64,000 nt of DNA from Mesorhizobium sp. (GTDB taxonomy: Bacteria; Pseudomonadota; Alphaproteobacteria; Rhizobiales; Rhizobiaceae), in NCBI GenBank assembly GCA_004020545.1, contig SAQE01000005.1:1-64000 (forward strand), read 5' to 3'. Positions within the stretch are counted from its first letter, which is position 1. Every line of letters starts with the position of its first letter. The translations under genes and the position numbers were made by a program. The notes below the pieces were generated by a model. It saw nothing but the letters and a program-made list of their open reading frames with translations. It was not told the origin of the DNA and did no database searches. This document shows, piece after piece, positions 1 through 64,000 of the stretch.

Positions 1-50
1 CCATCCGCAAGGCTCAGTTGACCAAGCACACGATCGACCATCCGAATCAT
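1..50 (-). CDS. 5' end of an unidentified gene (partial)
   Basis: An open frame begins with ATG at 50-48 and runs off the window edge (M-I-R-M-V-D-R-V-L-G-Q-L-S-L-A-D...). A purine-rich GAAGGGGG stretch directly precedes the ATG, a plausible ribosome binding site. It lies downstream of phnN on the same strand, about 75 bases after its stop, so it may belong to the phosphonate cluster. A second in-frame ATG is at 41. Sixteen residues are too few to name a family. Confidence 0.35.
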   Translation of the reverse strand, partial: MIRMVDRVLGQLSLAD

Positions 51-125
51 CCCCCTTCATCCTTTACCCACGGAATCACCAACCCGGTTCCGTGCAAAGG
101 CCTCCTTGTGGGAGAAGGGGAGGCG

Positions 126-752
126 CTAGATCTGATCCGACAGGTCCGAGAACGCCATCGCCTTGCGCAGCACCTCGGCGAAGCGCTCGCCGGCGATCTC
201 CCTGGCGCCGCTGTTGTCGATCGAGGTGACGTCCGGACCGGACAACGTCACGCTCGTGCTGCGCGCCAGACGGGCCAGCACCTCGCCGCGTGATTCACGG
301 CCACGCTGCGCCAGCCGCTCGGCGAGGATTTCCGGCGTGGCGGTGATCTCGACCACCGCCAGATTAGCATAGCGCTCGCGCAGCGCCGGGATGACCGCGC
401 GGGAGACATTCGCCACCGCGACATGACCATTGGCAACCGCCCAGTCGACATCGGCCGGCAGACCGTAGCGCAGGCCATGCGCGTCCCAGCAGAGAGCGAA
501 AGCGCCATCGGCTTCAGCCTCGGCGAAGGCGGCGTCGGCCAGCGTGTCATGATCCTCGCTCGCCGCGTCGCTCGCCCTGGTGATGACGCGTCGCACGAAC
601 TCCAGCCGCGTCTCGCCGGCAAAGCGCGCCTTGGCGTAGCCGATTACGGTGTCCTTACCGGCGCCGCTCGGGCCGACGACGGCGACGAAGACGCCGTTGC
701 GGATGGGAAGCGTTTCGGTGAGCTCGCGTTCGATTAGCGCCGAAACCATCAT
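126..752 (-). CDS. phnN: Ribose 1,5-bisphosphokinase PhnN
   Basis: Predicted 208-residue kinase that phosphorylates ribose 1,5-bisphosphate to PRPP, the last step of carbon-phosphorus lyase phosphonate breakdown. The Walker A motif GPSGAGKDT lies near residues 27-35, with guanylate-kinase-like folds after it. The frame stays open far upstream, but the ATG at 752 overlaps the phnM stop as ATGA, which indicates translational coupling and fixes the start; length then fits the family (about 185-200 residues). It follows DUF1045 and phnM on the same strand. Confidence 0.9.
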   Translation of the reverse strand: MMVSALIERELTETLPIRNGVFVAVVGPSGAGKDTVIGYAKARFAGETRLEFVRRVITRASDAASEDHDTLADAAFAEAEADGAFALCWDAHGLRYGLPADVDWAVANGHVAVANVSRAVIPALRERYANLAVVEITATPEILAERLAQRGRESRGEVLARLARSTSVTLSGPDVTSIDNSGAREIAGERFAEVLRKAMAFSDLSDQI

Positions 753-1888
753 GCGACACGCCTGCCCTGACGCCAGACGGTGCGAACGACCGGCACGTGC
801 TCGTCGACGCGCACGCGCACGAGATCGGCGCGCCGGCCCGGTTCGATAGCGCCGCGATCGGTGAGGCCGACGGCTTCGGCCGGGTTCTTCGACACCATGG
901 CCACCGCCCGCGGCAGCGAGATGCCTTCGACCACATCGCCGAGGAAGAAGGCCGACTGGATGAGGCTGAAGGGGATGTAGTCGGACGACAGGATGTCGAG
1001 CAGGCCGTCGCCGGCCAGCGCCCTGGCCGAGACATTGCCCGAATGCGAGGAGCCACGCATGACGTTGGGCGCGCCCATCAGCACGCCGAGGCCGGCCGCC
1101 TTGGACGCTCTTGCCGCCTCCTCGGTGGTCGGGAATTCGGCAACGCGCACACCCTGCTCCACCGCCTCGTCGACATGGCCGGCCGTCGCGTCGTCGTGGC
1201 TGGCGAGCACGATGCCGCGTTCGCGGCAGGCCGCGGAGATGAAGACGCGGTTCGGGCCGGAATTCATGGCCGATTCGGCCATCCGCTTCTCGCAGAATTT
1301 CTGGAAGTCGCGGTCGGTCAGCTTCAGCTTGCGCTGGTAGTAATAGGCATAGGTCTCGAGGTTGACGAACTGACGCTGGCCCGGCGCATGGTCCATCAGC
1401 GAGGCGAGCTTCACCCTGTCGTCGGTCTCGAAATTGGCGAAGGCCTCGAGACAATCCGGCGCCGAGACCTCGCAACGCAGGTGGATGAAATGATCGGCCC
1501 GCAGCCGATCCTGCTTGACGCTGTCCTCGATCGCGTCGGCGAGCTTGCGCACGTCGTTGGACTTCAGGTCGGCGTCCTCGTCCATGCCGACGCGCAAGGC
1601 ATCGAGCACCGTGGTGATGCCGGCGGTCGCCACCTGGGCGTCGTGGGCAAGCACGGCGGCGATCGGGTTCCAGCGCACTTTCGGCCGCGGCGCATAGTGG
1701 CCTTCGAGGTGGTCGGTGTGCAGCTCGACCAGACCCGGGATGATGTAGTCGCCGCCCATGTCCTCGCCGGTGCGGGCGGCGCCCGGTTCGATCGCGGCAA
1801 TCTGGCCATCGCGCAGCAGCAGCGAGCCCTCGACGATCTCATCGGGCAGCACGATGCGGGCGTTGTTCAAAACGGTCTCGGCGGTCAT
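749..1888 (-). CDS. phnM: Alpha-D-ribose 1-methylphosphonate 5-triphosphate diphosphatase PhnM
   Basis: 379-residue amidohydrolase-superfamily protein that removes pyrophosphate from alpha-D-ribose 1-methylphosphonate 5-triphosphate during C-P lyase catabolism. Metal-ligand motif L-H-T-D-H is near residue 56 and later His/Asp motifs (A-S-H-D-D-A) are visible. The stop overlaps the phnN start by 4 bases. The C-P lyase core genes phnGHIJKL are not in this window; they could lie elsewhere in the genome. Confidence 0.92.
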   Translation of the reverse strand: MTAETVLNNARIVLPDEIVEGSLLLRDGQIAAIEPGAARTGEDMGGDYIIPGLVELHTDHLEGHYAPRPKVRWNPIAAVLAHDAQVATAGITTVLDALRVGMDEDADLKSNDVRKLADAIEDSVKQDRLRADHFIHLRCEVSAPDCLEAFANFETDDRVKLASLMDHAPGQRQFVNLETYAYYYQRKLKLTDRDFQKFCEKRMAESAMNSGPNRVFISAACRERGIVLASHDDATAGHVDEAVEQGVRVAEFPTTEEAARASKAAGLGVLMGAPNVMRGSSHSGNVSARALAGDGLLDILSSDYIPFSLIQSAFFLGDVVEGISLPRAVAMVSKNPAEAVGLTDRGAIEPGRRADLVRVRVDEHVPVVRTVWRQGRRVA

Positions 1889-1942
1889 TTCAGCAGTCCT
1901 GTCTCAAGCGATCATATCGGGCGATCATATAGGGCGGTCAAA

Positions 1943-2650
1943 TCAGGCGGTCTTTCTGGCCGGGCGGCGCCCAAGCACATGGTGGGAAAGCACCATGAAC
2001 GGCGCGCCGGGCTCGGTTTCGACGAACAATGTGAGCGCATCCACCGGTACCGGATGCAGCAGCACATCCGCGAACAGGCTGTCGATTGCTGCACGAAGAC
2101 GTAGGCTTTCCTGTGGCCCGACGCGTCCCGACAACGTCATGTGGAAACGGAACGTCTCGAAGACGTAAGGATAGCCCCATTGGCATAGGTTGCGGAATTC
2201 CTGCGGCTTCAGCGAATCGGGGCTGCGCCGCTCGATCTCCGCTTCGGTCAACGGCGCGCGGAAGCGGTCGAAGGCGCGCACGACCTCGCCGGCGAAACTG
2301 TTGAGTGGGTCGAACGGGGTTTCCGGCACCAGCGCGAAGAAACCGTCGATCTGGCCGACGACCAGGCGCGGGATGACGACCGGCGGTGTGGCTTCGGCAA
2401 AATCGTCGAGGGCGGCGCGCAGCGAGGCTTCCGTCTCATTCGAAGCCAGCCGGAACGGTGCCTTCAACGTCGCATGGAACCCGTAGCGCCTGGCCGATGC
2501 GGTGTGGAAGGCGACTTCCGCGGCCGACAGCTCACCTACGGCCTCGACCGGCCGGGTCGCCGCGCCGAAGGGGTCGCGGCCGAGCCAGTTGGCGGCGATG
2601 CGCGCCAGCGGCTCGGCCTGCCGTGGGGTGAAATAGATGGCGTAGCGCAT
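1943..2650 (-). CDS. DUF1045 family phosphonate-metabolism protein (2H phosphoesterase-like)
   Basis: 235-residue protein beginning MRYAIYFTP, typical of the DUF1045 family found beside C-P lyase genes. Two H-x-T motifs, FHATLKAPF in the N-terminal half and FHMTLSGR in the C-terminal half, match the duplicated active-site motif of 2H phosphoesterases, suggesting hydrolysis of a cyclic or ribosyl phosphate intermediate; this biochemical role is inferred. It is the first gene of the visible phosphonate group, followed by phnM after a 54-base gap. Confidence 0.85.
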   Translation of the reverse strand: MRYAIYFTPRQAEPLARIAANWLGRDPFGAATRPVEAVGELSAAEVAFHTASARRYGFHATLKAPFRLASNETEASLRAALDDFAEATPPVVIPRLVVGQIDGFFALVPETPFDPLNSFAGEVVRAFDRFRAPLTEAEIERRSPDSLKPQEFRNLCQWGYPYVFETFRFHMTLSGRVGPQESLRLRAAIDSLFADVLLHPVPVDALTLFVETEPGAPFMVLSHHVLGRRPARKTA

Positions 2651-2797
2651 GAAAGAACCTCGTCAGACCCCGCCATAGGTGATTTCCATGACGGATTGAC
2701 GAAGCTTTCGTGGGTTTTCGAAGGCAAACAGGCCCTGACAGTCCTTAGCCGACGATTTTTCCGAACTGGACCAACTGGTTGAGCGCGAGGGAAAATC

Positions 2798-3610
2798 TCA
2801 GGCTTTCACCAGCCATTCGTGCTCGGCCGCGTTGTGGAATTTCCACGTCCGCTTCGGGCCGGCCATGACGTTGAGGTAGTAGAGATCGTAGCCGTGGCAG
2901 GCCGCGCAGGGGTGGTAGCCTTTCGGCACCAGCACGACATCGCCGTCCTCGATCGCCATCGCCTCGTCCAGGTCGCGCACGCCGTTCCTGTCGGCGTCGG
3001 TGTAGACGCGCTGGAAGGCAAAGCCCTGCGGCGGGTTGAGGCGGTGGTAGTAGGTCTCCTCAAGATAGGATTCGGCCGGCAGATTATCCTGGTCGTGCTT
3101 GTGCGGCGGATAGCTGGAGGTGTGGCCGCCAGGCGTGATGACCTCGACCACCAGCAGCGAGTCGGCCGGCTTGCCCTCGGGCAGGATATTGGTGACGTAG
3201 CGCGTGTTGGTGCCTTTGCCGCGCACCTCCTGGCCGAGATCATCAGGCCCGATGACGCGGACCGGCAGCCCGCCATTCAAGCCCGGCGCCGAGCAGACGG
3301 CGAGTTCCAGCTCGGTGTCCGCCGTGACCGACCAGTCGGAGCCTTGCGGCACATAGACAGACCAGGGCTTGCCCTCGAAGGGCGACATGCGCTCGCCGAG
3401 CAGGCCGAGATCCTTGCCGCCGGCCGCAGCCTTGCCCTTGCCGGTCACGAAGACCAGGCAAACCTCGCGCTCGCCCGTCCTGCCGGCTGCGGTCTCGCCC
3501 GGCCGCAAGCGATGGAGATCGAAACCGACGTAAGTCCAGCCGGCGCTTTGCGGGGTGACATGAGCGACGTGGCCGTGGCCCTTGTCGGCCTTGACGAGCA
3601 GTTTCGACAT
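2798..3610 (-). CDS. iolB: 5-deoxy-glucuronate isomerase IolB
   Basis: 270-residue cytosolic isomerase (KduI/IolB cupin family) converting 5-deoxy-D-glucuronate to 2-deoxy-5-keto-D-gluconate in myo-inositol catabolism. Recognised from the N-terminal MSKLLVKADK and metal-site residues in the stretch G-G-H-T-S-S-Y-P-P-H-K-H-D plus the later C-H-G-Y-D-L-Y-Y-L-N-V-M-A-G-P. The ATG at 3610 is preceded by GGAGTGACCGC; the longer upstream frame overlaps the neighbouring small gene and is rejected. Last gene of the iolRCDE-B run. Confidence 0.93.
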   Translation of the reverse strand: MSKLLVKADKGHGHVAHVTPQSAGWTYVGFDLHRLRPGETAAGRTGEREVCLVFVTGKGKAAAGGKDLGLLGERMSPFEGKPWSVYVPQGSDWSVTADTELELAVCSAPGLNGGLPVRVIGPDDLGQEVRGKGTNTRYVTNILPEGKPADSLLVVEVITPGGHTSSYPPHKHDQDNLPAESYLEETYYHRLNPPQGFAFQRVYTDADRNGVRDLDEAMAIEDGDVVLVPKGYHPCAACHGYDLYYLNVMAGPKRTWKFHNAAEHEWLVKA

Positions 3611-3615
3611 TGCGG

Positions 3616-3828
3616 TCACTCCTTCGGTTCGGGGTCGGCCTTGTTCTCCTCGGCCGGCTTGTAGAGGTAGAAGAACTGCCACACCGCATAACCGGCGAAG
3701 CCGAGCGCGATGACGCCCCAGAAGGGCGTGCCGGAGGCGAACTCGATCACCGACCAGATGAGGCAAACAGCCACGACAGCGATGCGTCGCCACAGCGGCC
3801 GGAAGAAGGGGTGCTCATAGTCTTTCAT
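3616..3828 (-). CDS. Small two-segment membrane protein between iolE and iolB
   Basis: About 70 residues (78 if the ATG at 3852 is used). After a basic N-terminus (EHPFFRPLWRR) come two hydrophobic stretches, roughly residues 16-33 and 38-57, then a charged tail (PAEENKADPEPKE), so probably two membrane helices. It ends 5 bases before the iolB start and lies about 65 bases after iolE, so it should be co-transcribed with the inositol operon. Function unknown. No strong ribosome binding site separates the two possible starts. Confidence 0.7.
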   Translation of the reverse strand: MKDYEHPFFRPLWRRIAVVAVCLIWSVIEFASGTPFWGVIALGFAGYAVWQFFYLYKPAEENKADPEPKE

Positions 3829-3892
3829 CGCGCCAATCCAGGATTTGCCCAAAGCGAATCAGGTAGACTGAACACCCTGGCTAATCCACCGT

Positions 3893-4810
3893 TCAGGCAT
3901 TCGGAAAACCTTGCGTCTCCACGATGTAGCCGGCGGCCGTCATCACCCGCATCAGTTCCTTGTAGCCGACCTCAGCCATCTTCAGCGGCGGGTTCTTCTT
4001 CGGATCCTGCTCGGCCTCGACCACGAACCAGCCTTCATAGCCGTAGTCGGCGAAGCGCTGGACGATGGCGCCGAAATCGAGCGAGCCGTCGCCCGGCACG
4101 GTGAAGGCGCCGAGCGCCACGGCATCGAGGAAGGACTGCTTCGTGCGGTCGAGACCGTCGATCACGCCCATGCGCACGTCCTTCACATGGACGTGGTTGA
4201 TGCGCTTGTGGTGGTTGTCGATGGCGCGCAGCACGTCACCGCCGGCAAAGGCGAGGTGACCGGCATCGAGCAGCAGCGGAATGCCTTCGCCGGAATGGCG
4301 CATGAAGGCGTCGAGCTCCGGCTCGGTCTCGATGACCGCCGCCATGTGATGATGGTAAGAGAGCGGCATGCCCTGGTCGGCGCACCATTCGCCGAATTCG
4401 GTGACGCGGCGGCCATAGGCCTTCATCTCGTCGCCGGTCAGCTTCGGCTTGGTGGCTAAAGGTTTCGAGCGGTCGCCCTGGATGGAGCGGCCGACCTCGC
4501 CATAGACGATGCAGGGCGCGTTGACCGCCTTGAACAGGTCGATCATCGGCTGGATGCGATCCTTGTTCTTCGACATGTCCTCATCGACCAACGTGCCGGA
4601 GAACCAGCCGCCGCAGAGCGTCACGTCGGCCTCCTTCAGGATCGGCAGCATCACCTTCGGGTCGTTGGGGAAGCGGCGGCCCATCTCCATGCCGGTGAAG
4701 CCCGCCGAGCGCGACTGGCGCAGACATTCCTCCAGCGACACGTCATCGCTCAATTCCACGAGATCGTCATTCCACCATGCGATGGGGGACATGCCCAGTT
4801 TGGCTTTCAA
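3893..4810 (-). CDS. iolE: Inosose dehydratase IolE
   Basis: 305-residue xylose-isomerase-like TIM barrel that dehydrates 2-keto-myo-inositol (scyllo-inosose) to 3D-(3,5/4)-trihydroxycyclohexane-1,2-dione. Family hallmarks include the N-terminal GMSPIAWWNDD, the CGGWFSG segment, YHHHMAAVIE and L-L-L-D-A-G-H-L with acidic and histidine metal ligands. It is also the family of rhizopine protein MocC, so a rhizopine role cannot be excluded, but its place in iolCDEB argues for inositol. Third enzyme gene of the operon. Confidence 0.92.
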   Translation of the reverse strand: MKAKLGMSPIAWWNDDLVELSDDVSLEECLRQSRSAGFTGMEMGRRFPNDPKVMLPILKEADVTLCGGWFSGTLVDEDMSKNKDRIQPMIDLFKAVNAPCIVYGEVGRSIQGDRSKPLATKPKLTGDEMKAYGRRVTEFGEWCADQGMPLSYHHHMAAVIETEPELDAFMRHSGEGIPLLLDAGHLAFAGGDVLRAIDNHHKRINHVHVKDVRMGVIDGLDRTKQSFLDAVALGAFTVPGDGSLDFGAIVQRFADYGYEGWFVVEAEQDPKKNPPLKMAEVGYKELMRVMTAAGYIVETQGFPNA

Positions 4811-4837
4811 GTCGTCACTCCAGTATCAGGTTCGTGC

Positions 4838-4940
4838 CTACCCTCCCCCTTGTGGGGAGGGCCGCTGCGCAGCAGCGGGGTGGGGGTCGGCGCCGCACAC
4901 CCACCCGGACCTTCGGTCCGACCTCCCCACAAGGTAGGGA
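4838..4940. repeat. Intergenic palindromic element between iolE and iolD
   Basis: Non-coding stretch with nested inverted repeats. The left end CCCTCCCCCTTGTGGGGAGG and the inverted right end CCTCCCCACAAGGTAGGG are near-complements. Inner hairpins include GCCGCTGCGCAGCAGCGG and CGGACC-TTC-GGTCCG. The same CTCCCCCTTGTGGGGAG core recurs at 12638-12660, so this is a dispersed element. In the operon transcript it would form strong stem-loops between iolD and iolE. Confidence 0.75.
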
Positions 4941-4956
4941 GTTGGCGGCGCCGGCT

Positions 4957-6807
<1,851 letters not shown>

Positions 6808-6857
6808 TGTCGTTTCCTCCGGCTTTCCTTTTGCCGTCTTGTTATGCTGGCGCCTTC

Positions 6858-8792
6858 TTATGCCGCTTTGCGGCCGCGCGCGGCAAGCCATGCCTCGGTC
6901 AGTTGCTCGAAGCGCGAGGCCATGTCGGCGATAGCCTCGTCATCCGACATCCGGCCTGCCAGCCATTGTTCGGCGGCGTTGATGAAGATGGTGCGACCGA
7001 CGGCAAATCCCTTGACGATGGGGGCGTTGGCCGTGGCGGCAAAGGCCGCGACCAGCTCGTCCTGCGGCGCCTCAAGGCCGAGCAGCACGATGCCGCGGCA
7101 CCATGGGTCGTTCTTGACGATGACCTGCTCGATCTTCGCCCAGGCGTTTGCCGAAGCCTGCGGCTCGAGCTTCCACCAGTCGGGCTTGATGCCCAGCGCA
7201 TAGAGCTCCTCCAGCGCCCGCGGAATGGTGGTGTCGTCGAGCTTGCCGTGCTTGCCGGCGATGATCTCGACGAGAAGTTCGCGGCCCACTTTCCGCGCCG
7301 CCTCGAACAGGGCCCGCAGCTTCTGCTGCTGCTCGGCCTTCAGCGCTTCCGGATCGTCCGGATGATAGAAGCACAGGCACTTGATGCAGTGGTCGACCGG
7401 CCATTCGACAAGTTGCGAGCCGATGTCCTGCGAGAATTCGAAGCGCAGCGGCCGCGAGCCGGGCAATTCGACCGGACGGCCGAGCCAGGCGAAGGGATGG
7501 CGGGCGAATTCGAACATGGCGTCGCGGCCGTATTTCTCGTCGATCAGCATGCCGTAGCCGTCGCGGCCGGCGGCGACCCTGGCCGCCGCCTTGACCGTCA
7601 GCACCTTGAAATCGGGGATGCGCGCAGCATCGGCGCCGACCCTGGCCGCGACATCCTCGAGCTGGATGCGATGATCGCAGGCGAGCGCCATCAGCGAGGG
7701 AATGTCGCGCCGGCGCGTGGTCGCCCAATGGATGTGGTTGATCGCCTCGTCCTTGCGCAGCGCCAGATGCTTGCTGCCGTGCTTCAGGAAGAACTGCAGC
7801 TCCTCGAAGGTCGGATATTCCGGCGCGCAGAGCAGGCGCGACACCGCGAAGGCGCCGCAGGCATTGGCCCAGGTCGCCGCCGTGGCAAAGGTTTCGCCGC
7901 CCAGCCAGCCGCGCAGGAAACCGGACATGAAAGCGTCGCCCGCGCCGAGCACGTTGTAGACCTCGATCGGGAAACCCTTGCCGACGATGCCGTCCTCGAG
8001 GTCGTCGCTGATCGGCCCGTCATAGACGATGCAGCCCTTGGCGCCGCGCTTGAGCACGATTGTGGCGGAGGACAAGGAACGGATCGTCTTCAGCGCGCTC
8101 AGGCAATCGTCGGCGCCGGAGGCGATCATGATCTCCTCCTCGGTGCCGACGATGAGGTCGCAATCGGGCAGGACCGTCTTCAACTGCGCCGAGACGCGGT
8201 CGGATTTGACGTAGCGCTCGAAGCCCTCGGCATGGCCGGCGAGCCCCCAGAGGTTCGGGCGGTAGTCGATGTCGAACACCACCTTGCCGCCCTTGGCCTT
8301 CATCAAGCGGATCGCCTTGCGCTGCGCGGCGTCCGAGTTGGGGCGAGAGAAATGCGTGCCGGTGACGACGACGGCGCGCGCAGAAGCGATGAAGGCCTCG
8401 TCGATATCCTCCTCGGCCAGCGCCATGTCGGCGCAGTCGGAGCGATAGAAGATCATCGGCGAGACGCCTTCGTCCTCGACCGACAGCAGCACCAGCGCGG
8501 TCAGGCGCTCCTTGTCGGTCTTCAGGCCATCGACCGAGACGCCTTCACGCCTGAGCTGCTCGCGAATGAAGCGGCCCATCTGCTCGTCGCCGACGCGGGT
8601 GAGCAGCGCCGAGCGCAGGCCGAGCCTTGCCGTGCCGACAGAAATATTGGCCGGGCAGCCGCCGACCGACTTGGCGAAGGAGGTGATGTCTTCCAGCCGC
8701 GAGCCGATCTGCTGGCCGTAGAGATCGACCGAGGCGCGGCCGATCGTGATGACGTCGAGCGGCGGATATTTCGCTTCCACGGCTTCGCCCAT
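6858..8792 (-). CDS. iolC: IolC fused to DUF2090: 5-dehydro-2-deoxygluconokinase with aldolase-like domain
   Basis: 644 residues in two modules. Residues about 12-330 are a PfkB/ribokinase sugar kinase (VGGCPANIS near 43-51, N-V-L-G-A-G-D-A-F near 282-290, with the catalytic Asp) that phosphorylates 2-deoxy-5-keto-gluconate. Residues about 335-640 are a DUF2090 domain (L-A-C-D-H-R, K-P-D-W-W-K-L-E-P), thought to act as the deoxyketogluconate-6-phosphate aldolase, the IolJ step. No separate iolJ is visible here, consistent with this. First enzyme gene of the operon, with IolR-like boxes just upstream. Confidence 0.92.
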   Translation of the reverse strand: MGEAVEAKYPPLDVITIGRASVDLYGQQIGSRLEDITSFAKSVGGCPANISVGTARLGLRSALLTRVGDEQMGRFIREQLRREGVSVDGLKTDKERLTALVLLSVEDEGVSPMIFYRSDCADMALAEEDIDEAFIASARAVVVTGTHFSRPNSDAAQRKAIRLMKAKGGKVVFDIDYRPNLWGLAGHAEGFERYVKSDRVSAQLKTVLPDCDLIVGTEEEIMIASGADDCLSALKTIRSLSSATIVLKRGAKGCIVYDGPISDDLEDGIVGKGFPIEVYNVLGAGDAFMSGFLRGWLGGETFATAATWANACGAFAVSRLLCAPEYPTFEELQFFLKHGSKHLALRKDEAINHIHWATTRRRDIPSLMALACDHRIQLEDVAARVGADAARIPDFKVLTVKAAARVAAGRDGYGMLIDEKYGRDAMFEFARHPFAWLGRPVELPGSRPLRFEFSQDIGSQLVEWPVDHCIKCLCFYHPDDPEALKAEQQQKLRALFEAARKVGRELLVEIIAGKHGKLDDTTIPRALEELYALGIKPDWWKLEPQASANAWAKIEQVIVKNDPWCRGIVLLGLEAPQDELVAAFAATANAPIVKGFAVGRTIFINAAEQWLAGRMSDDEAIADMASRFEQLTEAWLAARGRKAA

Positions 8793-8874
8793 TCGAACCT
8801 CCCATCGGCCTTGTTGTGTAGAGCAGCGTCGTTGTGGGCAGCACGCGAGGATGGCAGCGTGACGCCGTCAATAT

Positions 8875-8888
8875 GAAATAATAATTCC
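8875..8888. promoter_or_regulatory. Imperfect IolR-type box before iolC
   Basis: GAAA-TAATAA-TTCC, one mismatch from GGAA-N6-TTCC, the IolR palindrome reported in Sinorhizobium meliloti. It is centred 30 bases upstream (on +) of the perfect copy at 8905-8918; both are preceded by TCAATATG, so the pair looks like a tandem duplicated operator. Located 83-96 bases before the iolC start codon. Confidence 0.55.
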
Positions 8889-8904
8889 AATCCATAGTCA
8901 ATAT

Positions 8905-8918
8905 GGAATGCGCATTCC
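8905..8918. promoter_or_regulatory. IolR operator before iolC
   Basis: GGAATGCGCATTCC is a perfect 14-base palindrome and an exact match to GGAA-N6-TTCC, the IolR recognition sequence described in S. meliloti. It lies between iolR and iolC, about 115 bases before iolC, where repression by the RpiR-type regulator encoded upstream would act. Confidence 0.75.
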
Positions 8919-8947
8919 CGGATGGAAAAACGCCTGTTCGGGGCCGC

Positions 8948-9814
8948 TCAGGCCTTGCGCTTACGGCCGGTGTCGCGACGCTTCTCGCCGACGGCGACGG
9001 TGAGCGCCATGGCGAGCGCCATCGTCGCCGAGATCGAACGGAAGCCGCCGAAATCGGCTTCCGCCACCTCGAACCAGACCTTGGCGAACTGGGCGAGCGG
9101 CGAGAACGATGAGTCGGTGATGGCGACGATCGGCACGCCCTGTTCGGCGATCGAGCGCGTCTCCTCGATGGTCGCGGGCGCGTAAGGCGAGAAGCTGATG
9201 GCGATGACGGCGTCGCGCGGCGTGGCGAAGCCGATCATCTCGGCATTCAGGCCCGCAGCCGATTCGATCAACTGGTTGCGGATCTTGAGCTTGCCAAGCG
9301 CATAGGCGATGTAGGACGCGACCGGATAGGAGCGGCGCTTTGCCAGCACATAGATGGTCTCGGCTTTCGCCAGCAAGTCGACGGCCTCTTCGAAATGCAC
9401 ATCGTTCAAAGCGCGCGAAATGTCGCTGAGCGAGGTGCTGGCGGCAGCGACGAAGCCGTCGAAGATCGCCCGGTGCCCGGCACCTTCCTCGGCCTTGGCG
9501 CGCAGTGCGGCGAGCCTTTCGTCATAGGAGGAATTGCGCTCGCGCAGGCGCTCGCGAAAGACCTGCTGCAGGCTGGTGAAGCCGTCGAAGCCGAGCTGCT
9601 GGGCGAAGCGGATCAGCGTCGAGGGCTGGACGCCGGCCGAGGCGGCGATGCTTGCGGCGGTGCCGAAGGCGATGTCGTCGGGATTGTCGAGCGCATAGGC
9701 GGCGATCTGGGCGATGCGCTTGGGCAGGCTCGCGCGCCGGTCCAGGATCGTCGTGCGCAACGTCTCGAAATCGCGAGGCACCCGTTCGTCCATCGTCGCT
9801 CCGCCCACGGCCAT
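8948..9814 (-). CDS. iolR: RpiR/MurR-family regulator of inositol catabolism (IolR)
   Basis: 288 residues: N-terminal RpiR helix-turn-helix (about 20-90, with A-A-S-I-A-A-S-A-G-V-Q-P-S-T-L-I-R-F-A-Q-Q recognisable) and a C-terminal SIS phosphosugar-binding domain (about 130-265). In rhizobia an RpiR-type IolR represses the iol genes and is relieved by an inositol catabolite. It is encoded just upstream of iolC on the same strand, with IolR-like boxes between them, and divergent from a Gfo/Idh gene. The ATG at 9793 is an alternative start. Confidence 0.88.
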   Translation of the reverse strand: MAVGGATMDERVPRDFETLRTTILDRRASLPKRIAQIAAYALDNPDDIAFGTAASIAASAGVQPSTLIRFAQQLGFDGFTSLQQVFRERLRERNSSYDERLAALRAKAEEGAGHRAIFDGFVAAASTSLSDISRALNDVHFEEAVDLLAKAETIYVLAKRRSYPVASYIAYALGKLKIRNQLIESAAGLNAEMIGFATPRDAVIAISFSPYAPATIEETRSIAEQGVPIVAITDSSFSPLAQFAKVWFEVAEADFGGFRSISATMALAMALTVAVGEKRRDTGRKRKA

Positions 9815-9874
9815 ATTGAAAGTTCTCTCTCCTGCCTCATCATAGCGAGTTCGCGCAAGAACACCATAAAAAAT

Positions 9875-9917
9875 GATTTGTACGTTCCATTCTCAGGTGA
9901 AATGGATTAATTCATCC
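9875..9917. promoter_or_regulatory. Divergent iolR / Gfo-Idh control region with two weak IolR-like boxes
   Basis: Two degenerate copies of the GGAA-N6-TTCC pattern occur, GATT-TGTACG-TTCC at 9875-9888 and GGAT-TAATTC-ATCC at 9904-9917. Their centres are 29 bases apart, almost the spacing (30) of the stronger pair before iolC. This suggests autoregulation and control of the divergent dehydrogenase, but each copy has two mismatches. Confidence 0.35.
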
Positions 9918-9954
9918 ATACGAATTTTCTTCCCTTATCTCGGAGACAATCGAC

Positions 9955-11064
9955 ATGGTCGGAGTGGGCCTCATCGGCACAGGCTTCATGGGCAAGTGCC
10001 ACGCCATCGCCTGGAACGCGGTCGGCGCCGTCTTTCCCGATGTCGAGAAGCCGAGGCTGGTGCATCTGGGCGAGGTGAGTGACGAGCTGGCCAAACGCAA
10101 GGCGGGCGAGTTCGGCTTCGCCAAGGGTTCCGGCGACTGGCGCGCCGTCGTCAACGATCCGGAGGTCGATGTCGTGTCGCTGACCACGCCCAACCAGTTC
10201 CATCCGGAAATGGCGATCGCCATCCTGGAGGCCGGCAAACATCTGTGGTGCGAGAAGCCGATGGCGCCGGGTTTCGCGGAGGCCGAGGCGATGGCAAAGG
10301 CGGCGAAGACATCCGGCAAGGTGGCGGCGCTCGGCTACAACTACATCCAGAACCCGGCCATCCGCCATATCGGCGCGCTGCTCGAGGAAAAAATCATCGG
10401 CGACGTCAATCTCGTGCGCATCGAGATGGACGAGGATTTCATGGCCGATCCTGAGGCGCTGTTCTTCTGGAAGCACGAGGCGGCTTCCGGTTATGGCGCG
10501 CTCGACGATTTCGCCGTGCATCCGCTGTCGCTGATCAAGGTGCTGTTCGGCCGCGTCGCCCGCGTCATGTGCGATATGGTCAAGCCTTATGCCGACCGGA
10601 AAGTCGCTTCCGGCGGCCGCCGCGCGGTCGAGACCTACGATATCGCCAGCGTCTTGATGCATCTCGAAAACGGCGTCGCCGGCACGCTGCTGGTCAATCG
10701 TTCGGCCTGGGGCCGCAAGGGCCGCATCGCCATCCAGATTTTTGGCTCGAAGGGTTCCATCCTCTACGACCAGGAGCGGATGAACGAGTTCCAGCTTTAT
10801 CTCACCGCCGACCGGCCGACCGAACAGGGCTACCGCACCATCCTGGTGGCGCCGCACCACAAGCCCTATGATTCCTTCCTGCCTGCGCCTGGTCACGGCC
10901 TCGGCTTCAACGACCTCAAGATGATCGAATGCCGCGAGCTGTTGATGCGGATCGCCGGCAAGCCGGCGCGGATCATCGATTTCGACGAAGGGCTGGAGAT
11001 CGAACGCACGGTGCACGCGATGGCGCGCTCTTTCCAGGAACAGCGCTGGGTGGATGTGCGATAA
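9955..11064 (+). CDS. Gfo/Idh/MocA-family oxidoreductase
   Basis: 369-residue NAD(P)-dependent dehydrogenase. The Rossmann fingerprint VGLIGTGFMGKCHA is at residues 3-16, and the family motif WCEKPMAP near residue 97 carries the catalytic-type Lys. An E-K-P plus later G-G-R-R-A-V-E-T-Y-D segment is typical of the sugar/inositol branch. It is divergent from iolR, so a substrate such as scyllo- or another inositol isomer, or a rhizopine (MocA belongs to this family), is plausible. The exact substrate cannot be read from sequence. RBS CGGAGA precedes the ATG. Confidence 0.85.
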   Translation: MVGVGLIGTGFMGKCHAIAWNAVGAVFPDVEKPRLVHLGEVSDELAKRKAGEFGFAKGSGDWRAVVNDPEVDVVSLTTPNQFHPEMAIAILEAGKHLWCEKPMAPGFAEAEAMAKAAKTSGKVAALGYNYIQNPAIRHIGALLEEKIIGDVNLVRIEMDEDFMADPEALFFWKHEAASGYGALDDFAVHPLSLIKVLFGRVARVMCDMVKPYADRKVASGGRRAVETYDIASVLMHLENGVAGTLLVNRSAWGRKGRIAIQIFGSKGSILYDQERMNEFQLYLTADRPTEQGYRTILVAPHHKPYDSFLPAPGHGLGFNDLKMIECRELLMRIAGKPARIIDFDEGLEIERTVHAMARSFQEQRWVDVR

Positions 11065-11076
11065 GCGCGCGCCGCG

Positions 11077-11778
11077 TCACGTTCCCACAGCCGGGCTATT
11101 GATCTCCCAGCCGTCCACCCAGATCTGCCGCAGGCGGTCGCCTTCGCCCTTGAACCATAGGCCTGTCGGGCGGCAGTCCTCGATGCGATCGCTGCGGAAA
11201 TTGCGGATGGCCTGGCGGAGCTCGCACCAGGCGACGATGTTGGCGGTCTCGGCATAGTAGATGAGCGCGACCGGGCGGATGACGCGCTGTGTGTCACGGC
11301 CCGCTTCGTCGCGATAGGAGAGGCCGAGCTTCTCCTCGTCGCGGATGGCGCGGCGCACCACGGCAAGATCGACCGCGGAGGCCGAGGGTGCTGCAAAACC
11401 CCAGGCATGCAGGGCGTTGGCATCGAGCGTCTGCCGCAAGGGCGGCGGCACCGCGCCGGCGATCTTGGCGCCGACGCGTTTTGCGGCCTGCTTGAGCTCG
11501 TCGTCGCCGGTGCGCTCGAGCAGGGCCAGCGACAGCACGATCGCCTCCATCTCCTCGATCGAGAACATCAGCGGCGGCAGGTCGAAGCCGGGGCGCAGGA
11601 TATAGCCGATGCCGCGCCCGCCCTCGATCGGCACGCGCATCGCCTGCAGTGCCGCGATGTCGCGATAAACGGAGCGCACTGTCACTTCCAGCCGCTCAGC
11701 GATCGTCGCCGCGGTCACCTGCTTTTTGGCCAGCCGCAGGATCTGGATGATCTCGAACAGGCGCGAGGCCTTGCGCAT
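11077..11778 (-). CDS. YafY/DeoR-type transcriptional regulator with WYL domain
   Basis: 233 residues: N-terminal HTH_11 domain (MRKASRLFEIIQILR..., about 1-55) and a WYL ligand-binding domain from about residue 130, with conserved-type positions R-P-V-A-L-I-Y-Y-A-E-T and W-C-E-L-R. The start at 11778 follows AGGTGAGGAA; a longer in-frame start at 11808 lies inside the inverted repeat and is less likely. Divergent from a LysE exporter, which it probably controls through the repeat at 11799-11822. Confidence 0.85.
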   Translation of the reverse strand: MRKASRLFEIIQILRLAKKQVTAATIAERLEVTVRSVYRDIAALQAMRVPIEGGRGIGYILRPGFDLPPLMFSIEEMEAIVLSLALLERTGDDELKQAAKRVGAKIAGAVPPPLRQTLDANALHAWGFAAPSASAVDLAVVRRAIRDEEKLGLSYRDEAGRDTQRVIRPVALIYYAETANIVAWCELRQAIRNFRSDRIEDCRPTGLWFKGEGDRLRQIWVDGWEINSPAVGT

Positions 11779-11798
11779 TTCCTCACCTGGCTGAAACG

Positions 11799-11822
11799 CA
11801 ACTGACACACCCCCGTCAGTTG
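11799..11822. promoter_or_regulatory. Inverted repeat, probable operator of the WYL regulator
   Basis: Perfect 8-base arms CAACTGAC and GTCAGTTG separated by ACACCCCC, 20 bases upstream of the WYL regulator start and in the divergent promoter shared with lysE. A third half-site CAACTGAC at 11898-11905 abuts the lysE start codon. Arrangement suits autoregulation plus control of the exporter. Confidence 0.55.
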
Positions 11823-11905
11823 GGGTGACCTATAGGGCCGCCTACCGGCTTGAAAATCAACAGACTCCTTTTACGCCTTCGCCGGCGCGGCAACAGGCAA
11901 CTGAC

Positions 11906-12541
11906 ATGAGCTACACCGAAAACCTCTGGCTTTTCTTCGTGCTACTGTTCGGCATCATCGCGGTGCCTGGCATGGACATGCTGTTCGTGCTCGCCAATGC
12001 GCTGACCGGCGGACGCGACAGGGGGTTGGCGGCGACGGGCGGCATCATGCTGGGCGGCGCGGTGCATACGCTGAACGGCGCGGTCGGCGTCGGCCTGCTG
12101 ATGCATTTCGTGCCGGTCCTGTTCAAACCGCTGCTGATCGCCGGCGCCGCCTACATGGCCTATATCGGGATTTCACTGATGCGCAGTTCGATCACCGTCG
12201 GCCATGACGAGCCCACGGGCAGCCGCTCCGCCTGGAAGGCCTTTTGCCAGGGGCTCGTGACCTGCCTGATCAATCCAAAAGCCTATCTCTTCATCCTTGC
12301 CGTCTATCCGCAGTTCCTGAAGCCGGATTACGGTCCGATCTGGATGCAGGCGACCGTCATGGGACTGCTCACAGTCGCCACGCAGGCGGCGATCTATGGC
12401 GGGCTCGCCATCACCGCCGGCCGCAGCCGGGCGCTGCTGGTCGGCAACCCGGGAGCAACCGCTTTTGCCGGGCGCGCGGCCGGACTGCTTTTGTTTGCGG
12501 TTTCGATGTTCACGGCATGGGAAGGGCTGAGGGCGGCGTAG
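11906..12541 (+). CDS. LysE/RhtB-family amino acid exporter
   Basis: 211-residue inner-membrane protein with about six hydrophobic segments. The family signature P-G-P-x-x is seen as V-P-G-M-D-M-L-F near residues 18-25, followed by G-x-x-x-G-x-x-x-G segments (A-A-T-G-G-I-M-L-G-G). These proteins export amino acids or related small molecules; the substrate is not predictable. The start at 11906 is chosen because the family begins just before the first helix. Paired with a divergent WYL regulator. Confidence 0.87.
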   Translation: MSYTENLWLFFVLLFGIIAVPGMDMLFVLANALTGGRDRGLAATGGIMLGGAVHTLNGAVGVGLLMHFVPVLFKPLLIAGAAYMAYIGISLMRSSITVGHDEPTGSRSAWKAFCQGLVTCLINPKAYLFILAVYPQFLKPDYGPIWMQATVMGLLTVATQAAIYGGLAITAGRSRALLVGNPGATAFAGRAAGLLLFAVSMFTAWEGLRAA

Positions 12542-12543
12542 TA

Positions 12544-12674
12544 CACCCACCCCTACCCACAAGGGGGAGGGGAAATTTGTGCCCGCCGTGCCACACGAAG
12601 CCATCGGGAAATAATGCCTTAGGCGGATGCGAGTGGTCCCCCTCCCCCTTGTGGGGAGGGGTCAGGGGTGGGGT
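12544..12674. repeat. MITE-like intergenic element with terminal inverted repeats
   Basis: Starts 2 bases after the lysE stop. The left end (CACCCACCCCTACCCACAAG followed by GGGGAGGGG) and the right end (CCCTCCCCCTTGTGGGGAGG then GGTCAGGGGTGGGG) are inverted near-copies of about 30 bases. The 65-base core has no open frame of note. It shares its terminal core with the element at 4838-4940. Confidence 0.7.
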
Positions 12675-12713
12675 ACGTGCCGGGCAGATGCCGGCAACGG
12701 TTGCGCTGACTTC

Positions 12714-13804
12714 TCAAGCGGCGCCTTGCCTGGTTGCCAGCATTTCGCGCTTCACGGACCGGCGCCACTCGACGGCGCCGGCAAGGCCGTGCAGAACCGT
12801 CTCGGTGGTCGCCCAGTCGATGCAGCCGTCGGTGATGCTCTGGCCGTAGACGAGCGGCTTTCCAGGTACGACGTCCTGGCGGCCGGCGACGAGATTGCTC
12901 TCGATCATGACGCCGATGATGCGCTCGTCGCCCGCCGCCACCTGCCTCGCCACATCGTGCGCGACTTTCGGCTGGTTCTCCGGCTTCTTGCCGCTGTTGG
13001 CGTGGCTGACATCGATCATCAGCCGCGGCGCGACGCCGATGCGGCCGAGTTCCGCAGCGGCGGCGTCGACACTTGCCCCATCATAGTTGGGCACAACGCC
13101 GCCGCGCAGGATGACGTGACAGTCCTCGTTGCCGGTGGTCGCCGCAATGGCGCTGCGGCCGCCCTTGGTCACCGCCATGAAATGATGCGGCTGGGCGGCC
13201 GATTTCACCGCCTCGGCGGCTATCCTGAGATTGCCGTCGGTGCCGTTCTTGAAACCGACCGGGCAGGAGAGGCCCGACGCCAGCTCGCGATGGATCTGGC
13301 TTTCGGTCGTGCGCGCGCCGATGGCGCCCCAGGCAACGAGGTCGGCGATGTATTGCGGCGTCGTCATATCGAGGAACTCGGTCGCCGCCGGCAGGCCGAG
13401 ATTGTTGACGGCCGACAGCACGTTGCGCGCCATCCTCAACCCTTGTCGATGTTGAAGCTGCCGTCGAGGTCGGGATCGTTGATCAGGCCCTTCCAGCCGA
13501 CCGTGGTGCGCGGCTTCTCAAAATAGACGCGCATGACGATCTCGAGCCGGTCGGCCAGGGCCTCGCGCAGCGCCGCCAGACGGCTGGCGTAGTCCACGGC
13601 GGCGACCGGGTCATGGATGGAACAAGGGCCGACGATGACAACAAGTCGATCGTCGGCCCCCGTCAGGATGGAGTGGATGGCGTTGCGCGAAGCGGCAACG
13701 GTGCGCGTCGCCGTCAGTGAGCGCGGGATCTCGCGCATCACCTCGTCCGGCGTGCTCAGGACTTTGAGTTCCTTGACCCGAAGGTCGTCTGTGGTGGTCA
13801 ACAC
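12714..13804 (-). pseudogene. aroG: Class I DAHP synthase (AroG type), interrupted by a -1 frameshift
   Basis: 3-deoxy-D-arabino-heptulosonate-7-phosphate synthase, first enzyme of the shikimate pathway. The N-terminal part (13804-13436, 122 aa; VIVGPCSIHDP, RVYFEKPRTTVGWKGLINDP) ends in N-I-D-K-G then TGA. The rest (from 13439 down to 12714, about 241 aa; L-R-M-A-R-N, ARTTESQIHRELASGLS, GFKNGTDGN) lies in the -1 frame. Joining them through AAG-GGG-TTG restores N-I-D-K-G-L-R-M-A-R and a full-length enzyme of about 363 residues; one G missing from a G run explains it. Both halves look intact otherwise, so sequencing error, recent mutation or recoding are all open. Confidence 0.85.
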
Positions 13805-13843
13805 GGCTTCTGCTCCTGGTTAGGAGACCTGCCGGCTGAAACG

Positions 13844-13870
13844 AAAAAGCCGCCAGGTCTGGCGGCTTTT
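13844..13870 (-). terminator. Attenuator terminator before the DAHP synthase gene
   Basis: On the minus-strand RNA, GCCGCCAG (13866-13859) pairs with CTGGCGGC (13856-13849) and is followed at once by a run of T (13848-13844). It lies 40 bases upstream of the aroG start and about 22 bases after the leader stop codon, the classic position of an attenuator. The stem also reads as a terminator on the + strand. Confidence 0.75.
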
Positions 13871-13891
13871 CGGATTTAGATGCTGCAATCT

Positions 13892-13978
13892 TCAGATCGA
13901 GCGCAATCCTCCCGCCGCCAGCGAGCTGTCGTAGCTAAAGTACCAAAACGAGGCGGTCAGGTGGATCATGGCGCTCAT
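13892..13978 (-). CDS. Aromatic-amino-acid leader peptide of the DAHP synthase attenuator
   Basis: 28-codon frame, ATG 13978-13976 to TGA 13894-13892, containing the run Phe-Trp-Tyr-Phe-Ser-Tyr at residues 11-16 (codons TTT TGG TAC TTT AGC TAC). Such clustering of all three aromatic residues before an aromatic-pathway gene is the hallmark of ribosome-mediated attenuation. Codons for S-L-A-A include CTGGCGGC (13921-13914), identical to the downstream arm of the terminator, so it can sequester the shared GCCGCCAG arm as an antiterminator. No clear ribosome binding site is visible, the main weakness. An alternative start is the ATG at 13969. Confidence 0.7.
   Translation of the reverse strand: MSAMIHLTASFWYFSYDSSLAAGGLRSI
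13914..13921 (-). promoter_or_regulatory. Antiterminator arm within the leader
   Basis: Minus-strand CTGGCGGC, an exact copy of the terminator 3' arm at 13856-13849. It can pair fully with GCCGCCAG at 13866-13859, which would prevent the terminator stem. It overlaps the last third of the leader frame, so a ribosome reaching the leader stop codon would mask it, whereas one stalled on the aromatic codons would leave it free. Confidence 0.65.
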
Positions 13979-14015
13979 ATAGTCGATCAGAGGGTGCTTG
14001 TCACGTGCGGCGATT

Positions 14016-14810
14016 CTACTCGCCGATCACGCCGGCGATATTCTGGTCGTAGTCGACCAGCGAACCGGTCATGACGCCCGCTTGCGGGCTCAGCATATAG
14101 GTGATCAGCCGGGCGAGTTGCGCCGGTTTCACGAGCTGGCCCATCGGCTGCGCGGCTTCGGCCTTTTCCAGCCAGTCGTCCGGCGCGTCATGCCACTTCT
14201 TCTGCACGATCGCCTCGCCTTCGGTGTCCATCCAGCCGGGCAGGACGGCGTTGCAGCGGATGCGGTTCCGCCGGTAGGAACTGGCGACATTCTTGGTCAG
14301 CGTCATCAGCGCGCCCTTGCTGGTCGAATAGGGCGTCAGGAAGGACTGGCCGGCATGCGCCGACATCGACAGCACGTTGACGATCGAGCCCGGCGCCTTG
14401 CGCTCCAGAAGATGCGCGACGAGACCCTGCATCAGGAAGAAGGGGCCGCGCACATTGGTGTCGAATATCTGGTCGAACAGCTCCTCGGTGGTTTCAACCA
14501 ACGATCCCCGCGCGGAAGTGGCGGCGGCGTTGACCAGCGCGTTGAGCGTGCCGAAATGGGCAATGGCCGTTGCGATGGCGCGCTTGCAATCGCCGACCTT
14601 GGCGACGTCGGCGCTGATGAAGATGGCGTCGACGCCGCCCTTCTTGAGTGCTGCGACCGCTTTGTCGCCCTTCTCCTGCGAGCGGCCGACAAGCGCCAGC
14701 GCGCGGCAGCCCTCGTCAACCAAGGCTTCAGCAACCGCGAAGCCGATGCCCTGCGCGCCGCCGGTGACGATAGCGCGCGTTTCCGAATTGCGACCGGCTA
14801 GTGCGTTCAT
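14016..14810 (-). CDS. Short-chain dehydrogenase/reductase (SDR)
   Basis: 264-residue classical SDR. Cofactor motif T-G-G-A-Q-G-I-G near residues 16-23, N-A-A-A-T near 90, catalytic Ser in V-L-S-M-S and Y-S-T-S-K with Tyr and Lys near 160. The ATG at 14810 follows GGAGCAAAACG; frame upstream of it runs into a repeat element and is ignored. It lies downstream of idhA and the sugar transporter on the same strand but 362 bases away. It may oxidise a polyol or inositol derivative; substrate unknown. Confidence 0.85.
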   Translation of the reverse strand: MNALAGRNSETRAIVTGGAQGIGFAVAEALVDEGCRALALVGRSQEKGDKAVAALKKGGVDAIFISADVAKVGDCKRAIATAIAHFGTLNALVNAAATSARGSLVETTEELFDQIFDTNVRGPFFLMQGLVAHLLERKAPGSIVNVLSMSAHAGQSFLTPYSTSKGALMTLTKNVASSYRRNRIRCNAVLPGWMDTEGEAIVQKKWHDAPDDWLEKAEAAQPMGQLVKPAQLARLITYMLSPQAGVMTGSLVDYDQNIAGVIGE

Positions 14811-15172
14811 CGTTTTGCTCCGATGCTTGAAATGGTCTCTTGGGGGTGTACTGAGATCGAGGTGAGGCCGGGCGCGGTCCAGGACCGAGCACCTAACGTC
14901 GAGTTCCTTCGCACCCCCCTCTGGCCTGCCGGCCATCTCCCCCGCAAGGGGGGAGATCGGATGTCGCGCCGGCTTCCCCAATCGCCAACGTTGCAGAAAG
15001 GGCGGCGCCGTCGAAGCTGCCAATCTCCCCCCTTGCGGGGGAGATGTCCGGCAGGACAGAGGGGGGTGCTGTCCCGCCCGCCTCGCAAAATATCAAACGC
15101 CGAAGCGCGCTTACTGGTCACGACAGTATCCTGGAACCACATCAGCACATTGAAAACTTCTGCGCTGTGGGC
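14811..15172. other. Gene-free interval between SDR and idhA
   Basis: 362 bases with no credible gene. Most is the inverted-repeat element at 14911-15069. The remaining 14811-14910 should hold the SDR promoter; no clear -35/-10 pair was recognised. Confidence 0.6.
14911..15069. repeat. MITE-like element with 47-base terminal inverted repeats
   Basis: Left end 14911-14956 begins GCACCCCCCTCTGGCCTGCC; the reverse complement of the right end 15022-15069 begins GCACCCCCCTCTGTCCTGCC, and the two agree over about 47 bases with two or three mismatches. Each arm also contains its own hairpin, CTCCCCC-GCAA-GGGGGGAG. The 65-base core is non-coding. No target-site duplication was confidently seen. Confidence 0.75.
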
Positions 15173-16165
15173 TCAATCGATGCGGACCGTCTTGCCCGTC
15201 TTCGCGGACTGCAGGGCCGCATCCGCCAGCTTCAGCGCAATCAGCCCATCCTTGCCGCTCGGCGCCGCCTTCTTGCCCGCGGTTGCAGCGGCGATGAATG
15301 CCGCGATCTCGTTGGCATAGGCGTCGATGTAGCGGGTCATGAAGAAGTCGTGCAGCGGCGGGCGCGTGTAGCCCTTGTCGTTGGCGAGCTCGATCGACAC
15401 CGGCCGCTGGTTCTCGGCCGCGACCATGCCCTTCGAGCCATGCACCTCGATGCGCTGGTCGTAGCCATAGGTGGCGCGGCGCGAGTTGGAGATGACGGCC
15501 TGCCTGCCGGATGCCGTTTCGAGGATGACGCTGACCGAGTCGAAATCGCCCGCTTCGCCGATCTTCTTGTCGACCAGAACCGAGGCGTGGGCGCTGACGG
15601 CGACAGGCTCTTCGCCGAGCAGGAAGCGCGCCATGTCGAAGTCGTGGATGGTCATATCGCGAAAAATGCCGCCGGAGCGCGCGATGTAGTCGAGCGGCGG
15701 CGCGCCTGGATCGCGCGAGGTGATGGTAACCATCTCGACCGCGCCGATGGCGCCATCGTCGATCGCCTTGCGGACTGCGGCGAAATGCGGATCGAAGCGG
15801 CGGTTGAAGCCGACCATCAGCGTGGCACCGGCCTTCTCGACCACGGCCAGGCACTGCTCGACGCGCTTGACGTCGAGATCGATCGGCTTCTCGCAAAAGA
15901 TCGCCTTGCCGGCCTTGGCGAAGCGCTCGATGAGATCGGCATGGGTATCGGTCGGCGTGCAGATGATGACGGCGTCGATGTCCTTGGCCTTTTCGATCGC
16001 GTCGATCGTGCGCACCTCGGCGCCATAGGCGGAGGCAAGCTCCGTCGCCGTTTTCTCGAAGGCGTCGGCCACGGCCACCAGTTTGGCCTGCGGGTTGGAG
16101 GCAACGGCGCGGGCATGCACCTTGCCGATACGGCCGGCGCCGAGGAGTGCGAAGCGGAGAGTCAT
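15173..16165 (-). CDS. idhA: myo-Inositol 2-dehydrogenase IdhA/IolG
   Basis: 330-residue Gfo/Idh/MocA enzyme that oxidises myo-inositol to scyllo-inosose with NAD+, the first catabolic step. Rossmann motif LLGAGRIGKVHA at residues 6-17, I-F-C-E-K-P-I-D-L near 94 with the catalytic Lys, and the substrate segment G-G-I-F-R-D-M-T-I-H-D-F-D-M with Asp/His near 165-178. The whole length reads like rhizobial IdhA proteins. It follows the transporter ATPase gene by 83 bases, so uptake and first oxidation are linked. Confidence 0.93.
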   Translation of the reverse strand: MTLRFALLGAGRIGKVHARAVASNPQAKLVAVADAFEKTATELASAYGAEVRTIDAIEKAKDIDAVIICTPTDTHADLIERFAKAGKAIFCEKPIDLDVKRVEQCLAVVEKAGATLMVGFNRRFDPHFAAVRKAIDDGAIGAVEMVTITSRDPGAPPLDYIARSGGIFRDMTIHDFDMARFLLGEEPVAVSAHASVLVDKKIGEAGDFDSVSVILETASGRQAVISNSRRATYGYDQRIEVHGSKGMVAAENQRPVSIELANDKGYTRPPLHDFFMTRYIDAYANEIAAFIAAATAGKKAAPSGKDGLIALKLADAALQSAKTGKTVRID

Positions 16166-16248
16166 GGAATGTCCTTCGAGGGTGGTTTTAAAGGCATGTC
16201 CGCGCCTCTTGGCGCGGACGATTTGGTAATCCCGTCGTGGCGCCCCTG

Positions 16249-17019
16249 TCAGGCGGCCTGAAGCTCCGCCTGTCCGGTCTTGGCGCCGGTGATATAGGCG
16301 ACGATGTCGTTGCCGTCGGTGTCCTGCTTGCGCAAATTGGCGACGATGCGGCCGCGGCGGAAGACGACGATGCGGTCGACCAGGTCGAACACCTGGCGCA
16401 TATTGTGACTGATCAGGATCAGCGGCTCGCCATTGGCCTTCAGCGTGCGGATGATGTTTTCGACCTGCGCGGTCTCCTGCACGCCAAGCGCCGCCGTCGG
16501 CTCGTCCATAATGATCAGCTTGGAGGCGAAGGTCGCGGTGCGGGCGATCGCCACGCACTGACGCTGGCCGCCCGACATGTGGCGGATGGTGCTGGAGAGG
16601 TTCGGGATTTTCACCGCCGTGCGCACCAGCGCCGCCTCGGTCGCCTTACGCATGGCCTTGCGGTCGAGGATCGAGAAGGGGCCGAGGTTGAACAGCACCT
16701 TCTCGCGGCCGAGGAACAGGTTCGACGGCACGTCGAGGTCGTCGGCTAGAGCGAGGTTCTGGAACACCGTCTCGATGCCCGCCTCGCGCGCCTCGATCGG
16801 GCCGGCGAAGTTCACTTCCTTGCCGTCGAACCAGATCTTGCCGTCGGTGCGCTGCTCGACGCCGGTGATCTGGCGCACGAAGGTCGACTTGCCGGCGCCG
16901 TTGTCGCCCATGATGGCGACATGCTCGCCCTTGCGCAGCTCGAAATTCGCCTCCTGCAGCGCGTGTACGCCGCCATAATGCTTGGTGAGGTTTTCGGTTT
17001 TCAGAACGATGTCGGACAT
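16249..17019 (-). CDS. Sugar-type ABC transporter ATP-binding protein (single domain)
   Basis: 256 residues with Walker A G-D-N-G-A-G-K-S-T near residue 38, signature H-M-S-G-G-Q-R-Q near 147, Walker B L-I-I-M-D-E-P-T and the switch His in L-I-S-H-N. It has one nucleotide-binding domain, like FrcA, rather than the two of RbsA/MglA. RBS GGAGCTTGACC precedes the ATG at 17019, next to the permease stop. Energises uptake of inositol or a related cyclitol, inferred from idhA downstream. Confidence 0.9.
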   Translation of the reverse strand: MSDIVLKTENLTKHYGGVHALQEANFELRKGEHVAIMGDNGAGKSTFVRQITGVEQRTDGKIWFDGKEVNFAGPIEAREAGIETVFQNLALADDLDVPSNLFLGREKVLFNLGPFSILDRKAMRKATEAALVRTAVKIPNLSSTIRHMSGGQRQCVAIARTATFASKLIIMDEPTAALGVQETAQVENIIRTLKANGEPLILISHNMRQVFDLVDRIVVFRRGRIVANLRKQDTDGNDIVAYITGAKTGQAELQAA

Positions 17020-17021
17020 GG

Positions 17022-18098
17022 TCAAGCTCCTATCGCTCGGCGGCGCTGGCGCCATTGATCGAGAACGACTGCGCCGACGATGATCACGCCCTTGACCATC
17101 TCCTGGTAGTAGGCGTCGAGGCGCAGGAAGGTGAAGCCGGAGATGATGACGCCGAAGATCAGCGAGCCGATCACGGTGCCGATGATGGACCCGCGGCCGC
17201 CCGACAGCGAGACGCCGCCGATGACCGCCATGGCGATGGCGTCGAGTTCATACATCACGCCCATGCCGGCCTGGGCGGTGAGGTTCTTGGAGGAGAGCAC
17301 CACCGCGGCGATCGAGGCGAGAATGCCGGCGATGACATAGACCAGCACCTTGTGGTTGGCGATCTTGATGCCGGACATGCGCGCGGCGTCCTCGTTGGAG
17401 CCGATGGCGTAACAGTGCTTGCCGTATCTGGTGTAGCTCAGGATGAGCTGGAACAGGATCGCCAGCGAAATGAAGATGATGACCGGCATCAGCCCCTTGC
17501 CGATCGCGGCGAAGCTCTCGGTCGGAAACGAGATCGGCTGGCCCTTCGACCACCATTTGGCGATGCCGCGCGCGGTGACCATCATGCCGAGCGTGGCGAT
17601 GAAAGGCGGAATGCGGGTGTAGGCGATCAGGGACCCGTTGATCATGCCGGCGATCAGCCCGCAGCCGATAGCGACCAGCAGCGGCACGATCACCGGCAGG
17701 TCGGTCCAGCCATAGGCGATGAACATCGCCTTGGGATTGGGATTGCCGTTGACGGTCGCAACTTGCGCGAAACTCATGGCGATCATGGCGGTGGCGCCGA
17801 CGATCGAGCCCGATGACAGGTCGATGCCGCCGCAGATGATGACCTGCGTGACGCCGATGGCGATGATGCCGACGATCGACACCTGCAGGATGATGATCTG
17901 CAGGCGCTGCTCGTTGAAGATCGCGTCGACGTTCTCGCGGGTGTTGAACAGGAAGCTGTCGCCGAGGAAGACGCGGCCGATAAGCTCGAACGCGCCGACC
18001 AGAATGACCAGCGCCAGGAGCACGTTGAACTCGGCAGGCCAGGGGCGCTTCTTGGCGTCATAGCTCAACCCGCCAATGCCATGCGATGTCTGTGACAC
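17022..18098 (-). CDS. Sugar-type ABC transporter permease (RbsC/IatP family)
   Basis: 358-residue inner-membrane protein with about nine or ten hydrophobic segments. The family motif I-C-G-G-I-D-L-S-S-G-S-I-V-G is near residues 87-100 and I-A-M-A-V-I-G-G-V-S-L-S-G-G-R-G-S near 286-302. It presumably forms a homodimeric channel with the ATPase encoded 2 bases downstream. The start was kept at 18098; a 180-base gap with a strong hairpin separates it from the binding-protein gene. Confidence 0.9.
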   Translation of the reverse strand: MSQTSHGIGGLSYDAKKRPWPAEFNVLLALVILVGAFELIGRVFLGDSFLFNTRENVDAIFNEQRLQIIILQVSIVGIIAIGVTQVIICGGIDLSSGSIVGATAMIAMSFAQVATVNGNPNPKAMFIAYGWTDLPVIVPLLVAIGCGLIAGMINGSLIAYTRIPPFIATLGMMVTARGIAKWWSKGQPISFPTESFAAIGKGLMPVIIFISLAILFQLILSYTRYGKHCYAIGSNEDAARMSGIKIANHKVLVYVIAGILASIAAVVLSSKNLTAQAGMGVMYELDAIAMAVIGGVSLSGGRGSIIGTVIGSLIFGVIISGFTFLRLDAYYQEMVKGVIIVGAVVLDQWRQRRRAIGA

Positions 18099-18127
18099 GT
18101 CTTCTTCCTCCGAATGACCGCGCCCGC

Positions 18128-18151
18128 TCTCCCGCCCGGTGGGGCGGGAGA
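18128..18151. repeat. Strong hairpin between binding-protein and permease genes
   Basis: Perfect 10-base stem TCTCCCGCCC / GGGCGGGAGA with a GGTG loop. In ABC transporter operons, stems at this position often stabilise the upstream binding-protein mRNA and reduce read-through to the membrane genes; that role is inferred here. No T run follows on either strand. Confidence 0.6.
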
Positions 18152-18230
18152 AGGAAGGGAACGGCGCCGCTTGTCAGCAGCCGATTTCAGCCAGTCCGAT
18201 GCGTCGGAGCGCCGCTCCTGGGTTTGTCAC

Positions 18231-18266
18231 GCAATTCCGTACGGAAAATCGCTGCACTGGAATTGC
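18231..18266. repeat. Short palindromic repeat, family A (degenerate copy)
   Basis: Begins GCAATTCCG and ends GGAATTGC, enclosing ACGGAAAATCGCTGCACT. Same inverted ends as the copies at 25378-25421 and 45589-45632, but shorter by about 8 bases. Confidence 0.65.
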
Positions 18267-18278
18267 GTTGGCGCAGCC

Positions 18279-19220
18279 TCAGTTCTTCTTCAAAAACTTG
18301 TCGATGTTCGCCGGCGTGACGAGCTGGAACGGGATATAGACCTTGTGTTCCACCTTCTCGCCCTTGGCGAGCTTCAGCGCCGCGTCGAGCGCACCGGCAC
18401 CCTGGCCGGCCGCGTCCTGGAAGACCGATACGTCGAGATCGCCCGCCTGCATCGCGGCCAGCGCGTCCTGGGTGGCGTCGACGCCGCCGACCACGACCGA
18501 CTTCATGTCGATGTTGGCGGCCTTCATCGCCTGGATGGCGCCGATGGCGCTCTCGTCGTTGTTGGCGATGACGCCGTCGAACGGCTTGCCGGACGACAGC
18601 CAGTTGGTCATCAGGTTCTGCGCCTCATCACGCTTCCAGTTCGAGGTCTGCTTGTCGATGATCTTGATGAAGTTGCAGTCCGGCGTCGCGATCACCTCAT
18701 CGATATCCTTGGTGCGCTGCACCGCGGCCTGGTTGGAAAGCTCGCCCATGATGACATAGACATTGGCTTCCTTCTTGCCGGCTTCCTTGAACAGGCGGCA
18801 GGCTTCCTTGGTCTCGAGCGTGCCGGATTCGGCCTCGTTCGAAGCGACGAAGGCCTGGTTGTCAGGCAGCGTATCGACGTTGACCGGTTCGCGGTTGACA
18901 TAGACCAGCGGGATCTTGGCCGCGGCGGCCGCGTCCGACATCGCCTGCGTGGCAGAGGTGTCGACCGGGTTGACGATGATGGCGTCGACGCCCGAAGCGG
19001 CGAAGTTCTTGATCTGGTCGAGCTGCTTGGCGACGTCGTTCTGCGCGTCCTCGACCTGAAGCTCGACGCCATCCATGCCCTTGGCCTGGGCGATCATGCC
19101 GTTGCGCAGCACGGTCAGGAAGTTGTCGTCGAAAAGAGCCATCGAAACGCCGATCTTGGCGGCGAAGGCGGACGAACTCATCAGCGCCGATAGCGCGACG
19201 CCCAAAAGCAGTTTCTTCAT
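18279..19220 (-). CDS. Periplasmic sugar/cyclitol-binding protein of ABC transporter (IbpA/MocB-like)
   Basis: 313-residue type I periplasmic binding protein. Signal peptide MKKLLLGVALSALMSSSAFA with cleavage likely after residue 20. The mature part has the RbsB-type order, with D-A-I-I-V-N-P-V-D near 85 and V-I-A-N-N-D-E-S-A-I-G-A near 210-221. GGAGGAGAAATAAA precedes the ATG at 19220. Linked permease, ATPase and idhA suggest myo-inositol; the same family includes rhizopine-binding MocB, so a methylated or amino inositol is also possible. Confidence 0.9.
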   Translation of the reverse strand: MKKLLLGVALSALMSSSAFAAKIGVSMALFDDNFLTVLRNGMIAQAKGMDGVELQVEDAQNDVAKQLDQIKNFAASGVDAIIVNPVDTSATQAMSDAAAAAKIPLVYVNREPVNVDTLPDNQAFVASNEAESGTLETKEACRLFKEAGKKEANVYVIMGELSNQAAVQRTKDIDEVIATPDCNFIKIIDKQTSNWKRDEAQNLMTNWLSSGKPFDGVIANNDESAIGAIQAMKAANIDMKSVVVGGVDATQDALAAMQAGDLDVSVFQDAAGQGAGALDAALKLAKGEKVEHKVYIPFQLVTPANIDKFLKKN

Positions 19221-19590
19221 TTTATTTCTCCTCCACTTGGTGTCCGGCTGCACCGATTGAACCGGAATCCCCGATCTGTCCGGGGAATCTCTCCCTATGG
19301 TCGTTCCGACGGCATTTTCCTGCGCAAATGGAACGCCTTGTTCTCTGTTTGAAACAGATGTTCCGGAACGAAAGAACCAAAATGCCTAGTTGGTGAAATA
19401 TTTATTCCATTTCGCTTGGAGTCGTCAAGGGCGATTCGGAATGAAGGCTCCGGATTTTCATTCCCACACGGCGCCAGGCAGAGGCTCGGCCCGAGGATCG
19501 ACGGCCTTTGGACCGGATCTTGCGGCCTGTTAGAGCCGTGACAAAATCTTATCAGCCTGATGGATCACATCATCCGGGAGAAATCTCCGT
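19221..19590. promoter_or_regulatory. 370-base control region upstream of the inositol-type transporter
   Basis: Gene-free interval between the LacI gene end and the binding-protein start. It contains GAAA-TATTTA-TTCC at 19395-19408 and GGAA-TGAAGG-CTCC at 19438-19451, each one mismatch from the IolR box. It also has the 13-base palindrome CTGTTT-G-AAACAG (19345-19357) and the 10-base palindrome GTTCCGGAAC (19360-19369), either of which could serve the LacI-type regulator. No convincing -35/-10 assignment was made. Confidence 0.5.
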
Positions 19591-20622
19591 TCAGATGTTC
19601 TCGGGCAGATAGATGTCGAAGGGCAGGAAGGTCTGGCCCGGCGCGTTGGCGGCGCCGCTCTCGATGGCATGCGCCATCAGCCCGACAAGCTCGCGGCACA
19701 GCGCCGCCAAAGGCGTCGAGATCACCATGGTGAGGATGTTGTCGGCAAGTGCTGCACGCGATTCGGCATTGATCTCGTTGCAGATGACCACCGGCATGCT
19801 TGCCGGCTTCGCCGTCCTCAGCGCCGAGACCGCGCCTTCCATGCCGCCGCCGGCGACGTAGCAGCCGACAAGATCCGGATGCCGGGCCAGAAGGTCGAGC
19901 ATCGCGTCATGCGTCACCTGGTTGGCTTCCAGGTTGACCAGCGTCTCCAGCACCGTGAAGTCCGGCGCGTGTTCGCGAAAATAGGAGCGGAAGCCGATCT
20001 CGCGCAATTCATGGCCGTGGAAACGGTGGCTGCCGACGAAGAGCGCGACCTTGCCGGGCTTTCTGGCCGCCTTGGCGATCATCCAGGCCGCGGTGCGCCC
20101 GACCTTGCGGTTGTCGAGGCCGACATAGCCCTCGCGGATGCCGGCGGCGAAGTCGGACAGCAGCGAGAAGACCGGCTGCCCCCTCGCTTTCAGCGCCTCG
20201 ACCACCGCCGTCAGCGTCGGGTGGTCCGGGCCGACGACGGCGATGGCCCTGGATTTCGCCGCCAGCTTGCGCATCTGGGCGGCGATCTCGTCGGGCGCCA
20301 GCGAGGCGGCGAAGTCGACCGTCGCCACACCACGGAAGCGTTGCGACTGCGAGACCGCCAGTTCGAGCTCCCGTGCGAAATCGCCGTAGAAGACATCGTT
20401 GCCCCTCAGGAGCAGGAAGCCGAGGCGGTATTCCGGCATTTCCTGGCGCATGCGCCGCTTGATCAAGCCGGCGGCGTGATAGCCGATATCGGTCGCGGCC
20501 TCGTAGACGCGGCGGGCGGTTTCCTCGCGCACCGGCAAGCGATTGTTCAGCACTCTGTCGACGGTGGCGACGCTGACGCCGGAAACGCGCGCGAGATCGG
20601 TGATGGTCGGCCGCCTTGCCAT
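19591..20622 (-). CDS. LacI-family transcriptional regulator
   Basis: 343 residues: LacI helix-turn-helix at the N-terminus (TITDLARVSGVSVATVDRVL, residues 5-24) and a periplasmic-binding-like ligand domain to the end. AAGGAGCGATC precedes the ATG at 20622. It lies between the cyclitol transporter (same strand, downstream) and the divergent moc-like operon, so it may sense an inositol derivative and control either or both. Ligand unknown. Confidence 0.9.
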   Translation of the reverse strand: MARRPTITDLARVSGVSVATVDRVLNNRLPVREETARRVYEAATDIGYHAAGLIKRRMRQEMPEYRLGFLLLRGNDVFYGDFARELELAVSQSQRFRGVATVDFAASLAPDEIAAQMRKLAAKSRAIAVVGPDHPTLTAVVEALKARGQPVFSLLSDFAAGIREGYVGLDNRKVGRTAAWMIAKAARKPGKVALFVGSHRFHGHELREIGFRSYFREHAPDFTVLETLVNLEANQVTHDAMLDLLARHPDLVGCYVAGGGMEGAVSALRTAKPASMPVVICNEINAESRAALADNILTMVISTPLAALCRELVGLMAHAIESGAANAPGQTFLPFDIYLPENI

Positions 20623-20671
20623 GATCGCTCCTTCTCTGACCGACTCAGAATAACTCATCCTGATAGGAAAT

Positions 20672-20684
20672 GATAGAAACTATC
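20672..20684. promoter_or_regulatory. Candidate LacI-type operator in the divergent lacI / moc promoter
   Basis: GATAG-AAA-CTATC is a perfect inverted repeat in the 174-base interval between the LacI gene and the mocD-like gene. Related half-sites GATAG (20662-20666) and CTATC (20700-20704) flank it. Position suits control of both genes; the regulator assignment is inferred. Confidence 0.4.
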
Positions 20685-20796
20685 TTTGTGATGTTGAGAC
20701 TATCATGCCTTGGCGCTATGGTGAAGTCGAAGCCAGCCATGCGCGAACCCGGCACCGCAGAGAGCCATTCGCCACGTGCTGATGGAGGACCCCGAA

Positions 20797-21903
20797 ATGA
20801 CGGCAATCACGTCTCCGGCGCTGTCCGGACGCGACTACAGCCTGACCGGCCGCGATGCCAAGCGCGCGGTCGAGAGCGGGCTCGCGGCGGCCGAATGGTA
20901 TCACACCGAGATACCGCGCAAGCAGATGAAGGAGCTGATGCAGCGCTCCGATCAGCCGGCGATCCGCGACACCGTCATCTGGCTCGGCGCGCTGATCCTC
21001 GGCGGCGCCGGCGGCGCCTGGTTCTGGGGCACCTGGTGGTGCGTCCCCTTCTTCTTCGTCTATGGGACGCTCTACGGCTCCTCGACCGATTCCCGCTGGC
21101 ACGAATGCGGCCACGGCACGGCCTTCCGCACGCAGTGGATGAACGATGTCGTCTACCAGATCGCCTGCTTCATGATCATGCGCAATCCGGTGACCTGGCG
21201 CTGGAGCCATACGCGCCACCACACCGACACCATCATCGTCGGCCGCGACCCGGAGATCGCCGTCATGCGGCCGCCGGACCTTGTGCGCCTGGTGCTGAAC
21301 TTTTTCGGCATCCTCGACGCATGGCACGCGATGACCGACATGGTGCGCAATGCCGCCGGCGTCATCAGCGCCGCGGAAAAGACCTTCATTCCCGAACAGG
21401 AGCAGCCCAAGGCTATCCGCGCCGCCCGCATCTGGCTGGCCATCTATGTCGCCACCATCGCGCTGGCGTTTTATCTTCATTCATGGTTGCCGCTGATGCT
21501 CGTCGGCCTGCCCCGGCTCTATGGCGCCTGGCACCATGTGATGACGGGACTGCTGCAGCATGGCGGTCTCGCCGAGAATGTCATCGACCACCGCCTGAAC
21601 AGCCGCACCGTCTACATGAACCCGGTCAGCCGGTTCGTCTACTGGAACATGAACTACCATGTGGAGCACCACATGTTCCCGATGGTGCCCTACCACGCGC
21701 TGCCGAAGCTGCACGAGCTGATCAAGCACGACCTGCCGGCGCCGACACCGTCGATCCTGGCCGGTTATCGCGAGATGGTCCCCGCCTTCCTACGCCAGTT
21801 GCGCAACGAGGACTATTTCATCAAGCGCGAGCTGCCGCCGACGGCGAAGCCCTATCGGGAAGAGCTGCACAACGACAATCCGGTGGCGGCCGCGGCCGAA
21901 TGA
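20797..21903 (+). CDS. mocD: MocD-like membrane di-iron oxygenase (fatty-acid desaturase family)
   Basis: 368-residue protein with the three histidine boxes of the membrane desaturase/hydroxylase family: H102-x3-H106, H138-x2-H141-H142 and H288-x2-H291-H292, between hydrophobic stretches near 60-95 and 215-240. In Rhizobium, MocD with MocE and MocF forms the oxygenase proposed to remove the O-methyl group of the rhizopine 3-O-methyl-scyllo-inosamine. The same three-gene order follows here. GGAGG precedes the ATG at 20797. Substrate here could instead be another O-methyl-inositol or a lipid. Confidence 0.82.
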   Translation: MTAITSPALSGRDYSLTGRDAKRAVESGLAAAEWYHTEIPRKQMKELMQRSDQPAIRDTVIWLGALILGGAGGAWFWGTWWCVPFFFVYGTLYGSSTDSRWHECGHGTAFRTQWMNDVVYQIACFMIMRNPVTWRWSHTRHHTDTIIVGRDPEIAVMRPPDLVRLVLNFFGILDAWHAMTDMVRNAAGVISAAEKTFIPEQEQPKAIRAARIWLAIYVATIALAFYLHSWLPLMLVGLPRLYGAWHHVMTGLLQHGGLAENVIDHRLNSRTVYMNPVSRFVYWNMNYHVEHHMFPMVPYHALPKLHELIKHDLPAPTPSILAGYREMVPAFLRQLRNEDYFIKRELPPTAKPYREELHNDNPVAAAAE

Positions 21904-21949
21904 CCGGTCCCGACACAAGCCGGCTATCAAATCTTCGCTGGAGGACGAC

Positions 21950-22264
21950 ATGAGCGACTGGGTCGAGGCCTGTGCGGCCGGAGACATCGACGAAGAGGAC
22001 GTGATGCGGTTCGATCACGCCGGCCGTACCTACGCGGTCTATCGCAGCCCGGACGATGAGTATTTCGCGACCGACGGCCTCTGTTCGCATGAGAAGGTGC
22101 ATCTCGCCGACGGGCTGGTGATGGACGACATCATCGAATGCCCGAAGCACAATGGCCGCTTCAATTACAAGACCGGCGACGCGCGCGGCGCGCCGGTATG
22201 CGTCAACCTCAAGACCTATCCGGTCAAGGTCGACGGGGGCAAAGTCCTCATTCAGGTCGGGTGA
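21950..22264 (+). CDS. mocE: MocE-like Rieske [2Fe-2S] ferredoxin
   Basis: 104-residue soluble electron carrier. Cluster ligands C45-x-H47 and C64-x2-H67 are all present (LCSHEK ... ECPKHNGRF). It should pass electrons from the reductase encoded downstream to the oxygenase encoded upstream. CTGGAGGACGAC gives a strong ribosome binding site. Gap to the oxygenase gene is 46 bases. Confidence 0.9.
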   Translation: MSDWVEACAAGDIDEEDVMRFDHAGRTYAVYRSPDDEYFATDGLCSHEKVHLADGLVMDDIIECPKHNGRFNYKTGDARGAPVCVNLKTYPVKVDGGKVLIQVG

Positions 22265-22269
22265 CCGCG

Positions 22270-23499
22270 ATGACGGGAGGAATGGTCATCATCGGCGCCG
22301 GCGAATGCGGCGGACGCGCCACGCTCACCCTGCGCGACCTCGGTTTCGAAGGGCAGGTGACGCTGGTCGGCGACGAGCCGCATCTGCCCTACGAGCGGCC
22401 GCCGCTGTCGAAGGAGGCGATGACCAGCGCGGCGCCGGTCATCAAGGCGATCGCCAGCGACGAACTTCTGGCCGAGTGCTCGATCCGTCACATCCATTCC
22501 GTCCGGGCCGTGGCAATCGACCGCGCCGCGCATGTCGTGCGCCTCTCGGATGGCTCTTCCCTATCTTACGACAAGCTGCTGCTCGCAACCGGATCCGTGC
22601 CCCGCAAGCTGCCGATGCCGGGCTTGGGCGGACGCTGCGTCTATCTCAGGACCTTCAACGACGCGCTCGCCATCCGCGCCCATCTCAGCGCGGGAAATCG
22701 CGTCGCCATCATCGGCGGCGGCTTCATCGGCCTGGAGCTCGCCGCCTCGGCGCGCAAGCTCGGCGCTACGGTCACGGTGCTCGAAGCGCAGCCGCGCATC
22801 CTGATGCGCGGCGTACCTAGCGAGATCGCCGAGATCATCCACAAGTCGCATGAGGCCGAAGGCGTGAAGGTGCTCACCGGTCAAGGCATCACCGCGATTG
22901 CCGACGATGGGGCAGAGGTTCGCATCACGCTTGCCGATGGGCGGGAGATCGTCGCCGATCTCGCGGTGATCGGCATCGGCGCCGTGCCGGTGACGGCGCT
23001 TGCCGCCGAAGCGGGACTGGCGATCGACAACGGCATCGCGGTCGATGGCACGCTGCGCACCGATGATCCGGACATCTTCGCCGCCGGCGACTGCTGCTCC
23101 TTTCCGCTCGCCGTCTATGGCGGCCGGCGCGTGCGGCTGGAAGCCTGGCGCAATGCGCAGGAGCAGGGCGCTTTAGCCGCGAAGAACATGCTGGGCGCCA
23201 ACGAGGCGCATGCCGCGGTGCCATGGTTCTGGTCGGATCAATACGGGCTCACGCTGCAGATCGCCGGGCTTTCGGACGAAGGCAAAAGCACCGTCCGACG
23301 CGACCTCGATGACGGCGCCTTCATCCTGTTCCACCTGACCGAGGACGGACGGCTGGTCGCCGCCAGCGGCATCGGCCCGGGCAACGCAGTGGCGCGCGAC
23401 ATCCGCCTGGCGGAGATGCTGATCGCGAAACGAGCAAGCCCGGCGCCGGAGGCGCTCGGCTCGCAAACGGTCAAGCTGAAGTCGCTGCTGGCGGCATAG
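22270..23499 (+). CDS. mocF: MocF-like FAD-dependent ferredoxin reductase
   Basis: 409-residue oxygenase-coupled NADH-ferredoxin reductase (like RhlG/BphA4-type). N-terminal FAD motif I-I-G-A-G-E-C-G-G near residue 7, Y-E-R-P-P-L-S-K near 42-49, NAD motif A-I-I-G-G-G-F-I-G-L-E near 147-157, and T-D-D-P-D-I-F-A-A-G-D near 263-273. A GTG at 22261 that overlaps the mocE stop is an alternative start. It completes the electron chain NADH - MocF - MocE - MocD. Confidence 0.88.
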   Translation: MTGGMVIIGAGECGGRATLTLRDLGFEGQVTLVGDEPHLPYERPPLSKEAMTSAAPVIKAIASDELLAECSIRHIHSVRAVAIDRAAHVVRLSDGSSLSYDKLLLATGSVPRKLPMPGLGGRCVYLRTFNDALAIRAHLSAGNRVAIIGGGFIGLELAASARKLGATVTVLEAQPRILMRGVPSEIAEIIHKSHEAEGVKVLTGQGITAIADDGAEVRITLADGREIVADLAVIGIGAVPVTALAAEAGLAIDNGIAVDGTLRTDDPDIFAAGDCCSFPLAVYGGRRVRLEAWRNAQEQGALAAKNMLGANEAHAAVPWFWSDQYGLTLQIAGLSDEGKSTVRRDLDDGAFILFHLTEDGRLVAASGIGPGNAVARDIRLAEMLIAKRASPAPEALGSQTVKLKSLLAA

Positions 23500-23536
23500 T
23501 TCCACCTCTCCAACCGGCATTGAGGGATCAAGCGAT

Positions 23537-24343
23537 ATGGCACGCAGCAGACCGACCGTCGCCGATTTGCAGTCGATGAAGGGCAAGCGCCAGCTTTCGA
23601 AGCTGCGCGTCTTTTCGCTGGAGGAGGCCGAGGCCGCCGAGCGCGCCGGCATCGACCTCATCTCGGTCCCTTATGATATGATGCTCGATCCGCGATTTCG
23701 CGACGCAGCGCCCACCTGCTTCGCCATTCCCGGCGACGAACGCATAAAACTGGGCGCCACCACAAACGAGATCCTGCGCATGGCGGTGAAGCTGCGCGCT
23801 GCCGGCGCCGACGCCATGTATTGCTCGGCCAGCCTGCAGACCATCCGCCGCCTGCGCGACGAGCACATACCGGTCTGCGGCCATGTCGGGCTGATTCCGG
23901 CGCACGCGACCTGGACAGGCGGCTTCAAGGCCGTCGGCAAGACGGCTGAAAGCGCCGCCTTCGTGTGGAAGCAGGTCAAGGACCTTGAGGCGGCCGGCGC
24001 CTTCGCGGCCGAAATAGAAGTGGTGCCGGCGGGCGTCGCCAGCGCGATCTCGCGGCGCACGCCGCTGATCATGATCTCGATGGGCGCCGGCGCCGGCTGC
24101 GATGCGCAGTATCTGTTCTCGGAAGACGTGCTCGGCAGCAATCGCGGCCATTATCCGCGTCACGCCAAACGCTACCGCGACTTCGCGGCGGAATTCGACC
24201 GCCTGCAGAGAGAGCGCATCGCCGCGTTCCGTGAATATGCCGACGACATCCAGTCCGGCGCCTATCCTGAGCCGCGCCACACGGTCGAGGCGGACCCGGA
24301 GGAAATGCGCAAATTCGAGGCGTTTTTGGCGTCGCAGCCGTAA
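23537..24343 (+). CDS. Divergent PanB-family protein (ketopantoate hydroxymethyltransferase-like)
   Basis: 268 residues recognisable as PanB by G-H-V-G-L (115-119), T-G-G-F-K-A-V-G-K-T (127-136), a Glu in E-V-V-P (161) matching the PanB general base, and G-A-G-A-G-C-D-A (183-190). Positions that normally bind magnesium and ketoisovalerate are changed: the G-D-S motif is V-P-Y (44-46) and the K-x-E-G motif is Y-C-S-A (95-98). It follows mocF by 37 bases with a GAGGGATCAAG site, so is likely co-transcribed. It is probably not the housekeeping PanB; a one-carbon or aldol-type role is inferred. Confidence 0.75.
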   Translation: MARSRPTVADLQSMKGKRQLSKLRVFSLEEAEAAERAGIDLISVPYDMMLDPRFRDAAPTCFAIPGDERIKLGATTNEILRMAVKLRAAGADAMYCSASLQTIRRLRDEHIPVCGHVGLIPAHATWTGGFKAVGKTAESAAFVWKQVKDLEAAGAFAAEIEVVPAGVASAISRRTPLIMISMGAGAGCDAQYLFSEDVLGSNRGHYPRHAKRYRDFAAEFDRLQRERIAAFREYADDIQSGAYPEPRHTVEADPEEMRKFEAFLASQP

Positions 24344-24358
24344 CCGATTGGCTCAGCG

Positions 24359-25318
24359 CTAGAACAGCGCCTTCAGCTCGTCCAGCTTGTCGTTGACCAG
24401 CCAGCCGTAATAGTTCTCTTCCGGCAGCTTTTCCGGCTCCCCGGCGGCGCGGCGCTTCTCGTTCTCCTCCTTGAGCGCATAGGCGCGCTGCTCTGGATTG
24501 CCGACATTGTAGAGCGTGGCGGTCAGGCCCGGATTGTGCGAGATATCGAAGCCGGCGATGCTTTTGTAAGCGTCGATCGACTTCCTGATGGTCGCGGCGA
24601 CATAAGGCAGCGTGAGGTCCGGATCCATGATGGTCTTGTAGACCGTGTTCGGATCGTTGACGTCGAGCTCGGGCAGACCGGAGACCTTGTGCACGAGGTC
24701 GCTCATCTGCAGCGCCGTCAGCGGATTGAGCTGGCCGAGGCCAAAGGTCTGGCCGGCATAGTACGGCTGGAAGAAGGTGGCGCCGAAGCGGTCGTTGGGG
24801 AAGCTTGTCCCGCCGACCGTCTTGCCACGGAAGGAATGGTTCCATACCTGCTCGCGGCATTCCCAGAGATCGTAGCTGTCACCTATGCCGGCGCATTTCT
24901 TGAACTCCGGCCGCTGCACGAAATCGCTGACGTCCTCGCCTTCATAGGCGAAGGTGAGCTTGCTCGACAGATAAGACATCGCCTTGACGTAGTACGTCTG
25001 CAGCCGGTCGTAGGCGTCGACATTGTAGGTGTGCTCGCCGACGATGGCGCCGACGATGTGCATCGGATCGATGCCGTAGGCCGCCGCCGCCTTCCTGATC
25101 TTGGCGCGCAGCTCGGCATCGTTCTGCAACAGCGCATAGACCTTGCGGTACTTGGCCTGGAAGGTGGTGCTGGTGGCCTGGGTGCGCCGGCTGGAGGCGC
25201 CGGGAATATCGGGCTGCACGCCGTTTCGGTTGCCCGGCGGCACCATGGTCGCCGCGTTGGCGGTTGCCACCGCCGCCGCCAATGCCAGGCCGAGGAAGAT
25301 AAGTACGCGTTTCTTCAT
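24359..25318 (-). CDS. DUF1402 family secreted protein, possibly lysozyme-like
   Basis: 319 residues with a signal peptide (MKKRVLIFLGLALAAAVATANA, cleavage near 22). The mature protein has I-V-G-E-H-T-Y-N near residue 82 and later T-F-G-L-G-Q-L-N-P-L-T-A-L near 200, an arrangement reminiscent of lytic transglycosylases (catalytic Glu followed by a G-L-x-Q motif). A cell-wall hydrolase role is inferred only. Convergent with the PanB-like gene, 15 bases apart. The start at 25318 is preferred because it begins the signal peptide. Confidence 0.75.
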   Translation of the reverse strand: MKKRVLIFLGLALAAAVATANAATMVPPGNRNGVQPDIPGASSRRTQATSTTFQAKYRKVYALLQNDAELRAKIRKAAAAYGIDPMHIVGAIVGEHTYNVDAYDRLQTYYVKAMSYLSSKLTFAYEGEDVSDFVQRPEFKKCAGIGDSYDLWECREQVWNHSFRGKTVGGTSFPNDRFGATFFQPYYAGQTFGLGQLNPLTALQMSDLVHKVSGLPELDVNDPNTVYKTIMDPDLTLPYVAATIRKSIDAYKSIAGFDISHNPGLTATLYNVGNPEQRAYALKEENEKRRAAGEPEKLPEENYYGWLVNDKLDELKALF

Positions 25319-25377
25319 GCGCCGCCGCCCTGGAGCGGCCCAGCTACCGCCGGTCCACCCCAACTATTTGTTTTTAT

Positions 25378-25421
25378 GCAATTTCGGATGGAAAACCGCT
25401 GCGCACTTTTCCTGAAATTGC
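25378..25421. repeat. Short palindromic repeat, family A
   Basis: GCAATTTCGGATGGAAAACC ... CACTTTTCCTGAAATTGC: inverted ends GCAATTTC / GAAATTGC and inner GGAAAA / TTTTCC. Located between the DUF1402 gene and hslU. Same family as 45589-45632. Confidence 0.7.
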
Positions 25422-25495
25422 TTTCGGAATCGGCGGCAACCTAGGTAAAGCGGCCGGGAGAGTCGAGACGAGGCAAGCTGCCGCCGGAACGAAAG

Positions 25496-25521
25496 GTGGC
25501 CAGATGGTACCATCTGGCCAC
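25496..25521. repeat. Perfect 26-base palindrome after hslU
   Basis: The 13 bases GTGGCCAGATGGT are followed immediately by their exact reverse complement, ACCATCTGGCCAC. It lies 20 bases downstream of the hslU stop. It may act as a 3' stem-loop of the hslVU transcript; there is no T tract, so intrinsic termination is uncertain. Confidence 0.65.
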
Positions 25522-25540
25522 ACATCGCCAAGCTTCGCGG

Positions 25541-26854
25541 TTAGAGGATGAACCGCGACAGATCGGTGTTCCGCGACAGGTCGCCGACGTGTTTCTGCAC
25601 ATAGCCGGCGTCGATGGTGACCGCCGTGCCATGGCGGTCCGGCGCATCATAGGAAATCTCGTCCAGGACGCGCTCCATCACCGTCTGCAGGCGTCGGGCG
25701 CCGATGTTCTCGACGCTGGCGTTGAGCTCGACGGCAATGCCGGCCAGCGAATCAATGGCGTCGTCGGTGAAGACGAGATCGACGCCTTCGGTCTTCATCA
25801 GCGCGATGTACTGCTTGATGAGGCTGGCCTCGGTCTCGGTGAGGATGCGCACGAAGTCCTCCTTCTCCAGCGCGCGCAGCTCGACGCGGATCGGCAGGCG
25901 GCCCTGCAGCTCCGGCAAAAGGTCCGAGGGCTTGGAGACATGGAACGCGCCCGAGGCGATGAACAGGATATGATCCGTCTTGATCGGCCCGTACTTGGTC
26001 GCAACCGTCGTGCCTTCGACCAGCGGCAGCAGGTCGCGCTGCACGCCTTCACGTGAAACGCCAGCGCCGACGCCGCCCTCGCGCGAGGCGATCTTGTCGA
26101 TCTCGTCGATGAAGACGATGCCGTCATTCTCGGCCGATTCCAGCGCCCGGCGCACCACCTCGTCCTGGTCGAGCAGCTTGTCGGACTCGTCATTGACCAG
26201 CAGCGAGTAGGAGTCGCGCACCGTCGTCTTGCGCATCTTGGTCCTGCGGCCGCCCATCGCCTTCGACAGCATGTCGTTGATGTTGAGCACGCCGATATTG
26301 CCGCCCGGCATGCCAGGAATCTCGAAGCCCGGCATGCCGCCGGTGCCGGTGTCGGCCACCTCGATCTCGATCTCCTTGTCGTCGAGCTCGCCGTCGCGCA
26401 GTTTCTTGCGGAAGCTGTCGCGTGTGGCCGGGCTCGCCGTCTTACCGACAAGCGCCTCCAGCACGCGCTCCTCGGCGTTGACCTGGGCGCGCGCGCTGAC
26501 GTCCTCGCGCATCTTCTCGCGCGTCAGACCGATGGCGACCTCGACGAGGTCGCGCACGATCTGCTCGACGTCGCGGCCGACATAGCCGACCTCGGTGAAC
26601 TTGGTGGCCTCGACCTTGACGAAGGGCGCGCCGGCAAGGCGAGCCAGGCGGCGCGAGATCTCGGTCTTGCCGACGCCGGTCGGGCCGATCATCAGGATGT
26701 TCTTCGGCATCACCTCTTCGCGCATCTGGCCTTCGAGCTGCTGGCGGCGCCAACGGTTGCGCAAGGCAATGGCCACGGCGCGCTTGGCGTCCTTCTGGCC
26801 GATGATGAAGCGGTCGAGTTCCGAAACGATTTCGCGGGGAGAGAAGGTGCTCAT
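25541..26854 (-). CDS. hslU: ATP-dependent protease ATPase subunit HslU
   Basis: 437-residue AAA+ unfoldase that feeds substrates to the HslV peptidase. Walker [10 protein letters not shown] near residue 56, Walker [10 protein letters not shown] near 250, G-Y-V-G-R-D pore loop near 90, and the C-terminal R-F-I-L that docks into HslV. The start at 26854 matches the conserved [20 protein letters not shown]. Separated from hslV by two other genes on the same strand. Confidence 0.96.
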
Positions 26855-26859
26855 GATAC

Positions 26860-27459
26860 TCAAATTCCACTTTGCCACTGCTTGATGGACTCGAACGGAT
26901 GCAGCAGCATGATCACGTTGAGCGTCAGATTGTCCCGGATGATGTAGCCCGTGCCGAACTCGAAAATGAGCGCCAGGGCCACGATCACCCATATAGGGAG
27001 CTTTCGCGCCATCACAAATCCCAGCACCATGAACAGCGTGTCGGACACCGAGTTGATGACGCTGTCGCCGTAATAATTGAGCGAGATGGTGCCGGAGCGG
27101 TAGCGGTCAATGATCAAGGGGCTGTTTTCCAACACCTCCCAGCCGCCTTCGATAAGGACGGCGAAGGCCAGCCTCAGCCCGATCGGCGAGCGCGGGAACA
27201 GCGCCCATGCCAGCGCATAGAACAGGAAGCCGTGGATGATGTGCGAAAAGGTGTACCAGTCGGCGATGTGCTGGGAATTCTCCGAGCTGTTCACCACGCC
27301 GTGCCAGAGCTTGACGTAGCCGCAGGTGCAGATCGGCGGATGGCCCATGCCGTAGAGAACGCCGGCCTGGAAGATGACCAAGGCGAGCACGAGCAGAAGG
27401 CCCATGCGCCAACTGTCTTCATAGGCGGAAAGCGTCTTGTCTTGCCCGGATGCGGTCAT
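26860..27459 (-). CDS. DUF2585 family membrane protein
   Basis: 199 residues with about five hydrophobic segments (for example near 20-38, 78-95, 150-166). Invariant-looking I-C-T-C-G-Y and [16 protein letters not shown] segments contain Cys and His residues. GGAGGGGGACTGACCGC precedes the start. It ends 5 bases before hslU and is probably co-transcribed with it. No known function. Confidence 0.8.
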
Positions 27460-27463
27460 GCGG

Positions 27464-27988
27464 TCAGTCCCCCTCCTCCGTGTCGGTCTCGGCCGCATCG
27501 ACGGCCATCAGCACGACGTCCCCATATTCCGATTGCCTGCGGCCGATCGGCCTGAAGCCGGCCTTTTCATAGGCGTGGATGGCGCGGCCGTTGTCCGGAT
27601 GCGGATCGATGATGACGCGCGGCGCGCCTTCCCCGAAAAGCTCTTCGACGAACTGGCGAACGATTGCCGAGCCGTGGCCGATGCCGACCAGCTCCGGCGG
27701 GCCGATCGACAGATCGATGCCCAGCGTGCCGAAGGGCTGGTCGGCATAAGGATGATCATCTTCCAGATGCGGATCGTAGCTCTGCAGATAGGCGACCGGC
27801 CTGCCGTCGAGCTCGACGATCAGCGGCTCCACCGAAACCGAATCGATATGCGCTCGGATCTCGGCGATCTCCTTTTCTGGATCGTCCCACCATTCGGCGA
27901 CATGCGGCTCGGCGAGCCAGCCGGCGATCATCGGCAGGTCCGCTTCGGTGACCGGCCGAAAATCGTAGCTATTTTCCTGTTGGACCAT
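27464..27988 (-). CDS. GNAT-family N-acetyltransferase (AAC(6')-like)
   Basis: 174 residues with the GNAT fold: [12 protein letters not shown] at the N-terminus, [19 protein letters not shown] core (motif A, acetyl-CoA binding) near 95-115 and a C-terminal [13 protein letters not shown]. This resembles aminoglycoside 6'-acetyltransferase-type proteins, but many act on other amines. Start chosen at 27988; an upstream in-frame ATG (28015) lies in a repeat. Sits between hslV and the DUF2585 gene. Confidence 0.82.
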
Positions 27989-28015
27989 GATCTGGTCCCC
28001 ACTTCTCGGGATCAT
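27986..28015. repeat. Short palindromic repeat, family B (partial copy)
   Basis: CCATGATCTGGTCCCCACTT ... GGGATCATGG: inverted ends CCATGATC / GATCATGG, related to the family B copy at 33201-33247 (GATCCCGAAAAGTGGGAACC). It overlaps the start codon of the acetyltransferase gene. Confidence 0.5.
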
Positions 28016-28029
28016 GGCGAGGCTTCGCC

Positions 28030-28581
28030 TCAGGCGGCATCGAGCGTTTCGACGACGAAGTTGCTGTTGGTGTAGACGCAGATATCGGCCGCAATCTGCA
28101 TCGCCTTGCGGGCGATCTCCTCGGCATCCTTGTCGGTGTCCATCAGCGCGCGGGCGGCGGCCAGCGCATAATTGCCGCCGGAGCCGATGGCCATGACGCC
28201 ATGTTCGGGCTCCAGCACGTCGCCGGTGCCGGTCAGCGCCAGCGAGACCGACTTGTCGGCCACCAGCATCATCGCTTCCAGGCGGCGCAGATAGCGGTCG
28301 GTGCGCCAGTCCTTGGCGAGCTCGACGCAGGCGCGCGTCAACTGGTCGGGATATTGCTCGAGCTTGGCTTCGAGGCGTTCAAGCAGGGTGAAGGCATCGG
28401 CGGTGGCGCCGGCGAAACCGGCAATGACGCTGCCCCCCTTGCCGATGCGACGCACTTTCTTGGCATTGCCTTTCATGATGGTCTGGCCAAGGCTGACCTG
28501 GCCGTCGCCGGCAATCACAACCTTGTTGCCCTTGCGCACGCTGATGATGGTCGTGGCGTGCATGGTCAGTTCATTCGACAT
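28030..28581 (-). CDS. hslV: ATP-dependent protease peptidase subunit HslV
   Basis: 183-residue threonine peptidase of the proteasome-beta fold. After a short propeptide (MSNELTMHA) the catalytic Thr begins [16 protein letters not shown] and the G-S-G-G-N-Y-A segment follow. Twelve subunits form a double ring capped by HslU. First gene of hslV-GNAT-DUF2585-hslU, divergent from hisB. Confidence 0.96.
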
Positions 28582-28798
28582 TTCCTGCTCCGATTCGCGT
28601 TATCCCTTTGAAAGGCGATTGGCGCGGTACGAGTGACTTGTGATTGCCATATGTATGCATGAGGCGAGTGAATGCAAACCGCCCCGCTGCAAGGCCGATA
28701 CCGTCCGGAATGGCAACTGGCAATCGCCGGATCATGCTGATAGAAGGCTTTCGTTTTCAAGCCCAAGCCCCCTGGGTAAGGACAGTTAGGACAGAGTG

Positions 28799-29398
28799 AT
28801 GCCGTCCCGATCCGCCGAAGTCAGCCGCAAGACCAAGGAAACCGAGATTTCCGTTTCGGTCCATGTCGACGGCAAAGGCAAATCCGACATTGCGACTGGC
28901 GTCGGCTTTTTCGACCATATGCTCGACCAGCTGTCGCGCCATTCGCTGATCGACATGACGGTGAAGGCCACGGGTGATCTGCATATAGACGACCACCACA
29001 CGGTCGAGGACACCGGCATCGCGATCGGCCAGGCGCTGGGCAAGGCGCTGGGCGAGCGGCGCGGCATCATGCGCTATGCCTCGATCGACCTTGCCATGGA
29101 CGAGACGCTGACCAGGGCGGCGATCGATGTTTCCGGCCGGCCATTCCTGGTCTGGAACGTCGCCTTCTCGTCGCCGAAGATCGGCACCTTCGACACCGAG
29201 CTGGTGCGCGAATTCTTCCAGGCGCTGGCGCAGAATGCCGGCGTCACGCTGCATGTGACCAATCACTACGGCGCCAACAATCATCACATCGCGGAAACCT
29301 GCTTCAAGGCGGTGGCGCGGGTGTTGCGCGCGGCGTTGGAGCCCGACCCGCGCCAGCCGGATGCGGTGCCCTCCACCAAGGGATCCCTGAAAGGATAG
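28799..29398 (+). CDS. hisB: Imidazoleglycerol-phosphate dehydratase HisB
   Basis: 199 residues, single-domain dehydratase for step 6 of histidine synthesis. Metal-binding motifs [22 protein letters not shown] and N-N-H-H-I-A-E are all present. The ATG at 28799 is preferred to the adjoining GTG at 28796. First gene of the his operon. Confidence 0.96.
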
Positions 29399-29402
29399 CC
29401 CT

Positions 29403-29879
29403 ATGGCCATCTATGTCGTGATGGAGCAACCGGCCGGCAGCAACAGGGCCGAGGATGCGATCTTGGTGCGCGATGGCTTCACCTGGCTCGGTTTCCTGTT
29501 CTCGCCGGTCTGGCTCGCCTGGCACCGGTTGTGGATCGAGGCCTTGCTCACCTTCGCGGTTGCGGCGATCCTGTCGGTGCTCGGCGAAAAGCTCGGCCTC
29601 TCATGGGCTGGCTCGGCCCTGTCGCTCCTGGTGTCGCTTTATATCGGGCTCGAAGGGCAGGGCCTTCGGATATCGGCGCTTCGCCGCCGGGGCTGGCGGG
29701 AATGGGGCGTGGTCGAGGCCGGCAATCTCGGCGGCGCCGAGGCACGCTACGTGCTGGAGGCCGAAGGGCAAGAGGAAGAGCCGGCGCCCATGCCGCGCAT
29801 CGTTCCCGATACGAACCAGGCGCGTCCGGCGCAGACAGGCATGGCGCTGGGGCTGACCCATACGCCGGGAAGGCCCTGA
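29403..29879 (+). CDS. DUF2628 domain membrane protein in the his operon
   Basis: 158 residues; about two or three hydrophobic segments between residues 28 and 85 ([13 protein letters not shown] is the family core), then a soluble acidic/proline-rich tail. Function unknown. It starts 5 bases after hisB and ends 2 bases before hisH, so is firmly in the operon. Confidence 0.82.
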
Positions 29880-29880
29880 C

Positions 29881-30531
29881 ATGCGGGTAGCGATCATCGA
29901 CTACGGCTCGGGCAATCTGCGCTCGGCCACCAAGGCCTTCGAGCGCGCGGCACATGAGGCCGGCATAGCCGCGACCATCGATCTGACGGCCGATGCCGAG
30001 CGGGTGCGCAGCGCCGACCGCATCGTGCTGCCGGGCGTCGGCGCCTATGCCGACTGCGCCGCCGGCCTGCATGCGGTTGCCGGCATGTGGGAAGCGGTGG
30101 AAGAGGTGGCAATAGCCAAGGCGCGGCCGTTCCTCGGCATCTGCGTCGGCATGCAATTGATGTCGGAACGTGGCCTGGAGAAGACGATCACCAAGGGGCT
30201 TGGCTGGATCGCGGGCGACGTCAAGGAAATCACGCCGAAGGACCCGGCGCTGAAGATTCCGCAGATCGGCTGGAACACGATCGAGGTCACGCGCAAGCAT
30301 CCGCTGTTTTCAGGCATCGAGACCGGCCCGAAAGGGCTGCATGCCTATTTCGTCCATTCCTATCATCTTGAAGCGAAGAACCCTGACGAGGTGCTGGCCG
30401 TCGCCGACTATGGCGGCCCGGTGACGGCGGCGGTTGCGCGCGACAACCTCGCCGGCACGCAGTTCCATCCCGAAAAGAGCCAGGCGCTCGGCCTGGCGCT
30501 GATCACCAATTTCCTGAAATGGAGGCCCTAG
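29881..30531 (+). CDS. hisH: Imidazole glycerol phosphate synthase glutaminase subunit HisH
   Basis: 216-residue class I glutamine amidotransferase that feeds ammonia to HisF. Nucleophile in G-I-C-V-G-M-Q near residue 86; His/Glu of the triad in F-H-P-E-K-S-Q near 198-204. N-terminal I-I-D-Y-G-S-G-N-L is typical. Lies between DUF2628 and DUF1330 genes. Confidence 0.96.
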
Positions 30532-30533
30532 AG

Positions 30534-30824
30534 ATGAGCAAGAAGGGCTATTGGATCGCCATGATCGACGTCCGCGACCCGGGCGCCTACAAGAATTACA
30601 TCGAGGCCAACGCAAAAGCCTTCGCCAAATATGGCGCCAAGTTTCCGGTCCGGGCCGGACGCTACACAAATCCGGAGGGGCCAACCGGGAACCGCCATGT
30701 GGTGGTGGAGTTCAACTCCTACGAAACGGCGCTCGCCTGCTATCACTCGCCGGAGTACCAGGAAGCCTTGAAATTCCGGCTGGCGGCGTCGACCGGCCAT
30801 TTCGTCATCGTCGAGGGCGACTGA
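30534..30824 (+). CDS. DUF1330 family protein
   Basis: 96-residue dimeric alpha/beta-barrel type protein ([28 protein letters not shown]). Biochemical role unknown. The ATG at 30534 is 3 bases after hisH and is preceded by GGAGGCCCTAGAG. It ends 2 bases before hisA, so is co-translated with his genes. Confidence 0.85.
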
Positions 30825-30826
30825 CC

Positions 30827-31573
30827 GTGATCCTGTTTCCCGCAATAGACCTCAAGGACGGCAAATGCGTGCGCCTGAAGCACGGCGACATGGCAACCGC
30901 CACGATCTACAACGACGATCCGGCGGCACAGGCCAAGGCTTTCGAGGAACAGGGCTTCGAGTGGCTGCACGTCGTCGACCTCAACGGCGCCTTCAAGGGC
31001 CAGAGCGTGAATTCCGCGGCCGTCGGCGCCATCCTCAAGGCGACGAAGAACCCGGTGCAGCTCGGCGGCGGCATCCGCACGCTGGAGCAGATCGAGGACT
31101 GGCTGGAGCGCGGTCTGGCGCGCGTCATCCTGGGCACGGTGGCCGTACGCGAGCCCGAGCTGGTGAAGGAGGCCTGCAAGGCCTTTCCCGGCAAGATCGC
31201 AGTCGGCATCGACGCGAAGGGCGGCAAGGTCGCCGTCGAGGGCTGGGCGGAAGCCTCTGAGCTCGGCGTCATCGAACTGGCGCAGAAATTCGAGGGCGCG
31301 GGTGTCGCCGCCATCATCTACACCGACATCGACCGCGATGGCGTGCTCTCCGGCATCAACTGGGATTCGACGATCAGCCTTGCCGAAGCAGTTTCGATCC
31401 CGGTGATCGCGTCCGGCGGGCTCGCTTCGATCGCCGACATCGTGCGCATGACCATGCCCGACGCCAGGAGGCTCGAAGGCGCGATCTCCGGCCGCGCGCT
31501 CTATGACGGGCGCATCGACCCGGCGGAGGCGCTGGCGATCCTGCGTGGCGAGGGGACGGAGGCAGAACGGTGA
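30827..31573 (+). CDS. hisA: ProFAR isomerase HisA
   Basis: 248-residue TIM barrel catalysing step 4 of histidine synthesis. F-P-A-I-D-L-K-D-G at the N-terminus with the catalytic Asp, L-G-G-G-I-R-T near 79, Y-T-D-I-D-R-D-G near 166 and I-A-S-G-G-L near 199. The start is GTG at 30827, fixed by the HisA consensus V/M-I-L-F-P-A-I-D. It overlaps the next gene by 4 bases. Confidence 0.95.
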
Positions 31574-32409
31574 ACATCTCGATCATCCTGGCGGCCTACG
31601 ATAGCGGCCACTTTCACGGCGGCTGCGGCCAGGGCCCCGACGCGCTGATTTCCGGCGGATTGGCCGACGCGCTTAAGCTCGCCGGCCACGATGTCGACGT
31701 GCACGACATCGGCAAGGTGGTCGAGGACGAGCAGGAACGCGAGATCGGCACGGGATTTGCCGTCTGTAACGCCGTGTCGGGCGAGGTTCGCATAGCGCTG
31801 GACAAGGGCCGGTTTCCGATCGTGCTCGCCGGAAACTGCCTGACCAGTGCGGGTGCTGTGGCCGGGGAAGGCGCGGACGCCATCATCTGGGCCGACCAGC
31901 ATGGCGACCTCAACACGCCCGACACCTCTACCTCCGGCTTTCTCGACGGTATGGCGCTGGCAACCGTGCTCGGGCTGTGCTGGCGGCGGATGGCGGCGCA
32001 GATTCCGGGGTTCAAGTCGATCGATCCGGCCCGCTGCGTTTTGGTCAACGCCCGCGACCTCGACCCGGCGGAGAGTGAATTGCTGGGGACGCTGCCGATC
32101 ACCCGCACCGAGTGCCCGGACTGGGCAGGCGCCGCGGGGAAGTTGAAGGCCACCGGAGCCGAGCGGGTCCACATGCATATCGATCTCGACGTTCATGACC
32201 CCGAGGAACTGCAGGCCAATCGCTACACCACGCCAGGCGGTCCGGCGCCCGATGAGGTTCGCACCGCGATGTGCGGCCTAGCTGGTCCTGTCAGCATCGC
32301 CGGGCTCACCATCTCAGCCTACGATCCGGCATTCGACGCCAAGGGCGAGGTGCCGCCGCTGGTCGGCGAGCTGGTGGTCGACCTGCTTTCCACCATGGAG
32401 GGCCGCTGA
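31570..32409 (+). CDS. Arginase/agmatinase-family protein inside the his operon
   Basis: 279-residue ureohydrolase-fold protein. D109-x-H111-x-D113 (A-D-Q-H-G-D) and the later H-I-D-L-D-V-H-D-P match manganese-ligand motifs. The usual G-G-D-H-S motif is instead G88-N89-C90-L-T-S, so one canonical His ligand is Cys. GTG start overlaps the hisA stop (GTGA) and the stop overlaps hisF (TGATG), so it is translationally coupled. Substrate unknown; a formimino- or guanidino-type hydrolysis is only a family-based guess. Confidence 0.85.
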
Positions 32410-33200
32410 TGCTGAAGGCCCGCGTCATTCCCTGCCTTGACGTCAAGAACGGTCGCGTCGTCAAGGGCGTGAATTTCGTCGACCTGATCGACGCCGGCGA
32501 TCCGGTCGAGGCCGCCAAGGCCTATGACGCGGCGGGCGCCGACGAGCTCTGCTTCCTCGACATCACCGCCTCGTCCGACGATCGCGAGACGATCTTCGAC
32601 GTCGTCGCCCGCACGGCCGAACAATGTTTTATGCCGCTCACGGTCGGCGGCGGCGTGCGCCAGGTGGCCGACATCCGCAAGCTGCTTCTGGCCGGCGCCG
32701 ACAAGGTATCGATCAACACGGCGGCGGTGAGGAACCCGGATTTCGTCGCGGAAGCCGCCGACAAGTTCGGCAACCAGTGTATCGTCGTCGCCATCGACGC
32801 CAAGAAGGTGTCGGCGGGCGGCGAGGCCGACCGCTGGGAGATCTTCACCCATGGCGGGCGCGAGAAGACCGGCATCGACGCGGTCGAATTCGCCAGACGA
32901 ATGGTCGATCGCGGCGCCGGCGAAATCCTGCTTACCTCGATGGACCGCGACGGCACCAAGGCCGGCTACGACATCGCGCTCACCCGCGCCATCGCCGACG
33001 CCGTGCGCGTGCCGGTCATCGCCTCTGGCGGCGTCGGCACGCTTGATCACCTCGTCGAAGGCATCCGCGACGGCCATGCCAGTGCCGTGCTTGCCGCCTC
33101 GATCTTCCATTTCGGCACCTACACGATCGCGCAAGCCAAGGCGCATATGGCAAGCGCCGGCCTGCCGATGCGGCTGGACTCGGCCGTCCATCGGACTTAA
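32409..33200 (+). CDS. hisF: Imidazole glycerol phosphate synthase cyclase subunit HisF
   Basis: 263-residue TIM barrel that makes imidazole glycerol phosphate and AICAR from PRFAR and ammonia. [14 protein letters not shown] at 7-20 with catalytic Asp, L-T-V-G-G-G-V-R near 78, L-L-T-S-M-D-R-D-G near 177, I-A-S-G-G-V-G-T near 200. Partner HisH is encoded upstream. Its TAA directly abuts a palindromic repeat. Confidence 0.97.
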
Positions 33201-33247
33201 AGCATGATCCCGAAAAGTGGGAACCGGTTATCGGAAAAGATCATGCT
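33201..33247. repeat. Short palindromic repeat, family B
   Basis: Inverted ends AGCATGATC / GATCATGCT enclose CCGAAAAGTGGGAACCGGTT and the rest. It fills most of the gap between hisF and hisE and would form a stem in the his transcript. Similar outer ends occur at 33611-33661. Confidence 0.75.
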
Positions 33248-33262
33248 TAAACAAACAGATAG

Positions 33263-33595
33263 ATGACTGCTATGGCTCAATTTTCGCTCGCCGAGCTGGA
33301 ATCGATCATCCATCAGCGCGCCCATTCCGGCGACGCTCAGTCATGGACTGCGAAACTCTTCGCCAAAGGCATGGACAAGGCGGCGCAGAAGCTCGGCGAG
33401 GAAGCGGTCGAGACTGTGATCGCCGCCATTCGCGGCGACAGGCAGGCCCTCGTTTCGGAAAGCGCGGATCTTATATATCATTGGCTTGTCGTCCTTGGCA
33501 TGGCGGGCGTCCCGCTGGATGACGTACTGAAGGAGCTCGAGGGCCGAACCGGCCGCTCGGGCATCGCCGAGAAGGCGTCCCGGCCCCGGGACTGA
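33263..33595 (+). CDS. hisE: Phosphoribosyl-ATP pyrophosphatase HisE
   Basis: 110 residues of the MazG-like all-alpha family; hydrolyses phosphoribosyl-ATP in step 2 of histidine synthesis. K-L-G-E-E-A-V-E-T near residue 44-52 and S-A-D-L-I-Y-H-W near 69 supply the acidic magnesium site. A second ATG at 33272 is an alternative start. Follows hisF across the repeat. Confidence 0.93.
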
Positions 33596-33610
33596 TCGAA
33601 AGAGACGGAT

Positions 33611-33661
33611 AGAGCATGATTTCGCCCGAAAATCGCTTCGCACTTTTCGGCATCATGCTCT
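33611..33661. repeat. Short palindromic repeat, family B variant
   Basis: AGAGCATGAT ... ATCATGCTCT with inner TTCGCCCGAAAATCGCTTCG. Ends match family B, while the centre (GAAAATCGCTTCGCACTTTTC) resembles family A, so the two families are probably related. Lies between hisE and coaA. Confidence 0.7.
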
Positions 33662-33679
33662 AGGAGGGCAGGAGACTCG

Positions 33680-34639
33680 ATGGACCAGCTTGCTCCTACC
33701 GAGAAATATTCCCCCTATCGCTTCTTCTCGGCCGAGCAATGGTCGCAATTCCGCGCCGACACGCCGCTCACGCTTACCGAGGACGAGATCGACCGGCTGC
33801 GCTCGCTCAACGACCCGGTCGACCTCGAAGAGGTCAAGCGCATCTATCTATCGCTCTCCCGCCTGCTTTCGGCGCATGTCGAGGCGAGCCAGCTTCTGTT
33901 TCGGCAGCGCCAGGCCTTTTTCAACGCGCAGGACATCGTCAAGACGCCGTTTATCATCGGCATCGCCGGCTCGGTCGCGGTCGGCAAATCGACCACGGCC
34001 CGCGTTTTGAAGGAATTGCTGGCGCGCTGGCCGTCGAGCCCGAAGGTCGATCTCATCACCACCGACGGCTTCCTTTTGCCCAACGAGATCCTGCGCCGCG
34101 ACAATCTGATGGAGCGCAAGGGCTTTCCCGACAGCTACGACGTCGGCGCGCTGCTCAGGTTCCTTTCGGGCATCAAGTCGGCGCAGCGCAATGTCCGCGC
34201 CCCCGTCTATTCGCACCTGACCTACGACGTCATTCCCGGCGAATTCGTCACCATCGACAGGCCGGACATATTGATCTTCGAAGGCATCAACGTGCTGCAG
34301 CCGGGCAAGCTGCCGAAGGACGGCAAGATCGTGCCGTTCCTGTCGGACTTCTTCGACTTCGCCATCTATATCGACGCCGACGAGAAGCTTATCCACCAGT
34401 GGTATATCCAGCGCTTCATGCGGCTGCGCGAGACCGCCTTCCGCAACCCGGACTCCTTCTTCCACCGCTATTCGCAGCTTTCGCAGGACGCGGCACGCGC
34501 CATCGCCGAGGGCCTGTGGGCCAACATCAACCTGAAGAACCTGCGCGAGAACATCCTGCCTACGCGGGCGCGGGCCGACCTCATCCTGCGCAAGGGCGCC
34601 AACCACCTGGTCGAAGAGGTGGCGTTGCGGAAGCTTTGA
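33680..34639 (+). CDS. coaA: Pantothenate kinase, type I CoaA
   Basis: 319-residue kinase performing the first committed step of coenzyme A synthesis. P-loop G-S-V-A-V-G-K-S-T near residues 97-105, D-G-F-L-L-P-N near 129 and F-E-G-I-N-V-L-Q near 199; length is normal for bacterial CoaA. GGAGGGCAGGAGACTCG precedes the ATG. Follows hisE, an arrangement familiar in rhizobia. Confidence 0.96.
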
Positions 34640-34716
34640 TCCCTTGAATTAACGGCACCTTAGGCAATCCCGGCTTAGCTTTCAGCCCCAACTCCAGCGG
34701 GTGTCGGGAGCAACCG

Positions 34717-35754
34717 GTGATCGATGCGAGCAATGCCACGGGCCGCAAGGCCCCGGTCTATTCCGTGGTTATTCCGATCTTCAACGAAGAGGCGGTGCTG
34801 CCGCTTCTGGTTCGCCGGATCACGGCCTTGCTCGACAGACTCGACGGAAGCGCCGAAGCCATCTTCGTCGACGACGGCAGCCATGACACAAGCGTCATCT
34901 TCCTGCGCGGCATGGCAGCCGAGGAACCGCGCTTCCGCCTGATCGAGCTGTCCCGCAATTTCGGCCATCAGATCGCCATCACAGCCGGTATGGACGCCGC
35001 CGCCGGCGACGCCGTGATCGTCATGGATGCCGACCTGCAGGACCCGCCGGAAGTGGTGCTCGATCTCATCGCCAAATGGAAGGAGGGATACGAAATCGTC
35101 TACGCCCGGCGCATCAAGCGCGATGGCGAGACGTTGTTCAAGCGCGCGAGCGCCAGTCTCTTCTATCGCGTTCTCGAACAGATGACCTCGGTCACCATCC
35201 CGCGGGACGTCGGCGATTTCCGCCTTGTCGGGCGCAAAGCGCTGGAGACGTTCAAGCGGATGCCGGAGCGCGACCGTTTCGTGCGCGGCATGTTCGGCTG
35301 GATGGGGTTCAAGCAAACGGCGGTGCCGTTCGAAAGGCCGATGCGGGCGGCCGGCGAAACCAAATATCCGTTCTGGAAAATGGTGCGGCTTGCGGCGCAT
35401 GGCGTCATCAGTTTTTCCGACAAGCCGTTGCGGCTGGCGCTGTGGGCCGGTCTCGCCATTTCCGGCGTCGCGGCCCTGCTCGGCCTCTATGCTCTTTTTT
35501 CCTGGCTCTTCGTCAGCGGCGTTGTCCATGGCTGGACATCGACCGTGGTGATCATTTCCTTCCTGTCCGGCATCAATCTCTTCATGACCGGCATCATCGG
35601 TCTTTATGTCGGCGGCATCCATGCGGAAGTGAAGCGAAGGCCGCTTTATGTGGTCGACCGTCTGACCGGTTTCGAGGAGGCGATTGCCGCGATGAAAAAT
35701 GCTGAAGCGCCTAGGGCCGCAACGCCCGCGACGCGCGAACGGCGACTCGGCTGA
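34717..35754 (+). CDS. GtrB/DPM-like family 2 glycosyltransferase
   Basis: 345 residues: cytosolic GT2 domain (about 15-235; S-V-V-I-P-I-F-N-E-E, F-V-D-D-G-S, and D-A-D-L-Q-D-P-P) followed by two hydrophobic helices near 245-270 and 280-305. Such enzymes load a sugar onto undecaprenyl phosphate for export. GTG start at 34717 with GGGAGCAACC ahead. First gene of a three-gene surface-glycosylation cassette. Confidence 0.88.
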   Translation: MIDASNATGRKAPVYSVVIPIFNEEAVLPLLVRRITALLDRLDGSAEAIFVDDGSHDTSVIFLRGMAAEEPRFRLIELSRNFGHQIAITAGMDAAAGDAVIVMDADLQDPPEVVLDLIAKWKEGYEIVYARRIKRDGETLFKRASASLFYRVLEQMTSVTIPRDVGDFRLVGRKALETFKRMPERDRFVRGMFGWMGFKQTAVPFERPMRAAGETKYPFWKMVRLAAHGVISFSDKPLRLALWAGLAISGVAALLGLYALFSWLFVSGVVHGWTSTVVIISFLSGINLFMTGIIGLYVGGIHAEVKRRPLYVVDRLTGFEEAIAAMKNAEAPRAATPATRERRLG

Positions 35755-35756
35755 CC

Positions 35757-36236
35757 TTGCGACCGCCGGTCAAATCCGAACGGACGTTTGCAGCCCACGA
35801 AGCCGCTTCGCCGGCCCATCAGTTCCGGTCATGGGCGATGGGCCGTTCGGAGCCCGCGCGTGTCCTGCGGTTTGTCGCGATCGGCGGCCTGTCGACGCTG
35901 ATCTACGCTGCGGGCACGCTGGCCCTTTCGGGCCGGCACGGTTTCGGCATGCCGGCGGGAATCGCCTCGGTTATCGCCTATGGCGCCGGCGCGGTGTTTT
36001 CCTATTGCGGGCACCGCTTCGTAACCTTCATGTCCGACGGCGCGGTCGGCTTCGAAATCGCGCGATTCGCCTGTGCCACCGCGATTGGATTTCTCCTCTC
36101 GGTCGGGCTGGCCACTATTTTTGCCGATCTCGCCGGTTTCCCGGCATCGGTGCCGGTGGTGCTGGCGTCCATCCTGGTGCCGGTCCTGAACTTCATAATC
36201 TTGCGCAGGTTTGTCTTCGTGGGGGCGGCGGGATGA
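35757..36236 (+). CDS. GtrA-family membrane protein (putative lipid-linked sugar flippase)
   Basis: 159 residues with four hydrophobic segments after residue 37 (R-V-L-R-F-V-A-I-G-G-L-S-T-L-I-Y is the GtrA hallmark; N-F-I-I-L-R-R-F-V-F ends it). Predicted to move polyprenyl-linked sugar across the inner membrane. The frame opens with TTG at 35757, 2 bases after the GtrB stop; the ATG at 35838 just before the conserved part is an alternative. Coupling favours the TTG. Confidence 0.8.
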   Translation: MRPPVKSERTFAAHEAASPAHQFRSWAMGRSEPARVLRFVAIGGLSTLIYAAGTLALSGRHGFGMPAGIASVIAYGAGAVFSYCGHRFVTFMSDGAVGFEIARFACATAIGFLLSVGLATIFADLAGFPASVPVVLASILVPVLNFIILRRFVFVGAAG

Positions 36237-36273
36237 GTTCCAAGGGTGCCGCGTGCTCAGAGGGAAAGAGGCA

Positions 36274-37845
36274 ATGACCGTCATCCAGGGCCGCGCAACG
36301 GCCAATGCGATAGGCCTCGACGCCCGCGGCGGGCAAACATGGATCATGACTCTGTGCCTGCTGGTGCTGGCGGCCGCCATCCCCTGGCAAATGCGATGGG
36401 GTGTCATACCCGACACGAGCTGGGCGATAACCATGTGCGAGCGGGTGCTTGCCGGATCACGGCTCTACGTCGACGTTTTCGAGGTCAATCCGCCGTTCAC
36501 GCCATGGCTGTTCATGCCTGCCGTAGCACTCGCGCATGAGATCGGCATATCGCCGGAAACTGCAATTCATGCCTATTCCTATGCGGTCTGCTTGGCGGGA
36601 TTGGGGCTTGCCGCGCAGATCGCGAGGCGCGCCGGCTTTGCCGAGAACCGAGCACTGTTTTCGATGCTGCCCCTGTTCCTGGCGTTGCTGGTCATTTTCC
36701 CTGGCAATGCCTTCAGCGAGCGGGAACATCTTGGCACCGCCCTGTTGTTGCCCTTGCTGGTGCTGACGGCTTGGCGCGCGGCGCCCATCGAGGGTCGGAC
36801 GCCCAGCCTGCCGATAGCGGCGCTTGCCGGACTTAGCGGCAGCGTGCTGGTGATGGTGAAGCCTTATTACGCGCTGGTCGTGTTGGCTCCCGCCCTCTAT
36901 GTGGCGTGGCGCCGCCGGTCGATCTGGCCGCTGTTTGCACCTGAATATTGGGTGATCGGCCTGGTTTGCGTCGCCTATCTCCTGGCGGTGCTGCATTTCT
37001 ATCCGGAATTCATCAGCGTCATCTACCCGGTACTGGCTGACACCTATATGCGGGTGCGGGACACCCAGCTTGTGCTGACAATCTATGGGCCGTCCTATGT
37101 GTTGGCGCTCTGGATGCTGCGCTTTCTCCGGCCCGGCCAGGCTCTGTCGCCGTTGGTTGCCGTCTTCACGCTCGCTTCACTGGCGGCGACGGTACCGTTG
37201 ATCTACCAGGCCAAGGGCTGGCCCTATCATGCGTTCCCGGCGTTCAGCTTGGTGCTGGGGGCACTGCTGCTGAGGGTCGCTCAACCCAACCCGGCTGCGG
37301 AACGACCGCCGAACGCAAGAATAGAGCTGGCACGTAAGGCGCTGCTGGCCGCCGTCGTCGTAATCGCCGCCAATCCGCTCATGGACGCGCAGAAGCCGAG
37401 CTCCGAGCTCGTCGCCAAGGTCAAGGCCGCGGTTCAGCAGCCGACCGTCGCGCTTGTCGGTTCCGACATCGCGGTGGGCCATCCGCTGACGCGCATGCTC
37501 GGCGGCACATGGATTTCCAGCTATTGCAGCGACTGGCTCGCGGGACTTTCGCTTTATCTCTCGGCAATCGAGACGCAGGCCGGCAATCAGGTGGCCGCGA
37601 ACCACTATCGGCAGGTCGCCAACCGCTACATCGACGGCAAGCTCGCCGAACTCGAAGCGAAGCGGCCCGCGGTGATCATCGTTCAGAAGACCGACAGAGG
37701 CTTGAACGCCGAGCTTTCCCGACGGCAGGACTATATCGGCTTCATGCGGGACTACCGGCAGATCGCCGAGGATAATGGCATGCAAGTGATGCTGCGCAAT
37801 GCCGGCGTCAGCCAGGCAGGGTCACCCGCCGAAGCGTCAAATTGA
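36274..37845 (+). CDS. Polytopic membrane protein, probable GT-C-type glycosyltransferase
   Basis: 523 residues with about ten hydrophobic segments to residue 380, then a soluble C-terminal domain of about 140 residues. An early acidic pair in P-D-T-S-W (near 45) and F-E-V-N-P-P-F (near 70) fits GT-C enzymes that use polyprenyl-phosphate sugars. With GtrB and GtrA it completes a three-part cassette for adding a sugar to a surface polymer. The exact family is not certain. Start at 36274 follows GAAAGAGGCA. Confidence 0.72.
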   Translation: MTVIQGRATANAIGLDARGGQTWIMTLCLLVLAAAIPWQMRWGVIPDTSWAITMCERVLAGSRLYVDVFEVNPPFTPWLFMPAVALAHEIGISPETAIHAYSYAVCLAGLGLAAQIARRAGFAENRALFSMLPLFLALLVIFPGNAFSEREHLGTALLLPLLVLTAWRAAPIEGRTPSLPIAALAGLSGSVLVMVKPYYALVVLAPALYVAWRRRSIWPLFAPEYWVIGLVCVAYLLAVLHFYPEFISVIYPVLADTYMRVRDTQLVLTIYGPSYVLALWMLRFLRPGQALSPLVAVFTLASLAATVPLIYQAKGWPYHAFPAFSLVLGALLLRVAQPNPAAERPPNARIELARKALLAAVVVIAANPLMDAQKPSSELVAKVKAAVQQPTVALVGSDIAVGHPLTRMLGGTWISSYCSDWLAGLSLYLSAIETQAGNQVAANHYRQVANRYIDGKLAELEAKRPAVIIVQKTDRGLNAELSRRQDYIGFMRDYRQIAEDNGMQVMLRNAGVSQAGSPAEASN

Positions 37846-38425
37846 TACGGCCGCCATTCCTCAAGAGCGCCGAGGTCGCGGGGTAGATGCGGTCGACGCC
37901 GTGAAAGCAGAGGCGGCCCTCGCCGCCGAGCACGACGACATCGCCGCTCTTCAGCCTGAACGATTTCGTGCCGCCCTCGCGCGTGGTCTGGCCGACGCGG
38001 AACAGGCAGTCGTCGCCGAGCGACACCGACACGACGGGTGCTGCGAAATCCTGCTCGTCGCGGTCCTGGTGCAGACCCATCCTGGCGTCGCCCGAATAGA
38101 AATTGACAAGGCAGGCTTCCGGCGGATGCGCATAGGCCGAGACCTCGCGCCACAATTGCAGCAAGGCTTCGGGAATCGGCGGCCATGGCTTCCCCGTCAT
38201 CGGATGCGTCGGCTGGTAGCGATAGCCGCGCTCACGGTCGGTCACCCACCCGAGCGCGCCGCAATTGGTCATGCGCACGCTCATCTCCTTGCCGGTGCGC
38301 GGCATGGCCGGCACGTAGAGCGGCGCCGCCTGCACGACGCGCCTGATCTCCTCGACCAGCGCTTCCTGCGCGGGACGCGAAAGATACCCCGGCATGTGGC
38401 GGACGCCCCTGGGCAGAACGAGCAT
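37808..38425 (-). CDS. alkB: AlkB-type alpha-ketoglutarate-dependent dioxygenase
   Basis: 205 residues; repairs 1-methyladenine and 3-methylcytosine by oxidative demethylation. Iron ligands in L-H-Q-D-R-D (H-x-D) and a distal H in F-H-G-V-D-R; 2-oxoglutarate Arg in R-I-N-L-T-L-R-R. N-F-Y-S-G-D-A-R-M-G-L is typical of E. coli-type AlkB. The 3' end overlaps the convergent membrane protein gene by 38 bases. An earlier ATG (38461) is possible. Confidence 0.92.
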   Translation of the reverse strand: MLVLPRGVRHMPGYLSRPAQEALVEEIRRVVQAAPLYVPAMPRTGKEMSVRMTNCGALGWVTDRERGYRYQPTHPMTGKPWPPIPEALLQLWREVSAYAHPPEACLVNFYSGDARMGLHQDRDEQDFAAPVVSVSLGDDCLFRVGQTTREGGTKSFRLKSGDVVVLGGEGRLCFHGVDRIYPATSALLRNGGRINLTLRRVTLPG

Positions 38426-38525
38426 GGGTTGCGCGCCTCTTCGGTTGATGCGGCCCAGCATGCCACCGACAAAGGAAAACGGCGACCCGAAAGCCGCGGT
38501 TCCGTCATTGCCTATCGATCGCCGG

Positions 38526-38996
38526 TCAGGCGAGGTCGGGGATGCGCAGGACCTGGCCGGGATAGATCTTGTCGGGATGGGTCAGCATCGGCTTGTTTGC
38601 CTCGAAGATGATGTTGTTCTTGACGCCCTGGCCCTTGCCGTAGTTCTTTTCGGCGATCTTCCAGAGATTGTCGCCTTTCTGGACGGTGTAGAAAGTCGGC
38701 TCCTTGGCCGACGTCGCGGCCTTGCCGGCTTCAGGCGCGACCTGCAGTTCATCGGCCTGCACCTTGGACACGCCAAGCGTGTTGCCAACGGCAATGACGG
38801 CCTTCTCAAAGACCGACTGATCCTTGACCGTGCCCTTCAGCACGGCCGTGTCGCCCTGGACGGCGACTTCGACACCGTCTGTGCCCAGTTTGTGCGAATC
38901 GAGCTCCTTCTTGAGTGTGTCGGCGGAGGGCGCCGCCTCGTCCCCGCCGATGCCCAGTTTCTTGCCGACACTCTTGACGAAATCGAACATACCCAT
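38526..38996 (-). CDS. kbp: BON-LysM protein (Kbp/YgaU family)
   Basis: 156 residues: BON domain about 20-90 and LysM domain about 106-154 (Y-T-V-Q-K-G-D-N-L-W-K-I-A-E, I-Y-P-G-Q-V-L-R-I-P). E. coli Kbp of the same architecture is a potassium-binding cytoplasmic protein; that function is assumed from the family. No signal peptide. The ATG at 38996 has GGAGGCCAGCA ahead of it. Confidence 0.88.
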   Translation of the reverse strand: MGMFDFVKSVGKKLGIGGDEAAPSADTLKKELDSHKLGTDGVEVAVQGDTAVLKGTVKDQSVFEKAVIAVGNTLGVSKVQADELQVAPEAGKAATSAKEPTFYTVQKGDNLWKIAEKNYGKGQGVKNNIIFEANKPMLTHPDKIYPGQVLRIPDLA

Positions 38997-39084
38997 TGCT
39001 GGCCTCCTTCGCTGTAGCAATGGCCGAACCTTGCACCTGTCATACCAAATGGAAAGCGTTTTATGCGCGCGGGCGTTGCATCGC

Positions 39085-39531
<447 letters not shown>

Positions 39532-39555
39532 GACGCGACCGGCGTGAAAAGAAAA

Positions 39556-39575
39556 GGCCCGGCCGCAGCCGGGCC
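39556..39575 (-). terminator. Intrinsic terminator of pckA
   Basis: Perfect 8-base stem GGCCCGGC / GCCGGGCC with a four-base loop, followed on the minus strand by TTTTCTTTT. It lies 20 bases after the pckA stop. Confidence 0.85.
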
Positions 39576-39594
39576 ATAGCAATCCCTCTGGCGG

Positions 39595-41205
<1,611 letters not shown>

Positions 41206-41546
41206 CAAATTTCCTCTCTGGATTTGGCCGCATCTGGCCGGTGGATTTCCGGGGCCTGTGTGGAGGCCAGATAGGCTCAGAACCAGAAAAGGCAAATGAT
41301 ATCAAATCATTAATCGATTTAAAAAATTTGAAAGTTGTTTAAATCGTTTAAATGTGCAAAAAGTCACAGAGGTTGCCCAAAGGATTGGCAGGCTTCGTTC
41401 GTCCAATCCCGTCAGGGTGCGATCGTGTGTAGCGGCAGGCCGCCCGTGACTTCGAGCGGAGCCCATGCCACATTTTGTACCCAATTTGTCCTGCAAAAGC
41501 CCCTTCTCGACGACAGAAGGGACAGCTCATGAGGGAGCCGCTTGAA
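41206..41546. promoter_or_regulatory. Divergent pckA / chvI promoter region
   Basis: 341 gene-free bases. The middle (about 41295-41360) is unusually AT-rich for this genome (ATTTAAAAAATTTGAAAG, GTTTAAATCGTTTAAATG) with overlapping TTTAAA repeats. No regulator site could be named with confidence. Confidence 0.5.
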
Positions 41547-42248
41547 ATGGCAACTATCGCGCTTGTCGATGACGACCGCAACATTCTGACTTCGGTGTCG
41601 ATCGCGCTCGAATCCGAGGGCTACCGCGTCGAAACCTATACAGATGGCGCCTCGGCGCTGGAAGGCCTGGCGGCGCGGCCGCCGAACCTCGCAATCCTCG
41701 ACATCAAGATGCCGCGCATGGACGGCATGGAGCTGTTGCGCCGGATGCGGCAGAAATCAGACCTGCCGGTGATCTTCCTGACCTCGAAGGACGACGAGAT
41801 CGACGAGTTGTTCGGCCTCAAGATGGGCGCCGACGACTTCATCCGCAAGCCGTTCTCGCAGCGCCTGCTGGTCGAGCGGGTGCGCGCGGTGCTGCGTCGC
41901 ACCAGCGCCCGCGAGGCGGCCGCCAAGGCGCCCAGCCAGCAGGCCCGCTCGCTCGAACGCGGCCAGTTGGTGATGGACCAGGAGCGGCACACCTGCACCT
42001 GGAAGGGCGAGCCGGTGACGCTGACGGTGACCGAGTTCCTGATCCTGCACTCGCTGGCGCAGCGCCCCGGTGTGGTAAAAAGCCGTGATGCGCTGATGGA
42101 TTCGGCCTATGATGAGCAGGTCTATGTCGACGACCGCACCATCGACAGCCACATCAAGCGGCTGCGCAAGAAGTTCAAGGCCGTCGACGACGACTTCGAG
42201 ATGATCGAAACCCTGTACGGAGTCGGATACCGGTTCCGCGAGGCTTGA
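41547..42248 (+). CDS. chvI: Two-component response regulator ChvI
   Basis: 233 residues: receiver domain 1-120 (A-L-V-D-D-D-R near 5-11, phospho-Asp in L-A-I-L-D-I-K-M-P near 52, Lys in F-I-R-K-P-F) and OmpR-type winged helix 135-230. With ChvG it controls envelope, exopolysaccharide and acid responses needed for host interaction in rhizobia. Start at 41547 ([11 protein letters not shown]) matches the family; GGGAGCCGC is just upstream. Confidence 0.96.
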
Positions 42249-42249
42249 A

Positions 42250-42363
42250 TAGGCAGTAGGCAGTAGGGAATAGTCGGTAGTCAGTTTTGAATGGTGCGAG
42301 CAGCCACTGGTGCATAGTCGCGGTTTCAGCCAACCATCTCTATTCCCCACTGCCTACTCACTA
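42250..42363. repeat. Inverted repeat element between chvI and chvG
   Basis: Left arm 42250-42273 (TAGGCAGTAGGCAGTAGGGA + ATAG) and right arm 42340-42363 (CTATTCCCCACTGCCTACTC + ACTA) are inverted near-copies, 66 bases apart. Tandem GGCAGTA units in the left arm look like slippage-prone repeats. Non-coding. Confidence 0.7.
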
Positions 42364-42393
42364 CTCACTAATTTAAGCAGGGACTGCTAGTTG

Positions 42394-44178
42394 ATGGCAG
42401 TGGACGTAGAGCGAGGCAGGCGGGCGGGCGCGGCGAGGCGCCCGTCGCAGATCGTGCCCGCATTCGTGTCGAGGATCACGGTGCCGATGCGCCGTTTTCT
42501 CGGCCATCACATCTTCTCCAGCCTGACGCGGCGCATCCTGTTCCTCAACCTGGCCGGCCTCGCGGTGCTGGTCACGGGCATCCTCTACCTCAACACCTTC
42601 CGCGACGGCCTGATCGACGCCCGTGTCGAAAGCCTGATGACGCAGGGCGAGATCATCGCCGGCGCGATCGCGGCCTCGGCGACGGTTGAGACCGACTCGA
42701 TCAGCATCGATCCGGAAAAGCTGCTCGAACTGCAGGCCGGCGAAAGCCTTGGGCCGGGTTCCGACCAGCTCGACAATCTCGACTTCCCGATCAATCCAGA
42801 GCGCGTGGCGCCGGTGCTGAGACGCCTGATCTCGCCGACCCGCACGCGCGCGCGCATCTACGACCGCGACGCGAACCTTTTGCTCGATTCGCGCCATCTC
42901 TATTCGCGCGGCCAGATCCTGCGCTACGACCTGCCGCCGGTCGACGACGAACAGCCGGACCTTCTGGAGCGCGTCGAAAAATTCGTCTTCGACTTTTTCC
43001 GCAACAAGGACCTGCCCGTCTATCACGAGCAGCCCGGCGGCAACGGCGCGGCCTTCCCCGAAGTGGTCAAGGCGCTGACCGGCAGCCCCTCGACCATCGT
43101 GCGGGTGAGCGAACAGGGCGAGCAGATCGTCTCGGTGGCGGTGCCGATCCAGCGCTTCCGCGCCGTGCTCGGCGTGCTGATGCTGTCCACCGAAGGCGGC
43201 GATATCGATAAGATCGTCGCGGCCGAACGCAAGGCGATCCTGCGCGTATTCGGCATCGCGGCGCTCGTCACCGCCATCCTCTCGATGCTTTTGGCCTCCA
43301 CCATCGCCAATCCGCTGCGGCGGCTTTCCGCCGCCGCCGTCAGGGTGCGGCGCGGCGTCAAGAGCCGCGAGGAGATCCCGGACTTTTCCGACCGGCAGGA
43401 CGAGATCGGCAATTTGTCGATCGCGGTGCGCGACATGACCAATGCGCTCTACGCGCGCATCGAGGCCATCGAGAGCTTCGCCGCCGACGTCTCGCACGAG
43501 CTCAAGAACCCACTGACCTCGCTGCGCAGCGCGGTCGAAACACTGCCGCTGGCCAAGAACGACACCTCCCGCGCCCGGCTGATGGAGATCATCCAGCACG
43601 ATGTGAGGCGGCTCGACCGGCTGATCACCGACATTTCCGACGCATCCAGGCTCGATGCCGAACTCGCGCGGGAAGACGCGGGAACCGTCGATCTGAAGAA
43701 ATTCGTCACCGACCTCATCGCGGTCTCGCGCGAGACGACGCGCAACAAGAAGGCGGTCGAGATCGAGCTCAAGGTCGCCAAGCTGCCGCAGGGCGTCAAA
43801 GGCTATGTCGTCGCCGGCCACGATCTGAGGATCGGCCAGGTCATCACCAACCTGATCGAGAACGCCCGCTCCTTCGTTCCCGAGGAACACGGGCACATCA
43901 CCATCTCGCTGGCGCGCGCTGGCAAGTTCAACATCGTCACCGTCGACGACAACGGTCCGGGCATCAGGGCCGAAAAGATCGACCGCATTTTCGAGCGCTT
44001 CTACACCGACCGGCCCGCCGGCGAGGCCTTCGGCCAGAATTCCGGCCTCGGCCTGTCGATCAGCCGCCAGATCGTCGAGGCGCATGGCGGCACGCTGACG
44101 GCGGAAAACATCCCGGGCACCAAGCCCGGCGAGATCAAGGGCGCGCGCTTCGTGGTGACGCTGCCGGCCGAAGGTTGA
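42394..44178 (+). CDS. chvG: Sensor histidine kinase ChvG (ExoS)
   Basis: 594 residues. First transmembrane helix near 52-72, periplasmic sensor region to about 285, second helix near 290-312, HAMP, then dimerisation/phosphoacceptor domain (A-A-D-V-S-H-E-L-K-N-P-L near 370) and ATPase domain (N-L-I-E-N-A-R-S-F, D-D-N-G-P-G-I-R, G-L-G-L-S-I-S). Partner of ChvI. The ATG at 42394 is chosen over the adjacent TTG; the true start could also be further in, since the first 40 residues are poorly conserved-looking. Confidence 0.95.
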   Translation: MAVDVERGRRAGAARRPSQIVPAFVSRITVPMRRFLGHHIFSSLTRRILFLNLAGLAVLVTGILYLNTFRDGLIDARVESLMTQGEIIAGAIAASATVETDSISIDPEKLLELQAGESLGPGSDQLDNLDFPINPERVAPVLRRLISPTRTRARIYDRDANLLLDSRHLYSRGQILRYDLPPVDDEQPDLLERVEKFVFDFFRNKDLPVYHEQPGGNGAAFPEVVKALTGSPSTIVRVSEQGEQIVSVAVPIQRFRAVLGVLMLSTEGGDIDKIVAAERKAILRVFGIAALVTAILSMLLASTIANPLRRLSAAAVRVRRGVKSREEIPDFSDRQDEIGNLSIAVRDMTNALYARIEAIESFAADVSHELKNPLTSLRSAVETLPLAKNDTSRARLMEIIQHDVRRLDRLITDISDASRLDAELAREDAGTVDLKKFVTDLIAVSRETTRNKKAVEIELKVAKLPQGVKGYVVAGHDLRIGQVITNLIENARSFVPEEHGHITISLARAGKFNIVTVDDNGPGIRAEKIDRIFERFYTDRPAGEAFGQNSGLGLSISRQIVEAHGGTLTAENIPGTKPGEIKGARFVVTLPAEG

Positions 44179-44199
44179 TCACCGGCTCGAGACACGCTC

Positions 44200-44661
44200 A
44201 TGCCCGACCCTGCGGTGAAGCCTGAAAACATCCACGGAACGGCGATCCTCATCGGCGACCGCGGCGTCCTCATCACCGGGCCGTCCGGCGTCGGCAAGAC
44301 GACGCTGGCGCTGACGCTCATCGACCATTGCCGGGCGCGCGGGCTGTTTTCGCGGCTGATCAGTGACGACAGGCTGCTTGCCGCCTCACATCACGGGCGG
44401 CTGGTCTGCCGGGCGCCCGCCGCCATCGCCGGCCTCGCCGAGGTGCCGGGCTTCATTCCGAGCCCGCTGCCGTTCGAGCCAGGCGGCGTGATCGACCTCC
44501 ATATCCGGCTGGTGCCGAAGCCGGAGATGGCCCGTTTCCAGGAAGAGATCAGCGAGCCGGTCGCGGGCTGTCCGGTGCCGCTCGTCGATCTTGCCGAGCG
44601 CAACGCCGCCACGGCCTTGCCGGCGGTGATGGCGCGGCTGTCGATCCCGCCTTTTTCGTGA
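44200..44661 (+). CDS. hprK: HPr kinase (short alphaproteobacterial HprK)
   Basis: 153 residues, about half the Firmicutes length, retaining only the C-terminal kinase domain. P-loop G-P-S-G-V-G-K-T-T near 27-35, and L-I-S-D-D-R near 53. In alphaproteobacteria this form phosphorylates HPr, encoded downstream, as part of a regulatory PTS. It follows chvG by 21 bases. Confidence 0.92.
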   Translation: MPDPAVKPENIHGTAILIGDRGVLITGPSGVGKTTLALTLIDHCRARGLFSRLISDDRLLAASHHGRLVCRAPAAIAGLAEVPGFIPSPLPFEPGGVIDLHIRLVPKPEMARFQEEISEPVAGCPVPLVDLAERNAATALPAVMARLSIPPFS

Positions 44662-44827
44662 TCCGGTTCCGGGGTTTTTTGCTGCAATGCGTCAAAATGG
44701 CCCAAGCCGTCGCAATTTTGGGCTTGTCAACCGGCCGTGCGTCGACAAGATAGCGCTCCCGCCGCCTGGAATGGGAGGCGAACATAAGATACGCCTGTGA
44801 AGCGGCGATGACGGGAGCCACCAACGA

Positions 44828-45229
44828 ATGATCGGACTCGTGCTCGTGACGCACGGTCAACTCGCCACCGAGTTCCGGCATGCCGTAGAACATGTGGTGG
44901 GGCCACAGGACAATTTCGAGACGGTGGCGATCGGCGCCGACGACGACATGGAGAAGCGCCGGGCCGACATCGTCGACGCGGTCGCGCGCGTCGATACCGG
45001 GACCGGCGTCATCGTGCTCACCGACATGTTCGGCGGCACGCCATCGAACCTCGCCATCTCGGTGATGGAATCCGGCCGCACCGAGGTGATCGCCGGCATG
45101 AACCTGCCGATGCTGATCAAGCTGTCCTCGGTCCGCAAGGGCGACAACATGACCGCCGCGCTCGACGAGGCGCAGGCCGCGGGGCGCAAATACATCAACG
45201 TCGCCAGCCAGCTTCTGAGCAGCAAATGA
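44828..45229 (+). CDS. PTS EIIA component, mannose family
   Basis: 133 residues. The phospho-accepting His is at position 9 in V-L-V-T-H-G-Q-L; the T-D-M-F-G-G-T-P-S-N motif near 64-73 is diagnostic of EIIA-Man. No EIIB/C/D genes are nearby, so it is probably regulatory rather than transporting. Overlaps the HPr start (ATGA). Confidence 0.93.
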   Translation: MIGLVLVTHGQLATEFRHAVEHVVGPQDNFETVAIGADDDMEKRRADIVDAVARVDTGTGVIVLTDMFGGTPSNLAISVMESGRTEVIAGMNLPMLIKLSSVRKGDNMTAALDEAQAAGRKYINVASQLLSSK

Positions 45230-45522
45230 ATGCCCAGGCACCGGAAAGGGACGAGGTGGTGCGGGAGTTCCCGATCGTCAACCAGCGCGGCCTGCATGCC
45301 CGCGCTTCCGCCAAATTCGTCCAGGTCGCCAGCGGTTTCGATGCCACCATCCATGTCGAGAAGGATGGGGTGAAAGTCGGCGGAACGTCGATCATGGGCC
45401 TCATGATGCTGGCGGCAAGCCCCGGCTATTCGATCCGCGTCACCGCCACAGGTCCGGATGCCGGCCCGGCCATGGACGCGCTGGAGCAGTTGGTCGCCTC
45501 GCGCTTCGGCGAGGAAATCTGA
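45226..45522 (+). CDS. Phosphocarrier protein HPr
   Basis: 98 residues. Active-site His in R-G-L-H-A-R-A-S-A near 25, and the HprK target Ser in G-T-S-I-M-G-L-M near 55. Receives phosphate from EI(Ntr)/EI and passes it to EIIA-Man. Translationally coupled to the EIIA gene. Confidence 0.94.
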   Translation: MNAQAPERDEVVREFPIVNQRGLHARASAKFVQVASGFDATIHVEKDGVKVGGTSIMGLMMLAASPGYSIRVTATGPDAGPAMDALEQLVASRFGEEI

Positions 45523-45588
45523 GGCGCCGCGATTTAGAGCGTTCACCGTTTCATGGAACCGCCGAACCGCTCTATCTCTTTGCTTGAC

Positions 45589-45632
45589 GCAATTCCGGAC
45601 GGAAAGCCGCTACACACTTTTCCTGGAATTGC
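45589..45632. repeat. Short palindromic repeat, family A
   Basis: GCAATTCCGGACGGAAAGCC ... CACTTTTCCTGGAATTGC, ends GCAATTCC / GGAATTGC. Closely similar to 25378-25421. A second inverted pair, GAGCGTTCACCG and CGAACCGCTC (45538-45572), lies just before it. Confidence 0.7.
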
Positions 45633-45665
45633 TCTGACGCGCATCGTCTTGAAGGACATGCACGA

Positions 45666-45681
45666 ATAAAGATTTCTTTAT
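45666..45681. promoter_or_regulatory. Palindrome upstream of ahcY (SahR-like site)
   Basis: ATAAAGA-TT-TCTTTAT, 7-base perfect arms, 113 bases before ahcY. It resembles the ATAAAGATATCTTTAT type of palindrome associated, from memory, with ArsR-family SahR control of methionine-cycle genes in Rhizobiales. The regulator identity is inferred. Confidence 0.45.
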
Positions 45682-45793
45682 ATCCCATTGTCGTTTGGCG
45701 ACCGATCTGCTAGTCAGGCCGGCAATCCGCGCCCCTCCATGCGCCGTCCCGGCGCCGGCGCGCTTTTGAAGACAATCACACCGGAGCACTGCC

Positions 45794-47194
45794 ATGACGG
45801 GTAGCAAGGACTATGTGGTCGCCGACATCTCGCTTGCCGGCTGGGGCCGCAAGGAGATCGAGATCGCCGAAACCGAAATGCCGGGCCTGATGGCCTGCCG
45901 CGAGGAGTTCGGCGACAAGAAGCCGCTGAAGGGCGCGCGCATCACCGGCTCGCTGCACATGACGATCCAGACGGCGGTGCTGATCGAGACGCTGAAGGCG
46001 CTGGGCGCAGATATCCGCTGGGCCTCCTGCAACATCTTCTCGACCCAGGACCATGCCGCGGCGGCGATCGCCGAGGCCGGCATTCCGGTCTTCGCCATCA
46101 AGGGCGAGACGCTGGAGGACTATTGGAATTACACCGACCGGATCTTCCAATGGGCCGATGGCGACACCTCCAACATGATCCTCGACGATGGCGGCGACGC
46201 CACCATGTACATCCTGCTCGGCGCCCGCGCCGAAGCCGGCGAGGACGTGCTGTCCAATCCCGGTAGCGAAGAGGAAGAGATCCTGTTCGCCCAGATCAAG
46301 AAGCGCATGAAGGCCTCGCCGGGCTTCTTCACCAAACAAAGGGAAGCGATCCGTGGCGTCACCGAGGAGACGACCACCGGCGTCAACCGTCTCTATCAGT
46401 TGCAGAAGAAGGGCCTGCTGCCCTTCCCGGCGATCAACGTCAACGATTCCGTCACCAAGTCGAAGTTCGACAACAAGTACGGCTGCAAGGAATCGCTGGT
46501 CGACGGCATCCGGCGCGGCACCGACACGATGATGGCCGGCAAGGTCGCCGTGGTCTGCGGCTACGGCGATGTCGGCAAGGGCTCGTCGGCCTCGCTGCGC
46601 GGCGCCGGCGCCCGAGTCAAGGTGACCGAGGTCGACCCGATCTGCGCGCTGCAGGCGGCGATGGACGGCTTCGAGGTGGTCACGCTGGAAGACGCGGCGC
46701 CCACCGCCGACATCGTCATCACCACCACCGGCAACAAGGACGTCGTCACGCTCGACCATATGCGGGCGATGAAGGACATGGTGATCGTCGGCAACATCGG
46801 CCACTTCGACAACGAGATCCAGGTAGCGGCGCTGCGCAACCTGAAATGGACCAACGTCAAGCCGCAGGTGGACTTGATCACCTTCCCGGACGGCAAGCGG
46901 ATGATCCTTCTGTCGGAAGGCCGCCTGCTGAACCTCGGCAACGCCACCGGCCATCCGAGCTTCGTCATGTCGGCCTCGTTCACCAACCAGGTGCTGGCGC
47001 AGATCGAACTCTTCACCAAGCACGGCCAGTATCAGAACCAGGTCTATGTGCTGCCCAAGCACCTCGACGAGAAGGTGGCGCGGCTGCATCTCGACAAGCT
47101 TGGCGCCAAGCTCACCGAGCTGTCGGGCGAACAGGCCGCCTATATCGGTGTGACGCCGCAGGGGCCGTACAAGCCGGAACACTACCGCTATTAA
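45794..47194 (+). CDS. ahcY: S-adenosylhomocysteine hydrolase AhcY
   Basis: 466 residues; splits S-adenosylhomocysteine to adenosine and homocysteine, recycling the product of methyltransferases. N-terminal [14 protein letters not shown], the NAD motif G-Y-G-D-V-G-K-G-S near 256-264, and the C-terminal K-P-E-H-Y-R-Y that closes the cofactor site are all intact. Confidence 0.97.
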
Positions 47195-47222
47195 CCAAAG
47201 CGAAAATATCTACAATATATTG

Positions 47223-47258
47223 AAGCCGGGCGTTGACTTTTCGCCCGGCTTCATTTTT
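47223..47258 (+). terminator. Intrinsic terminator of ahcY
   Basis: Stem AAGCCGGGCG / CGCCCGGCTT with a nine-base loop, followed by CATTTTTT. It lies 28 bases after the ahcY stop. Confidence 0.88.
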
Positions 47259-47382
47259 TGCGCCCATGATTCTTCACGCCGATTCCGGCAGGCGTTATTG
47301 TTGTGATTCGCGGTCCGGGGACAGATGGGCCGGGGACGCATTCAGGGCGGTCTTGCATTCAAGCGGCGAAGAGGACCAAGAC

Positions 47383-49950
47383 ATGCCGGGGGAATACCCG
47401 CCACGCGCGGGAACGGCCGTTTCCGGCGGCCACGAGGATTCGATCAAGACCGGCTCCGCCGCGTCAGGCGGAGGCTTTCGATGGCGCGCCGGCGCTCGCC
47501 TGGGCACGCTTCTTGCCGCCTCCACGCTTGCCGGCCTGCTGCTTGGCCTTGCGGCGCATGCCGAGACAGGCATCGCGCAGAAGACGGCCCCGGCGGTCAG
47601 CACCGTCGAGGTGATGCAGCTTGCCATGTTCGTCGGCGTCATGGGCGCGGCACTTGTCTCCGCCATCTTCCTGATCCGCGAACGGGCGCGCACCGCGGCG
47701 CAAAACGCCGAGCTCAGAGCCCGGATCGCCGACGTGAACGCGGCCCTTCAGCGCTCCGAGGCGCTGCTCAATCTGCGCGACCAGCGCGTCGTCGTCTGGA
47801 CCTCGGAGAACAAGAAGCCGGAGCTCATCGGCAGCCTGCCGCTGGAAAGCGGCGCGCCCGATGAGAGGTCCGCCTTCCTCGCCTTCGGCCGCTGGCTGAT
47901 GCCGCGTTCGGCCGCAGCGCTGGAGAACGCCATAGCCGCCCTGCGCGACGGATCGAAGGCCTTCGACCTCGTCATCGAGACGCAGGCGGGCGTGCCGCTC
48001 GAGGTGCACGGCCGCAAGAGCGCCGCGCATGTGCTGGTACGCTTCATCTCGCTGTCGGAAACGCTGCGCAACCAGGCCAGGCTGAAGATCGAGAACCAGC
48101 GGCTCGGCACCGACTACGACACCATGCTCGGCCTGCTCGATGCGCTCAAGATGCCGGCATGGCTGCGCGCAGCCGACGGGCGGCTGAAATGGGTGAATCG
48201 CGCCTACGCCGAAGCGGTGGAGGCGGGAAGCGTCGAGGTTGCCATCCGCGAAGCCAAGGAATTTCTCGGCGGCCAGGCGCGCGAGCAGATAGCCGAGCAG
48301 CACAAGTCGCGCCCCGTCTTCGAGCAGACTTTGTCGACGGTGATCGAGGGCGACCGCCGCATGTTCGCGGTGACCGACTTCGCCGACGCCGACGGCTCGG
48401 CTGGACTTGCCTGCGACATCAGCGCCATCGAGACGATCCGCGCCGAATATGAGCGAACCGTGCGCAGCCATGCCGACACGCTCGACCAGCTCAACACGGC
48501 CGTGGCGATCTTCGACACCGACGAGAAGCTGCGCTTCTTCAACCAGGCGTTCCAGAAACTCTGGAACCTCGACAGCGGTTTCCTGCACAGCGCCCCCGAC
48601 AACGCCCTGCTGCTCGACCGGCTGCGCAGCGAAGGCAAGATCGCCGAGCAGCCGGAATGGCGGCGCTGGAAGGAGAACCTGCTCGGCGCCTATCGCGCCG
48701 TCGAATCGCAGGAGCATTGGTGGCACCTGCCGGACGGCAAGACGATCCGCGTGGTGGCAAACCCGCAGCCCAAGGGCGGCGTAACCTGGGTGTTCGAGAA
48801 CCTGACCGAGAAGATCGATCTCGAAAGCCGCTACCGGACCGCCGTGCGCGTGCAGGGCGAGACGCTGGATAATCTCGCCGAGGGCGTGGCGGTGTTCGGG
48901 CCGGACGGACGGCTTCGCCTGTCCAACCCCGCCTTCATCGCGTTGTGGGGGCTGGCGCCGGACGCGATCAAGCCGAACGTGCATGTCTCGGCGATCCGCG
49001 ACCTTTGCGACCAGCGGGCGGCCGACAGTCCGTGGGGCGGTTTCGTCGCCGCCATCACCGGCTTCGACGACGAGCGCCGCGATCGCCATGGTCAGACCGA
49101 ACTTGTCGACGGCACGGTGTTGAGCTACGCCGTGATTCATCTGCCCAACGGGCAGGTGATGATGACCTTCGTCGACGTCACCGACACCGTCAATGTCGAG
49201 CGGGCGCTGAAGGACAGGAACGAGGCGCTGGAGAGATCGGACCAGTTGAAGAACGAGTTCGTGCAGCACGTCTCCTACGAGTTGCGCTCGCCGCTGACCA
49301 ACATCATCGGCTTCACCGAGCTTCTGTCGCTGCCGTCGACGGGGCCGCTGACGCCGAAGCAGCGCGAATATGTCGAGCATGTCGGCTCCTCGTCCTCGGT
49401 GCTGCTCACCATCGTCAACGACATACTGGACCTGGCGACGGTCGATGCCGGCATCATGCAGCTCGACATTTCCGAAATGAGTATCGACAGGACCATCGCG
49501 GCGGCCGCCGAGCTGGTCGCCGACCGACTGGAAGAGCACTCGATCAAGCTCAGGGTCGACGCGGCATCGGCGCCCAAGAGCTTCCATGGCGACGAGATCC
49601 GTGTCCGCCAGATCCTCTACAATCTCTTGAGCAATGCGGCGAACTACGCGCCTGAGGCGAGCACGATCACGCTGACCTGCCGCCAGCTCGCCGAAGGCGT
49701 GGAATTCTCCGTGCATGACGACGGGCCCGGCATGCCGCCGGACGTGCTGGAATCGGTCTTCCGCCGCTTCGAGCCGCGCGCCAATGGCGGCCGCCGGCGC
49801 GGCGCCGGGCTCGGACTGTCGATCGTCAAGAGCTTCGTCGAATTGCATGGCGGAACCGTGCGCATCGAGACCGGTATGGACAAGGGCACCACGGTCATCT
49901 GCACCTTCCCCGACACGCCGTCGGGCGGCATCCGCGAAGCGGCCGAGTAG
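47383..49950 (+). CDS. divL: DivL-type cell-cycle sensor kinase with tyrosine H-box
   Basis: 855 residues. Two hydrophobic segments near 36-58 and 66-88, then PAS-like domains (about 130-600), then a kinase core. The H-box reads H-V-S-Y-E-L-R-S-P-L, with Tyr632 where histidine kinases have His; this substitution defines DivL, which regulates CckA and hence CtrA. ATP-binding motifs N-L-L-S-N-A-A-N-Y, D-D-G-P-G-M and G-A-G-L-G-L-S-I are kept. Start at 47383 is a choice; the frame is open further upstream through the ahcY terminator. Confidence 0.88.
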   Translation: MPGEYPPRAGTAVSGGHEDSIKTGSAASGGGFRWRAGARLGTLLAASTLAGLLLGLAAHAETGIAQKTAPAVSTVEVMQLAMFVGVMGAALVSAIFLIRERARTAAQNAELRARIADVNAALQRSEALLNLRDQRVVVWTSENKKPELIGSLPLESGAPDERSAFLAFGRWLMPRSAAALENAIAALRDGSKAFDLVIETQAGVPLEVHGRKSAAHVLVRFISLSETLRNQARLKIENQRLGTDYDTMLGLLDALKMPAWLRAADGRLKWVNRAYAEAVEAGSVEVAIREAKEFLGGQAREQIAEQHKSRPVFEQTLSTVIEGDRRMFAVTDFADADGSAGLACDISAIETIRAEYERTVRSHADTLDQLNTAVAIFDTDEKLRFFNQAFQKLWNLDSGFLHSAPDNALLLDRLRSEGKIAEQPEWRRWKENLLGAYRAVESQEHWWHLPDGKTIRVVANPQPKGGVTWVFENLTEKIDLESRYRTAVRVQGETLDNLAEGVAVFGPDGRLRLSNPAFIALWGLAPDAIKPNVHVSAIRDLCDQRAADSPWGGFVAAITGFDDERRDRHGQTELVDGTVLSYAVIHLPNGQVMMTFVDVTDTVNVERALKDRNEALERSDQLKNEFVQHVSYELRSPLTNIIGFTELLSLPSTGPLTPKQREYVEHVGSSSSVLLTIVNDILDLATVDAGIMQLDISEMSIDRTIAAAAELVADRLEEHSIKLRVDAASAPKSFHGDEIRVRQILYNLLSNAANYAPEASTITLTCRQLAEGVEFSVHDDGPGMPPDVLESVFRRFEPRANGGRRRGAGLGLSIVKSFVELHGGTVRIETGMDKGTTVICTFPDTPSGGIREAAE

Positions 49951-49956
49951 CAAGCT

Positions 49957-51468
49957 TTGGCAGAGACTGCGCTGGAACGTTTTCTCGCCGACGAGGCGGC
50001 GACGGCAAGGCTTGGCGAAGACCTCGCCATGGCGCTGCGCGCCGGTGACATGATCGCGCTGAAGGGCGATCTCGGCGCCGGCAAGTCGACGCTGGCCCGC
50101 GCCCTGATCCGGGCGCTTGCCGACGATGCCGATCTCGAAGTGCCGAGCCCGACCTTCACGCTGGTGCAAAGCTACCAGACGCGGGTGCCCGTCCACCATT
50201 TCGACCTTTACCGCCTCTCTTCGCCGGACGAGCTCGACGAGCTCGGCCTCGATGACGCGCTGGCGCAAGGCGCCGCACTGGTCGAATGGCCGGAGCGGGC
50301 CGAAGACCGGCTGTCGGCAAACGCGCTCCAGGTCGAGCTTGCCGAACACGGCGAAGGCCGGATCGCGAGACTGTCCGGGCAGGGAGCCACGTTCGAGCGC
50401 GTGGCGAGATCGTTCGCAATGCGCGATTTTCTGGCCGCCGCCGGATGGGGTGAGGCGAGCCGCCGGCATTTCGTCGGCGATGCTTCCGCCCGCTCCTACG
50501 AGATCGTCTCGCTTCCCGGTCAGGCGCCGCGCGTGCTGATGAATTCGCCGCGGCTGGTGCTCGGCCCGCCGGTGCGCGACGGCAAGCCCTATGCGGTGAT
50601 CGCCCACACGGCGCAATCCGTCACCGCCTTCGTCGCCATCGACCGGGCGCTGCTTGCCGGCGGCGTCAGCGTGCCAGTGATCCATGCGCAAGACCTCGAC
50701 CAGGGCTTTTTGCTGATCGAGCATCTCGGCCCGGAAGGTTTTCTTGGCGGCGACGGCCAGCCCATCGCCGAACGCTACGAGGCAGCGGGAGAGCTGCTCG
50801 CCATGATGCACGGCAAGGCCTGGCCAAACCGCATGGAGGCCGCGCCAGGCGTGTTCCACGACGTGCCGCCCTTCGACCGCGACGCCATGCTGATCGAGGC
50901 AGACCTTCTGGTCGACTGGTATGTGCCATGGATTACGGGCAAGCCGGCAAGCGATGCGCTGCGAGACGGCTATCACAAGGAATGGACCGCCTTGCTCGAC
51001 CGGCTCGAGGGCCAAGAATACACGCTGATGCTGCGCGACTTCCATTCGCCCAACATCATCTGGCGCGCAGAGCGCTCCGGCCTCGACCGGCTCGGCATCG
51101 TCGACGTCCAGGACGCGCTGATCGGCCCCGCGGCCTATGACGTCGCCTCGCTCGCCATGGACGCGCGCGTCACCGTTTCGCCCGCGATCGAGCGGCGGAC
51201 GGTCGAGGCCTATGTCGCGGCACGCCGCCGCGCCGGCGTCTTCGACGAAGCCGGTTTCGCCGAGGCCTATGCGATCATGGCGGCGCAGCGCAATTCGAAG
51301 ATCCTCGGTATCTTCGTTCGGCTCGAAAAGCGCGACGGCAAGCCTTACTATCTGAAACACCTGCCGCGCATCCGCGACTATCTGAGGCGGGCGCTGGCCC
51401 ATCCGGCGCTCAGCGACCTGAAGGAATTCTATATGGCCCACGGCCTGCTCGAGGAACGCATGCCATGA
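49957..51468 (+). CDS. TsaE-AmgK fusion: tRNA t6A ATPase joined to cell-wall sugar kinase
   Basis: 503 residues in two modules. Residues 1-150 are TsaE (P-loop G-D-L-G-A-G-K-S-T near 38-46; S-P-T-F-T-L-V-Q), needed for the t6A modification of ANN-decoding tRNAs. Residues about 165-500 are an aminoglycoside-phosphotransferase fold (L-M-L-R-D-F-H-S-P-N-I-I-W and I-V-D-V-Q-D-A), as in AmgK, which phosphorylates N-acetylmuramate/GlcNAc at C1. murU follows with a 4-base overlap, supporting a peptidoglycan-recycling role. Start TTG at 49957 just after divL. Confidence 0.88.
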   Translation: MAETALERFLADEAATARLGEDLAMALRAGDMIALKGDLGAGKSTLARALIRALADDADLEVPSPTFTLVQSYQTRVPVHHFDLYRLSSPDELDELGLDDALAQGAALVEWPERAEDRLSANALQVELAEHGEGRIARLSGQGATFERVARSFAMRDFLAAAGWGEASRRHFVGDASARSYEIVSLPGQAPRVLMNSPRLVLGPPVRDGKPYAVIAHTAQSVTAFVAIDRALLAGGVSVPVIHAQDLDQGFLLIEHLGPEGFLGGDGQPIAERYEAAGELLAMMHGKAWPNRMEAAPGVFHDVPPFDRDAMLIEADLLVDWYVPWITGKPASDALRDGYHKEWTALLDRLEGQEYTLMLRDFHSPNIIWRAERSGLDRLGIVDVQDALIGPAAYDVASLAMDARVTVSPAIERRTVEAYVAARRRAGVFDEAGFAEAYAIMAAQRNSKILGIFVRLEKRDGKPYYLKHLPRIRDYLRRALAHPALSDLKEFYMAHGLLEERMP

Positions 51469-52187
51469 AGCCGAAGACCGCGATGGTGCTTGCGGCCGGG
51501 CTCGGCAAGCGCATGCGGCCGATCACCGATACGATGCCGAAGCCGCTGGTCAAGATCGCCGGCAAGACCTTGCTCGACTGGGGGCTGGACGGCCTGGAAG
51601 CCGCCGGCGTCAGCAAGGCAGTCGTCAACGTGCATTACCTGCCGGAGCAGATCGTCGCCCATGTCGCCGGCCGCCGGGCACCGAAGATCGTTATCTCCGA
51701 CGAGCGCGAGGCTTTGCTGGAATCGGCGGGCGGCATCGTCAGGGCGCTGCCACTCTTGGGCAGCGAGCCCTTCTACATCATCAATGCCGACACCTTCTGG
51801 ATCGACAGCGGAGAGCCCAGCCTCGATCGCCTTGCCCTTGCATGGGACGCCGCCAGAATGGATATTCTGCTGATGCTCACCGATCTCGACTCAGCGACCG
51901 GACACTGCGTCGGCACCGATTTCCTGGTGGCACCGGACGGCGCGTTGCGGCGCTCGAATGGCGACCCGGCCGGCCTGATCTATGCCGGCGCTGCGATCAT
52001 CCATCCGCGCATTTTCAAGGACGCCCCGACGGGCTCACATTCTCTCAACGGCTATTTCGACAAGGCGATCGCCGCCGGCCGCCTGTTCGGGATGGCGATG
52101 AGAGGCCGTTGGATCACGGTCGGCACGCCCGACGCCATTCCGGCCGCCGAGGCGGCGGTCGCCGGCGCGCTAGCGAAAGCGGTATGA
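51465..52187 (+). CDS. murU: N-acetylmuramate 1-phosphate uridylyltransferase MurU
   Basis: 240-residue nucleotidyltransferase. Signature A-A-G-L-G-K-R-M-R-P-I-T near 9-20 with P-K-P-L-V-K, and N-A-D near 105. With AmgK it returns recycled MurNAc to UDP-MurNAc without passing through the fosfomycin-sensitive MurA step. Overlaps both neighbours by 4 bases (ATGA). Confidence 0.9.
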   Translation: MKPKTAMVLAAGLGKRMRPITDTMPKPLVKIAGKTLLDWGLDGLEAAGVSKAVVNVHYLPEQIVAHVAGRRAPKIVISDEREALLESAGGIVRALPLLGSEPFYIINADTFWIDSGEPSLDRLALAWDAARMDILLMLTDLDSATGHCVGTDFLVAPDGALRRSNGDPAGLIYAGAAIIHPRIFKDAPTGSHSLNGYFDKAIAAGRLFGMAMRGRWITVGTPDAIPAAEAAVAGALAKAV

Positions 52188-55100
52188 GCGGCTCGCGCCG
52201 CGTCCTCTCCATCCCGCCCGGAGCGCCGTTCCTGCCGACGCTCGCGGAGGCGTTGCTCGACGGCCGCCTGATCCCCGGCTTCCGTTTCGACGGCGACCCG
52301 CTGGCGCTCGCCGACGCCACGATCTACGTGCCGACCCGGCGCGCGGCGCGCGCATTGCGCGGCGCCTTTGTCGACGTGCTCGGCAGACGTTCGGCCATTT
52401 TGCCGACGGTGCGCCCGCTTGGCGAATTCGATGAGGACGAGGCCACCTTCGAGGCCGAGGCGACACCGGCCATCGATCTCGCGCCGCCGATCGCCGCGCA
52501 GGAACGGCTGTTGCTGCTGGCGCCGCTGGTGCGCGCCTGGAAGGAAAGCCTGCCGGCGCATGTCAGGGAGCGGTTCAACGAGGAATTCGTCGTGCCGACC
52601 TCGGCCGCCGACGCCATCTGGCTGGCGCGTGATCTTGCCCGGCTGATGGACGAGATCGAGACCGAGGGCACGGATTGGGCCAAGCTTGCCACGCTGGTCA
52701 CCGGCAACCTCGCCGGCTGGTGGCAGGTGACGCTCGATTTCCTCGGCATCGTCACCGACAACTGGCCGGAGTTCCTCAAGGAACGCAACCGCTCCAATCC
52801 CGCCGCGCACCGCAGCGCGCTGATCCGGCTGGAGGCGGCGCGGCTGAAGCGCAATCCGCCGGCCGGGCCGGTGATCGCCGCCGGCTCGACCGGCTCCATT
52901 CCGGCCACCGCCGAACTGCTCGCCGTGATCGCAGGGCTGCCAAACGGCGCCGTCGTGCTGCCCGGGCTCGACCGCGAACTCGACGACGCGTCCTTCGCGG
53001 CCATCACGGCGTCCGGCGCGCGCCCGGCAACGCTCGGCCACCCACAATATGGTCTCGCCAAGCTGATCCGCGGCATTGGCGTCCAACGCCGTGACGCCGA
53101 GGAAATCGGCACGGCGACGAGGGCCCTGTCGCTGCGTGCCGCGATTGTCGGCGAAGCGCTGCGGCCGGCCGAAACCACCGAGCGCTGGACGGAAACGCGG
53201 CCACGTTTCGCGGCAAACGATGTCGAGCAGGCGCTGGGCGGCGTCGCGCTGGTGGAAGCGGCCAACGAGCGCGACGAAGCGGCGGCGATCGCGATCGCGC
53301 TGAAGCGAGCCGTGGAATTGCCGGGCAAGCGCGCGGCGCTCGTCAGCGGCGACCGCGCGCTGGCGCGCCGAGTCTCGGCCGAGCTTCTGCGCTTCGGCGT
53401 CGTCGCCGACGATTCCGGCGGCATGCCGCTCGCCAACACGCCGGCGGCAAGCTTGCTCAGGCTCGCGCTGCAAGCCGCGTTCCGGCCGGGCGATCCGGTG
53501 GGCCTGTTGTCGCTGCTCAAACATCCGCTGCTCGGCCTCGGCCTCGAGCGCCAGGCCGTGCGCAGGGCAGCCGAGCTCGTCGAACTGGTGGCGCTGCGCG
53601 GGGGGACAGGCCGACCTGACATCGTCACACTCGACGAACTCTTCGAGGCGCGGCTCGCTGGGCTCAGCGGCGAACGTCGTCAGCCCTTCTGGTTCCCGCG
53701 CCTCACCGTGCGCGGCATCGAGCAGGCACGGGGTATGCTTAGCCGTCTTACCGACGCGCTCTCCCCGCTCACGGCAATGCGCGGCGGGAAGAGTGCCGAT
53801 ATCGCAGCGCTGACTCGGGCGAGCGTCGTGGCGCTGGAAGGCCTGGGCCGCGCGGTCGACGGCAGCGTGAGCGAACTCTATGCCGGCGATGCCGGCGAGA
53901 AACTTGCGGAACTGTTGCGCGGGCTGGTCGCCGCCTCCTCGCCCTTCACCTTCGCGGCCGGCGAATGGCCGGACGTCATGGAAGCGCTGATCGCGCCGGA
54001 AACGGTCAAGCCGGCGCAAGGCACCGATCGCAACATCGCCATCTGGGGCGCGCTGGAGGCCCGCCTGCAGAGCGTCGACACGCTCGTCATCGGCGGGCTC
54101 AACGAAGGCGTGTGGCCACGCAAGCCGGAGAGCGACCGCTTCATGTCGCGGCTGATGAAGACCGGCATCGACCTTGAGCCGCCGGAGCGGCGCATCGGCC
54201 TTGCGGCACATGATTTCCAGATGGCGATGGGTGCTGAAACGGTGGTGCTGACGCGCTCGGCGCGATCGGGCGACGCACCGGCGGTGCCGTCGCGCTGGCT
54301 GCAGCGCATCCTTACCTTCATCGGCGAGGATCAGGCGGCGGCGCTTGGCCGGCGCGGCGATGTGCTGCTTGGCTGGGCACGCACGCTCGACGCCGGCGAA
54401 AGACAGGAGTTCGCGGCCCGCCCACAGCCAAAGCCGCCGCTGCGCCTACGCCCGCAGCATTTCTCGGTCACCGAGATCGAGACGCTGCGCCGCGACCCCT
54501 ACGCGGTCTATGCCCGACGGATTCTGAGCCTGATGCCGCTCGATCCGGTGATCCGCGATCCGGGTGCTGCCGAACGCGGCACGCTGTTCCATGAAATCCT
54601 GCACCTGTTCTCGCGCCGGGTCGAGGATCCGAGAAGTCCCGGCGCGCTGGCGGCGCTTATCGAGGCCGGCCGCGCTTGCTTTGCCGACGCAGCGCTTCCG
54701 CCCGACATCGAGGCGGTGTGGTGGCCGCGCTTCGAGAAGCTGGCCGCCAACGTCATCGAATGGGAGCATACCCGCGCCGAGGCGGTCGCCAGGCGTTATG
54801 CCGAGGAGCGTGCGGAAAAGACAGTCGTGGGCCGCACGGGCGTCACGCTCTCCGGCTATGCTGACCGCGTCGACCTGCTCGCCGGCGGCATGGCCGATAT
54901 CCTCGACTACAAGACCGGCTCCTCGCCATCGAAGGCGCAGGCGCACACGCTTCTGTCGCCGCAGCTCGCGCTCGAAGGCGCGCTGCTCAGACGCGGCGCC
55001 TTCAGGGAGCTCGGCATTTGCGAGCCCTCGCAGCTTGCCTTCGTGCGGCTGAAGCCCAATGGCGAGGTGTTCGAGGAATCGATCCTCGAATACAACCGCA

Positions 55101-55303
55101 AGCCGAAGACCGCCAACGAGCTTGCCGAGGAAGCCTGGGCGCGGCTGGAGCGGCTGCTCTTCCACTATGCCGATCCTGCGACCGGCTATCTGTCACGTGC
55201 GCTGCCGTTCCGCGAGGGCGAGGCCGACGGCGACTACGATCATCTGGCCCGCGTGCTCGAATGGTCGGCCGGTGGCGCAAGCGAAGACGAGGCGGAAGGA
55301 TGA
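52184..55303 (+). CDS. addB: Double-strand break repair protein AddB
   Basis: 1039 residues; helicase-like N-terminal region without a good Walker A motif and a C-terminal RecB-type nuclease domain (G-T-L-F-H-E-I-L near 795; I-L-D-Y-K-T-G near 905). With AddA it resects broken ends for recombination. The C-terminal cysteine cluster that holds an Fe-S centre in Bacillus AddB is not visible. Coupled to murU and addA by ATGA overlaps. Confidence 0.94.
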   Translation: MSGSRRVLSIPPGAPFLPTLAEALLDGRLIPGFRFDGDPLALADATIYVPTRRAARALRGAFVDVLGRRSAILPTVRPLGEFDEDEATFEAEATPAIDLAPPIAAQERLLLLAPLVRAWKESLPAHVRERFNEEFVVPTSAADAIWLARDLARLMDEIETEGTDWAKLATLVTGNLAGWWQVTLDFLGIVTDNWPEFLKERNRSNPAAHRSALIRLEAARLKRNPPAGPVIAAGSTGSIPATAELLAVIAGLPNGAVVLPGLDRELDDASFAAITASGARPATLGHPQYGLAKLIRGIGVQRRDAEEIGTATRALSLRAAIVGEALRPAETTERWTETRPRFAANDVEQALGGVALVEAANERDEAAAIAIALKRAVELPGKRAALVSGDRALARRVSAELLRFGVVADDSGGMPLANTPAASLLRLALQAAFRPGDPVGLLSLLKHPLLGLGLERQAVRRAAELVELVALRGGTGRPDIVTLDELFEARLAGLSGERRQPFWFPRLTVRGIEQARGMLSRLTDALSPLTAMRGGKSADIAALTRASVVALEGLGRAVDGSVSELYAGDAGEKLAELLRGLVAASSPFTFAAGEWPDVMEALIAPETVKPAQGTDRNIAIWGALEARLQSVDTLVIGGLNEGVWPRKPESDRFMSRLMKTGIDLEPPERRIGLAAHDFQMAMGAETVVLTRSARSGDAPAVPSRWLQRILTFIGEDQAAALGRRGDVLLGWARTLDAGERQEFAARPQPKPPLRLRPQHFSVTEIETLRRDPYAVYARRILSLMPLDPVIRDPGAAERGTLFHEILHLFSRRVEDPRSPGALAALIEAGRACFADAALPPDIEAVWWPRFEKLAANVIEWEHTRAEAVARRYAEERAEKTVVGRTGVTLSGYADRVDLLAGGMADILDYKTGSSPSKAQAHTLLSPQLALEGALLRRGAFRELGICEPSQLAFVRLKPNGEVFEESILEYNRKPKTANELAEEAWARLERLLFHYADPATGYLSRALPFREGEADGDYDHLARVLEWSAGGASEDEAEG

Positions 55304-58300
55304 GATATCCGATCCCCTCCGATACCGCCGCCAGCCAGGCGCGCGCCTCCGACCCGCAAAATTCCGCCTGGGTCTCGGCCAATGCCGGCTCGGGCAAGAC
55401 ACATGTGCTGGCGCAGCGCGTCATCCGGCTTTTGCTCAACGGCACCGATCCGTCGAAGATCCTGTGCCTGACCTATACGCGCGCGGCCGCCGCCAACATG
55501 TCGAACCGCGTGTTCTCGACCCTGTCGGAGTGGACCGCGCTGCCCGACACCGAGCTTGCGGCGAGGATCGCGGCGCTCGACGGACGCGGCGCCGACCGCG
55601 ACACCATGCGCCGCGCGCGCCGGCTGTTCGCGGAGGCGCTGGAAACGCCGGGCGGGCTGAAGATCCAGACCATCCACGCCTTCTGCGAATCGGTGCTGCA
55701 TCAGTTCCCACTGGAAGCCAACATCCCCGCGCATTTCGAGATGCTCGATCCGCAGATGGAGGCCTCGCTGTTTGCCGATGCCCGCCGCGACATGATCTCG
55801 GGCGCCGGCGCCGGCGTCGAAGGCTTGGCGGAGGCCTTTGCCATGGTGCTGGAGCGCGGCGGCGAATTCGGTCTCGACAGCCTGCTCTCCGAGATCGTCG
55901 GCAAACGCGACGAATTGCGCGGCTTCATCGCCAAGCTCGGCAAGAGCCGCGATTTCCGGCCGCTGTTCGCCGAATTCGGCTTCGGACCCGGCCAGACGGC
56001 CGACGGCATCGCCGCTTCCATCTGGCCGCTGCCGGGCCTCGCGCCCAGCCAGTTCGCAGAGTTCGCGCGAGCCGCCGAAGCTACCGAAGCACGGCAGGTG
56101 CTGAACAACGTTATCCCTTATGCACGAGGCGCATTCGCCGAAGCCGACCCGATCCGCCGCTTGCGGCTCCTGGCAAAGGCCTTTCTCAAGGCCGATGGCG
56201 ACCCCTACGACCCACCCAAGATCTTCAAGAAAGCGCTGGTCGACCGGCTGCCCGACCTGCCCGAGCGCTATCTCGCAGTGGCCAAGGCGATCCTCGACGT
56301 ATCGGACCGGCTGGCGCTGTTCCGCATGTTGGAGGGGACAGCGGCGGCGCTCACCGTCGCCGGCTGGCTGATCGCCCGCTACGAGCAGTTGAAGCGCGGC
56401 CGCGGCTTCCTCGACTTCAACGACCTGATCACACGCACGGTCAGCCTATTGTCGCGGCCGGATGCCGGCCCCTGGGTGCAGTTCAAGCTCGACCAGGGCA
56501 TCGACCACATCCTGCTCGACGAGGCGCAGGACACCAGCCCCGACCAGTGGGAAGTGGTGAAGAAACTGACGGAAGAGTTCTTTGCCGGACTCGGCCAGCG
56601 CGAGGCGGTCAAGCGCACGGTCTTCGCCGTCGGCGACGAAAAGCAGTCGATCTATTCCTTTCAAGGAGCGGCACCCGATTCCTTTGCCGAAAGCCGGCTT
56701 CTGTTTGCCGGGCGCGTGCGCGACGCCGAAGCCTCTTTCGCCGACCTGAAACTCACCTGGTCGTTCCGCTCCAGCGACGACGTGCTTGCCGCCGTCGACC
56801 GCGTCTTTGCCGAGCCCGGCGCGCGGCGCGGCATCAGCCACGATCCCGATCCGCTCAGCCACAAGGCGATCCGCACCGATGCGCCGGGCTATGTCGAGGT
56901 GTGGCCTTCGATCGGTGCAGAAATGGTCGAGGAGCCCGACGACTGGACCCTGCCGGTCAACCATGCCAGCGCGCCGGCCGTGCGCGTCGCCGAGCACGTG
57001 GCCGCAACCATCCAGGACTGGCTAAGGAACGGCGAGATCATCGAAGGCAAAGGCCGGAAGCTGACCGCCGGCGACATCCTGGTTCTGGTGCGCAAGCGCG
57101 ACCGTTTTGTCCATGCGCTGTCGCGCAGCCTCAAGAACCGGCAGATCCCGGTCGCCGGCGCTGATCGGCTCAGCCTGCCCGGGCATATCGCAGTGCAGGA
57201 CCTTATCGCGCTCGGCCATTTCCTCATCCAGCCGGAGGACGACCTGTCCTTGGCCGCCGTGCTGCGCAGCCCGGTCTTCGAGGTTTCCGAGGAGACCTTG
57301 CTGGCGCTCGCCGGCGAGCGGCCGCCCGGCCAGTCATTGATCGCATCGCTCAGGCAGCATGCGGCCGCAGACGAGGCTCTGACCGCGATCGTTAGCCGGC
57401 TCGATGGCTGGGCGAACGAGGTGGCCTTCAAGCCGGTGTTCGAATTCTATGCCGCGGCGCTCTCGCGCGACGGTCTGCGCCGCAAGATGACGGCACGGCT
57501 CGGGCCGGAGGCCGGCGAGATCCTCGACGAGTTCCTGAGCTTTTGCCTGGCCGAGGAACGCACCGGCCTGCCGGGGCTGGAGACCTTTCTTTCGACACTG
57601 GAAAACAGCGGCCCCGAGATCAAGCGCGAGATGGACCAGACGCGCGACGAGGTGCGCGTCATGACCGTGCACGCCGCGAAAGGCCTGGAGGCGCCGGTTG
57701 TTTTCCTGGTCGACGGCGGCTCGGCGCCGTTCAGCGACCAGCACCTGCCGCGGCTGATGGCGTTCGAAGGCTCGGGCGCGCAATGGAAGGGCAAGGGCTA
57801 TCTCTGGCGCTCGGCAAGCGACGTCGCCAATGGCGTTTCGCGGGCGGCCTCGGCGCGGGCGCGCGAGCTTGCCGACGACGAATACCGACGGCTGCTCTAT
57901 GTCGGCATGACTCGCGCCGAGGATCGGCTGATCGTCTGCGGTTATCACGGCAAGCGGGCGCCGAGCACCGGCACCTGGCATTCGATCGTCGGCCGGGCGT
58001 TGATCGCCGCGCCGGAAAGCGCGGAGCGCCGGCATCCGGCGACGGCCGAGGTGGCGGTGCACCGCTTCCATATGACAAAGCTGCCGCCAATGGCGTTGAC
58101 CGGGGGCGACAAGGCTGCGCCATTCGAGCATGCGGAGCCATTGCCGGAGGGCCTGTTCCGGCCGCTGCCGCCCTATGAGGAACTGCCGCGGCCGCTTTCG
58201 CCCTCCGGCGCCTCCGCGTTGATCGACGAGACGACCGAAACCTTGCCCGACAAGCGCTCGCCGGTGCTCGACGCCGAGGCCGAGCCCGGCTTCGCGGTAG

Positions 58301-58812
58301 TGCGCGGACTTGCCCTGCACAAACTGCTGCAAATGCTGCCTTCGGTCGCCGAAGGCGAGCGTAAGGACGCGGCGGAACGCTATCTGGCGCGCGCCGGCGC
58401 CGAATGGCCACAGGGCGAGCGCGGCAAGGCGCTGCAAGCGGTGCTTTCGATCCTTTCCGACAGACGTTTCGGCACGTTGTTTTCGCCGTCCTCGCGCGCC
58501 GAGGTCGCCGTCATGGGCAGCTTGGAGATGAGGGGCAAGCTGCGCTCCATTTCCGGCAAGATCGACCGGCTGGCCGTCACCGCGGAAAAAGTCTCGATCG
58601 TCGACTACAAGACCAACCGGCCGGCACCGGCGAGCCTGGCGGAAGTGCCGCCGGCCTATGTGCTGCAGCTCGCTCTCTATCGAGCCCTGCTCAAGCCGCT
58701 CTATCCAAACCATGAGGTAACGGCTGCGCTGCTCTTCACCGAGGCGCCGCGGCTGATCGAGCTACCGGCAAAGGCCATGGATGATGCCCTTGCCCGACTC
58801 ACGGGAGCGTGA
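55300..58812 (+). CDS. addA: Double-strand break repair helicase-nuclease AddA
   Basis: 1170-residue UvrD-type helicase with C-terminal nuclease. Walker [10 protein letters not shown] near 27-35, D-E-A-Q-D-T near 407, V-G-D-E-K-Q-S-I-Y near 445, [11 protein letters not shown] near 788, and nuclease motif I-V-D-Y-K-T-N near 1100. The start is fixed by the overlap with addB, although the frame opens earlier. Confidence 0.95.
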
Positions 58813-58886
58813 CACAAGAACTGCTTGAACATCGCCGCCACAACCACCACATTTGGTGCAACCCGACTTTTCGAAAGGATTTAGGC

Positions 58887-59210
58887 ATGGCCACCGTCAA
58901 GGTCGACAAGGGCAATTTCCAGGCCGATGTGCTCAACGCCAAGGAGCCGGTCGTGGTCGATTTCTGGGCGGAGTGGTGCGGCCCCTGCAAGATGATCGCG
59001 CCGGCGCTGGAAGACATCGCCAAGGAGCTCGGCTCGAAGATCAAGGTCGCCAAGCTCAACATCGATGAGAATCCCGAGTTGGCCGCGCAGTACGGCGTGC
59101 GCTCGATCCCGACGCTGATGATCTTCAAGGGCGGCGAAGTGGCCGACATGAAGGTAGGCGCCGCGCCGAAGACCGCGCTGTCGCACTGGATCAACGGCAG
59201 CCTCGCCTGA
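58887..59210 (+). CDS. trxA: Thioredoxin TrxA
   Basis: 107 residues; cytosolic disulfide reductase. W-C-G-P-C at 32-36 is the redox motif and the cis-Pro is in S-I-P-T-L. AAGGATTTAGGC precedes the ATG at 58887. Follows addA by 74 bases. Confidence 0.97.
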
Positions 59211-59233
59211 GCCAAGCCAAAGATTTCAAGATC

Positions 59234-59263
59234 AAGCCCGGCCAATCGCGCCGGGCTTTTCTT
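59234..59263 (+). terminator. Intrinsic terminator of trxA
   Basis: Stem AAGCCCGGC / GCCGGGCTT with a seven-base loop, followed by TTCTTT, 23 bases after the trxA stop. Confidence 0.87.
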
Positions 59264-59343
59264 TGGCGTCATCGCTGACGGAGCTCTGGCCCTGACGCCG
59301 ACGGTCCTCATCTCCTTTTCTTGGAGAAGAAGGGAGCATCTCC

Positions 59344-59625
59344 ATGACCGGAACAGCCAAGGCCACCGTCTTCATCGACAATGAGCGCGTCATCGTCACC
59401 GAGTACCGCTTCGCCCCGGGCGCCAATACCGGCTGGCATCGCCACGGCCACGACTATGTCGTGGTGCCGCTGATGGACGGCAAGGTGAAGCTTCTGACCA
59501 AGGACGGCGTCACCTTCGCCGAGATGAAGAAGGGCGCGCCTTATTTCCGCAAGGAAGGCGTCGAGCACGACGTCATCAACGCCAATGACGGCGAATACGC
59601 CTTCATCGAGATCGAGCTGAAATAG
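59344..59625 (+). CDS. Small cupin-domain protein
   Basis: 93 residues forming one cupin barrel. Metal-site pattern G-W-H-R-H-G-H-D-Y near 30-38 with a later His in E-H-D-V near 74. Related small cupins bind iron or nickel; some are linked to beta-alanine breakdown. Substrate unknown. Convergent with the VOC gene, 7 bases apart. GGAGAAGAAGGGAGC lies ahead of the ATG. Confidence 0.8.
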   Translation: MTGTAKATVFIDNERVIVTEYRFAPGANTGWHRHGHDYVVVPLMDGKVKLLTKDGVTFAEMKKGAPYFRKEGVEHDVINANDGEYAFIEIELK

Positions 59626-59632
59626 GCGCCCT

Positions 59633-60052
59633 TCACCAGTCGGCGACGCGATCGCCGCCGGCAAATTGCGCGCTTTTGCCGGTATATTCGAACAGCTCGA
59701 TCTTCACCCCGTTGGGATCTGTGATCCAGGCCTGAAAAGTGTCGTCGCAGGCGAGCTTCTTCGGCGTCACCTCGACGCCTTGCGACCGGATATGGGCTAT
59801 GGCGGCGTCGATGTCTTCCACCTCCAGGCAGAAGTGGTTGATCTGGTTGCGCTCGTCGTAGCTGGCCGCGCTCTTCTCGAACACCTCGACATGGCTGCGG
59901 CCGCCGCAATCGAGATAGAAGCCGAAGATCTTGCCGTCGCGCAGGAAATTGAACCGCGTGTCCATGCCGAGCACGTCGCGGTAGAAGCTGCGCGTCGCCT
60001 CCAGGTCATGCGCAAAGATGCAGACATGGGCGAGCTGCTTCACATGGATCAT
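59633..60052 (-). CDS. VOC-family (glyoxalase-like) protein
   Basis: 139 residues with the paired beta-alpha-beta-beta-beta units of the vicinal-oxygen-chelate fold. Likely metal ligands: H9 (Q-L-A-H-V-C-I), H in S-H-V-E-V-F, H in I-N-H-F-C-L-E-V and E in I-E-L-F-E-Y. Glyoxalase I or dioxygenase activity is possible, but the substrate cannot be read from sequence. Confidence 0.83.
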   Translation of the reverse strand: MIHVKQLAHVCIFAHDLEATRSFYRDVLGMDTRFNFLRDGKIFGFYLDCGGRSHVEVFEKSAASYDERNQINHFCLEVEDIDAAIAHIRSQGVEVTPKKLACDDTFQAWITDPNGVKIELFEYTGKSAQFAGGDRVADW

Positions 60053-60105
60053 AACCGGCTCCTTTCGGCCCCCGCCGAGATCCGCAACGCTGTCTTGAAT
60101 TGGCT

Positions 60106-61431
60106 TTAAGTCGGCGGCGTGCCGTTCTCGTCCAACACGGCGCCGGCGAAATAGAGCGAGCCGCCGATGAGAATCCGCGGCGCCGGGCCGTCCCAGCTGT
60201 CGCGCAGAAGCATCAGCGCATTGGCGACGGAGCTGACCGGCTCGGCCGACAGGCCGGCCTCGGTGGCACGCAACGCCAGCTCGTCATTCGGCACGCCGGC
60301 ATCGCTCTTGCTCACCGGCACCGTGTAGACATGGCGGGCAAGCCCCTTGAAGGCGCTGAAATAGCCGCTCTGGTCCTTGGTGTTGATCATGCCGGAGATG
60401 AGGATCAGCGGGCGCGGGTTCTTTTCCTCCTGCTCGGCCAGCGCCTCGGCGATGACGACGCCGGCACCCGGATTGTGGCCGCCGTCGAGCCAGATCTCGG
60501 CGCCCTTGGGGGCAAGGTCAACCAGCCTGCCCTGCGTCAGCTTCTGCATCCGGGCCGGCCAGGCGACTTTTGTCATCGCTTTTTCGGCGGCGCGATGGCT
60601 GATCTCGAAGCCGGCGGCCTTGACCGCGGCGATCGCCGCGGCGGCATTGGCGAACTGATAGCGCCCAGGCAGGCGCGGCAGCGGCAGGTCCATCAGCCCG
60701 TCCTCGTCCTGATAGACCATGCGGCCGTTCTCCTCGAAGGCCAGGAAATCCTGACCGTAGACGACGGTCGGGCAATCCAGCCGCTCGGCGGTCTCGATCA
60801 GCACCTCGAGCGCCGTCTCGCTTTCCTGCGAGCCGATCACCACCGGGCAGCCGCGCTTCATGATGCCCGCCTTTTCGGCGGCGATCACCTCGACCCGGTC
60901 GCCGAGATAGGCTTCGTGATCCAGCGACACCGGCATGATCACCGAAACCGCTGGCCGCTCGATGACATTGGTGGCGTCGAAACGGCCGCCGAGGCCGACC
61001 TCGATGATTGCAGCTTCGGCCGGATGCTCGGAGAACAAAATGAAAGTGACGGCGGTCAGAATCTCGAAGACGGTGATCTTCTGGCCCTGATTGGCCTTGG
61101 CGACGCGCGCGATGGCCTCGGCAAAGACCTTGTCTTCGACCAGCCTGCCGCCGCCCTCGGCCGCCAGCCGGTAGCGCTCGTGCCAGTTCACCAGATGCGG
61201 CGAGGTGTGCACGTGGACGAGATGACCCGCGGCCTCCAGCAGTGCCCGGGAGAAGGCGGCGCAGGAGCCCTTGCCGTTGGTGCCGGCGATATGGATGACC
61301 GGCGGCAGCCGGTCCTGCGGATTGCCCAGGCGCTCGAGCAGGCGGGCGATACGGTCCAGCGAAAGGTCGAAGCCTTTCGGGTGGAGCGTCATCAGATGTT
61401 CGATTGCGCGGTCGGCGGCGAGCGTTGTCAT
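60106..61431 (-). CDS. folC: Bifunctional folylpolyglutamate / dihydrofolate synthase FolC
   Basis: 441-residue Mur-ligase-family enzyme that adds glutamate to dihydropteroate and folates. P-loop H-I-A-G-T-N-G-K-G-S near 47-56, F-E-I-L-T-A near 119 and L-D-G-G-H-N-P near 316. Lies downstream of accD on the same strand, as in many proteobacteria. Confidence 0.95.
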   Translation of the reverse strand: MTTLAADRAIEHLMTLHPKGFDLSLDRIARLLERLGNPQDRLPPVIHIAGTNGKGSCAAFSRALLEAAGHLVHVHTSPHLVNWHERYRLAAEGGGRLVEDKVFAEAIARVAKANQGQKITVFEILTAVTFILFSEHPAEAAIIEVGLGGRFDATNVIERPAVSVIMPVSLDHEAYLGDRVEVIAAEKAGIMKRGCPVVIGSQESETALEVLIETAERLDCPTVVYGQDFLAFEENGRMVYQDEDGLMDLPLPRLPGRYQFANAAAAIAAVKAAGFEISHRAAEKAMTKVAWPARMQKLTQGRLVDLAPKGAEIWLDGGHNPGAGVVIAEALAEQEEKNPRPLILISGMINTKDQSGYFSAFKGLARHVYTVPVSKSDAGVPNDELALRATEAGLSAEPVSSVANALMLLRDSWDGPAPRILIGGSLYFAGAVLDENGTPPT

Positions 61432-61493
61432 GGCGGAATCCTAGGCGCTCGACGTACCCGACGCAATCGCGGTTCGCGGCGAACGACGTCGCG

Positions 61494-62420
61494 TCAGGCC
61501 TGCGGCCGCGCTTCTGCGTTGACGACAGCCGGCGGCAGGATCTCCGGCTCGATCGGCTTCTCTGCCTCCGGCACCTTGAGCAGCATCTTCAGCAGCCGCG
61601 CGATGGTCGACCGCATCTCCAGGCGCGAGACCACCATGTCGACCATGCCATGCTCCATCAGATATTCGGAGCGCTGGAAGCCGTCCGGCAGCTTCTCGCG
61701 GATGGTCTGCTCGATGACGCGCGGACCGGCAAAGCCGATCAGCGCGCCGGGCTCAGCGATGTGAACGTCGCCCAGCATGGCGTAGGAAGCGGTGACGCCG
61801 CCCGTCGTCGGGTTGGTGAGCACGACGATATAGGGCAGCCCGGCTTCCTTCAGCCGGTCGACGCCGACCGTGGTGCGCGGCAACTGCATCAGCGAGAGGA
61901 TGCCTTCCTGCATGCGGGCGCCGCCGGAGGCGGCGAACAGGATCAGCGGCCGCTTGCGCTGCAGCGCGACCTCGAAGGCGTGGACGATGGCATCCCCCGC
62001 CGCCATGCCGAGCGAGCCGCCCATGAAGGCGAAATCCTGCACGGTGACGACAACCGGAAGACCTTCGATGGTGCCGGCCGCGTTGAGAATGGCGTCCTCC
62101 AGCCCGGTCTTGGCCTTCGCCTCCTTGAGGCGGTCGGTGTAGCGTTTCTCGTCGCGGAACTTCAGCGGGTCCTGGACGACCTTGGGGTTTTCCAGCGTCT
62201 CGTATCTGCCGTCGTCGAAGAAATATTTCAGCCGTTCCTTGGCCGAGATCTTCATGTGGTGGCCGGACACCGGGATGACGAACTGGTTGGATTCAAGGTC
62301 CTTGTGGAAGATCATCTCGCCGGTCTCGGGATCCTTGATCCAGAGGTTTTCCGGCATGTCGGTGCGCCGGCCGAGCATCGAATTGATCTTCGGACGAACG
62401 TAGTTGGTGATCCAGTTCAT
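61494..62420 (-). CDS. accD: Acetyl-CoA carboxylase carboxyltransferase beta subunit AccD
   Basis: 308 residues; with AccA moves the carboxyl group from biotin to acetyl-CoA. Crotonase-like core is intact ([24 protein letters not shown]). The N-terminal zinc-ribbon region, normally four cysteines, reads [11 protein letters not shown] ... V-I-P-V-S-G-H-H-M and has no cysteine. Between trpA and folC. Confidence 0.95.
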
Positions 62421-62456
62421 CGCTTCGGCTCCTGTCCTGACGAAGAGGTAGGATGA

Positions 62457-63296
62457 CTATTCGGCAGCAGCAAGGCGGGCCGAGCGCACGCCCTGAGAGA
62501 GGCCGCTGACCAGAGTGGCGACGGCATCGGCCGGGTCGGCGGTCTTCTCGCCCTTCGGTCCGAGCACATTGGCGACCGCGTTGACGATCGCCGTGCCGAC
62601 GACGACACCGTCGGCCGAAGCGCCAATCACCCGGGCCTGCTCCGCGGTCTTGACGCCAAAGCCGACGCAGACCGGCAGCACGGTGTGGCCCTTGATGCGC
62701 TTGACCGCCGCCGCCACCTTGGCCGTGTCGGCGAGGGCCGAGCCGGTGATGCCGGTCATCGAGACGTAATAGACGAAGCCGGAGGTGTTCTGCAGCACCT
62801 TGGGCAGACGCTTGTCGTCGGTGGTCGGCGTCGCCAGCCGGATGAAATTGATGCCGGCTTTCAGCGCCGGGATACAGAGTTCCTCGTCCATCTCCGGCGG
62901 TAGATCGACGACGATCAGCCCGTCGATGCCGCTCGCCTTGGCGTCGGCAAGGAAGCGGTCGACGCCATAGATGTAGATCGGATTGTAATAGCCCATCAGC
63001 ACGATCGGCGTCTCGTCGTCGCCGGCGCGGAATTCCGACGCCATCTTCAGCGTCTTCACCAGCGTCTGGCCGCCTTTGAGCGCCCGCAAGCCGGCCGCCT
63101 GGATGGCCGGGCCGTCGGCCATCGGGTCGGAAAACGGCATGCCGAGCTCGATGATGTCGCTGCCGGCGCCGGGAAGCGCCTTCATGATCGACAGCGAGGT
63201 GTCATAGTCCGGATCGCCGCCCATGAAATAGGTGACGAGGGCCGGGCGGCCTTCGGATTTGAGCTTCGCCATGCGGCGGTCGATGCGGGTGGTCAT
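62457..63296 (-). CDS. trpA: Tryptophan synthase alpha subunit TrpA
   Basis: 279-residue TIM barrel that releases indole from indoleglycerol phosphate. Catalytic Glu in [11 protein letters not shown] near 49 and Asp in S-D-P-M-A-D-G-P near 60; phosphate loop G-F-G-V-K-T near 213. The start at 63296 begins MTTRIDRRM; the frame extends upstream but overlaps trpB. It lies 2 bases after the trpB stop, so the pair is coupled. Confidence 0.96.
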
Positions 63297-63298
63297 TG

Positions 63299-64000
63299 TC
63301 AGATCTCCATGCCCAGCATGTTGGCCACCGTGTGAACGTCCTTGTCGCCGCGGCCGGACAGGTTGACGATGACGATCTGGTCCTTGTCCATGGCCGGCAC
63401 GATCTTCATGGCGTGGGCGATGGCGTGCGCCGATTCCAGCGCCGGGATGATGCCTTCGACACGGGTCGTCAGCTGGAAGGCCTCCAGCGCCTCGTCGTCG
63501 AGGATCGGCACATATTCGACGCGGCCGCTGTCGCGCAGCCAGGAATGCTCCGGCCCGACGCCCGGATAGTCGAGGCCGGCCGAGATCGAATGGCCGTCGA
63601 GGATCTGGCCGTCCGAATTCTGCAGGAGATAGGTGCGGTTGCCGTGCAGCACGCCCGGCTTGCCGGCGTTCATCGAGGCGCAATGCTCGACGCCGTTGAG
63701 GCCGCGACCGCCGGCCTCGACGCCGATGATGCGGACTTGCCTGTCGTCGAGGAAGGGATGGAACAGGCCGATGGCGTTGGAGCCACCACCGACGCAGGCG
63801 ATGATGACGTCCGGCAGGCGGCCCTCCTGCTCCAGCATCTGCGCGCGGGCTTCCGTGCCGATCACCGACTGGAAGTCGCGCACCAGCTCCGGATAGGGAT
63901 GCGGCCCGGCGGCCGTGCCGATCAGGTAATAGGTGTCCTCGACATTGGTCACCCAGTCGCGCAGGGCCTCGTTCATGGCGTCCTTCAGCGTGCCGTGGCC
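63299..64000 (-). CDS. trpB: Tryptophan synthase beta subunit TrpB (C-terminal part)
   Basis: Only the last 233 or so residues lie in the window; the gene continues past the right edge. The PLP phosphate loop [24 protein letters not shown] and the closing [10 protein letters not shown] match TrpB. The upstream [11 protein letters not shown] at the edge is also in frame. Condenses indole with serine. Confidence 0.96.

Follow-up and report, generated by a model that had tools for sequence, protein, structure and literature searches.

The synthesis of every aromatic amino acid begins with DAHP synthase, and a small frame with a run of aromatic codons ahead of the class I DAHP synthase gene aroG raises the question of whether transcription of this gene in Mesorhizobium sp. 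is controlled by an attenuator that reads the supply of phenylalanine, tryptophan, and tyrosine. We analyzed this locus within a window of 64,000 nucleotides, which is the whole stretch of DNA considered here. A preliminary description of the window had proposed such an attenuator, and the layout that it gave was confirmed at the sequence level. On the minus strand, the elements follow one another in the order GTGACA, CTATATG, ATG 13969, a 25-codon frame, a hairpin with TTTTT, AGGAG (13817-13813), and the GTG start codon of aroG at 13804. Three 8-base segments were found exactly as described: CTGGCGGC at 13921-13914, GCCGCCAG at 13866-13859, and CTGGCGGC again at 13856-13849; the first of them is segment 2 in our numbering, and the second and third are segments 3 and 4. 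The terminator with its T run (13848-13844) indeed sits 40 bases ahead of GTG 13804; its hairpin (13871-13844) has a predicted energy of -17.2 kcal/mol. The CCGCC motif (13956-13952) lies just ahead of the aromatic codons and, in the predicted fold, pairs with GGCGG of the 13921-13914 segment. The coordinates of all features are collected in Table 1.

Table 1. Features of the aroG leader region in the window and the class II DAHP synthase gene of the same genome.
Feature	Position	Strand	Remarks
-35-like GTGACA	13999..14004	(-)	xGACA begins 34-35 nt upstream of the leader ATG in 97/108 alphaproteobacterial leaders
-10-like CTATAT(G), 6-7 nt upstream of the leader ATG	13976..13982	(-)	TATATG 17 nt after xGACA in 63/108
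Leader peptide ORF, 25 codons, MIHLTASFWYFSYDSSLAAGGLRSI, probably leaderless	13892..13969, stop 13894-13892	(-)	SD-like motif in 1/108
Segment 1, GAUCCACCUGACCGCC	13952..13967	(-)	Pairs with 13919-13905 of segment 2 to give the pre-emptor hairpin (predicted fold)
Predicted stall codons UUU UGG UAC UUU (Phe-Trp-Tyr-Phe)	13937..13948	(-)	Truncated-transcript folds
Segment 2, CUGGCGGC (13921-13914) and GGAUU (13909-13905)	13905..13921	(-)	Partner is segment 1 or segment 3
Segment 3, AAUCC (13876-13872) and GCCGCCAG (13866-13859)	13859..13876	(-)	Forms the 3' side of the antiterminator or the 5' side of the terminator
Intrinsic terminator hairpin, 11-12 predicted pairs	13844..13871	(-)	Segment 4, CUGGCGGC (13856-13849); T run 13848-13844
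aroG, class I DAHP synthase, two frames (13804-13436 and 13439-12714)	12714..13804	(-)	Pfam DAHP_synth_1 on both pieces; NCBIfam aroFGH
Class II DAHP synthase, own genome (L192)	G000:C88:56514-57824		

The leader had been described as a frame of 28 codons. This frame is present (13978-13892, MSAMIHLTASFWYFSYDSSLAAGGLRSI), but the conserved start codon is probably ATG 13969, which gives 25 codons, and ATG 13978 overlaps the conserved -10-like box. GTGACA is named -35-like here from its presumed resemblance to the consensus. SD-like motifs, scarce in alphaproteobacterial leaders, were found in none of the 42 other leaders; together with the conserved promoter-like spacing, this scarcity suggests that transcription starts at the A of ATG 13969 or close by and that the leader message is probably leaderless.

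Of the 61 genus genomes searched, 57 had a match to AroG, and 56 upstream regions, that of the window included, were read; the region from genome G043 was left out because its AroG match was split over two contigs. The leader with its aromatic run was present in all 56 regions, and the run was also conserved in 38/38 other loci of the order sample. Loss of the aromatic codons or of the alternative pairing, looked for in close relatives, was not seen. The leader ORF measured 72 nt in 31 loci, 75 nt in 5, and 78 nt in 20, thus differing in length by whole codons only; unlike it, the distance from the stop codon to GCCGCC varied by single bases (24 nt in 10 loci, 25 nt in 43, and 26 nt in 3). The Trp codon UGG was retained in 55/56 genus leaders, with an Arg codon in its place in L023. 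Four genus loci (L011, L027, L029, and L039) have approximately 54-62 extra bases between the terminator and aroG, which appear partly palindromic by eye.

For comparison with controls, we took the last 260 nt of 170 unique upstream regions (from 182), bearing in mind that the criteria were set after the data had been seen and that related sequences are not independent. A leader was recognized in 147 of these regions, a leader with a terminator in 145, and a leader with a terminator and antiterminator complementarity in 142; the corresponding numbers were 1, 1, and 0 for the reverse complements of the 170 regions and 12, 0, and 0 for 850 dinucleotide shuffles. Locus L129, regions with fewer than four aromatic residues in seven, and regions devoid of a terminator or of the CCGC[CT] motif were left out of the 2:3 scoring and of the folds described below. 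The competition of the first and third 8-base segments for the second, as originally proposed, is supported by the complementarity of segments 2 and 3: in 95 distinct leaders, its score was 20.43, exceeding all 200 of 200 permutations, in which segment 3 was swapped among loci and the pairing re-optimised each time (mean 19.30, maximum 19.86), as well as all 50 of 50 shuffles of the leader part (maximum 14.40). In the 27 leaders with an unusual segment 3, this excess was weak (21/500 as high). The 1:2 score was 16.62 versus the largest shuffled mean of 15.75.

In alignment A2, consisting of 37 sequences picked by hand, 87.3% of the antiterminator cells were paired (4/500 shuffles as high) and the covariation score was reached by 10/500 shuffles; pairs changed on both sides were not in excess of shuffles (169/500 as high). 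The terminator had 98.1% of the cells paired (0/500 as high), and its covariation score was reached by 0/500 shuffles but equaled by a +3 slide. The 1:2 structure had 69.6% of the cells paired (2/500 as high), and its pairs changed on both sides were again not in excess of shuffles (73/500 as high). When 135 distinct leaders were folded, the antiterminator pairing formed in 134 and the terminator in 130. G+C-rich hairpins, however, form easily in such DNA, and the 2:3 pairing also formed in 171/405 shuffled controls, so the fold count by itself is weak evidence and would agree with an ordinary terminator that happens to lie close to some small frame containing aromatic codons. Such a coincidence is extremely improbable because leader, terminator, and antiterminator complementarity came together in none of the shuffles or reverse strands.

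From the sequence elements, their conservation, codon-sized length changes, complementarity beyond controls, and predicted folds, we conclude that the aroG leader is very probably a ribosome-mediated transcription attenuator sensing Phe, Trp, and Tyr. We infer its start point, translation, stalling, termination, and response to each amino acid as follows. RNA polymerase would start at or beside the A of ATG 13969, and the 25-codon peptide would be translated. A shortage of charged tRNA for any one of Phe, Trp, and Tyr would stall the ribosome in UUU UGG UAC UUU, where it would mask segment 1; segment 2 would then pair with the emerging segment 3, no terminator would form, and aroG would be transcribed. 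With all three amino acids plentiful, the ribosome would move on, the 1:2 and 3:4 pairings would form, and transcription would end at the T run.

Predicted folds of a transcript ending just after segment 3 agree with this scheme: when the A site of the ribosome was placed at Phe8, Trp9, Tyr10, or Phe11, the antiterminator was the best fold, with GGAUU:AAUCC as its inner stem. Placing the A site at Tyr13 instead gave 1:2 as the best fold of the truncated transcript, leaving segment 3 free for the terminator; the Tyr13 position is also absent from the shorter genus leaders. Consequently, the working sensor is probably Phe-Trp-Tyr-Phe, with no part for the later Tyr codon. The earlier suggestion that all three aromatic amino acids are sensed at once is therefore upheld as far as codons and predicted folds go, with the exception of this last Tyr codon, which is predicted not to be competent. 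The full-length RNA with no ribosome was predicted to fold into 1:2 and the terminator. Two results speak against a simple reading of the folds: the truncated RNA kept the 2:3 fold both when free of ribosomes and when one was placed at the stop codon, and the terminator was part of the best fold when the full-length RNA carried a ribosome at Phe8 to Phe11. Because of these folds, the model depends on the order of folding and synthesis and not on minimum energy. Classical attenuators likewise decide by the order of synthesis.

The predicted leaderless small mRNA, extending from an AUG start to a terminator, has the same layout as rnTrpL of Sinorhizobium meliloti, a rhizobial attenuator whose transcription is reported to begin with the AUG of the leader ORF trpL (PMC10117765). 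The aroG leader may share this leaderless layout, as its promoter spacing suggests; trpL, unlike the 25-codon aroG leader, encodes a 14-residue peptide and controls trpE. The conserved unit might accordingly be chiefly a terminated small RNA or peptide acting elsewhere, like rnTrpL/peTrpL, with attenuation being secondary. The near-invariance of the C-terminal half of the leader peptide across the genus would fit such a role, but this stretch overlaps the pairing segments and the element precedes aroG in every genus locus read. Moreover, when the rest of the window's genome was searched at the DNA level for a second copy of the leader, only short and partial matches came up. We consider a primarily trans-acting role quite improbable and attenuation of aroG the preferred reading.

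The gene downstream was correctly identified as a class I DAHP synthase, but in this assembly a one-base frameshift near 13439 (within 13436-13445) divides it into a frame of 122 aa and a second frame. Of the other 55 genus loci, 54 had an uninterrupted aroG encoding 362-364 aa; in the remaining one, L056, it was cut by the contig end. The frameshift may reflect either real decay or an assembly error in this draft of 188 contigs. A class II DAHP synthase was encoded in the same genome and in eight other genomes checked, so the loss of aroG could be tolerated. Four of the 61 genus genomes (G006, G013, G024, and G051; 3.3-4.6 Mb) had no match to the N-terminal part of class I AroG, and a class II enzyme was present in each of them. 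We failed to find an aromatic leader with a terminator in the 400 nt upstream of the class II gene of the window's genome, nor was one found at any of the nine class II loci examined, this one included; the tenth locus, L194, a C-terminal fragment, was left out. Loci L189, L190, L193, and L195 gave weak matches to the leader search rule, none with a T run behind it, and L187 had a terminator-like hairpin and no aromatic frame.

The sensing of several amino acids at once has a precedent in ilvL of Escherichia coli. Attenuation by competing hairpins is classical in E. coli pheL and trpL (PMC11802643); unlike these three systems, the attenuator proposed here would act on DAHP synthase itself and read the aromatic trio. 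In Corynebacterium glutamicum, a leader with Phe-Tyr-Phe, aroR, precedes the DAHP synthase operon of aroF, with readthrough under Phe limitation (Neshat et al. 2014, as related in passages of PMC11802643). The class of mechanism is therefore textbook, and a leader peptide with an aromatic run ahead of DAHP synthase is already on record in Corynebacterium; compared by description, that system is actinobacterial with a reported run devoid of Trp, whereas the leader considered here carries Phe-Trp-Tyr-Phe in Proteobacteria. The uORFC-13-1 motif ahead of aroF in Acholeplasma combines a uORF bearing one or more Phe codons with a terminator; in the available passages of PMC8632094, it differs from the aroG leader in being listed for Acholeplasma and environmental sequences only and in having an RBS. 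Candidate RNA-level control of proteobacterial DAHP synthase genes is likewise represented by the RNA motifs predicted before aroF and aroH in Shewanella, and an attenuator was once proposed for E. coli aroF; compared by description, the Shewanella motifs differ in being listed as a Tyr-tRNA attenuator by E. coli analogy (PMC2659441).

No description of this proteobacterial aroG leader was found among the matches listed in open full texts, a scope beyond which lie the older surveys where an earlier prediction would be most likely (Vitreschak 2004; Panina 2001). Neither in the window nor in 17 related loci did any Rfam family attain its gathering score, and the leader may thus go unannotated in many genomes. 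Phe_leader (RF01859) matched 13840-13908 with 23.8 bits against a gathering score of 55, and RNAI gave 31.7 bits against 47; both matches overlap the terminator, and neither was taken as membership.

The distribution of class I DAHP synthase was patchy: it was found in 10/199 genomes of the family (5/109 genera), 39/297 of the order, and 8/289 of the class, each tally counting the window's own genome and those for the family and order also further members of the genus. The leader was present in 7/7 family loci from other genera and in 38/38 order loci other than the window, these sets overlapping, as well as in 5/7 class-sample loci other than the window. In the class sample, no leader was seen in the nearest 300 nt at L197, and at L198 the contig starts only within the terminator. 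Among the best 80 of 588 loci from a genome scan, which were named, 79 were readable, and 59 of these were flagged with a leader and 20 not; four of those flagged (L129, L144, L160, and L176) are doubtful, and L100 is counted through its duplicate L044. Locus L136 was dropped as too short, and loci L064 and L067 as copies of the window. Carriers of the leader include Bradyrhizobium, Devosia, Caulobacter, Rhizobium tropici (L146, below the rule of four aromatic residues in seven), Burkholderiaceae, Oxalobacteraceae, and xanthomonads; in Methylotenera, Chitinimonas, and Enterovibrio, no leader was found within about 330 nt.

Judged by these upstream regions, the same leader design appears to recur in many other proteobacteria. 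A broader view, which we hold to be evenly balanced between right and wrong, is that one ancient attenuator has accompanied class I DAHP synthase through the Alpha-, Beta-, and Gammaproteobacteria, integrating the supply of Phe, Tyr, and Trp in a single run of codons and performing through RNA the task for which E. coli uses three feedback-inhibited isozymes and two repressors; the terminated leaderless RNA and its peptide may also act in trans. A conserved leader responsive to all three end products would show how entry flux can be matched to demand in bacteria by means of RNA, and would offer a ready sensor of aromatic starvation.

The codons themselves bear on whether all three amino acids are read. 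In the genus leaders, 75/83 Phe codons were UUU, versus 16/274 in the aroG coding sequences of 54 loci. Where Phe follows Trp-Tyr (13945-13934 in the window, and relatives), all 52 distinct leaders have UUU for this Phe, and 36 of the 52 have AGC as the following codon, which is more constraint at the nucleotide level than the peptide by itself would require. Such overuse of UUU could mean that the attenuator answers in practice to one amino acid, mainly Phe via this rare codon, with the Trp and Tyr codons being passengers. The absence of Trp from 14/37 non-alphaproteobacterial leaders points the same way. On the other hand, in a tally of leaders from which L129 and L158 are absent, Trp was kept near the run in 105/107 of the alphaproteobacterial ones, and both Phe and Tyr in 107/107; in addition, the antiterminator predicted in the truncated transcript was the same with the ribosome on Trp9 or Tyr10. 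A response to Phe alone is thus unlikely, and joint sensing of Phe, Trp, and Tyr is preferred for the window. Outside the Alphaproteobacteria, Trp lay near the run in 22 of the 37 leaders, those of Oxalobacteraceae being mostly devoid of it there; this unequal retention suggests that the amino acids read by the leader may differ between lineages.
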